From assembly GCA_029982245.1 (NCBI GenBank), contig JARRBX010000003.1, positions 1-35,527 on the forward strand: a DNA stretch of 35,527 nucleotides. The letters are read 5' to 3'. Source of the DNA: Candidatus Atribacteria bacterium. Its GTDB lineage: Bacteria > Atribacterota > Atribacteria > Atribacterales > Thermatribacteraceae. Both the position numbers and the translations under genes were made by a program. This document shows positions 1 through 35,527 of this stretch, in pieces (position 1 is the stretch's first letter; each line of letters starts with the position of its first letter). The notes beneath the pieces were generated by a model. That model was not told where the DNA came from. It ran no database searches and saw only the letters and a program-made list of their open reading frames with translations.

Positions 1-558
1 TTCCAGGGAGGAATTGAAGAACACGAAAGAATGCTAAAACAGCTTGGGGTAGAAACTCATCGGATACGCTATATCCAGGATCTTGATAAAATAGATGCCG
101 TAGTTCTTCCTGGTGGAGAAAGCACCACAATGGGCATTTTTCTACATAATTCTGGGCTTTTAAAACCCCTAAAAGAAGCAGTCGAAAAGGGCATGCCTGT
201 ATTGGCCACTTGCGCAGGCTTGATACTACTTGCTCAAGAAGTTGAAGGATTGAGCTTCGCTTCACTGAAAGTACTCCCAATCAGGGTGCGAAGAAATGCC
301 TATGGAAGACAAAAAGAAAGTTTTACCAGTCAAATTAACCTTTCTTTTGATAAGGCAAAGCCCTTCCTGGGTGTTTTTATCCGAGCTCCCAAAATAGAAA
401 AAACACTCGAGGGTAAAGTAGAGGTACTTTCCCTTTTTGAGGAACAGCCAGTAATGATTCAGTACGGCAAAATAATTGGTTGTGCGTTTCATCCCGAACT
501 TACACCTGATAGCAGGGTGCACAAGTATTTTCTGCAAGTAATCTCCTCAAAGGACTGA
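1..558 (+). CDS. pdxT: Pyridoxal 5'-phosphate synthase glutaminase subunit PdxT (5' end outside window)
   Basis: Class I glutamine amidotransferase subunit of the DXP-independent vitamin B6 pathway. It hydrolyses glutamine and passes ammonia to the PdxS synthase. The frame is open from base 1, reading FQGGIEEHERML, which matches the N-terminal region of PdxT just after the usual ALQG start, so only a few residues are missing. The PGGESTT oxyanion segment, the nucleophile Cys (codon 211-213, in ATCAGL) and the terminal His/Glu pair (codons 490-492 and 496-498, in FHPEL) are all present. pdxS is expected just upstream, outside the window. The ATG at 31 is an internal methionine, not the start. 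Confidence 0.95.
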   Translation, partial: FQGGIEEHERMLKQLGVETHRIRYIQDLDKIDAVVLPGGESTTMGIFLHNSGLLKPLKEAVEKGMPVLATCAGLILLAQEVEGLSFASLKVLPIRVRRNAYGRQKESFTSQINLSFDKAKPFLGVFIRAPKIEKTLEGKVEVLSLFEEQPVMIQYGKIIGCAFHPELTPDSRVHKYFLQVISSKD

Positions 559-584
559 TACGCTTAAATAATTGCTTTTAAAAC

Positions 585-630
585 TTGACAAAAAGGCTCA
601 CCTCCTGTGTTTTTGGGTGAGCCTTTCAAG
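585..630 (-). terminator. Intrinsic terminator, minus strand
   Basis: An 11-bp perfect stem (592-602 pairs with 616-626) is followed on the minus strand by TTTTTGTC. It would end transcription coming from the tRNA-Arg gene. Read on the plus strand it also lies 34 nt after the pdxT stop, but the T tract there is only three bases, so bidirectional use is possible but weaker. Confidence 0.75.
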
Positions 631-728
631 AAGCACGGACTCGGGGTTTTTGTAACAGAAAAACAACCCCTAAAAGAAAGAGGACGTTTGCGCCATCAGG
701 CGGCTTATAAAGCGGGTTTCAGCCTTCC
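631..728. other. Non-coding stretch between terminator and tRNA-Arg
   Basis: No convincing gene. On the minus strand this would be the 3' trailer of the tRNA-Arg transcript. It contains two short imperfect inverted repeats: one at about 645-680 built on GGGGTT/AAACCCC, and a GCCGCC...GGCGC motif near 694-708. A plus-strand open frame at 607-1149 covers it but runs antisense through the tRNA and the lyase gene and is not credible. Confidence 0.4.
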
Positions 729-805
<77 letters not shown>

Positions 806-838
806 ACCAACAACTCTTTACCGTTTTCGCCTCTTTGA

Positions 839-867
839 AATATATTACTATTTATTCGAAAAGTCAA
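839..867 (-). promoter_or_regulatory. Promoter of tRNA-Arg
   Basis: Minus-strand TTGACT (862-867), a 17-bp spacer and TATATT (839-844). Transcription would start about 26 nt before the mature tRNA 5' end. Confidence 0.75.
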
Positions 868-920
868 CAGGTGCCAGGTTCCTGCATAACCCAAAAACAG
901 AGAAAACTACGTCTGGTTCT

Positions 921-1823
921 TCAAATAGAATACCCGGTTTCCTCAAGGACTGCTTTCAGCTTTTCTCGTAGCTTCTCCACTTCGGAAGAAGAAAGAGCTT
1001 GCAAGGGAAAGCGCATAAAGCCACCGCCGAAACCACGCATTGCCAGTGCAGCCTTTAGGGTTGCCAAACTGGCTCCCTCTCCCAACGCTTTAGATATGGC
1101 AATCAACTTACGTTGCAAAATCTGGGCTCTTGTATACTCACGCTTTTGAAAAGCCTGCCAGACATCCAGGAAAGGTTCCGGAAAAACTCCCCCCGGGCCG
1201 GTTACCGAACCATGAGCACCAAAAATCAACACCGAAAGAAAGAGCCGATCGCAGCCCACTATAACTCTAAACTCACCAGGAGAGGAAAGAATATACTCAG
1301 ATATGGTGTTAAAATTGCCGCTTGAATCCTTAATGCCCACTATATTGGGGAATTCCTGCCCCAGGCGGGCAACCGTAGATGCGGAGAGATTGTTCCCAGT
1401 AAGAGAAGGAATGTTATAAAGGTAAAGCGGAAAATCTTCAAACTTGCGGGCTAACGAAGCGTAATAATGGTACAGTTCCTCCTGGGTGTAGGAATAGTAA
1501 AAGGGAGTTACCACACCTGCTCCGTCAGCACCCAGAGAACGAGCATGTTCAATCAACTCACAAGTATCTTCAAAGTTGACAGTGCCACAGTGAGCAACGA
1601 TAGTCATTTTCCCTTCATTCGCAGAAACTATGGTCTCAAGAACCTTTTTCCGCTCTTCCAGAGATAAAATCTGTGCTTCCGCAGTAGTACCACAGGCAAA
1701 AATTCCATGCACTCCCTTGGCAATCAAAAATTTCATATATTCCCTCAGAGCGCCATGGTCAACCCGACCCTGAGCATCAAAGGGTGTCAGGTGGGCAATA
1801 ACAACACCTTCCAGTAACCTCAT
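921..1823 (-). CDS. DapA/NanA-family class I lyase/aldolase
   Basis: A 300-residue (beta/alpha)8 enzyme of the dihydrodipicolinate synthase / N-acetylneuraminate lyase superfamily, which forms a Schiff base with a 2-oxo acid (pyruvate or a 2-keto-3-deoxy sugar acid). Visible motifs are GTTAE (45-49), YNIP with the catalytic Tyr136, and Schiff-base Lys165 in GIKDSSG. Its ATG overlaps the tctA stop (ATGA), so it is translationally coupled to a tripartite tricarboxylate-type transporter. That context favours catabolism of an imported organic acid over lysine synthesis. Candidate activities are a 2-keto-3-deoxy acid aldolase or a related dehydratase. The family is certain; the substrate is not visible. 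Confidence 0.85.
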   Translation of the reverse strand: MRLLEGVVIAHLTPFDAQGRVDHGALREYMKFLIAKGVHGIFACGTTAEAQILSLEERKKVLETIVSANEGKMTIVAHCGTVNFEDTCELIEHARSLGADGAGVVTPFYYSYTQEELYHYYASLARKFEDFPLYLYNIPSLTGNNLSASTVARLGQEFPNIVGIKDSSGNFNTISEYILSSPGEFRVIVGCDRLFLSVLIFGAHGSVTGPGGVFPEPFLDVWQAFQKREYTRAQILQRKLIAISKALGEGASLATLKAALAMRGFGGGFMRFPLQALSSSEVEKLREKLKAVLEETGYSI

Positions 1824-3328
1824 GCCACTCTCTCCTTTCTTTTTCGACGCATGAAGACAGGACCTAAAAGAGCTATAATGGTTCCTACAATAAGGACCAA
1901 AGCTATGGGCCTATTCAGAAAAATGAAGGGACTACCGTGGGAAATAATAAGTGCAGTACGGAAATTGCGCTCCACCATAGGACCAAGAATTAAAGCCAGA
2001 ATAATCGGACCCAAAGGAAATTCGTAACGGCGAAACAGAAAACCCAGAATACCTCCACCAAGCGCCACCCATACGTCAAAAACCCGATTGTTCAGTGAAA
2101 ACGAACCAACTATGGACAAAATAACTATGACCGACCACATGATGGGCTTGGGAAGCAAAATAAACCCTCCCACAAAACGAGAAAAGAAAAAGCCAATTGC
2201 CAAGAATATGAGATTAACAAGCACCATTAGACCAATTACCGTAAAGACGAAATCAGCCCTATCCCGAAACATTGCTGGTCCGGGTTGAACACCATACATG
2301 ATGAAAGAACCAATCAACACTGCAGTGACTGCATCACCAGGTATGCCCAGAGACATCATGGTGGTAAGGGCACCACCCAGGCAAGCATTGTTTGCAGCAC
2401 AGGTTGCTGCCAAACCTTCGATTGAACCCTTACCAAATTCCTCCTTACGACGGGACACTCTCCGTGAAAACTCCCAACCCAAAAGCGAAGCAATGTCAGC
2501 CCCCGAACCCGGGATAGCGCCAATAATAACTCCTGTAAGGCTCCCAACCAACGTTGCGGGAAGAGTCCGGATAAATTCGCCTGCGGTAACCAACATTCTT
2601 CCCAGCTTTTTACCAACCAAATACCCTATCTGGGTTTCTGCGTTGCTACCACTCTCAATACCAGTAAACACTTGATAAAACACTTCACCCAGACCGAAAA
2701 TACCAATCATCAAGGGGATAAAGGATATACCACCCAGGAGTTCGGTTGAGCCAAAGCTAAAGCGGGGAGTGGCCAGCATGGGGTCAAGCCCTACCATAGC
2801 CAAAGCAAGACCAATAAAACCGGCAATTAACCCCTTCACAATAGAAGTTCCAGAAACAGCAACCATCATACTCAAACCGAAAAGACCGAGCGCAAAATAT
2901 TCTGGAGGTCCAAAAGAAAGCGCAAAGCGGGCCAGGGGGAAAGCTGCCAGAATAAACACCAGAGAACCAAATAACCCTCCGATCGCTGAGTAGAGCACGT
3001 TAATTCCCAGCGCTAAGCCCGCTTTTCCCTGCTGCACCAGAGGATAGCCATCAAAAGTAGAAGCGATAGAAGCCGGGGTACCCGGTATGTTAATCAATAT
3101 CGCTGATATACCACCTGAAAAAATGGCAGAATTCCACACTCCAACTAGTACCGCAAGACCGCTCTGATACGGTAACCAGAAAGTCAACGGAGTAAGAATA
3201 GCTACAGCCATAGTAGCTGTGAGACCTGGCAAGGTCCCAACAATCAGCCCAAGCAATACCCCTACCACAAGGTATAAAAACACATCAGGTTGTAATATTT
3301 GCACCAAAGCCATTAGCATGTCATTCAT
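1820..3328 (-). CDS. tctA: Tripartite tricarboxylate transporter large permease TctA
   Basis: A 502-residue polytopic membrane protein and main transport subunit of a TTT-family secondary transporter driven by a periplasmic binding protein. The family signature GTLPGLTAT (31-39) follows the first membrane segment. About 11-12 hydrophobic segments and the NIPGTPAS and AIPGSGADIAS glycine/proline motifs are visible. The ATG at 3328 follows a GGGAGAG site at 5-nt spacing. It lies 27 nt downstream of tctB and overlaps the DapA-family gene by 4 nt. The length is normal for the family. The carried organic acid cannot be read from sequence. Confidence 0.93.
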   Translation of the reverse strand: MNDMLMALVQILQPDVFLYLVVGVLLGLIVGTLPGLTATMAVAILTPLTFWLPYQSGLAVLVGVWNSAIFSGGISAILINIPGTPASIASTFDGYPLVQQGKAGLALGINVLYSAIGGLFGSLVFILAAFPLARFALSFGPPEYFALGLFGLSMMVAVSGTSIVKGLIAGFIGLALAMVGLDPMLATPRFSFGSTELLGGISFIPLMIGIFGLGEVFYQVFTGIESGSNAETQIGYLVGKKLGRMLVTAGEFIRTLPATLVGSLTGVIIGAIPGSGADIASLLGWEFSRRVSRRKEEFGKGSIEGLAATCAANNACLGGALTTMMSLGIPGDAVTAVLIGSFIMYGVQPGPAMFRDRADFVFTVIGLMVLVNLIFLAIGFFFSRFVGGFILLPKPIMWSVIVILSIVGSFSLNNRVFDVWVALGGGILGFLFRRYEFPLGPIILALILGPMVERNFRTALIISHGSPFIFLNRPIALVLIVGTIIALLGPVFMRRKRKERVA

Positions 3329-3355
3329 GGCTACTCTCCCACAATTATTGAGATG

Positions 3356-3784
3356 TCAGAAAAACCTAACCCGGAAAGCTTGAGTGAAGAGAAAGTAAAC
3401 TCCAACCGAAATTAACCCTGAAGACAGCAATGAAAAAAGCGGCTTCAGCTTCATAACATATTGAATAAAGAAAAGATAGAGTAAAGTGTTCACCAAAAAG
3501 GAGCCTCGCCCCCACAAAAGCAGGTAAACCACAGTAGCTGCAATCAAAAGCAAGAGCCGAAACGCTGATGGTAAATTCACAGGAGATTTCTCTTCGTGCT
3601 TTCTCTTTTTCAGACCCTGAAAGAACAGCAAACTACCCAGAATAACCAGACCAAAAGCCACAATGCGAGGAAAAAGAGCCGGGTCCAAAGCATAACTCAA
3701 AACGCCTCTGGGGAGCAAAGCGGCTCCCCAGAAGATGAAAATTCCCAAAGCAACTGTAGCGAGACCAAAAATTAAATCAGCCAC
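3356..3784 (-). CDS. tctB: Tripartite tricarboxylate transporter small permease TctB
   Basis: A 142-residue protein with four hydrophobic segments and a charged KKRKHEEK linker between the second and third, the layout of the small TTT membrane subunit. The GTG at 3784 gives a start directly in the first membrane helix (ADLIFGLATVALGIFIFW), as is usual for TctB, although no strong Shine-Dalgarno is visible. It sits between tctC (19 nt upstream) and tctA (27 nt downstream). TctB sequences are poorly conserved, so the call rests on topology and position together. Confidence 0.88.
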   Translation of the reverse strand: MADLIFGLATVALGIFIFWGAALLPRGVLSYALDPALFPRIVAFGLVILGSLLFFQGLKKRKHEEKSPVNLPSAFRLLLLIAATVVYLLLWGRGSFLVNTLLYLFFIQYVMKLKPLFSLLSSGLISVGVYFLFTQAFRVRFF

Positions 3785-3803
3785 GTCAGTGTTTTAATCT
3801 CGG

Positions 3804-4778
3804 CTATTTTTCAGATTTACCCATTGCCCGGGGTATGAGCTCCATATACATCTCGTACTGCTGTTTGGCAAACTCTGCAAAAGAGGGACCGTCGAGATAG
3901 GCAAGCTGAATACCTCGCTCTTTCATAACTCTGGTGAAGGTCTCTGAGTTGAAAGCCTTGTAAAAAGCATCTGCGATTTTATCGTACACCTCTTTGGGAG
4001 TACCTTTTGGCAAAGCAAATCCACCCCAGGCCATTACGTTGATATCGTAACCCAGTTCTTTAGCCGTAGGCACATCGGGGAAAAGCTCGGTACGGGAGTC
4101 TCCCAGAACAGCGAGCATGCGCAAATCGCCTGATTGCACTCCTGAGAGCACTTCTGATGGACTGCAGGTTACCGCATGGATATGCCCTCCCAGAAGAGCA
4201 GCAACGCTGGGAGCCGCGCCATCAAAAGGAACAAAGGTGAATTTAACACCCAGCGCTTCCTCAAGAGCCAGACCAGCAATATGCCAGATAGAACCCGTGC
4301 CGGAAGTCCCAACCAGTATCTCGCCCGGATGTTCCTTGGCGTAGGCAACAAATTCCTCGAAGGTTTTATAAGGTGCGTCGGAACGGACCGTTAAAGCTGC
4401 AGGAACAATGTTAGTTCTCATTATAAGGTCAAAATCATCAGGCGAAATGTCAGCATAACCCAGAGCCTTTACCATGGAAAGCTCCACAGGCACATACCCA
4501 ATTGTGTACCCGTCAGGCTTACTTTCTTTCAACTTTCCCATAGCAATGGCCCCCGAAGCACCGGTAATGTTAGTGGCAGTAATAGGCACGCCTAAAAATT
4601 CCTGAGCCGCAGCAGCCATAGCTCTCCCTACGGCGTCAGAAACGCCTCCCGGTGCAGCCTGAATGATCAGGAGTATTTCTTTCTCCGGAAAGTCAGCACT
4701 GGCAACACCAGTCAGAAATACAAAAGAAAAAAGAACCAAAACCAGTACCCCAACCACAAAAACCCTACTTTTTCGCAT
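3804..4778 (-). CDS. tctC: Tripartite tricarboxylate transporter substrate-binding protein TctC
   Basis: A 324-residue extracytoplasmic solute receptor (Bug/TctC family) that delivers a carboxylate to TctAB. It has an N-terminal basic MRKSR, a hydrophobic core and an ASA|D signal-peptidase I site near residues 28/29. The mature part shows family motifs: an APGGVSDAVGR phosphate/carboxylate loop near 42-52 and GTSGTGSIWHIA near the interdomain cleft. The ATG at 4778 is preceded by GAGGGGGG. It is first in the operon, with a promoter at 4822-4850, as usual for the subunit needed in excess. Confidence 0.94.
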   Translation of the reverse strand: MRKSRVFVVGVLVLVLFSFVFLTGVASADFPEKEILLIIQAAPGGVSDAVGRAMAAAAQEFLGVPITATNITGASGAIAMGKLKESKPDGYTIGYVPVELSMVKALGYADISPDDFDLIMRTNIVPAALTVRSDAPYKTFEEFVAYAKEHPGEILVGTSGTGSIWHIAGLALEEALGVKFTFVPFDGAAPSVAALLGGHIHAVTCSPSEVLSGVQSGDLRMLAVLGDSRTELFPDVPTAKELGYDINVMAWGGFALPKGTPKEVYDKIADAFYKAFNSETFTRVMKERGIQLAYLDGPSFAEFAKQQYEMYMELIPRAMGKSEK

Positions 4779-4821
4779 AGCTGGTTACCCCCCTCATAAA
4801 GGTTGAATAGCTTACTTTTCA

Positions 4822-4850
4822 ATTGTAACAGAACAATTTTCACTAAACAA
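4822..4850 (-). promoter_or_regulatory. Promoter of the tctCBA-lyase operon
   Basis: Minus-strand TTGTTT (4845-4850), a 17-bp spacer and TACAAT (4822-4827), giving a leader of roughly 35-40 nt before tctC. No operator palindrome is obvious. Confidence 0.6.
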
Positions 4851-4917
4851 CATAAACCATTAGTTTTTCAGCTTTATCTACGCCTTTATAGAACCAAAAT
4901 CACCTACCCGGCTCAAT

Positions 4918-4946
4918 TTGACAAATCTCCAAACTTCCTTTACAAT
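4918..4946 (+). promoter_or_regulatory. Promoter of the FMN riboswitch/ribU transcript
   Basis: A perfect TTGACA (4918-4923), a 17-bp spacer and TACAAT (4941-4946). Transcription would begin about 30 nt upstream of the riboswitch P1 stem. Confidence 0.75.
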
Positions 4947-4983
4947 CATCTCGGTTTTTCTAAAAAAACAAATACTAAAAAAG

Positions 4984-5124
4984 CTTCTTCAGGGCAGGGT
5001 GAGGGCAGAAGTCCGATTCCCGACCGGCGGTGAGAGGTGGAAAGCCTCAAGCCCGCGAGCCCCAAAGAGGGGTTGATCCGGTGCAAATCCGGGGCCGACG
5101 GTAAAGTCCGGATGGGAGAAGAAG
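4984..5124 (+). ncRNA. FMN riboswitch (RFN element)
   Basis: All conserved RFN blocks are present: the AGGGCAGGGTGA opening, TTCCCGACCGGCGGT, the GCCCGCGAGCC segment, GATCCGGTGCAAATCCGGGGCCGACGG in pieces, and the closing AGTCCGGATGGGAGAAGAA. P1 pairs CTTCTTC (4984-4990) with GAAGAAG (5118-5124). It is followed directly by an intrinsic terminator, so FMN binding should cause premature termination before ribU. This fits the gene's role as a riboflavin importer. Confidence 0.97.
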
Positions 5125-5134
5125 CGAAGCCCAC

Positions 5135-5164
5135 AAGCCCTGAAAAAACTTTCAGGGCTTTTTT
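5135..5164 (+). terminator. Riboswitch expression-platform terminator
   Basis: A 9-bp stem (5135-5143 with 5152-5160) with an 8-nt A-rich loop and a T run at 5159-5164. It lies 11 nt after the FMN aptamer and 35 nt before the ribU start, the expected arrangement for transcriptional attenuation. Confidence 0.9.
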
Positions 5165-5198
5165 GCCTCCTGAAGAAGCAAAAAGGGAGGTAAAAACC

Positions 5199-5774
5199 TT
5201 GAAAAAGCTGGTTTACGGCGCTGCTTTAAGCGGACTCTCTCTGGTTATCAGTCTTTTAATTCACTTTCCCATTATCCCCCAGGCTCCCTTTTTGCTCTAC
5301 GACCCTGGTGACGTCCCAGTGTTAATAGCCGGCTTTAAGTTTGGAGCACCACTGGGAATAATGGTTACTGCTATTGTTGCCGTGCTCTTTGGACTCATCA
5401 CCGGCGAGGGCGGACCCTGGGGTATCCTGATGCACTTTCTGGCAACAGGAACCTATGTGCTGGTAGCAAGCCTCATCTATTCCAAAAACCGAACCAGACA
5501 GGGCGCCCTGCTCGGGCTGATTGTAGCCCCCCTTTTCATGACCGGGGTAATGGTACTTGCCAATTTGGTGGTAACTCCCATATATCTTGGTGTAGAAAGG
5601 AATGTTGTGGTTGGAATGCTTCTTCCTGCCATCATACCTTTCAACTTACTAAAAGGAACCATCAACGGCGCACTCACTTTCCTCTTATACAAGAAGGTGA
5701 GTCACATTTTGGAAGAGCCCGCAAAAGCTAAAAAAGTGGCTGTTAGCGCTCAGGAAAACGGTCCTTCTTACTAA
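5199..5774 (+). CDS. ribU: ECF transporter riboflavin-binding S component RibU
   Basis: A 191-residue integral membrane S component that binds riboflavin and works with an ECF energising module (EcfA, EcfA', EcfT) not found in this window. About six hydrophobic segments are visible. The N-terminal AALSGLSLVISLL is consistent with the helix that contacts EcfT, and YDPGDVPVLIAGFKFGAPLG is characteristic of RibU. I take the TTG at 5199 as the start: it has GGGAGG 8 nt upstream and lies after the terminator, whereas longer in-frame starts fall inside the riboswitch. Control by the FMN riboswitch independently supports the substrate. The 3' end overlaps ogt by 32 nt in convergent orientation. Confidence 0.93.
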   Translation: MKKLVYGAALSGLSLVISLLIHFPIIPQAPFLLYDPGDVPVLIAGFKFGAPLGIMVTAIVAVLFGLITGEGGPWGILMHFLATGTYVLVASLIYSKNRTRQGALLGLIVAPLFMTGVMVLANLVVTPIYLGVERNVVVGMLLPAIIPFNLLKGTINGALTFLLYKKVSHILEEPAKAKKVAVSAQENGPSY

Positions 5775-6291
5775 TTTCCAGAGAAAGCAGGAGGATTTTC
5801 CAGCGCAAACCGTAGCTGGAAAATCCTCCTAAACCTCTTTTGCCCACCACTCGATGGCAGGGCAGGAGAACAGGAAAAGGGTTTTTGCTCAGTGCTAAAC
5901 CCACTGCCCTCTGTGCCTGAGGCTTACCAACTCTCTGAGCCAGCTCCTGGTAAGTAATGACCTCACCCCAAGGGATAGTTTGGAGTTCCCAAAGAACGCT
6001 CCTTACAAAAGGAGTAAAGCGTTCAATATAAAAATTGAAAGCAGGCATAAAATCGGGCAGAGGATTCGCAAAATAGGCTTCTAAAAATTCCTCAGCTTCT
6101 CCCCGACCAGTATTCAAAAAAAGTTTTTTGCCCTGACAAAAGGGGTCTTGCTTCAAAAAGGAAAGCAGATATTCTTCCTTCAACCAGGCAGGAAGAACCA
6201 CGCGCAAAAGAGCATCACCATAGTACGCCGTAAGGCCTGTCCCCCAAGGCGTATCATAAAAACGATAATAAACACAATTCCGAGCTAACAC
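5743..6291 (-). CDS. ogt: Methylated-DNA--protein-cysteine S-methyltransferase
   Basis: A 182-residue suicide repair protein that takes the methyl group from O6-methylguanine onto its own cysteine. The acceptor Cys145 sits in the invariant PCHRVVG (144-150). The preceding winged-helix recognition segment (IPWGEVITYQELAQRVG, about 107-122) with the Gln/Arg finger region QRAVG and the C-terminal GGFSSYG...WKILLL are present. It begins with a GTG overlapping the rpe-like stop by 7 nt, so it is the last gene of that minus operon. Its last 32 nt overlap ribU, and a 16-bp perfect inverted repeat lies within its C-terminal codons. Confidence 0.94.
   Translation of the reverse strand: MLARNCVYYRFYDTPWGTGLTAYYGDALLRVVLPAWLKEEYLLSFLKQDPFCQGKKLFLNTGRGEAEEFLEAYFANPLPDFMPAFNFYIERFTPFVRSVLWELQTIPWGEVITYQELAQRVGKPQAQRAVGLALSKNPFPVLLPCHRVVGKRGLGGFSSYGLRWKILLLSLEISKKDRFPER
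5789..5830 (+). terminator. Perfect 16-bp hairpin inside ogt, likely terminator of ribU
   Basis: Arms 5789-5804 and 5815-5830 are exact reverse complements with a 10-nt loop. It begins 14 nt after the ribU stop. No long T tract follows on the plus strand (AAACCTCTTTT), so termination may be inefficient or aided by other factors. On the minus strand the same bases encode the ogt segment GGFSSYGLRWKILL. Confidence 0.5.
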
Positions 6292-6953
6292 CGCTCACAA
6301 AACTCCCTGAAGCGGAGAGCAGCAACCTTTACATCTTCTTTACCAGAAAAAATGCTGGAAGTACCGGCAACAAAAACGTTGGCACCTGCTCTTTTAAGCA
6401 GGGGAACCGTTTTTTCGCCAATACCTCCGTCCACTTCAATGTCCAGCTGCCTATTTTTTTCAACCAGCATTTTGCGGACTACTTCAACCTTGGTTACTGC
6501 TTCGGGAATAAACCGCTGACCCACAAAACCTGGATCCACAGTCATAACCAGCACTAAATCAAGATAGGGCAAAAAGTATTCCAGCACAGAAGGAGGCGTG
6601 GCAGGTGAAAGAGCCACTCCTGCTTTTTTCTGGTACTTTTTGATGAGGTCAATCAGGTGATAAACTCGGGTCGTGGTCTCCACGTGAAAAGTGATGATGT
6701 CAGCCCCCAGTTCCGCAAAAAGAGGTATGAAACGCTCTGGATCCTGCACCATCAGGTGGACATCAAAAAGCAGGTGTGTTTGGGGACGAAGCTTGCGCAT
6801 TAAATTAGTGCCAATAGCAAAATTGGGCACGAAATGCCCGTCCATAATGTCTATGTGGAGCATGTCCACTCCACCTTCCTCCAGCTTCCTCACTTCGGAA
6901 AGCAAGTGCAAATAATCAGCGCAGTCTAACGAAGCAGAGATTTTAATCGACAA
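6285..6953 (-). CDS. rpe: Ribulose-phosphate 3-epimerase family protein
   Basis: A 222-residue TIM barrel that interconverts D-ribulose 5-P and D-xylulose 5-P, or a close relative acting on another ketose phosphate such as allulose 6-P. Motifs seen are ISASLDCADY (Ser near residue 7), HIDIMDGHFVPN (metal His and Asp), VHLMVQDPE, MTVDPGFVGQ (second metal Asp) and EVDGGIG. I chose the TTG at 6953: it has GGGGGA at 8-nt spacing and matches the usual N-terminus. A longer TTG at 6983 is possible. It overlaps the upstream dehydrogenase by 11 nt. Being co-transcribed with two polyol-type dehydrogenases suggests sugar or polyol catabolism rather than only the pentose cycle. Confidence 0.88.
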   Translation of the reverse strand: MSIKISASLDCADYLHLLSEVRKLEEGGVDMLHIDIMDGHFVPNFAIGTNLMRKLRPQTHLLFDVHLMVQDPERFIPLFAELGADIITFHVETTTRVYHLIDLIKKYQKKAGVALSPATPPSVLEYFLPYLDLVLVMTVDPGFVGQRFIPEAVTKVEVVRKMLVEKNRQLDIEVDGGIGEKTVPLLKRAGANVFVAGTSSIFSGKEDVKVAALRFREFCERC

Positions 6954-7989
6954 CGGAAATTCCCCCTTCAGCCCAAGGAGCAATAATTACCTTGGAGTAA
7001 AAAACCTCTTTGCGAAGCATGGCTTCCAAAAAACCGGGAGCCTCGTGAAGAGGTAAAAGATGCGAAATCACTTTTCTAAGAGTTCCTCTTTCCGCTTTCG
7101 CCAGCCGCAAAACCCGTTCCCAGTCAGAATCAAAAGCAGTAAAATGGGAGTTCCAGCTACCCAAAAGCGTTAATTCCTTGCGAAGAATGAGACTAAAATG
7201 TTTAGGGGTAATGGTAAATTCTTTTTCCTGGTTACCCAGCAAAACCAGAGTACCTCTTTTCTGCACCCGGAAAAGGGATTGTAAAAAGGCAGAAGAGTTC
7301 CCCGAAGCCTCAAAGACTTTCTCAAAGAGCAGGCCCTCTTCTTCATTGGGTGACATTATCACATCAAATGCAAAACGCTTTGCAAAATCCCGACGCCGGG
7401 GGTCAACCTCAAAACCAGCCACCAAAGATGCACCGCTCAATCGAGCCCAATAGTCAGTTAAAAGGCCAATAGGACCAAGACCAAATATAGCTACTCGGTC
7501 ACCTGGGGATATCAAAGCACGGCGGACGGCGTGCAAGGTTACTGCAGCCGGCTCGGTAAGCGCACCTTCTTCAAAGGAAACTTCGTCCGGCAAAGCAACC
7601 AGATTGTGAACCGGGGCGACTACATACTCTGCAAAAGCCCCGTTCCTGCGAGAACCCAGGTAATCATAGGCATCACAGAGTTCGAAATACCCAGATTCAC
7701 AAAACGCACACTTGCGACAGGGAATAAGCGGATAAACAGTAACCTTCTCCCCAACCCATTTTTCGCCAAGGTCGCATCCCGCTTTCACCACTTCTCCCGC
7801 AAACTCGTGTCCCGGGACAAGTGGGTAAAAATAGGCAAGGTCACCAAAAATCCTTGGTAAGTCTGAACCACAAATACCACAGGCCCATACCTTAACCAGC
7901 ACTTCACCCTTACCAGGCTGCGGTAAGGGTACTTCTTCCAGAACCAGCTGCCCTTTGCTTTTGAGAACCAGCGCTCTCATCGTATTCAC
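6943..7989 (-). CDS. Zinc-dependent medium-chain alcohol dehydrogenase (polyol/sugar-phosphate type)
   Basis: A 348-residue MDR dehydrogenase. The catalytic zinc set is Cys40 in GICGSD, His61-Glu62 in GHEFAGEV and the acidic residue in TEPAAV (146). Structural zinc cysteines are 91, 94, 97 and 105. The nucleotide-binding loop is GLGPIG (170-175). The FYPLVPGHEF and NLVALPDEV segments resemble galactitol-1-phosphate 5-dehydrogenase/sorbitol dehydrogenase relatives, but the substrate cannot be assigned. The start is a GTG overlapping the previous stop (GTGA); the ATG at 7980 is an alternative. Middle gene of dehydrogenase-dehydrogenase-epimerase-ogt. Confidence 0.87.
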   Translation of the reverse strand: MNTMRALVLKSKGQLVLEEVPLPQPGKGEVLVKVWACGICGSDLPRIFGDLAYFYPLVPGHEFAGEVVKAGCDLGEKWVGEKVTVYPLIPCRKCAFCESGYFELCDAYDYLGSRRNGAFAEYVVAPVHNLVALPDEVSFEEGALTEPAAVTLHAVRRALISPGDRVAIFGLGPIGLLTDYWARLSGASLVAGFEVDPRRRDFAKRFAFDVIMSPNEEEGLLFEKVFEASGNSSAFLQSLFRVQKRGTLVLLGNQEKEFTITPKHFSLILRKELTLLGSWNSHFTAFDSDWERVLRLAKAERGTLRKVISHLLPLHEAPGFLEAMLRKEVFYSKVIIAPWAEGGISVVD

Positions 7990-9023
7990 GGATTAACCAC
8001 AACCTTTAATCCCTGATGAGACTCTGCAACTTCAAAAGCTTTATGGATTTCAGAAAGCGGGAAGCGGTGAGTAATATATTGGGAAGCTTTCACCATTCCC
8101 TTTTCCATTACTTGAAGAGCCTTATGGTGATGCCTGGGCAAACTCCCATGGCTTCCCAGAAGCATGCACTCTTTATAGTGAATGAGGTTGCTGTCAATGC
8201 TAATCTTTCGAGACCCCTTAGGCAACCCGCCAAAAAAGTTTACCCTTCCTCGATGGCGAACCAGTTCAAGCGCCAGTTCCTGAGCATCGGGCGAAGCACA
8301 AGCTACCATTACCACATCAATTCCCTCTCCATGGGTTGCTTCCATGACCTTCTCTATCAAATGTTCATCGCCAGAAAGAAAATAGTGGTCAGCACCGAAC
8401 TGCTTGGCGGTTTCCAATCGGCTTAAAGAACGTTGAATAACTATTATATTGGTAGCGCCCATATAGCGACCCATTTCAATCATCATACAACCGATTGGCC
8501 CTGCGCCAATAATTCCCAGTGTATCTCCAACACCCAGAGAGCTCATTTCCAAGCCGTTTATAGCACAGGCCAGAGGTTCAGCAAGGGCTGCTTCGTCAAA
8601 GGAAAGAGAATCAGGTATATGATGCACCGCTCCCTGAATCACAGTAAGCTTATTCAAAAGAATGTACTCGGCAAAACCTCCCGGAAACTGATACCCTATG
8701 GCGTAGTTTATGGCACAGTTGGTGCCCATGCCATTCTGGCACCAGTAGCACTCTCCACAGGGAACATCTGCCCCTATAGCTACCCGGTCACCAGGTTTAA
8801 ATTTCTTCACCCCTTCTCCAACTTCGACCACTTCACCAGCAATTTCATGACCAACTATTTGGGGAAAGTGAACTCGGGGATTACCGTAATGCATTATTCT
8901 GATATCGGAACCACATATCGCACAGGAACGAACCCGGACCAGAACTTCCCCCTCTGCAACCCGGTAGTCGGGGACTTCTTCTACCACCAGTTGATCAATG
9001 CCTCTGAGAAGCGCTGCTTTCAT
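7986..9023 (-). CDS. Zinc-dependent medium-chain alcohol dehydrogenase (threonine/sorbitol dehydrogenase-like)
   Basis: A 345-residue MDR enzyme, paralogous to its downstream neighbour. Catalytic zinc ligands are Cys37 (AICGSD), His59-Glu60 (GHEIAGEV) and the acidic residue of AEPLACAINGLE. Structural zinc cysteines are 89, 92, 95 and 103. The NAD(P) loop is GIIGAGPIG. The ATG at 9023 has GGGGGAGG six bases upstream; the longer TTG start at 9038 would place that ribosome site inside the gene. It lies only 28 nt after a strong hairpin (9052-9095). Likely first gene of the sugar/polyol operon. Substrate unknown. Confidence 0.88.
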   Translation of the reverse strand: MKAALLRGIDQLVVEEVPDYRVAEGEVLVRVRSCAICGSDIRIMHYGNPRVHFPQIVGHEIAGEVVEVGEGVKKFKPGDRVAIGADVPCGECYWCQNGMGTNCAINYAIGYQFPGGFAEYILLNKLTVIQGAVHHIPDSLSFDEAALAEPLACAINGLEMSSLGVGDTLGIIGAGPIGCMMIEMGRYMGATNIIVIQRSLSRLETAKQFGADHYFLSGDEHLIEKVMEATHGEGIDVVMVACASPDAQELALELVRHRGRVNFFGGLPKGSRKISIDSNLIHYKECMLLGSHGSLPRHHHKALQVMEKGMVKASQYITHRFPLSEIHKAFEVAESHQGLKVVVNP

Positions 9024-9051
9024 CGTTGCCTCCCCCAATTAATATATGAAC

Positions 9052-9095
9052 AAAGCATAGCCCTGCAACGAATCGTTTGCAGGGCTATGCTTTTT
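9052..9095. terminator. Bidirectional-looking intrinsic terminator between osmC and the dehydrogenases
   Basis: A 17-bp perfect stem (9052-9068 with 9077-9093) and 8-nt loop. The T tract is TTTTT on the plus strand and TTTG on the minus strand. In context it should end the long osmC operon on the minus strand. It also forms the leader of the dehydrogenase operon, or contains that operon's -35 region: TTGCAG in the arm, 16 bp from TATATT at 9041-9046. Confidence 0.75.
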
Positions 9096-9124
9096 GTCAA
9101 ACATGTACTCTGTAACCTTAAATC

Positions 9125-9562
9125 TCAAGCCTTAACAAACGTACCGCTAACTTGGGTGCCCTTACCCAGGGTATCAGAAACCGGACACCTCTTCTCTGCT
9201 TCTTGCATCAACACCTTGAGCTGTTCATCGCTGAGATTACCCTTGACTTTCACTGTGTAACGCACAGCAAGAAATCCTGGACGGACCAGGTTATACTGGC
9301 CCATGAAGCCCCGGGGATCCAGGTCACCCTCTGCCTCCACTTCCACGCCCTCAACGGGCAAGTTTTTCTCCTGAGCAACCACCCTGACAACGATGCCCAA
9401 GCACCCAATTAAAGAAGCAAGCAACCCTTCAACCGGGTTGGGTGCTGAGTCTTTGCCACCCAGATTCTCCGGTTCATCAAACGCCATTTGAAACTGACGT
9501 ACCTGGACATCCACTCGCAAGCCTTCCTGAAGCTTGCCACTTGCCTTAAATGTTAACGCCAT
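9125..9562 (-). CDS. OsmC family peroxiredoxin-like protein
   Basis: A 145-residue protein of the OsmC/Ohr fold, which reduces organic or hydroperoxides with two cysteines. Cys54 (LIGCLGIV) and Cys126 (KRCPVSD) occupy the two conserved catalytic positions. The PNPVEGLLASLIGC segment is typical of the OsmC (YhfA-like) branch rather than Ohr. The ATG at 9562 follows GGGAGG at 8-nt spacing; the 12 extra residues upstream are dispensable. Last gene of the minus string that starts at ccdA; a strong terminator follows 30 nt later. Confidence 0.9.
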   Translation of the reverse strand: MALTFKASGKLQEGLRVDVQVRQFQMAFDEPENLGGKDSAPNPVEGLLASLIGCLGIVVRVVAQEKNLPVEGVEVEAEGDLDPRGFMGQYNLVRPGFLAVRYTVKVKGNLSDEQLKVLMQEAEKRCPVSDTLGKGTQVSGTFVKA

Positions 9563-9579
9563 GTCGTAAACCTCCCTAT

Positions 9580-10158
9580 TCAGTATTTTGGAAAACACAG
9601 CACTTCACAGATTTTGAGTTTGAAAAAGGAATTCTGGTGCGCTGCACGTAATACCAAAGCAGTATCAGCACCCCTGCCGCTCCCACCAATAGAAATGATT
9701 TCCCGATCAGTAGGTACACATCCTGCATCAGCAGCCATAAGGGCTACCTCCACAGCTACTTTAAAGCCCTGAGAAATGCGGCGATAGCTTTCAGCAATCA
9801 CTTCAGGTATGCTCAGGCCACCAAATTTTTCCCGAAAAGAACGATTGATGCCACTCAAAGCGTGAGAAGCCATAACTATCGAAACGCCAGCCTCGGTAAG
9901 CTTTTCTCTGGCTTCAGAAGAGAGGGAAATGCTGTCTCCTCCATTAAAACCACAGTGATAGGTAACCGCAACCAGCTTGCCCAAAAAAGCGCACTGTTGA
10001 GCTTTCTCAAGAAGCCTGAGTGCAGTATCACCACTGCTTGTGGCTACCACAAGGTGCTCAATTTTATTCTGAAGGGCTCTTTCCAGGGCCAAATCCAGGG
10101 TAAGGTCAGTATTCCCTGCTCCGGGTTTATCAAAGTAAATGATTTCCTTTCTTTCCAC
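9580..10158 (-). CDS. Stand-alone pyruvate kinase C-terminal-domain-like protein
   Basis: A 192-residue protein resembling the alpha/beta C-terminal domain of pyruvate kinase with no catalytic barrel (a conserved family known in archaea and anaerobes as uncharacterised PK-C-like proteins). Visible are the N-terminal IIYFDKPGAGNT, the VATSSGDTAL loop, and a C-terminal ISIGGSGRGADTAL glycine-rich loop that suggests binding of a phosphorylated ligand or nucleotide. The GTG at 10158 has AAGGGGG at good spacing; the GTG at 10167 abuts it. It lies 13 nt after phoU and 17 nt before osmC. Function unknown. Confidence 0.75.
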   Translation of the reverse strand: MERKEIIYFDKPGAGNTDLTLDLALERALQNKIEHLVVATSSGDTALRLLEKAQQCAFLGKLVAVTYHCGFNGGDSISLSSEAREKLTEAGVSIVMASHALSGINRSFREKFGGLSIPEVIAESYRRISQGFKVAVEVALMAADAGCVPTDREIISIGGSGRGADTALVLRAAHQNSFFKLKICEVLCFPKY

Positions 10159-10171
10159 AGCACCCACCCCC

Positions 10172-10834
10172 TTACTGGTGCAACTCGATCATCTCACCGG
10201 TCTCCATATAGTATATCCGCTCGGTAACGTTGGTAATGTGGTCTCCAATACGCTCCAGATAGCGGGCAATCATTAAAACCCAGATGCCTGGTCGGGCAAG
10301 TTGTGGATTGGCTTCAATACTGGTTACCACCCCTTCATGTACTGTGCGGTAAAGAGCATCGACCTGCTCATCTCGATCAACAATTCTCTGCACAATGCCC
10401 AGGTCTCTCCTAACAAAAGCAGTAGAAGTGTCCTCAAGCATTTCCACAACGATTTCTGCCATTTTAACCACGTCAGTAACCACCTTAAGAAGCGGGCTAT
10501 CGGAGAGGCGAATGCTGAATTTAGCAATATCTATGGAGTAGTCGCCGATACGCTCCACATCGGTAATAATTTTGAGAATCGCCGCAATGGTTCTCAAATC
10601 CCTGGCAACCGGCTGCTCGAGGGCGATAAGCTGTAAACACTTTTCCTCAATCTTAAAATTATAATCGTCCACCACATCGTCAAGCGCAATAACTTCTTTG
10701 GCCTTTGCAACGTCTCTCTCTTTAAGAGATTCGATAGCCATGACCAGCATTTTTTCTGCTGCCTTGATCATGTTGACCAGGCTTTCCTGCAAGTTTTGAA
10801 GCTCTTGCCTGAAATGTTCTCGCGGTATAGTCAA
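10172..10834 (-). CDS. phoU: PhoU family phosphate-responsive regulator
   Basis: A 220-residue all-helical protein with two PhoU three-helix repeats. Each carries the metal-binding E/DxxxD pattern: DVERIGDYSIDIA in the first and YLERIGDHITNVTE in the second. PhoU damps phosphate uptake and signalling with Pst and PhoR. No pst, phoR or phoB gene is in the window, so here it is uncoupled from its usual partners. The start is a TTG at 10834 with GGGAGG 9 nt upstream. It follows the phosphodiesterase gene by about 40 nt in the same direction. Confidence 0.92.
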   Translation of the reverse strand: MTIPREHFRQELQNLQESLVNMIKAAEKMLVMAIESLKERDVAKAKEVIALDDVVDDYNFKIEEKCLQLIALEQPVARDLRTIAAILKIITDVERIGDYSIDIAKFSIRLSDSPLLKVVTDVVKMAEIVVEMLEDTSTAFVRRDLGIVQRIVDRDEQVDALYRTVHEGVVTSIEANPQLARPGIWVLMIARYLERIGDHITNVTERIYYMETGEMIELHQ

Positions 10835-10875
10835 ACCCAAAAACCTCCCACACAAGCACTATTTGTAATATTAAA

Positions 10876-11355
10876 TCAAATCTCGATTAATTTCGCTACC
10901 CCCTTCGATAAATCACAGATTGCCACCGTGGGCTTGCCACTCAAAAGACCACAAACCTCCCCAGGATTAACCAGCAACTTACCCCGATTTTCTTTGATAA
11001 CTGCCTGATGCGTGTGGCCATATACCACCAGGTCAAAATGGGCACTCTCAAAAGCGGCTTCGGCAGGTTGCGGATAGTGACTAACCCAGATGCGGTATCC
11101 TTTTTCCTCTATCTTCAGGTGAGGACTGGAAATCTTTCCCGAAGAACGTTCAAAAATCCCCAGAACCTCACCGTCGTTGTTGCCCCTCACGCCGTACCAA
11201 GGTAGGGAAAGCTGGGCAAGCAAGGCCACACTGAAAGGAGCCACATAATCCCCAGCATGGATGATGAGCTCAGCACCTTCACTTTGGAGGACTTCCAGGG
11301 CCTTCTTCAGGTTCTGCAGGTGGTCGTGGCTATCAGACAGTACACCAACCAGCAA
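10876..11355 (-). CDS. YfcE/MJ0936-type metallophosphodiesterase
   Basis: A 159-residue calcineurin-like phosphoesterase with a two-metal site. Ligands visible are Asp8 and His10 (SDSHDH), Asp36 (HAGDY), Asn59 (RGNND), His93 (VSH) and the GHTH motif (113-116). This small family hydrolyses phosphodiesters in vitro; the cellular substrate is generally unknown. The TTG at 11355 follows AGGAGG at 8-nt spacing, whereas the GTG at 11364 overlaps the ribosome site. It starts 12 nt downstream of the nitroreductase stop, so the two are co-transcribed. Confidence 0.9.
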   Translation of the reverse strand: MLVGVLSDSHDHLQNLKKALEVLQSEGAELIIHAGDYVAPFSVALLAQLSLPWYGVRGNNDGEVLGIFERSSGKISSPHLKIEEKGYRIWVSHYPQPAEAAFESAHFDLVVYGHTHQAVIKENRGKLLVNPGEVCGLLSGKPTVAICDLSKGVAKLIEI

Positions 11356-11367
11356 TTGAACCACCTC

Positions 11368-11865
11368 CTAAAACTTTTCCCAGTGCAAAACGTCCTTCAG
11401 CGCTCGTTTGTAGATTTCCCCTCGCGGTCGCTCCGCAGGGTACCCAATAGGAATTAAGCTTATCAGCTTGTAACCGTTGGGAACACCAAGCTTTTCTCTC
11501 ACCGCTTCAGCGTATGCTTTTTTGTCCCCTGCCACCCAACAAGCACCAAGGCCCAGGGCGCAAGCAGCGATTAAGATGTTTTCCGTAGCCGCACAACCAT
11601 CCTCAAGGTAATACTTGGTCTCCTTGCAAAAAACAGCAACCAGAACCGGCGCGTCCTTGATAAACTTGCCGTAGTCAGTAAGTCGAGCAATCTCCTCTCT
11701 CTTTGCGCTTTCAGTAACCACCACAAACTCCCAGGGCTGGATATTGATTGCCGAAGGAGCCAGTCTTGCACAATCAATAATGGTCTCAATTTTTTCCTTC
11801 TCCACTGGTTGATTGGTAAACCTGCGAATAGAACGCCTTTCCCGCAAGGCTTCGATAGCATCCAT
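11368..11865 (-). CDS. Nitroreductase family FMN oxidoreductase
   Basis: A 165-residue flavoprotein of the NfsA/FRP fold. The N-terminal RERRSIRRF binds the FMN phosphate, PSAINIQPWEFVVV is the second flavin motif, and the region GLGACWVAGDK completes the site. Length is short, as in the compact branch found in anaerobes. The ATG at 11865 has AAGGAGG at 8-nt spacing. It sits between DUF763 (14 nt) and the phosphodiesterase (12 nt). Its physiological electron acceptor cannot be read from sequence. Confidence 0.9.
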   Translation of the reverse strand: MDAIEALRERRSIRRFTNQPVEKEKIETIIDCARLAPSAINIQPWEFVVVTESAKREEIARLTDYGKFIKDAPVLVAVFCKETKYYLEDGCAATENILIAACALGLGACWVAGDKKAYAEAVREKLGVPNGYKLISLIPIGYPAERPRGEIYKRALKDVLHWEKF

Positions 11866-11879
11866 GAACAACACCTCCT

Positions 11880-12968
11880 TTACCAGCCACTCAAAAGTTT
11901 TAACTGCTTATACATTTTATTTTTTTCCTGAGGGGTAGTCCGAACTCTGCGCAGCAGCTCTTCGAGAAAAGTAATACTTTCCTGATAGGTTTTGCGATCC
12001 ACCGGGTAGGGAATTCCATCCTTTCCGCCATGAGCAAAGGAAAAACTCACCGGGTCTTTAAAGCTGGGAGGCGCACCCAGTACCACTTCTGAAGTGAGCG
12101 CCAGAGCCCGCAGGGTTTTAGGCCCTACCCCAGGTGTAGCTAAGAGACCCTCAAAATCAGCCGGCTTTTCCACACACAGATTATAAAGAGTTCTGGAAAT
12201 ACGGGAGAGGTCAAAGTCTCCCTCTTCAATGTGGTGCCGGGAAGGAAGTGCAAAATGCAATACTTTTTGCATTTCACCAATTAGCGCCTCCCCGTTTTGC
12301 TCGATAAGCTGCACCATACCCTTCCGGCAGTTTTCACTCTCTCGGGCTACCAGGTTAAGCACCCTGCTCTCCCTGCGCTGGGCACATATGCCACGGTGGG
12401 GCTCACAGACCAGGTCTTCGACCGTTTCGCTCAACCAGTGGTACCTCCTGGCCAGCCGTAGCGCTTCGTTCATTCCCTGCTGCACCACTGCCCAGTTACC
12501 GGAACTGGTAAAGAAAAACACGTGGTGATAAAGCTGGTACCCATCCTGCAAAGCGGCACTGTCAATCTTGGCCGTCATCTTGCTTAAATAAACAAGCTGG
12601 TCAGTAAATGAGAAAGAACAGCACTCTCCGTAAACCTGAATTTCCTGAGGTGTCTTGCGAGAGGTAGCCCCCTTGCCACCACAGATAAAAATCCCCAGCT
12701 CCTGCTCCCTGCCTCTAATTCCCTCTTTCAGTGCTCCGCAAAGGGTAGTGGTAACTCCGCTTGAGTGCCAGTCAAAACCCAGGAGACATCCCAGAGATTG
12801 AAAAAATAAGGGATCCGATATGCGACGCAAAAACTCCTCAGCACCAAAAAACTCCACTATAGCTTCAATAATCAAGCCTCCCAGGCGCTGCATCCTCTGA
12901 AAAAGCCAGCGGGGACACTTTCCCCCGTGAAGCGGAGAGTCCACAAAACCCCGACGTATTGCGCTCAC
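11880..12968 (-). CDS. DUF763 domain protein
   Basis: A 362-residue protein of the DUF763 family, mostly from archaea and thermophilic bacteria. The N-terminal [19 protein letters not shown] is diagnostic, as is the central [14 protein letters not shown]-like segment. A helix-hairpin-helix motif ([15 protein letters not shown], about 275-289) indicates DNA or nucleic-acid contact. Known members lack a firm function; a DNA-processing role is inference. It begins with GTG overlapping the stop of the adenosine-specific-kinase gene (GTGA), so the two are translationally coupled. Confidence 0.88.
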
Positions 12969-13447
12969 AACTTATAGCCAAACCTCCTCAACAAAGCTTT
13001 GCGCTCTGCAATATCCTGCTCAGTTTCCACACCCTTGGTTTTGAAGCCATCAACAACTCCGAGAATAGCTCTCCCCTGGTCAGTTTCGGCAATAATCACC
13101 TGCACTGGATTAGCAGTAGCACAAAATATCCTGCAAACCTCAGGTACCATCTTCACTGCGTTCAGCACGTTGATGGGAAAACCCTCTTTAAGGAAGATCA
13201 AAAAAGCATGTCCGGCTGAAAGCAACATTGCGTTTTCCTTGGCAAGTTCCGTCAGCTCCTCATCATTGCCACTGTAGCGTACCAGGCAAGGCCCAGAAGC
13301 CTCACAAAATGCAATGCCAAACTTGAGGTGAGGCGAAATTCCCACCAGAGCTTCGTGAAGGTCCTCGACAGTTTTAATAAAGTGTGAGTGACCCAAAATG
13401 AGGTTATACTGTTTCGGGTTTTTAAGCGCAACAATCTGGAGTTCCAA
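12965..13447 (-). CDS. Adenosine-specific kinase family protein (DUF355)
   Basis: A 160-residue protein matching the small family annotated as adenosine-specific kinase, structurally known from archaeal homologues. Typical features are the MELQIV start, [38 protein letters not shown], and a C-terminal [10 protein letters not shown]. The TTG at 13447 has GGGGGGA at 6-nt spacing and gives the family N-terminus; a TTG at 13453 is too close to the site. The biochemical activity is from family knowledge only. Coupled downstream to DUF763. Confidence 0.88.
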
Positions 13448-13468
13448 AGACAATCCCCCCTTTCAAGT

Positions 13469-14293
13469 TTATTCCCTTTTTAACCAGGGTAAAACCTCCT
13501 CCAGCAGCCCTCCAACCTTTTGACCCAAAGTTCTTCTCTCCAAAGCAGGTCGTTCTGGCTGCTCAATCCCTACAATCTCTTTCATAAAACCTTCCAGAGC
13601 TTTTTCAAAACCTATGTCATACCCCACCTTCTGGCTCTGAAACCACTTGTAATCCATTATATAAGCAAAGATGTCAGCCAGCCCTTTACCCGGAAAGGCT
13701 TCTTCAAGATTTTTCTCCACGATTTTCTGAACCACAGGGGTGTAGACACATAAAAACCAGTTTAACGCCGCCTCCTGAATGGGAACTTCTCTGCCTAAGG
13801 AAGCGCTCATCTGCCTGGCATGGTCCTGAATGTAGTTCAAAAAAGCATCATAGTGGCGCGGTTCGGTAGCGTCAATGCCTTTCAAGCCAGTAATTCTTTC
13901 AAATTCAGCTCTTTTCTTGCGCAAAGCTTTGCTTTCAATTTTCGGAGAAGGAAAAAATTCAATCACTTCAGCATCGATGAATTCTCTTCCCAGCTCCTTG
14001 GCCACTGCCACTCGGTGATTTCCATCGAGTACGTAGTACTCATCTCCCACTTTGTAAACGATAATGGGGGGCAAGATTTCTCCTCTTTCCATCGCCCTCC
14101 TGATACGGTAATAGCGAGTGTCCGGGCGTTTAAGTCTAAAACCTGGTAAAAGGTCTGCCGCTCGCCCCACACTGCCCACTATTTTTTCAACCGGTATAGC
14201 ATGAATTCCCCGATAGACCCGGTTGGAAAGTCCCAGCCGCCGCGAAACTTCACCAAAGGCCTTGATCCGTTCCCTGCTTCCTCTGACGGGCAT
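13469..14293 (-). CDS. ParB/Srx-fold domain protein of unknown function
   Basis: A 274-residue protein. Residues about 30-110 form a ParB/sulfiredoxin-like N-domain: HAIPVEKIVG, then GEILPPIIVYKVGDEYYVLDGNHRVAVAKELG, where the DGNHR loop is the nucleotide/phosphate-binding signature of this fold. The remaining 150 residues are helical and match no partition protein I recognise; no ParA gene is nearby, so a plasmid-partition role is unlikely. It resembles the DUF4032-type ParB-like proteins. The ATG at 14293 follows AGGGGTG. It starts 10 nt downstream of ccdA and ends 21 nt before the kinase gene. Confidence 0.75.
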   Translation of the reverse strand: MPVRGSRERIKAFGEVSRRLGLSNRVYRGIHAIPVEKIVGSVGRAADLLPGFRLKRPDTRYYRIRRAMERGEILPPIIVYKVGDEYYVLDGNHRVAVAKELGREFIDAEVIEFFPSPKIESKALRKKRAEFERITGLKGIDATEPRHYDAFLNYIQDHARQMSASLGREVPIQEAALNWFLCVYTPVVQKIVEKNLEEAFPGKGLADIFAYIMDYKWFQSQKVGYDIGFEKALEGFMKEIVGIEQPERPALERRTLGQKVGGLLEEVLPWLKRE

Positions 14294-14303
14294 TATTTCA
14301 CCC

Positions 14304-15023
14304 CTATTCAATTAAAAGATATTCAGGGCTCACCAGGTTGCCGATGCCCAGCCAGTATACCAGAAAATCAAGGCGATTCAACAACATCAAAACGCCCAGA
14401 AACAAAAGCAAACCACCGCTCACTATTTCTACCAATCTCCCTCTTTTCTGAAATCTCTTCAAAACCTGCATCACCTTGCCCCAACCCACACCGAGAAGAA
14501 TAAAGGGTAGAGCAAGTCCCAGGGAGTAAAAAGCTAGCATCAGGCCTCCTTCCCAGATTTGCGCCCTTGCCGAAACATAGAGTAAAATAGCACCCAAAAT
14601 GGGTCCCACGCAAGGAGTCCATCCCAGACCAAAAGAAATGCCCAGCACGAAACTGCGCAGTTGAGCCCAATCTGTCTTAAACTGAGCTCTTTTTTCAGCG
14701 TATAGAAGACGTATTTTCAAAACACCCAGGACTTGAAGGGCAAAAATGATGATAACCACGCCAGCAATCCGGTTGAACCAATCTTTATAAAGCAGAAAAA
14801 CTCCCCCCAGAGCTGAAGCACCAATACCCATCAAAAAGAAAATCCCTGAAAACCCACTTACAAAGAGCAAGGTATGCCATAAAACCCTTTTACGCTCTTT
14901 CTCTATGGACTCAACCCCGCTCAAATAGCCGATGTAGGCGGGAGCAATTGCCAGAACACACGGTGAAAGAAAAGAAAGAACTCCGGCCACAAAGCTGATT
15001 ACAACACTGAGTTCAAAGTCCAA
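14304..15023 (-). CDS. ccdA: CcdA-type transmembrane thiol-disulfide transporter
   Basis: A 239-residue membrane protein with six hydrophobic segments. It moves reducing equivalents from cytoplasmic thioredoxin across the membrane, typically for cytochrome c maturation or periplasmic thiol proteins. The two redox cysteines are Cys22 in the SFLSPCVLA proline motif of helix 1 and the Cys of GLGWTPCVGP in helix 4. The TTG at 15023 has GAGGGAGG at 8-nt spacing; GTG at 15032 overlaps that site. First gene of the long minus string. A thioredoxin gene is present elsewhere in the window (31037-31363). Confidence 0.93.
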   Translation of the reverse strand: MDFELSVVISFVAGVLSFLSPCVLAIAPAYIGYLSGVESIEKERKRVLWHTLLFVSGFSGIFFLMGIGASALGGVFLLYKDWFNRIAGVVIIIFALQVLGVLKIRLLYAEKRAQFKTDWAQLRSFVLGISFGLGWTPCVGPILGAILLYVSARAQIWEGGLMLAFYSLGLALPFILLGVGWGKVMQVLKRFQKRGRLVEIVSGGLLLFLGVLMLLNRLDFLVYWLGIGNLVSPEYLLIE

Positions 15024-15032
15024 ATAAAGCAC

Positions 15033-15270
15033 CTCCCTCTATTGCCAGCACTCTGACTTAACCAATTATAAATAACTAATTTGATACGTTTAGTATATCA
15101 CCACTTCAAAAACCTTTACTGCAAGCACCGCTTAAAAAGCAACAACCTCGTTGTCTCCAAACTAATACCCTTTTTAAGAATATTTGTTTCTCGCTTAAAA
15201 GTTGTGCTATAAAAATAGCATGAGTTAAAAATTTCCACTGCACAAACCATCTTAAAGGGGGGCAGTAAAT
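15033..15270. promoter_or_regulatory. Divergent intergenic region ccdA / paaK
   Basis: A-T rich. Plus strand: TTGTTT (15184-15189), an 18-bp spacer and TATAAA (15208-15213), a fair promoter for paaK; a small GCTAT-AAAA-ATAGC repeat overlaps the -10. Minus strand: an extended -10 TGATATACT (TATACT at 15092-15097) with no good -35, and a TATAAT at 15065-15070, either of which could serve ccdA. Small open frames here are not credible. Confidence 0.5.
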
Positions 15271-16569
15271 TTGTACTGGGAAAAAGAAATTGAGACCATG
15301 CCACGCGAAGAACTTGTTAAACTTCAAGAACAGCGACTCCAGAAAACGCTGGAACAGGCACAGAAAACAGCTTTCTACAAAGAGCTATTTCGCAAGAACC
15401 ATCTGGACCCTCAAAAAATCAAAACCCTTGAAGACCTGCGCAACGTTCCACCAACCACTAAAGAGGATTTGCGCAATCACTTCCCTTACGGGTTTTTGGC
15501 CGTACCTCTTGAAGAAGTAGTGAGACTCCATTCCTCTTCAGGGACCACTGGTACCCCCACAGTTATCTATCACACCGCAGAAGACCTTGAGAAATGGACC
15601 AATCAGGTTGCCCGCTGTCTCTACATGGTGGGAGTGCGACGAGGGGACGTATTCCAGAACATGATGAGCTATGGCCTTTTCACCGGAGGCTTGGGCATGC
15701 ACTACGGTGCAGAAAGAATAGGTGCCCTTACCATTCCCATCGGCCCTGGAAACAGCAAGCGTCAAATCTGGTTTATGCGTAATTTTAAAACCACGGTCAT
15801 CCACATCATACCGAGTTATGCCTTGCTTCTTGCCAGTATTATCAAAAGCGAAGGCCTGGACCCCAAAGAAGACCTTTATCTCCACACGCTTTTGATTGGT
15901 GCTGAGCCCCACAGCGAAGAAACTCGCCGCCGCATTGAGGAAAGTTTTGGCGCCAAAGCCTACAACTCTTACGGACTCTCTGAAATGAACGGCCCGGGGG
16001 TGGCCTTTGAATGCGTCTATCAGGAAGGAATGCACCTCTGGGAAGATTATTATTACCTGGAAATAGTGAACCCTGAAACGCTTGAGCCCTGCTCACCCGG
16101 TGAAGTAGGTGAAATACTCCTCACTACCCTGAACCGCGACGCAACACCCATCATACGTTACCGCACCCGTGACCTTGCCTATTACTATGAAGAACCCTGT
16201 CCCTGCGGAAGAACTCACCGCAGAATCTCCCGCATCAGGGGAAGAAGCGACGACATGTTCATTTTCAGAGGCGTGAATATCTTCCCCATTCAGATAGAAA
16301 AAGTGCTTATGAATATACCCGAGGTGGCTTCCAACTACCGGATAATTTTGGATCGAGAAGATTTTAAAGATACCATGAAGGTGGAAGTAGAAATAAAACC
16401 AGAGTTTTTCTTTGGAGATTTGCTCAAACTGGAAAGGCTCCGGGAAAGGATTAAGGCAGAATTGCGATCCGAAATCCTGGTCACTCCTGAAGTGGTCCTG
16501 GTAGAACCCGGAAGTCTTCCTGTCAGTGAAGGCAAAGCAGTGCGAGTCATTGACCAGCGTAAAATGTGA
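15271..16569 (+). CDS. paaK: Phenylacetate-CoA ligase family protein
   Basis: A 432-residue adenylate-forming enzyme that joins an aryl acid to CoA via an acyl-AMP. Seen are the PaaK N-terminal domain, the phosphate loop SSSGTTGTP, the A5 region YGLSEMNGPG, the metal/zinc-like CPCGRTHRRI and the A8 hinge RGRSDDMFIFRGVNIFP. The TTG at 15271 follows AAAGGGGGG at suitable distance. An ACT-domain gene follows after 17 nt, an arrangement common in anaerobes where PaaK works with indolepyruvate/arylpyruvate ferredoxin oxidoreductases in aromatic amino acid breakdown. That role is inference, since no oxidoreductase is in the window. Confidence 0.92.
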   Translation: MYWEKEIETMPREELVKLQEQRLQKTLEQAQKTAFYKELFRKNHLDPQKIKTLEDLRNVPPTTKEDLRNHFPYGFLAVPLEEVVRLHSSSGTTGTPTVIYHTAEDLEKWTNQVARCLYMVGVRRGDVFQNMMSYGLFTGGLGMHYGAERIGALTIPIGPGNSKRQIWFMRNFKTTVIHIIPSYALLLASIIKSEGLDPKEDLYLHTLLIGAEPHSEETRRRIEESFGAKAYNSYGLSEMNGPGVAFECVYQEGMHLWEDYYYLEIVNPETLEPCSPGEVGEILLTTLNRDATPIIRYRTRDLAYYYEEPCPCGRTHRRISRIRGRSDDMFIFRGVNIFPIQIEKVLMNIPEVASNYRIILDREDFKDTMKVEVEIKPEFFFGDLLKLERLRERIKAELRSEILVTPEVVLVEPGSLPVSEGKAVRVIDQRKM

Positions 16570-16586
16570 GAAAGGAGTGCAAAATC

Positions 16587-17015
16587 ATGGCACACCAGAT
16601 TTCGGTCTTTGCCGAGAACAAACCGGGCAGAATTGAAAAAATAACTGGCCTTCTGGCCCAAGCCGGCATAAACATCAGAGCCATCACCATCTCAAGCGCC
16701 AATGGTTTTGGGGTCATCAAGGTGCTCACCGACCAGCCCCAAAAAGCCTACGCAGTGCTGCGCGAAAACAATCTGCCAGCCTACTTACAGGAAGTAATAG
16801 CTGTGGTTATGGAAGACCAACCGGGAGGGCTGCACCGCATTGCCAAGGCACTCACGGAAAATCAGATTAACATAGAAGATGCGTACGGCTTTGTCATTGA
16901 AAGTGGCAAAAAAGCGGTACTGGTACTCCAGGTAGAAAGTCAACCCCGTGCTCAGAGCATTCTGGAACGGCAAGGGTTTACACTTCTGAGTGACGAAGAG
17001 CTTTACAGGTTATAA
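16587..17015 (+). CDS. Tandem ACT-domain amino-acid-binding protein
   Basis: A 142-residue protein made of two ACT domains: residues about 3-65 (ISVFAENKPGRIEKITGLLAQAGINI) and about 70-135 (AVVMEDQPGGLHRIAKALTENQINI). The glycines of the ligand-binding turns are kept in both halves. Such proteins sit next to PaaK in many anaerobes and are thought to sense an aromatic or branched-chain amino acid. The ATG at 16587 has AAAGGAG upstream. Co-transcribed with paaK and the following flavodoxin gene. Confidence 0.9.
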   Translation: MAHQISVFAENKPGRIEKITGLLAQAGINIRAITISSANGFGVIKVLTDQPQKAYAVLRENNLPAYLQEVIAVVMEDQPGGLHRIAKALTENQINIEDAYGFVIESGKKAVLVLQVESQPRAQSILERQGFTLLSDEELYRL

Positions 17016-17042
17016 AACAGAAACTCGAAAGGAGGGGCTCAA

Positions 17043-17537
17043 ATGGCGAAACTGGTCATTTTTTATTCTCGCTCGGGAAGAACTAAAGCCCTGGCTTCAG
17101 GCATTGCCCAAGAAATGGGAGCAAAGACGGAAGAAATCAGAGTTAAGAAAGTCAAAAATCGTTTGCCAGGTGCTATGGCAATGACTGGAGCTGCTAAAAA
17201 AGGGAAGTTGCCTCCGGTGTATCATGAAAGCATTGCCATCGAGCAGTTTTCTGAAATTTTCATAGGTGGCCCAGTGTGGGGAGGTAGTGCTGCGCCACCG
17301 GTTTTAAGCTTTATTCAAGATAAAGACTGGAAAGGGAAAAAAGTGTATACTTTTGTTACTTGTGCCTTTTTCGGGGGTAAAAACGCCCTGCGGCAGATGA
17401 AGAAAGCCCTGGAAGAAAGAGGCGCCAGCGTTTTGTCTGAAAAAGACTTTCGAAGTCTCTTCAAGAGCAAAGAACGCCTGAAATCCGAAGGGATACAGTG
17501 GGCCAAGGAATTGTCTCGAAAAGCCAATAACCACTAA
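17043..17537 (+). CDS. Flavodoxin family protein
   Basis: A 164-residue FMN-binding electron carrier. The phosphate loop is YSRSGRTKALA (about 8-18), followed by the beta-alpha flavodoxin pattern with IFIGGPVWGGSAAPPVLSFI (isoalloxazine-contacting W) and TFVTCAFFGGKNAL. It matches the flavodoxin_4-like short family rather than long-chain flavodoxins. AAAGGAGGGG precedes the ATG. Third gene of the paaK operon, so it may serve an aromatic acid or amino acid redox step; partner unknown. Confidence 0.88.
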   Translation: MAKLVIFYSRSGRTKALASGIAQEMGAKTEEIRVKKVKNRLPGAMAMTGAAKKGKLPPVYHESIAIEQFSEIFIGGPVWGGSAAPPVLSFIQDKDWKGKKVYTFVTCAFFGGKNALRQMKKALEERGASVLSEKDFRSLFKSKERLKSEGIQWAKELSRKANNH

Positions 17538-17550
17538 TCAGCCATTCATC

Positions 17551-17590
17551 GCATACTGCCTGCCCCACGAAAGGAAAGCAGGCAGTATGC
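17551..17590. terminator. Convergent hairpin between the flavodoxin gene and pckA
   Basis: A 12-bp perfect stem (17551-17562 with 17579-17590) with a 16-nt loop, placed between two converging genes 65 nt apart. No T tract follows on either strand, so it is either a weak terminator or an mRNA 3'-end stabiliser. Confidence 0.45.
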
Positions 17591-17601
17591 ATTACATTCA
17601 G

Positions 17602-19152
17602 CTACTCAAGGGAAAGTCCGTATTTTTGCATCACCGCTTCAAAACGACTCTGCAGCTCTCGGGCTCTCTGGTCATAGAGTCCGGGGTCCTTCCAGGTGTT
17701 TCGGGGAACAAAAATTTCTGCAGGCAAATCTCCCACCTTTCTGGGCACCAAAAACTTGAATACCGGATCCTGATAAAACCCTTCGTTTTCGATGCTCCCA
17801 TCAATTGCCGCTCTTACAATAGCTCTGGTGTAATCAATATCAATGCGGTGTCCTACTCCATAGGGGCCACCAGTCCACCCTGTGTTCACCAGATACACTC
17901 GGGTTTTATACTTTTCGATTTTCTCTCCAAGCATTTTTCCGTACACAACCGGGTTTCGCGGCATAAAAGGCGCTCCAAAACAGGAAGAAAAGGTAGCTTC
18001 CGGCTCCACAATGCCCCTCTCTGTTCCAGCCAGTTTGCTGGTATAGCCCAGGATAAAGTGGTACATTGCTTCTTGTTTACTAAGTTTGGCAACTGGCGGC
18101 ATAACCCCGAAAGCATCGGCAGTAAGAAAAATAACCACTCTGGGATGTCCGGCTATCCCCGGTATCAAGGCATTGGGTATAAGCTCTATGGGATAGCTCA
18201 CCCTGGTATTTTCGGTGTATCGGGAATCAGAAAAATCGGGCTGGCGAGTTTCCTCATCCAAAACGACATTTTCCATGATGGCACCGTAGCGTATGGCCTG
18301 ATAAATCTGAGGCTCTTTCTCCTTGGAAAGGTTGATACACTTCGCATAGCATCCGCCTTCAAAGTTAAAAACACCCTTGTCCGACCAGCCATGTTCGTCG
18401 TCCCCAATCAGCTTTCTCTGGATATCAGCGGAAAGCGAAGTTTTGCCAGTACCAGAGAGACCGAAAAACACTGCCACGTCATCCTCATCACCCACGTTAG
18501 CCGAACAATGCATGGGCAAAACTCCCTTTTCAGGAAGCAGGAAATTCATCACCGTGAAAATGGCTTTCTTGATTTCCCCACAGTAGGAAGTACCACCAAT
18601 AATAACCATACCTTCAGTAAAGTTAATGATTACAAAGGCTTCAGAGCGGACACCGTCCAGCTCAGGAACAGCATGGAAACTGGGAGCACAGATTACTGTG
18701 AACTGAGGAACAAAGCGAGCCAGTTCCTCGTGAGTTGCCTCAAGGAACATGTTCTGAACAAACACATTCTGATAGGCAAATTCATTGATGAAACGAACCG
18801 CCATTCGATAATCCGGGTCTGCACCTACAAACCCGTCATAAACATAAAGATCCCTTCCCTGCAAATAACTCAGCAATTTCTCCTTAAGTTTTTGATATAT
18901 TCCTGGTTCAATGGGGACGTTAACTGAACCCCAGTCTATTTCTCTCTCCGTCCTCTGGTCACAAACGATGAAACGGTCCTTAGGAGAACGACCGGTGTAT
19001 TTGCCTGTCCACACAGCAAAGGCTCCAGTCGAAGACAGCACTCCTTCCCCCCTGGAAAGGGCATGCTCAAAAAGCCTGGGAATAGAAAGATTATAGTAAA
19101 CATTGCGGGGATTCACTATGCCAGCTTTTTCCAGAGGATAGAATAACCCCAT
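17602..19152 (-). CDS. pckA: Phosphoenolpyruvate carboxykinase (ATP)
   Basis: A 516-residue cytosolic enzyme interconverting oxaloacetate + ATP and PEP + CO2 + ADP, of the ATP-dependent family. Seen are YTGRSPKDRF (52-61), the P-loop GLSGTGKTS (231-239), the metal motif GDDEHGW (250-256), and NFEGGCYAK. The length is slightly shorter than the E. coli enzyme, normal for anaerobe versions. The ATG at 19152 follows GGAGG. It has its own promoter (19183-19210). In fermenting anaerobes it may run toward oxaloacetate; direction cannot be deduced here. Confidence 0.97.
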   Translation of the reverse strand: MGLFYPLEKAGIVNPRNVYYNLSIPRLFEHALSRGEGVLSSTGAFAVWTGKYTGRSPKDRFIVCDQRTEREIDWGSVNVPIEPGIYQKLKEKLLSYLQGRDLYVYDGFVGADPDYRMAVRFINEFAYQNVFVQNMFLEATHEELARFVPQFTVICAPSFHAVPELDGVRSEAFVIINFTEGMVIIGGTSYCGEIKKAIFTVMNFLLPEKGVLPMHCSANVGDEDDVAVFFGLSGTGKTSLSADIQRKLIGDDEHGWSDKGVFNFEGGCYAKCINLSKEKEPQIYQAIRYGAIMENVVLDEETRQPDFSDSRYTENTRVSYPIELIPNALIPGIAGHPRVVIFLTADAFGVMPPVAKLSKQEAMYHFILGYTSKLAGTERGIVEPEATFSSCFGAPFMPRNPVVYGKMLGEKIEKYKTRVYLVNTGWTGGPYGVGHRIDIDYTRAIVRAAIDGSIENEGFYQDPVFKFLVPRKVGDLPAEIFVPRNTWKDPGLYDQRARELQSRFEAVMQKYGLSLE

Positions 19153-19182
19153 ACCTTGACCTCCTTCAAGGGGATTTTGGAA

Positions 19183-19210
19183 ATTGTATCACAAAGCCCG
19201 CGCAAGTCAA
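19183..19210 (-). promoter_or_regulatory. Promoter of pckA
   Basis: Minus-strand TTGACT (19205-19210), a 16-bp spacer and TACAAT (19183-19188), with a TG one base upstream of the -10 hexamer (extended -10). Leader about 25 nt. Confidence 0.75.
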
Positions 19211-19252
19211 GGCTTGACCAACTACGGGGGTAGAAGATAAAACCGATAACCC

Positions 19253-19280
19253 TTGACAAATATTGCCTTTTGCATAAAAT
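19253..19280 (+). promoter_or_regulatory. Promoter of tRNA-fMet
   Basis: A perfect TTGACA (19253-19258), a 16-bp spacer and TAAAAT (19275-19280). The start would be about 23 nt before the tRNA. Confidence 0.75.
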
Positions 19281-19309
19281 AAGGTATGGTCTAAAAATAA
19301 TGAAAGCGA

Positions 19310-19386
19310 CGCGGGGTGGAGCAGTCAGGAAGCTCGTCGGGCTCATAACCCGGAGGTCGTCGGTTCGAATCCGACCCCCGCTACCA
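19310..19386 (+). tRNA. Initiator tRNA-Met (fMet), anticodon CAT
   Basis: Full cloverleaf with encoded CCA. Initiator hallmarks are an unpaired position 1-72 (C1 at 19310, U72 at 19382), three G-C pairs at the base of the anticodon stem (GGG CTCATAA CCC), and a purine-pyrimidine A11-U24 pair in the D stem. The discriminator is A (19383). Because the 1-72 mismatch is C-U, it differs from the common C-A. It has its own promoter and terminator. Confidence 0.97.
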
Positions 19387-19393
19387 GATGGCG

Positions 19394-19431
19394 AAGAGGG
19401 TATGCTAAAAAGCATATCCTCTTTTCTTTTT
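19394..19431 (+). terminator. Intrinsic terminator of tRNA-fMet
   Basis: A 13-bp stem with one G-U pair (19394-19406 with 19411-19423), an AAAA loop and a TTTTCTTTTTT tail. Confidence 0.93.
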
Positions 19432-19519
19432 TCGAGCCCTGCGTGCTCTTCTTGACTTCCAAGGCTTAGGGAAAGGAGCAGACCAGGAAGAGCTTCAAAA
19501 GCTTCACATCCTTGAAAAA

Positions 19520-19548
19520 TTGAGGAAAAAGTAAAGATGTGCTACCAT
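19520..19548 (+). promoter_or_regulatory. Possible promoter of the diguanylate cyclase gene
   Basis: TTGAGG (19520-19525), a 17-bp spacer and TACCAT (19543-19548), in the 146-nt gap between the tRNA terminator and the gene. Only moderate similarity to consensus. I see no c-di-GMP riboswitch in this gap. Confidence 0.4.
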
Positions 19549-19577
19549 GAGATAGCTCTTACTCAAGAGGGGCAGGC

Positions 19578-20894
19578 GTGAACCAGGATAACAACCAGAA
19601 ATCCAAATATTTCAGCTTCGTCTTTTGGGGAACAACTTTTCCTGCTCTTTTTCTTCTGGCACGAAGAAATTATCTCTTTTTCCATACTATCATAGAATTC
19701 TTCGCTATTTTCACCGGTTTTTCGATTACCCTTATTTCACTCGCCACCCGCAATCTCATACAAAACAGGATATTTTTGAAATTTGGTGTTCTTTACTTCT
19801 TTGTGGCAAGCATCGACTTCCTCCACACCCTCGCCTACAAAGGCATGGGAGTATTCCCCAGCTGGACAGCCAACCACCCAACCCAGCTCTGGATTGCTGG
19901 AAGATTGCTGGAAACCACCGGTTTTTTTCTTATTATTTTCTTTGCTCATCTGAAAGAAAAAACACTCGCTATGGTATTTGGACTGGTATGCGGTTTCCTG
20001 GTTGCGGCTGTCTGGCTCGGCACTTTTCCGGACTGCTTCATCGAAGGACACGGCCTTACAACCTTCAAAATTGCTATGGAATATGCGATAATAGTTACAC
20101 TCTCCATCGCTCTGCTTAAAATCCTTAAAAGCCGAGAACAATCGCTTTCAAGCTTCAGGAGTACCCTGGTACTGGCCATTGTTTTCACCATGCTCGGCGA
20201 GCTTTCCTTTGCGCTGTACAGTGATGTATACGGCTTTTTCAATTTCCTTGGACACGTGTTTCGGTTTTTATCCTACCTGGTTATTTTAAGAGGCGTTATC
20301 ATCAACTCACTTAATAACCCTGTTCAGACGCTGATGGTTGAACTTGACAGAGAAAGAGAAAAACTTAGACAGATAGCCCATTATGATGCCCTTACCGGTC
20401 TTTACAGTAGAAACTTTTTCAATGAACTGGTTCAAAAACAGGTTGCCATTGCTCTGCGGAAAGGAGTTCCCCTTTCTTTCATCATGATTGATGTAGACCA
20501 TTTCAAAAAAATAAACGATACTTGCGGACACCTGGTCGGCGACCAGGTACTCAAGCTGGTCGGAAACTGCATTGCCCGTTCAATTCGCGAGTCTGACATA
20601 GCCGCACGCTATGGAGGAGATGAGTTCATCGTGATACTTTACGGTACAACCGAGGAACACGCAAGAGAAGTGGCCACCAGAATCAGGGAAAAAGTAAAAA
20701 ATTCCCGCAGATTCGAGCAGAAATGTGATGCAAACGTGGACATCAGCTTTGGCGTAGCCCAGCTTGAGCCGGGCGAAACCTACCTCCAGGCCATTCACAG
20801 AGCAGACGAAAGGATGTATCTTATGAAAAAGTCAAAGAAAAACACCAGCCCGTTCTCAATTCCCAGCAAATCTCCTGATCAATACAGCCGGTAG
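19578..20894 (+). CDS. MASE3-GGDEF diguanylate cyclase
   Basis: A 438-residue membrane enzyme making cyclic di-GMP from two GTP. Residues about 15-245 hold seven or so hydrophobic segments matching the MASE3 sensory module, with its GMGVFPSWTANHPTQLWIAGR loop. A short coiled linker (about 252-266) leads to the GGDEF domain (about 266-425). The active-site motif is intact (GGDEF, 346-350), the GTP-binding region DHFKKINDTCGH is present, and an inhibitory I-site RESD (337-340) lies five residues upstream, so product feedback is expected. The GTG at 19578 follows AAGAGGGG. The last 16 nt overlap the converging MFS gene. The MASE3 ligand is unknown. Confidence 0.93.
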   Translation: MNQDNNQKSKYFSFVFWGTTFPALFLLARRNYLFFHTIIEFFAIFTGFSITLISLATRNLIQNRIFLKFGVLYFFVASIDFLHTLAYKGMGVFPSWTANHPTQLWIAGRLLETTGFFLIIFFAHLKEKTLAMVFGLVCGFLVAAVWLGTFPDCFIEGHGLTTFKIAMEYAIIVTLSIALLKILKSREQSLSSFRSTLVLAIVFTMLGELSFALYSDVYGFFNFLGHVFRFLSYLVILRGVIINSLNNPVQTLMVELDREREKLRQIAHYDALTGLYSRNFFNELVQKQVAIALRKGVPLSFIMIDVDHFKKINDTCGHLVGDQVLKLVGNCIARSIRESDIAARYGGDEFIVILYGTTEEHAREVATRIREKVKNSRRFEQKCDANVDISFGVAQLEPGETYLQAIHRADERMYLMKKSKKNTSPFSIPSKSPDQYSR

Positions 20895-22114
20895 GCCCTC
20901 TTTACCAAAAAGCTCAACCCTGCCCCCAGAAGAGCCATCAAACCGCTAAACAGAAAGGCTGGTGTAAAGCTCCCAGTAAGGTCAAACATCCAGGAGCCAA
21001 TGCCAGAAACCAGTGCTGCCACACCAAAAGCCGTAAACACCAGCCCGTAATTCGCTCCCAGGTGCTTAATCCCAAAACAGAGAGCTACCAGAGTGGGAAA
21101 GAGAGCCAGGTTCACTGCATACCCAAAGCCCACCATAGCTGAAGCTACGTAAAGCCTGACCTGACTCAACACCAGCTCTCCAAAAAGCACCAGAGTAAGG
21201 CCCTGCAATACATAGGCACCAATCATGGTGAAAAGAATGCCAAAGCGGTCTCCCAGATAACCCGCCAGCGGGCGACCCAGCCCGTTGACTCCGGCAAATA
21301 CCGAAATGGCCAGGGAAGCAAAGAGAGGATCAAGACCCAGAACCTCCTGTCCATAAGAAGAAATCAAACTCAATGACACAAAACCACCGGTACTCACCAG
21401 AAAGAAAATGAGCCATAATTCCCAGAAAAGCTTTTTCCCCACAACCTGGGACGGAGCAAGTTCGGCACGGACTTCCACCGTCTTGCACTGTCCACTTTGC
21501 AAACACTGCTCGTAAAAAGACCAGTTTTGGGGAGGATTTTTTAAAAGTCGGGAAGCCAGCAGAGAAATCCCGGAAGTCAATACTCCAATTATCAAAAAGG
21601 TGCTCTCTATCCCGTAAGCCGGAATCAAAAAGCGAGCTTTGAGAGGAGCAAAAAAGATGGCGGCCAGGCCGAAGCCCATCACCGCAAGGGACACCGCCAG
21701 GCCGGGTTTGTCTGGAAACCACTTCCTGGCGACCGGGGCCACACAGCTATAGGTCAGCGCACAGGCTAAACCCCCCAGAAAGCCATAAGATAAGACCAGC
21801 CACCAGGGGTTGGGAAAACGGTCCACCAAACCAGATAAAATGTAGGCAACCAGAAAAAGAATTGCACCTATCGGTGCGACTTTACCAGGACCTTTTTTAT
21901 CCTGCCAGTGGCCAGCAGGAACCATAAAGAAAGCAAAAACCAACATAAAAAACGTGAAAGGAAGAGTAGCACCATATCTCGACCAGCCAAAGCGTTCCAT
22001 CATGGGAACCACAAATACTCCCCAGGCATAGGCCACGCCACCCATCAAAGAAAGAAGAAAACCCCCTAAAAGAACCTTCCACCTTCCTCGCAAAGCACGG
22101 TCCTCACCACCCAT
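20879..22114 (-). CDS. MFS transporter, oxalate/formate antiporter (OFA)-like
   Basis: A 411-residue protein with 12 hydrophobic segments. It belongs to the OFA branch of the major facilitator superfamily: GGVAYAWGVFVVPMMERFGWSR in helix 1 and its loop, and GLGRPLAGYLGDRFG in the loop between helices 8 and 9. OFA members exchange oxalate/formate or carry other monocarboxylates. The arginine/lysine residues that define true OxlT specificity cannot be checked without alignment, so the substrate is open. The ATG at 22114 has GGGGAG at 5-nt spacing. It follows tyrS by 27 nt. Confidence 0.87.
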   Translation of the reverse strand: MGGEDRALRGRWKVLLGGFLLSLMGGVAYAWGVFVVPMMERFGWSRYGATLPFTFFMLVFAFFMVPAGHWQDKKGPGKVAPIGAILFLVAYILSGLVDRFPNPWWLVLSYGFLGGLACALTYSCVAPVARKWFPDKPGLAVSLAVMGFGLAAIFFAPLKARFLIPAYGIESTFLIIGVLTSGISLLASRLLKNPPQNWSFYEQCLQSGQCKTVEVRAELAPSQVVGKKLFWELWLIFFLVSTGGFVSLSLISSYGQEVLGLDPLFASLAISVFAGVNGLGRPLAGYLGDRFGILFTMIGAYVLQGLTLVLFGELVLSQVRLYVASAMVGFGYAVNLALFPTLVALCFGIKHLGANYGLVFTAFGVAALVSGIGSWMFDLTGSFTPAFLFSGLMALLGAGLSFLVKRAYRLY

Positions 22115-22141
22115 GAATGCTCCCCACCCCCACCAAAAGTA

Positions 22142-23404
22142 CTAAGATAACCACTTGGCTAAGTAATAGTTTTTCTTGCCTCTTTTAATCACCAGGTATT
22201 TTCCACCCAAACAGTCCTGACGCCTAAAGGTTCTGTCAATTTCCTGTATTTTAACCCCGTTGATCTGAATGGCTCCATTTTTAAGATGCTCCCTGGCTTC
22301 CCTTTTAGAAGAAGCAGCACCACAAAAAACCAGTAAATCCACAATGCCAATTCCTTCACGCCCCGTAATTTCACAGGAAGGAACGTCCCGAAATGCTTCT
22401 TCGAGCTCCGAAGGCGTCAATTCCTCAAGCTGACCATAAAAAAGTGCCCGGGATATTTTCTCTGCCCGCTCCAGCGCTTCTTTTCCATGAACCAGTGCGG
22501 TCATTTCCCTTGCAAGCACCCGCTGGGCCTCTCGACGTTCGGGGTTTCTCTTCACTTCTTCCTCAAGCTCCAGGATTTCCTCCCGAGATAAGAAGGTGAA
22601 GTACTTGAGATAGGTAACCACATCCCGATCGTCAACATTAAGCCAGAACTGATAAAATTGGTAGGGTGTAGTACGTTCTGGATCCAGCCAGACTGCGCCC
22701 TGCTCGGTTTTACCAAATTTCGTTCCATCAGAACGGGTTACCAGTGGAAAGGTTAAACCATAAACCTTTTTACCCAGTACTTTCTGAATCAGGTCCATGC
22801 CTGCCGTTATGTTCCCCCACTGGTCACTACCACCAGCCTGAAGCTCGCAATTGTAACGCTGCGCAAGCTGTAAAAAATCATAGGCTTGAAGTAGCATATA
22901 GCAGAATTCGGTAAAAGATATGCCCGATTCCAACCTGGATTTTACAGATTCCTTAGAAAGCATATAACCCAGCGAAAAGTGTTTGCCTATGTCTCGCAAA
23001 AAGGGTATCATTTTCAGCTCTCCGAGCCACTCAAAATTATTGGCAATCCGAGCAGGATTGGAGGTGACTTCAAAGTCCAGAAACCGTTCCAGTTGGGAAC
23101 GTATTTTCTGAGACCAGGCTTCAACCACTTCCTGAGGGTTTAGGGTTCGCTCTGTGGTTTTCCCGCTGGGGTCACCAATCAGACCGGTACCTCCACCCAC
23201 CAGGGCTATGGGAATGTGTCCTGCCAGCTGGAAACGACGCAATCCCAGAATAGGCAAAAGATGTCCCACGTGCAAGCTGTCGGCGGTGGGGTCAAAACCC
23301 ACATACAGCACAATCCTGCCCTTGGATAGCCGCTCTCTTAAACCTTCAAGGTCGGTAACCTGATAGATAAGGCCTCTGAATTCAAGGTCTGCGATGAGAT
23401 CCAC
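22142..23404 (-). CDS. tyrS: Tyrosyl-tRNA synthetase
   Basis: A 420-residue class Ic synthetase charging tRNA-Tyr. The HIGH motif reads HVGH (45-48), the KMSKS motif reads KFGKT (229-233), and the tyrosine pocket YVGFDPTADSLH plus QAGGSDQWGNI are present. A C-terminal S4 RNA-binding domain begins near residue 350. The GTG at 23404 follows GCAGGAGG. Only 21 nt separate it from the upstream acyltransferase gene, so there is no room for a tyrosine T-box; expression depends on read-through from upstream. Confidence 0.97.
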   Translation of the reverse strand: MDLIADLEFRGLIYQVTDLEGLRERLSKGRIVLYVGFDPTADSLHVGHLLPILGLRRFQLAGHIPIALVGGGTGLIGDPSGKTTERTLNPQEVVEAWSQKIRSQLERFLDFEVTSNPARIANNFEWLGELKMIPFLRDIGKHFSLGYMLSKESVKSRLESGISFTEFCYMLLQAYDFLQLAQRYNCELQAGGSDQWGNITAGMDLIQKVLGKKVYGLTFPLVTRSDGTKFGKTEQGAVWLDPERTTPYQFYQFWLNVDDRDVVTYLKYFTFLSREEILELEEEVKRNPERREAQRVLAREMTALVHGKEALERAEKISRALFYGQLEELTPSELEEAFRDVPSCEITGREGIGIVDLLVFCGAASSKREAREHLKNGAIQINGVKIQEIDRTFRRQDCLGGKYLVIKRGKKNYYLAKWLS

Positions 23405-23425
23405 TTTCTTTAAACCTCCTGCAGG

Positions 23426-24577
23426 TCAAATCATTACCGGTTTTTTATCCATCTTTCTATTTTCAAGGGAAAAAGTTGCTCTTTTCAACTCCCTGAGTAT
23501 CGAATAGAGCAAAAAAGAAGAATACCTGGTATGCACCCGAACCAACCAGTTCAGGCACAAAAATTCAAAAATATCCTTAAGAAAAAGATTTTCAGCCCTG
23601 ATGGCTAAAAGCGGAAAATGAAAATTTCCTACCGTTAGCCCTTCGCGATTCAATCTGAGCGTTCCTCTTTTTAGGGACTTCAAACGGCCGCTGAAGCGGT
23701 CTCTTACAGATACCAGAACACCAGCAATTTCTAAGCCCCGTTCCTGAGCAAAGCAGGATAGCCACTTTTTTTGGACTTCCATAAAATCGACCAGTGGAAT
23801 CCCTTTCACAAAACCATACTGGTCCAGAACCCATTGCGTTCTACAGTGGCGGCATCCAAATGCATTTCCCAGGGCCTCTATAGAGCGGAACGCACCACAT
23901 GCAGGACAGAACCATATTACCCTCTCAATCCCCTTGGACTTATGGTTGCCGCGATACTCAAAACCCTGCTTAAGTTGCCAGTCCCACTCAGAATGAAAAA
24001 GAGCTTGTTCACCAGGAAAATCTTTATAAACGTCAATCTCCACTTCTACTGGTCCTTTTCTGCGAGCCTCTGCCCATACTGGTTGGGCAAGCCACGCTCC
24101 TTTAATCTTTGCTACCACCACTGGGACACCCAGTGCGTTAACCAGTTTTGAGGTACCAGGCATTATCCCCTCAAAGTTCCCTGACCAGGTTATTGAACCT
24201 TCGGGGAAAATACCTACTGCTCCACCCTTTTCCACCACTCTAAAGATTTGTTTCACCGCACGGGGGTCTGGATAGTTTTTCTGCTTAGGTATAGCACCAA
24301 CCATTCTTATCAACATACCCAGGGTGGGATGGTGAAAAATCAGGCGGTTAGCCACCCAGTGAATGGGGTAAGGAGAAAAAGTACTGATTATAAAAGGGTC
24401 CAGAGCGCTCAAATGATTGGCCAGCAACACAAAGGGTGGCTTTGGGAAATCGCCAAGCAAAGCGCACCAAGTATACCTTCTGGGGAAATAGGCCGCAAAA
24501 AGTGGTTTCCCCAAACGCCAAAGCAGCGCAACATTTGAAACTGTACCAGTAGCAACTGAGAGATGTTCTTTCAACAT
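23426..24577 (-). CDS. PlsC-family acyltransferase with C-terminal zinc ribbon
   Basis: A 383-residue protein. The N-terminal half is a 1-acylglycerol-3-phosphate acyltransferase fold: catalytic NHLSALD (Asn54, His55, Asp60) and the FPEGS phosphate motif (124-128). After about residue 215 comes a CxxC...CxxC zinc ribbon (Cys224, 227, 242, 245) and 130 residues of beta-rich sequence not found in standard PlsC. It may acylate lipid or another acceptor; the extra domain suggests a non-canonical substrate or partner. The ATG at 24577 has no Shine-Dalgarno and lies 6 nt after a -10 box, which predicts a leaderless mRNA. Confidence 0.8.
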   Translation of the reverse strand: MLKEHLSVATGTVSNVALLWRLGKPLFAAYFPRRYTWCALLGDFPKPPFVLLANHLSALDPFIISTFSPYPIHWVANRLIFHHPTLGMLIRMVGAIPKQKNYPDPRAVKQIFRVVEKGGAVGIFPEGSITWSGNFEGIMPGTSKLVNALGVPVVVAKIKGAWLAQPVWAEARRKGPVEVEIDVYKDFPGEQALFHSEWDWQLKQGFEYRGNHKSKGIERVIWFCPACGAFRSIEALGNAFGCRHCRTQWVLDQYGFVKGIPLVDFMEVQKKWLSCFAQERGLEIAGVLVSVRDRFSGRLKSLKRGTLRLNREGLTVGNFHFPLLAIRAENLFLKDIFEFLCLNWLVRVHTRYSSFLLYSILRELKRATFSLENRKMDKKPVMI

Positions 24578-24583
24578 GGAAAA

Positions 24584-24612
24584 ATTTTAACATGAAGAAC
24601 CAAAATCCCCAA
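24584..24612 (-). promoter_or_regulatory. Promoter of the acyltransferase-tyrS-MFS unit (leaderless start)
   Basis: Extended -10 TGT-TAAAAT on the minus strand (TAAAAT at 24584-24589) with a weak -35 TTGGGG (24607-24612) at 17-bp spacing. Six bases separate the -10 from the ATG, so transcription should start at or next to the start codon. Confidence 0.55.
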
Positions 24613-24644
24613 CACTCAAAAGAAAAGCGGCACGCTTTCCCCTA

Positions 24645-24683
24645 AAAAGAAAGGCCTCTTCCGCATTGGAAGAGGCCTTTCTT
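24645..24683 (-). terminator. Intrinsic terminator of the rhodanese gene
   Basis: A 16-bp perfect stem (24647-24662 with 24668-24683) with a 5-nt loop, followed on the minus strand by a T-rich tail. It is 20 nt after the rhodanese stop and upstream of the acyltransferase promoter. Confidence 0.9.
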
Positions 24684-24702
24684 AAAAAGCAATTACACAA
24701 AG

Positions 24703-25155
24703 TTATTTCTCAAGAGGTGAGCCTGTTTTCACCCAACCAGGGACGCCGCCTTCAACTATCCAGGCTTCATAACCCAGCATCTGAAGAACAGAAACCGCAA
24801 ATGCCGAATTGGTATCCAGCGAACACACCACTGCGATAGTTTTATCCTTGGGAATTTGATTTAGATTATCAACCAGGGTCGGAAGTGGCACATTCACCGA
24901 ACCAGGAATATGGCCGTTTTTGTACATGAAATCCGGCCGTACGTCCAGGATAAACAGAGAATCTCCCTTTTCTTCAATCAAAGTTTTGAGCTCTGCTACC
25001 GAGATAAGCCAGAGCTTGTTCTGGGGCACCGACTTCAGAAAGGAATCTGCAGCCTGAGTGATCTCTTGCGCACCCTGAGCCAGACCCGAAAACACAAAAA
25101 GTAGCATCAAAGAAACTGCCAGCACTACACCCGAAAAATTTGTTTTGCGGAACAT
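24703..25155 (-). CDS. Exported rhodanese-like sulfurtransferase
   Basis: A 150-residue single-domain rhodanese carrying sulfane sulfur on an active-site cysteine. A signal peptide covers residues 1-29 (basic start, hydrophobic core, LAQGA end), so it acts outside the cytoplasmic membrane. The CH2-A-like DVRPDFMYKNGHIPGSVNVPL segment and nucleophile Cys111 in VVCSLDTNSAF are present. The ATG at 25155 follows GGGAGG at 8-nt spacing. A 16-bp palindrome (25187-25202) identical in half-sites to one upstream of the neighbouring molybdopterin gene lies 32 nt before the start. A sulfur donor or redox role with that enzyme is inference. Confidence 0.9.
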   Translation of the reverse strand: MFRKTNFSGVVLAVSLMLLFVFSGLAQGAQEITQAADSFLKSVPQNKLWLISVAELKTLIEEKGDSLFILDVRPDFMYKNGHIPGSVNVPLPTLVDNLNQIPKDKTIAVVCSLDTNSAFAVSVLQMLGYEAWIVEGGVPGWVKTGSPLEK

Positions 25156-25186
25156 AACTTCCGCCTCCCTTTTCTTTGATAAACTC

Positions 25187-25202
25187 TAAAACATTTGTTT
25201 TA
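25187..25202. promoter_or_regulatory. Palindromic operator candidate upstream of rhodanese gene
   Basis: TAAAACA-TT-TGTTTTA, a perfect palindrome with a 2-nt centre, 32 nt before the rhodanese start. The same half-sites occur at 25923-25938. Confidence 0.55.
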
Positions 25203-25224
25203 AAGTTTTATTCCCGTCTCTTAA

Positions 25225-25893
25225 TTACTGCTCAAACATGGGCCTGTTCAAATCACCAGAGTTGCTGTAGCCTCTGCTTTCCCAGTAACCTCGGTAATTG
25301 GCATTATCCGAAAGCTCAACCCGCTCCAACCAGCGAATCCATTTATAGCCCCATTTACTTTCTGCCACCAGCTGGAAAGGAAAACCCTGGGCAGGAGGAA
25401 GGGTTATTCCGTTAATTTTATCAGCTATGATGATATCTCGCTCCAGAATGTAGTCGAGCGGAAGAGAGGTGGTATACCCATCCACGGCATAAAAAATAAC
25501 CGTATTTGCTTCTGGCAAAACCCCTACTTTCTCAAAAAGAGCAGAAAGAGGAATACCTTCCCAAAGAGCCTTAACCTGCCACCCTTCAACACAGAAAAGA
25601 GTCACCAGTTTCTTCTTTCGAGGAAAAGAGCGAAGCTCCTCGAGAGAAAAGCTCAACGGTTTTGCAACCAGGCCATCTACAACCAGGCGATAGGTTGCAG
25701 GGTCGACCTTCTGAACTCCTCGAATTGAGTTCTCACGAAAGTCAGAAACAGAACCCAGCTTTTCTCCCTGATACTCACGAATTTCCACCTCGTCAGTGGA
25801 TAAGTTTTGTTCACCGAAACCAGCAACCACGAATACCAGCACAAAAAACAAAGATAGCGCCAAAACCGTGAATGCCCGGCTTAATTTCTGCAT
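25225..25893 (-). CDS. Exported sulfite-oxidase-fold molybdopterin protein
   Basis: A 222-residue protein with an N-terminal signal peptide (about 1-27, ending VVAGFGEQ). The mature part is the oxidoreductase molybdopterin-binding domain of the sulfite oxidase/YedY (MsrP) group: LVVDGLVAKPLSFSLEELRSFP, the Mo-ligating Cys101 in TLFCVEGW, and the downstream AVDGYTTSLPLDYIL and GFPFQLVAESKWGYKWIRWL segments. It lacks a heme domain and a dimerisation domain, so electrons must pass to a partner not visible here. The ATG at 25893 follows AAAGGAG. Substrate unknown. It is followed by a rhodanese gene 69 nt downstream. Confidence 0.88.
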   Translation of the reverse strand: MQKLSRAFTVLALSLFFVLVFVVAGFGEQNLSTDEVEIREYQGEKLGSVSDFRENSIRGVQKVDPATYRLVVDGLVAKPLSFSLEELRSFPRKKKLVTLFCVEGWQVKALWEGIPLSALFEKVGVLPEANTVIFYAVDGYTTSLPLDYILERDIIIADKINGITLPPAQGFPFQLVAESKWGYKWIRWLERVELSDNANYRGYWESRGYSNSGDLNRPMFEQ

Positions 25894-25922
25894 CAAAATC
25901 ACTCCTTTCCAAAGAGGAACAG

Positions 25923-25938
25923 TAAAACAAGTGTTTTA
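25923..25938. promoter_or_regulatory. Palindromic operator candidate upstream of molybdopterin gene
   Basis: TAAAACA-AG-TGTTTTA, 30 nt before the start. Same half-sites and nearly the same distance as the rhodanese operator at 25187-25202. No regulator gene is adjacent. Confidence 0.55.
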
Positions 25939-25995
25939 ATCTAAAACCCGGTGAGGGAACAGTTATTCCGCAAGTTGCAGGAAGCTGGGAAAAGC

Positions 25996-26235
25996 TTAAA
26001 GCATAACTTCTTCAAAAGCGACCTTCAGGCTTTCATCAATGTAGCGATAAAAATCGGGGATATCCTCTTGAGACAATCCATACCACTGAAAGTGAGTTCG
26101 CCAGGTGAGTTCAAAATATTTCTTCCCGCAATGGTGATGAAAAAGAGCAGGCTTAAATCGAGCTACCAAAGCTCGTTCACGGAAAGCCTTTCCTTCAATC
26201 GGCTTTCCACAAAAAGCACAGATTTTTTCCTCCAT
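25996..26235 (-). CDS. Small CxxC (zinc-finger-like) protein of unknown function
   Basis: A 79-residue protein with an N-terminal CAFC knuckle (Cys6, Cys9) and a HHHC cluster (33-36), which together could bind one zinc or iron ion. The remainder is acidic and helical. I do not recognise a family. The ATG at 26235 has GCGAGG at 7-nt spacing, and the gene starts 19 nt after the UPF0280 stop, so it is the fourth gene of the T-box-controlled homocysteine operon. A role in sulfur or metal handling there is inference from position only. Confidence 0.7.
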   Translation of the reverse strand: MEEKICAFCGKPIEGKAFRERALVARFKPALFHHHCGKKYFELTWRTHFQWYGLSQEDIPDFYRYIDESLKVAFEEVML

Positions 26236-26254
26236 CTTTCAACCTCGCAAAAAA

Positions 26255-26977
26255 TCACAGAGCAACCAGTTCTATTTTACCCCTTACCCCCATAATCTCT
26301 CCAAAGGCCACAAACACTCCCTGAACACCGTAAGCATTCTCGCTAATTCGCAAAACCTTCTCTACATCCTCTTTAGCTTTTACCAGATTGGCCAGGCTGG
26401 TTGCCCAGGCATCGGCAAGTGCCGCAGAGTCGCTGATTACCACCACAGCATCAGCCTTACCAAGGCTCAAGGAAGGACCCACTTTGCCTGAAGAGGTCGC
26501 CACTCCCCATCTGCCGGGTGGAAGCTTGATTCCCAGTTTAAAGCTGAAGGGTGAATCCTCTCCAGCATAGATTGCCACTACTCTCGAACAAGAAGAAACA
26601 ATAAGCAAATCCCCACCATTTTCCACTATAAATTCCTTAACCTCTTCCTTAACGCCCTCGAAAACCCGCTCATTGATGGCTCCGGCCACTGCAGCCATGG
26701 GGCCTACCCGGGCTTTTTCGGAAGCCCAGGCCATGAGCCGGCAAATGGGAGGAGCAAATGCAGGCACCCGAAGCGGTTCCAGAGAGTTCAGAAATTCAGG
26801 GTGGTAGCGCAAATAGGCTTTCAGGTTCCTGCGCTCCCGCTCCAGGAGCTCTCTAACCTTTTCCTGTACATCGACATTCGCCATGACAAAAAGATCGCTC
26901 TCTTCTATTTTCACCTCAAAAGAGACCAGTTCGGGTACCTGCATCAGTTGGCGATACCATCTTTTCACATACTCCAC
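26255..26977 (-). CDS. UPF0280 family protein (COG2122), homocysteine/persulfide pathway
   Basis: A protein of about 240 residues. The family is recognisable from YVKRWYRQL, APPICRLMAWASEKARVGPMAAVAGAINE and the DAVVVISDSAALADAWATSLAN region, which resembles ApbE-type folds. In methanogens and sulfate reducers this family is linked with DUF39 and NIL-ferredoxin proteins in making homocysteine from aspartate semialdehyde with sulfide or persulfide. The exact start is uncertain: GTG at 26977 is the first in-frame start after the upstream stop, while GGAGG at 26986-26990 is somewhat far. It sits third in the operon. Confidence 0.85.
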   Translation of the reverse strand: MEYVKRWYRQLMQVPELVSFEVKIEESDLFVMANVDVQEKVRELLERERRNLKAYLRYHPEFLNSLEPLRVPAFAPPICRLMAWASEKARVGPMAAVAGAINERVFEGVKEEVKEFIVENGGDLLIVSSCSRVVAIYAGEDSPFSFKLGIKLPPGRWGVATSSGKVGPSLSLGKADAVVVISDSAALADAWATSLANLVKAKEDVEKVLRISENAYGVQGVFVAFGEIMGVRGKIELVAL

Positions 26978-26979
26978 GT

Positions 26980-27390
26980 TCAGATCAAAGCCTCCATAGC
27001 AAAGGTAGGACAAGCCATAATGCACATTTCACAGGCAATGCATCTGGTACCGTCGAAACGCACCTCAAACGAGGGCTTCTCTATAAACAGCGCTGAAGTG
27101 GGGCAAACACCCACACAGGCTCCACAGTTGATACAGCGTTCATCGTTTTTGCGAATATCCTGGCTGAGTGATTCAATCAGTACTCCCTGCTCACGCAGGT
27201 ACTGCAAGCCTTTTTCCTGATTTGCACCTTCACCAATGATTTCCATAACCATAATCCCTTCACGATGCGGTGAGATAGAAGCCCTGAGAATGTTGAAAGC
27301 CAGTCCAAAACGCAATGCCAAATCACAAACTATGGGTCTATCCGCAACCTGGACCGGAAAATGCAGAACTATTTTTCGAGAAACGGTCAT
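26980..27390 (-). CDS. NIL domain-ferredoxin protein of homocysteine synthesis
   Basis: A 136-residue two-part protein. Residues 1-78 form a NIL domain (ACT-like, also found in methionine ABC importers). Residues 84-130 carry two 4Fe-4S clusters, with cysteines 86, 89, 92, 96 and 117, 120, 123, 127. In methanogens the homologue acts with DUF39 in reductive sulfur insertion to homocysteine. The ATG at 27390 follows AGGGGTGAG and lies 5 nt after the DUF39 stop, so the two are tightly coupled. Likely role: supply of low-potential electrons to DUF39. Confidence 0.9.
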   Translation of the reverse strand: MTVSRKIVLHFPVQVADRPIVCDLALRFGLAFNILRASISPHREGIMVMEIIGEGANQEKGLQYLREQGVLIESLSQDIRKNDERCINCGACVGVCPTSALFIEKPSFEVRFDGTRCIACEMCIMACPTFAMEALI

Positions 27391-27395
27391 CGTAC

Positions 27396-28631
27396 TCACC
27401 CCTTCAGAGTTCCTGCGTAGTTTTCAACCGGACGCTCTTTAAGGTTTTTAAAGCGCACTCCAGATTCCACTCCGGGAAGATTGACTACCGGACGGGTCAA
27501 TTCAAAGTTGCCTTCTTGAATCCAGCGCTTGAGAGTCTGGGCAATTTCTCTTGCTCGCTGGTAACTGGAAAGTGGAAAAGTGGGAATTTCTTTACCCTTG
27601 ATTACTATTTTACCACTGCGTAGCTGAGCATAGCTGACATACCCGAGAACCTCGCCTGTTCCTTCCGGGTACGCAGAGCTGTAGTCAACCACCGGAGCCA
27701 AGATTTCTTCGTCACTTACCGAGCAGTAATAAAGGGTTTCTTCATCAAGAATGGGAATGGGAACTCCAACTCCCACTGCAAGGGAACAGCCATAACCCCT
27801 GACGCTCACCCCCCAGAGCCACTGTGCACTCATCCCTTTCAGGTCGCCAATCAGGGCTAGTGTCCCAGCACCACCTTTAGGAACACCTCTTTCGTTGCGT
27901 TCCACCGAAGGGTTATGCTGAGTGCCCTGCCAGGCCACATAACCAACTCCTCCCCCCAAAAAGATCCTGGTTCCTACCCCAATGACCCGATAAAAGGGGT
28001 CATTCAAAAGAGGGCTTAACTGGCCTGCCGAAGAATAACCGGCATTCCCAAGACGAGGTAAAAGGATACCCATGTAGGTATAAATAGTCTTATCGGAGAG
28101 GTTCACTGCCACATTGTAATTCTGGTATGCATTGCGAGGGTTGAAAAGATAAGCTTCATTCAGGTCCTTAAGGTTAATCCAGGTAACCAGCTTTTTGCGT
28201 GGATAACAGTCCGTACCATAGGCATAGGCTTCAAGCAGAACGTCTTTTCCGGCAACCAGGTCCTGAATGACATGCCCCCCACCATAGCGAAACTCGCCAG
28301 GGTGTACTTTGTTAAGGGGGTCATCCTTGGCAGGCTGGGTCGCTCCAATGTACATATCGACAGCAGCCAGACCGCAGTAGGCCATTACTCCATTCAGATA
28401 AGCTTCAGAAATCTTCATCCGGGGTTTGGTATGGCCAATATTCAAAAAAGCGCCTGAAGAACACATGATGCCAAAAGTGCCCGTGGTTACCACGTCAACC
28501 TGACGGGCTACCTCTTTCAGGCCTTTCTCTTTCACCATCTCAATTACTTCTTCAGCAGTGACCACTACTGCTTTACCTTCGCGGATTTTCTGGTTGATTT
28601 CCTCATAACTCCGCAACACTTCTTTCACCAT
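27396..28631 (-). CDS. Homocysteine biosynthesis protein (DUF39/HcyBio)
   Basis: A 411-residue member of the DUF39 (COG1900) family, shown in Methanosarcina to be needed for homocysteine formation from aspartate semialdehyde without O-acetyl- or O-succinylhomoserine. The N-terminal VTTGTFGIMCSSGAFLNIGH holds Cys57, and Cys142 lies in AYGTDCYPRKK. These two, plus Cys86, are candidates for the persulfide-carrying cysteines. No C-terminal CBS domains are present, so it is the short form. The ATG at 28631 has GGAGG at 6-nt spacing. First gene of the operon, under a methionine-specifying T-box. Confidence 0.92.
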   Translation of the reverse strand: MVKEVLRSYEEINQKIREGKAVVVTAEEVIEMVKEKGLKEVARQVDVVTTGTFGIMCSSGAFLNIGHTKPRMKISEAYLNGVMAYCGLAAVDMYIGATQPAKDDPLNKVHPGEFRYGGGHVIQDLVAGKDVLLEAYAYGTDCYPRKKLVTWINLKDLNEAYLFNPRNAYQNYNVAVNLSDKTIYTYMGILLPRLGNAGYSSAGQLSPLLNDPFYRVIGVGTRIFLGGGVGYVAWQGTQHNPSVERNERGVPKGGAGTLALIGDLKGMSAQWLWGVSVRGYGCSLAVGVGVPIPILDEETLYYCSVSDEEILAPVVDYSSAYPEGTGEVLGYVSYAQLRSGKIVIKGKEIPTFPLSSYQRAREIAQTLKRWIQEGNFELTRPVVNLPGVESGVRFKNLKERPVENYAGTLKG

Positions 28632-28659
28632 CCATCACCTCCATTATTCGCGTATTCTA

Positions 28660-28911
28660 AAACAAAAAACCCTCGCCCAAGGGGCGAGGGTTTCCCGCGG
28701 TACCACCCTTGTGACCAGCGAGTAAAAGCTCACCGGCCACTCTTCACCTTTAACGGAGCTCACCGTTTGTGGCTACTTACTTTCACCACAACCTCTCCAG
28801 GGCCATTTCGCCAGGCTTTGGAAACCGGGCTCCCACCTTACCCCGGCTCTCTCTGTTCCTCCCCCTGACTACTAATCCCTTTCTTCGATTTAGCCTTTTA
28901 TTCACTTTGTG
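28660..28911 (-). ncRNA. T-box leader with AUG (methionine) specifier
   Basis: Read on the minus strand, stem I has an AGTA / GAA specifier loop with GAA-ATG-G on its 3' side (ATG at 28804-28806), flanked by AGGG/CCCT and GTCAGG/CCTGGC helices, and the distal AGAGAGCCGGG...GGTGGGAGCCCGG arm. A stem III GTGGCC/GGTCAC precedes the T-box GGGTGGTACCGCGGG (28694-28708). The bulge UGGU would pair with a tRNA ending ACCA, which fits the A73 of tRNA-Met and not cysteine (U73) or tryptophan (G73). A terminator follows, so uncharged tRNA-Met should cause read-through into the homocysteine genes. Confidence 0.93.
28663..28690 (-). terminator. T-box terminator
   Basis: A 9-bp stem CCCTCGCCC/GGGCGAGGG (28670-28678 with 28682-28690) followed on the minus strand by TTTTTTG. 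It competes with the T-box antiterminator and lies about 30 nt before the DUF39 start codon. Confidence 0.92.
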
Positions 28912-28917
28912 CTGAGA

Positions 28918-28946
28918 ATTATAGTGAGCTAAGAGTGACTTGTCAA
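28918..28946 (-). promoter_or_regulatory. Consensus promoter of the Met T-box operon
   Basis: Minus-strand TTGACA (28941-28946), exactly 17 bp, TATAAT (28918-28923): a full sigma-70 consensus match, so control must be by the T-box. The leader is about 280 nt. Confidence 0.9.
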
Positions 28947-29048
28947 TAGGTTTCTCTACTTTTTCTATAAAAAAACTAATATTTTTAAACCCGAACACTT
29001 TTAAGTACACTATCTGAGTAAAAAACATTCCAAAAAGAGGTGGTAAGG

Positions 29049-29294
29049 ATGTACCGACTCTTGATACTCAAAATTGCGGCCCGCTCCCAGCAGGCTCCCC
29101 AGGTTCAGGAAATTCTCACCCAGTTCGGGTGCAACATAAAAACCCGTCTGGGGCTTCACGAAGCCTCTCCTGAATACTGTGCCGAAGACGGCCTGGTGAT
29201 ACTGGAGCTCACCGGAAAACAGGAAGAAATTGAGCAGCTTAAAGAGCGCTTACAAAAATTAGAAGGAGTTACTGCTCGCTACCTTGAAATATAA
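29049..29294 (+). CDS. Small ACT/NikR-C-like regulatory domain protein
   Basis: An 81-residue protein with the beta-alpha-beta-beta-alpha-beta pattern of small ACT-like proteins similar to Thermotoga TM1266 (annotated in databases as a putative iron-only hydrogenase system regulator). The features are YRLLILKIAAR, FGCNIKTRLGLHEASPEYCAEDGLVILELTG, and a C-terminal VTARYLEI. The ATG at 29049 has AGAGGTGG five nt upstream. No hydrogenase gene is adjacent, so the role is uncertain. It is transcribed away from the T-box promoter and converges on the Clp1-like gene with an 8-nt gap. Confidence 0.7.
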   Translation: MYRLLILKIAARSQQAPQVQEILTQFGCNIKTRLGLHEASPEYCAEDGLVILELTGKQEEIEQLKERLQKLEGVTARYLEI

Positions 29295-29302
29295 ACCTGT
29301 AT

Positions 29303-30337
29303 TTACCTTAAAATCTTCCAGGACAAACGACCCATTTCCTCACCCTGAGGCTTTACCTTCAGGTCACCGCAAACCACGAAGTGGGGCTCTGCCTGAGATA
29401 GGGTGGTGCCCCATATTTCCATTTTGCCTTTTGCAAAGTCGATTTTTCTGATGATACCCAGTCCTATCTCTCGAAGCTGCTTCGAATACAGGCAACAAAG
29501 GAGATTGTTCATATCTTCAGGAAGAAGCCAGTAGCCACTCCGCTCTTCAAGGGGAAAATCTTGCTGTACTTTTTCTGAGCAAAGGAGATGATACCGCTTT
29601 CTTCCCACTTTGAAAACCACTCCCCACTCCGCTTGCAAAGCCTGCTGAAGATAGAAATAAGGGGAAAGGGGGGCAAAAAGACGCAACCTGGATAGCTCCA
29701 GGACAAGCTTTCTGCCTCGTGAAAAATACTCCGCAAAAAGCAGTTTCCGACGAGCTTTTCTTTCTTCAGCACTTTTATTTTTCACTCCTTCCGGAGTAGG
29801 CAAAATCAGAAAATTTCTGCCTTTCAAAACCTTAAGTACCCGGAATTCCTCTTCATTGCCCAGGCCAATCGCCAGCTGAGGCATCAAAAGCTTTATCTTA
29901 AGCATCTTGAGATACAACCCTTCCAGCCCCCGAAAAAGACCACAGGTGTCGACCACCACCACCTGGGAAAGTGCTCGAGCCATCTGCACCAGCTCAAAGA
30001 CAGAGAGCGCAGTCAAAAGCAAATGTCTGGAAGGTGTGGTATCACCTACAAAACGGAAATAAGGAGTGAACAGAGCTTCCTGACTCCCCAGCTGGCTCCC
30101 CGGCGGAAGCATTCCCACCGTAGTTGGCGGACCCACCACGGACTGTCCCAGGTCGCTATCCACCAGAGCACAGCTGCGACCACATTCCCTAAAGAAATCA
30201 CAGATAAGCCTTACCAGAGTGGTTTTCCCCCGGTCCACCGGAGCAACCACCAGAATTGTCCCTTCAAAACTGGTAAGCTTTTCTCGAAGAATAACCCACT
30301 CCTCTGGCCAGGAAAGCTCAACGCCCATAAGCTCCAC
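29303..30337 (-). CDS. Clp1/Grc3-type polynucleotide 5'-kinase-like protein
   Basis: A 344-residue P-loop protein. The Walker A motif is APVDRGKTT (32-40), in the Clp1 style rather than classic GxxxxGKS. The second motif VDSDLGQ (59-65) is the DxDxGQ signature of Clp1/Grc3, followed by PPT (70-72) and the conserved Walker B-like VVVVDTCGL near 129. In eukaryotes and archaea such proteins phosphorylate 5'-OH RNA ends. Start uncertain between GTG 30337 and ATG 30328. The gene overlaps the deacetylase gene by 10-20 nt and is the last gene of the fab operon. RNA kinase activity is inferred from family, not shown. Confidence 0.8.
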   Translation of the reverse strand: MELMGVELSWPEEWVILREKLTSFEGTILVVAPVDRGKTTLVRLICDFFRECGRSCALVDSDLGQSVVGPPTTVGMLPPGSQLGSQEALFTPYFRFVGDTTPSRHLLLTALSVFELVQMARALSQVVVVDTCGLFRGLEGLYLKMLKIKLLMPQLAIGLGNEEEFRVLKVLKGRNFLILPTPEGVKNKSAEERKARRKLLFAEYFSRGRKLVLELSRLRLFAPLSPYFYLQQALQAEWGVVFKVGRKRYHLLCSEKVQQDFPLEERSGYWLLPEDMNNLLCCLYSKQLREIGLGIIRKIDFAKGKMEIWGTTLSQAEPHFVVCGDLKVKPQGEEMGRLSWKILR

Positions 30338-31037
30338 TCAAAAGACAGGACAAAGGCAATATCCGATATCCCTCTTCAGCAAGTGCAGCAATCATCTCAT
30401 CCAATAAAGAAGCAGTCTGGGGAACCACATGGAGAAGAATAATATCACCCGGAGAAAGACCAGCAAGTAAATTCTCCATAATTTGCTCTTTGCAATCGCT
30501 TAGTGCCCAGTCCCTGGTATCCAGAGACCACATCAAAATACTGTAGCCAGTACGCCCACAGGCTTCCTTTACCCGATCGTTAAGAAATCCTCCAGGTGGT
30601 CTGAAATACAAGGGGATGCGGCCTGTAAGGTCAAAAATCACTTGCTCACACTTTTTGATATCCTGAACCATTGCTTCCAGCTTTTGAGAATCATCAAAGT
30701 TATGCGAAAAAGAATGATTTCCCAACTCGTGACCCTGCAAAACTATTTCCTTGAGCAACTCCGGATATCTTTGAGCTTGCGCACCAATAATAAAAAAGGT
30801 GGCTTTAACCTCTCTTTTATTCAAAACCTCCAGAATCTCCTGAAGAGCCGGAGCTGGAGCATCATCAAAGGTCAAAGCCACCACTTTATCCTTTACCTGC
30901 GCCCGGGTGATCACCCTCACTTGGTTCAAGCCGTAAACTTCTGTTTTCCCGTCAAATTCAAAGGTAAAAGCTCTATTACTTCCAAAAACTATGATCCAGA
31001 GAGCAATCAACCCCAAAAACGCAAACTGAAGACGCAT
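30318..31037 (-). CDS. Polysaccharide deacetylase (NodB-type)
   Basis: A 239-residue carbohydrate esterase family 4 protein with an N-terminal hydrophobic segment (about 5-20) that exports or anchors it. NodB motifs visible are TFDDAP (metal Asp at 58-59), HELGNHSFSH (metal His108 and His112), and a RPPGG motif that supplies the arginine loop. It removes acetyl groups from peptidoglycan, chitin-like or other polysaccharides; the true target is unknown. The ATG at 31037 overlaps the trxA stop (TGATG). Thus it is coupled to thioredoxin and precedes the Clp1-like kinase. Confidence 0.9.
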   Translation of the reverse strand: MRLQFAFLGLIALWIIVFGSNRAFTFEFDGKTEVYGLNQVRVITRAQVKDKVVALTFDDAPAPALQEILEVLNKREVKATFFIIGAQAQRYPELLKEIVLQGHELGNHSFSHNFDDSQKLEAMVQDIKKCEQVIFDLTGRIPLYFRPPGGFLNDRVKEACGRTGYSILMWSLDTRDWALSDCKEQIMENLLAGLSPGDIILLHVVPQTASLLDEMIAALAEEGYRILPLSCLLSGAYGR

Positions 31038-31363
31038 CAAACAACGGCTTTTAGCTTTTGCTCAATGCTTCTTTTGGGAAGGTATCCTACCAGTCGTTCC
31101 ACTTCCTGACCGTTCTTAAAAATGATTAAGGTAGGAATGGCATGGATGCCATACTGCTGGGCCACAGAGGGAGACTGATCGGTGTTAAGCTTGGCTACCT
31201 TAACCTTACCAGCCCACTCCTCGGCGATTTCCTCCACAATAGGGGCTAACATACGGCAAGGCATGCACCAGGAAGCCCAAAAATCAACCAGCACGGGAAG
31301 CTCGGATTCGAGAACCTCCTGCTTAAAATTATCCTGATTAACTTCCACAACGTTTCCTGCCAT
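31037..31363 (-). CDS. trxA: Thioredoxin with CMPC active site
   Basis: A 108-residue cytosolic disulfide reductase. The active site reads WCMPC instead of WCGPC, and the cis-proline loop is IPTLIIF. The rest ([20 protein letters not shown]) is standard thioredoxin. The Met in the middle of the redox motif may shift the redox potential. The ATG at 31363 has AAGGAG ten nt upstream. It begins one base after the plsY stop and overlaps the deacetylase start. Confidence 0.95.
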
Positions 31364-31364
31364 T

Positions 31365-31964
31365 TCAATCACGCTCCTTTTTCTGGCCGATTTTTAGTTC
31401 TTGTCCAGAAATCAATCGGCGAATGTTTTCTCTGTGCCTTATAAACACGAGCACCGCAGCAAGTATTCCCCATAACACAAAATGCCAGGGACGACCAAAC
31501 AACACCAGAAAAACGGGCATCAGAGCCGCTCCAGTGAGGGAACCCAGCGAGGAATAGCGAGTCAGAGCCACCGCCACTACCCAGGCAAGGAAACACAGGG
31601 AAGCTGCAGGCCAGGAAAGATAAAAAAGCACTCCCAGAGTGGTCGCCACACCTTTGCCACCCCTGAAGCCCAGAAAAATCGACCAGTTATGACCGATTAC
31701 AATCAGGAAAACAGCAACCAGCCACCAGCCAGGATGAGGGAGAAAAATACTGGCTAAATAGGCACCCACAAACCCCTTCAGGGCATCAAGAACTCCTGCC
31801 AGTAAAGCTCCTTTAAAACCCACCACCCGGGAAACGTTGGTAGCACCAATGTTGCCGCTTCCAAACTTTCTTATATCAACACCCCGCAACACCCAACCCA
31901 CGATGAGACCGCAGGGCAAAGAGCCCAGGAAGTAATTAATGATCAGGATAAGCCACCAGGGCAT
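31365..31964 (-). CDS. plsY: Acyl-phosphate:glycerol-3-phosphate acyltransferase PlsY
   Basis: A 199-residue membrane enzyme that makes lysophosphatidic acid from acyl-phosphate and glycerol 3-P. Five hydrophobic segments are present with the three PlsY motifs: [11 protein letters not shown] and [15 protein letters not shown] in the N-terminal half, and [16 protein letters not shown] in the middle. The ATG at 31964 overlaps the fabF stop (TGATG). Its substrate supplier PlsX is not in the window, and plsY follows fabF, so fatty acid and phospholipid synthesis are linked in one transcript. Confidence 0.95.
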
Positions 31965-33208
31965 CAGCGTTCACCATACCTTCCAAAAACCAGCGTTCCG
32001 TTGTGCCCACCAAAACCAAAAGAATTAGAAAGGGCATGACGAATGGAGCAGGTCACACTCTTTTGGGGCGTGTAATCAAGGTCGCATTCTGGATCCGGAT
32101 TTTCAAGGTTAATGGTAGGAGGAATCACTCCATGGTAGACCGACAAAACCGTAGCTGCAGCTTCGATAGCCCCAGCTGCTCCAAGGAGGTGGCCCACCAT
32201 CGATTTAATGGAACTTATCTTGATGGAATACGCATGCTCCCCGAAAGCGCGCTTTATGGCCAGGGTTTCCATGCGATCGTTAAGCGGTGTGGAAGTACCA
32301 TGGGCATTTATATAATCAACATCCTGGGGTTCAATTCCTGCATCCTGCATGGCGTAAAGCATGGCACGGGCCGCTCCGCTGCCTTCCGGGTCCGGAGCAG
32401 TAATATGATAAGCATCGCAGGTGGATGCATATCCTTTCAGCTCAGCGTATATACGAGCCCCTCTTTCCCTGGCCACTTCTTCTGCCTCAAGTAAAAGTGC
32501 AGCAGCACCTTCAGCCATCACAAAGCCGTCGCGGTCCCGGTCGAAAGGACGAGAAGCCCTTTCTGGCTCATGGTTGCGCATTGATAGTGCTTTCATAGCA
32601 CAAAACCCTGCCAGAGAAATGGGTGTTATGGAAGCCTCAGCACCTACCGCAATCATCCAATCAGCTTCTCCAAGCTGAATGATGCGCAGTGCCTCGCCCA
32701 AGGCATGGGTTGAAGCTTCACAGGCCGTGGAAACACAACTATTTGGCCCCTTGAGACCCAGTTGAATAGCTACATTGGCTGCTCCCATGTTAACAATCAT
32801 CATGGGAATAAAGAAAGGACTGACCTTGGATGGTCCCTTTTCAAGCAATGTCCGGTGCTGCTCTTCAAAGGTTTTAATACCTCCGATGCCCGAACCTAAG
32901 ATTACCCCGATGAGGTTACGGTCTATGCGCGTAATATCCAGGCCTGCATCTTCAATGGCCATCATTGAAGCACATACTGCAAACTGGGAGAAACGATCCA
33001 TCCTACGAGCTTCTTTGCGAGAAAGGAATTTATCTGGGTCAAAATCCCGTACCTCGCCAGCGATTTGCGAGTCAAAGTCAGTGGGGTCAAAAGCTTCTAT
33101 TCGCCTGATGCCTGAACGACCTTCAAGCAGTGCTTGCCAGAAATTATCTTTCCCGGTACCTACCGGACTGATTACTCCCAGTCCAGTAACAACTACTCTT
33201 CTTTTCAA
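31964..33208 (-). CDS. fabF: Beta-ketoacyl-ACP synthase II FabF
   Basis: A 414-residue elongating condensing enzyme of type II fatty acid synthesis. The active-site Cys163 lies in VSTACEAST, and the two catalytic histidines are in the conserved NAHGTSTPLND and SIKSMVGHLLGAAG segments. The start is a TTG at 33208 with AAAGGAGG at 8-nt spacing; the TTG at 33214 leaves only two bases. It starts 16 nt downstream of fabH and is coupled to plsY. No acpP gene lies between, unlike the common fabF order. Confidence 0.97.
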   Translation of the reverse strand: MKRRVVVTGLGVISPVGTGKDNFWQALLEGRSGIRRIEAFDPTDFDSQIAGEVRDFDPDKFLSRKEARRMDRFSQFAVCASMMAIEDAGLDITRIDRNLIGVILGSGIGGIKTFEEQHRTLLEKGPSKVSPFFIPMMIVNMGAANVAIQLGLKGPNSCVSTACEASTHALGEALRIIQLGEADWMIAVGAEASITPISLAGFCAMKALSMRNHEPERASRPFDRDRDGFVMAEGAAALLLEAEEVARERGARIYAELKGYASTCDAYHITAPDPEGSGAARAMLYAMQDAGIEPQDVDYINAHGTSTPLNDRMETLAIKRAFGEHAYSIKISSIKSMVGHLLGAAGAIEAAATVLSVYHGVIPPTINLENPDPECDLDYTPQKSVTCSIRHALSNSFGFGGHNGTLVFGRYGER

Positions 33209-33224
33209 GGACAAAACCTCCTTT

Positions 33225-34208
33225 TCACCACCGGATGACTGTAGAACCCCAGGTTAAACCTGCACCAAAACCAACCAGCAACAGTAAATCACCATCTTTA
33301 ATTCTTCCTTCACGATAGGCTTCGTCAAGAGCAATGGGAATAGAGGCGGAGGAAGTGTTGCCATATTTGTGCACGTTAACAAAAATTTTCTCCTGGGGAA
33401 TCTTCAGCCTTCGAGCTGCAGAATCGATGATTCGTATATTGGCTTGATGAGGAATAAACAGAGCAACCTCTTCAAGCCCTATGCCAGCCCTTCTGGCCAC
33501 CTCTCTCGAGGCTTCCTCCATTATTCTTACTGCAAACTTGAACACCTCATTACCATTCATCTTGATGTAATGCATTCGCCCTGCCACGCTTTCCTTTGAA
33601 GCCGGCATGCGGGAACCTCCCGCTGGAAGTTCCAAAAGATGTGCACCCCCACCGTCGCTACCCAGGTAAGAAGCCAGTAAACCTGGATGATCCGTTTTCT
33701 CAAGTATACAGGCTCCTGCTCCATCTCCAAACAGGACGCAGGTAGCACGGTCTTCCCAATCTACAATTTTGGAAAGCGTTTCTGCGCCAACCACCAGAGC
33801 TTTGTTGCCTCCACCCCCAATCAGGTATTTTTCAGCTACAACCAGCGCGTAAACAAAACCAGTACATCCAGCTTCAAGATCAAAACAGGCTGCTCGAGGA
33901 GCACCCAGTTCACGCTGCAAAAGACAGGCCGTAGCGGGGAAAGCCATATCCGGTGTAACCGTAGCCACCAGTATCAAATCCAGTTCTTGAGGGTCAACCT
34001 GGGCCATTTGCAAAGCTCGACGAGCGGCCTCAAGAGCCAGTGAGGAAGTTGTTTCTTGAGGCGAAGCTATTCTCCTCTCCTTAATCCCAGTGCGTGTGGT
34101 TATCCATTCATCGCTGGTATCCACAATCTTTTCAAGGTCCTGATTGGTTAAAACCTTGCTCGGGACATAAGAACCAACACCACTCACCTTTGCAAAAAAT
34201 CTCTCCAA
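33225..34208 (-). CDS. fabH: Beta-ketoacyl-ACP synthase III FabH
   Basis: A 327-residue initiating condensing enzyme (acetyl-CoA + malonyl-ACP). The Cys-His-Asn triad is Cys115 in EAGCTGF, His in FIPHQANIRI and Asn in KYGNTSSAS. The N-terminal VGSYVPSKVLTN and SDEWITTRTGIKERRI are diagnostic. The start is a TTG at 34208 preceded by AAGGAGG at 8-nt spacing. It lies 3 nt after fabZ. The first-acyl specificity (straight versus branched) cannot be read here. Confidence 0.97.
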   Translation of the reverse strand: MERFFAKVSGVGSYVPSKVLTNQDLEKIVDTSDEWITTRTGIKERRIASPQETTSSLALEAARRALQMAQVDPQELDLILVATVTPDMAFPATACLLQRELGAPRAACFDLEAGCTGFVYALVVAEKYLIGGGGNKALVVGAETLSKIVDWEDRATCVLFGDGAGACILEKTDHPGLLASYLGSDGGGAHLLELPAGGSRMPASKESVAGRMHYIKMNGNEVFKFAVRIMEEASREVARRAGIGLEEVALFIPHQANIRIIDSAARRLKIPQEKIFVNVHKYGNTSSASIPIALDEAYREGRIKDGDLLLLVGFGAGLTWGSTVIRW

Positions 34209-34211
34209 CTC

Positions 34212-34649
34212 CTATTCCTCCTTAGCTTCCACCAGGGAAAAACCAATCTCTGCTTCGGCCACAACCTGGTCACCAACTCGAGCTACTCCACTAAGTTTCC
34301 CCATTCTCCGTTTAAGCTTCAAAAGGGTAAGCTCCATGACCAGCTGGTCACCGGGCACTACAGGCCTTCTGAAGCGAACATTTTCAAGAGTTGTAAAGTA
34401 AGGAATGCAGTTTCGAAATTCCTCCATGTTCATCATCATGGTTGCTCCGACCTGGGCCATGCTTTCCAGAATCAAAACTCCGGGCATAACCGGTCGTCCA
34501 GGAAAATGTCCTTGGAAAAACCACTCGTTGACGGTAACGTTTTTAATACCCACTACCCGGTTTTCTTCCAGCGCAACTATTCTATCAACCAGGAGGAACG
34601 GAAAGCGATGCGGTAGTATTTCCTGAATCTGTCTAACATCAAGTTCCAT
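34212..34649 (-). CDS. fabZ: 3-hydroxyacyl-ACP dehydratase FabZ
   Basis: A 145-residue hot-dog-fold dehydratase. Catalytic His48 is in the GHFPGRPVMPGVL motif and Glu62 in the LILESMAQ helix. The ILPHRFPFLLVDRI N-terminus is typical. The ATG at 34649 has AAGGAGG at 9-nt spacing; the 19 extra upstream codons of the longer frame fall inside the promoter. First gene of the fab operon with its own promoter at 34678-34706. Confidence 0.97.
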   Translation of the reverse strand: MELDVRQIQEILPHRFPFLLVDRIVALEENRVVGIKNVTVNEWFFQGHFPGRPVMPGVLILESMAQVGATMMMNMEEFRNCIPYFTTLENVRFRRPVVPGDQLVMELTLLKLKRRMGKLSGVARVGDQVVAEAEIGFSLVEAKEE

Positions 34650-34677
34650 CCTCAAATACCTCCTTGGTGTTTTTAAT

Positions 34678-34706
34678 AATGTATCCAAAGAGAAGCAAAT
34701 TGACAA
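34678..34706 (-). promoter_or_regulatory. Promoter of the fabZ operon
   Basis: Minus-strand TTGTCA (34701-34706), 17-bp spacer, TACATT (34678-34683). Its -35 overlaps that of the divergent plus-strand promoter. No FapR-like operator is evident. Confidence 0.65.
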
Positions 34707-34728
34707 GCGAAAGCGTTTAAAGTAGTAT
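34700..34728 (+). promoter_or_regulatory. Promoter of the SurA/PrsA-like gene
   Basis: Perfect TTGACA (34700-34705), 17-bp spacer and TAGTAT (34723-34728), about 33 nt before the likely transcript-to-ATG span. The -35 is shared with the fabZ promoter. Confidence 0.7.
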
Positions 34729-34768
34729 TATTGGCAAAACGGAAGGCAATCAAGAGGTGGACGGGAAA

Positions 34769-35527
34769 ATGATGAGAAGCTTGCGTAAAAACCTGGATGT
34801 AATACTGATTATAGTAGTAGTTGCTTTTGCAGTAACCATTTACTATGGTTATGGAGCATACAGGCGTTCGGGGAGAACCACTCAGGCAGCAGCTGCGACA
34901 GTCAACAACACGGTCATTACTTTCTCAGAGCTCGATACAGCCTTTCGAAATCTTCTCTCTCGTTACGACAGCAAGACCTTGAACCAGATGGATGAAAAAG
35001 CTTTTGAGTTCTTGCGCATGATGACGCTTGAAAATCTCATCAACAATGAACTGCTTTACCAGGAGGCTCGTTCCAGAAAAATCAAGGTTTCTGCTCAGGA
35101 AATAGAGGAGCAACTCAACGCCATTAAGGCCAACTTCCCCTCTGAAAAGGAATTTAACGATTTTCTGAGTTACCAGCGCCTCAGCCTGCCCGTCCTCCGT
35201 GAATCCATAAAGCGAGAGCTTATGATTCAAAAACTCATCGATTCCCTTGCTCAAGACATCGAAATTCCAGAAGAAGAAATCCAAAAATATTACGATGAAC
35301 ATATCAGCCTGTTCACTACTCCTGCCCAGTATCACCTGCGCCAGATAACCGTCCCCTCACAGGAAGAAGCCGATAAAGCCCTCAAACGCATTTACTTGGG
35401 GGAAGACTTTTCCAAGGTGGCTCAGGAAATATCCCAAGACCAGTATGCCTCAAACGGTGGAGACCTGGGCTGGGTCAGCGAAGCCCTGATTCCGGAAGAG
35501 GCACGAGGTGCTATAAAAGAACTCGCT
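34769..35527 (+). CDS. SurA/PrsA-like peptidyl-prolyl isomerase (3' end outside window)
   Basis: At least 253 residues, continuing past the window with no stop. Residues about 9-27 form one hydrophobic segment (signal anchor), followed by a SurA_N-like helical chaperone domain with NNTVITFSELD, MTLENLINNELLYQEARSRKIKVSAQEI and a long KRELMIQKLIDSLAQDIEIPEEEIQKYY. A parvulin rotamase domain starts near residue 185 (YHLRQITV) and shows GGDLGWVSEALIPEE, which is typical. The ATG at 34769 has GAGGTGG at 8-nt spacing. It probably folds exported proteins. It lies divergent from fabZ with its own promoter. Confidence 0.9.
   Translation, partial: MMRSLRKNLDVILIIVVVAFAVTIYYGYGAYRRSGRTTQAAAATVNNTVITFSELDTAFRNLLSRYDSKTLNQMDEKAFEFLRMMTLENLINNELLYQEARSRKIKVSAQEIEEQLNAIKANFPSEKEFNDFLSYQRLSLPVLRESIKRELMIQKLIDSLAQDIEIPEEEIQKYYDEHISLFTTPAQYHLRQITVPSQEEADKALKRIYLGEDFSKVAQEISQDQYASNGGDLGWVSEALIPEEARGAIKELA

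Follow-up and report, generated by a model that had tools for sequence, protein, structure and literature searches.

The PrfA box of the CRP/FNR family, tTAACAnnTGTtAa, which is written tTAACanntGTtAa in a published description (PMC5359189), has a two-nucleotide (N2) centre and the inner half-site AACA/TGTT, and PrfA is described as an activator. The operator of the CopY/BlaI/MecI systems has been given as TACANNTGTA and refined to RNYKACANNTGTMRNY (PMC7253601). In the case of the CsoR-family sulfur regulators (CstR; TTHA1953 of Thermus, TACNNTACNNNNGTANNGTA), a repressor acting on palindromes controls sulfur-oxidation or rhodanese-type genes. We compared these systems with a pair of palindromes, TAAAACA-N2-TGTTTTA, located in a 35,527-nt stretch of a Candidatus Atribacteria contig, the whole of which is referred to here as the window. 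A literature search did not find this exact motif in any paper.

Both 16-bp palindromes are exact, lie 736 bp apart and are each located 5' of a minus-strand gene. Putative operator 1 (TAAAACA-TT-TGTTTTA; 25187..25202, unstranded) lies 31 nt from the ATG (25153-25155) of a rhodanese gene, and putative operator 2 (TAAAACA-AG-TGTTTTA; 25923..25938, unstranded) lies 29 nt from the ATG (25891-25893) of a gene encoding a sulfite-oxidase-fold protein. An earlier note on this DNA had described two perfect 16-bp palindromes with identical half-sites, and we found these exactly where it had placed them; the distances of 32 and 30 nt that it gave agree with ours only approximately. The ORF-finder start of the sulfite-oxidase-fold gene, GTG 25902, overlaps the Shine-Dalgarno sequence AGGAG and is an unlikely start because it lies inside this element, so that ATG 25893 is most likely the start of the gene. 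Operator 1 can be extended to 25181..25208 (unstranded), with arms of 13 bp containing one mismatch. Reading of the sequence also revealed an extra plus-strand half-site beside each operator, namely GTTTTA (25205..25210) beside operator 1 and TAAAAC (25942..25947) beside operator 2, both of which are suggestive only.

The centres of the sites are located about 38-40 nt before the start codons. Because the mRNA must include the Shine-Dalgarno sequence and transcription therefore starts upstream of it, the palindromes would fall between roughly -35 and +10, which is repressor territory and is incompatible with class II activation from -41.5. Neither site has a consensus sigma-70 promoter beside it, and the proposed promoter overlap is thus based on spacing. 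The reading that we favour, with a probability of about 0.68, is that one dimeric repressor acts on two operators lying over core promoters and controls a local two-gene regulon. A single dimeric transcriptional repressor would bind both palindromes and, at each gene, cover either the core promoter or the first bases of the transcript, thereby blocking RNA polymerase, and the sulfite-oxidase-fold and rhodanese genes would be switched together as two internally started units, both ending at a hairpin at 24647-24683. The repressor gene would be located elsewhere, with no closely matching site in its own upstream region. Protein binding, repression and the common regulator are what we infer from the arrangement of the sites.

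We compared the sequence of the sites with the known operators. At its centre, AACA-N2-TGTT, the motif is closer to the PrfA (CRP/FNR) box than to the CopY/BlaI box, with an incomplete match to either consensus. The sites contain the inner part, AACANNTGTT, of the PrfA consensus TTAACANNTGTTAA but not its outer TT/AA. It is possible, if unlikely, that they are bound by a PrfA-like regulator of the CRP/FNR family, either as a repressor, which would be a special case of the repressor reading, or as an activator working from an unusual place. The N2 centre and the AACA/TGTT inner half-site are the same as in the PrfA box (PMC5359189), whereas the outer bases differ (AAA(A) here and TTA(A) in the PrfA box, giving AAAACA vs TTAACA), and the position of the sites fits repression, with too little space for a class II activator.

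The CopY/BlaI/MecI systems have a ACANNTGT core, an N2 centre and two operators in common with the present pair. Recognition of the palindromes as cop/bla boxes by a CopY/BlaI-family repressor is nevertheless highly improbable: the shared ACANNTGT of the 10-bp core TACANNTGTA (PMC7253601) speaks for it, but the sites read AACANNTGTT in place of that core, and the refined operator RNYKACANNTGTMRNY demands K (G or T) before ACA, where TAAAACANNTGTTTTA has A. Moreover, a search with PF03965 (Penicillinase_R) yielded a single hit in each strain, and this protein is better read as being of the MarR type (PF12802, 4.1e-10; PF03965, 9.5e-7). In both strains, this MarR-like gene lies beside an ABC exporter and has a different, perfect 20-bp palindrome, TTATTTAGACGTCTAAATAA, just upstream (L048 1350-1369; L103 1362-1381), which is likely its autoregulatory operator. 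In the latter locus, overlapping operator-like repeats that form a 32-bp palindrome, TCAGCTAAACGTTTAGCTAAACGTTTAGCTGA, were also seen beside a LacI-type gene (L103 573-604).

The CsoR-family regulators resemble the proposed system in their mode of action and in their targets. Their operators are G/C-rich or composed of TAC/GTA repeats, unlike the sites described here, and neither a G/C run nor the TACNNTACNNNNGTANNGTA palindrome was present, the arms being A/T-rich. The single CsoR-family protein of a second genome of the same species (G041; 98% complete, 2.27 Mb) has a Cys...His-x3-Cys pattern like that of copper sensors, with no such site beside its gene. In the same genome, no close copy of the site was found within the surrounding 3 kb of the MarR/BlaI-like, CsoR, ArsR and single TetR genes; the best match near a candidate regulator, beside a MarR_2 hit (L112), had two mismatches and belongs to the background of near-matches. 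This genome also contains two near-identical copies, about 7 kb apart, of an ArsR-type gene with an ACR3-like transporter gene after it (L094 and L095; about 1669 and 1676 kb of G041:C1). In the window itself, no scanned protein matched a DNA-binding regulator family, in line with the view in the earlier note that no regulator gene is adjacent. A TM1266-like ORF (29040-29294) has a match named as a putative hydrogenase-system regulator; we take the ORF product to be ACT-like and not a helix-turn-helix protein.

To describe how rare the pair is, we counted matches in the window, in shuffled windows and in related genomes. The motif occurs in the whole window as two exact copies, with no others at 0, 1 or 2 mismatches, and among the 22 perfect inverted repeats of the window (arms of at least 7, gap 0-8) only these two have arms and spacing in common. 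A pair with identical arms appeared anywhere in 5/400 dinucleotide-preserving shuffles of the window and within 1 kb in 0/400, and about 0.73 Mb of real sequence contained one identical-armed pair within 1 kb, which was unrelated. The organism's own genome (1.44 Mb) has two exact and no one-mismatch sites, and 17 sites with up to two mismatches, compared with 18 for a reversed-motif control. The corresponding numbers for G041 were two exact sites, in the same places, one one-mismatch site, which lies inside a coding frame, and 26 sites with up to two mismatches (control, 28). The low probability of such a pair asserted in the earlier note is upheld by the absence of pairs within 1 kb in the shuffles and by the uniqueness of the motif in the genome; the genome scan that it had called for likewise showed that the motif is not frequent, no other promoter in either genome having an exact site.

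A wider regulon was considered and rejected, the near-matches being at control level and lying mostly within coding frames in both strains. When the motif was relaxed to AAACANNTGTTT, one further intergenic site appeared, before a Veg-like gene (G041:2594), and was judged to be due to chance. That the pair itself consists of chance palindromes without function is quite improbable. The spacers are A+T-rich, as this explanation would have it, and exact matches in 48 other genomes of the phylum were as many as control matches (3 vs 3) and lay in unrelated places, none near an orthologue; however, chance accounts poorly for two identical-armed palindromes within 1 kb, each about 30 nt before neighbouring starts, with no exact copy elsewhere in the genome and with arms that are kept in the second strain.

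The region is 95% identical between the two strains. Upstream of the rhodanese gene, the 69-nt spacer has eight differences, distributed as 0/14 in the arms, 2/2 in the centre (TT to AA in G041) and 6/53 at the other positions, a contrast between arms and the rest that is not significant in this comparison of two strains (Fisher test, P = 0.19). One of the flank changes, C to T at 25186, restores symmetry at the mismatched position of the extended palindrome, so that the site before the rhodanese gene in G041 is a perfect 30-bp palindrome with arms of 14 bp. The spacer containing operator 2 is identical over 102 nt in both strains and is hence uninformative on conservation. Because the pair is beyond chance, is restricted to two promoters and has kept its arms intact while the centre and flank drifted, the single common regulator suggested in the earlier note is the most economical reading, in the form of one shared DNA-binding protein. 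The conservation upstream of orthologues that the same note had looked for does not extend across families: there is no such palindrome in front of the one close orthologue from a different family of the phylum (~60% identity) or upstream of any of the more distant homologues, which are at loci of other lineages. Given this absence before orthologues of other families, the putative control system is lineage-specific and not an ancient conserved sulfur/molybdenum regulon.

It is improbable that the palindromes work at the RNA level, as hairpins in the mRNA leader, and not as DNA operators. The site before the rhodanese gene can fold into a hairpin of 12 bp (-10.6 kcal/mol, z -4.9), and the flank change in G041 turns a G-U pair into an A-U pair; the second site, however, gives only -2.3 kcal/mol, which shuffled sequences equal, and no U-run follows. 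What the two sites have in common is thus their sequence and not an RNA fold, which favours action at the DNA level and hence the repressor reading.

The gene pair stands at the end of a tightly packed run on the minus strand, in the order HcyBio (27396-28631), NIL-ferredoxin (26980-27399), UPF0280-type (26255-27025), a 79-aa ORF (25996-26235), the sulfite-oxidase-fold gene and the rhodanese gene, and the operators occupy the two longest gaps of this run (about 100 and 69 nt), which is where two internally started units would be expected to have them. Directly upstream of the pair, the HcyBio, NIL-ferredoxin and UPF0280 genes (26255-28631, minus strand) make up a homocysteine/sulfur-insertion cluster of the methanogen type. 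The rhodanese (24703..25155, minus strand; 150 aa; PF00581, 2.7e-18) is a single-domain, probably exported protein with a hydrophobic leader and a candidate active Cys in CSLDTNS; the complement of its Shine-Dalgarno sequence, CCTCCC, lies at 25164-25169. Its gene is followed by an inverted repeat forming a 16-bp hairpin and then a T-run (24647..24683, minus strand), a probable terminator closing the unit. No relative of this rhodanese was found in the viral contigs searched.

The sulfite-oxidase-fold protein (25225..25893, minus strand; 222 aa) has an Oxidored_molyb core (PF00174, 4.1e-35), and its PDB relatives are sulfite dehydrogenases. Cys101, in CVEGW, is invariant in an alignment of eight homologues. 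Homologues with 52-66% identity occur in Bipolaricaulota, Halanaerobiales, Methanomicrobiales, Diapherotrites and others, and the sulfite-oxidase-fold gene has a rhodanese gene close by at locus L032, from Bipolaricaulota. The leader is hydrophobic and has no twin-arginine motif; if the protein is exported in the folded state, this is uncommon among molybdenum-cofactor proteins. Some of the homologues from archaea and Peptococcaceae look lipoprotein-like. At two archaeal loci (L034 5709-5978 and L033 6649-6876), the sulfite-oxidase-fold gene is adjoined by a gene for a small multi-helix membrane protein that, by reading of its sequence, resembles a cytochrome-b-like (DUF4405-type) partner.

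Judging solely by what the two targets encode, the signal may be an extracytoplasmic sulfane-sulfur or redox stress. A more specific version of the repressor reading, which we regard as rather unlikely, is that this lineage has a dedicated repressor of its own, which recognises a new operator sequence, responds to sulfane sulfur or a related redox signal and has the exported sulfite-oxidase-fold protein and the exported rhodanese as its sole targets; if true, this would reveal an extracytoplasmic sulfur-handling pathway in a little-studied anaerobic lineage. The operator pair is very probably real and lineage-specific, with a very small regulon, and would then represent an ordinary kind of bacterial control. 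The small, probably exported sulfite-oxidase-fold family recurs in Bipolaricaulota, Halanaerobiales, Methanomicrobiales and small archaeal genomes, and the two identical operators provide a short, testable DNA bait for a regulator of this uncharacterised family.
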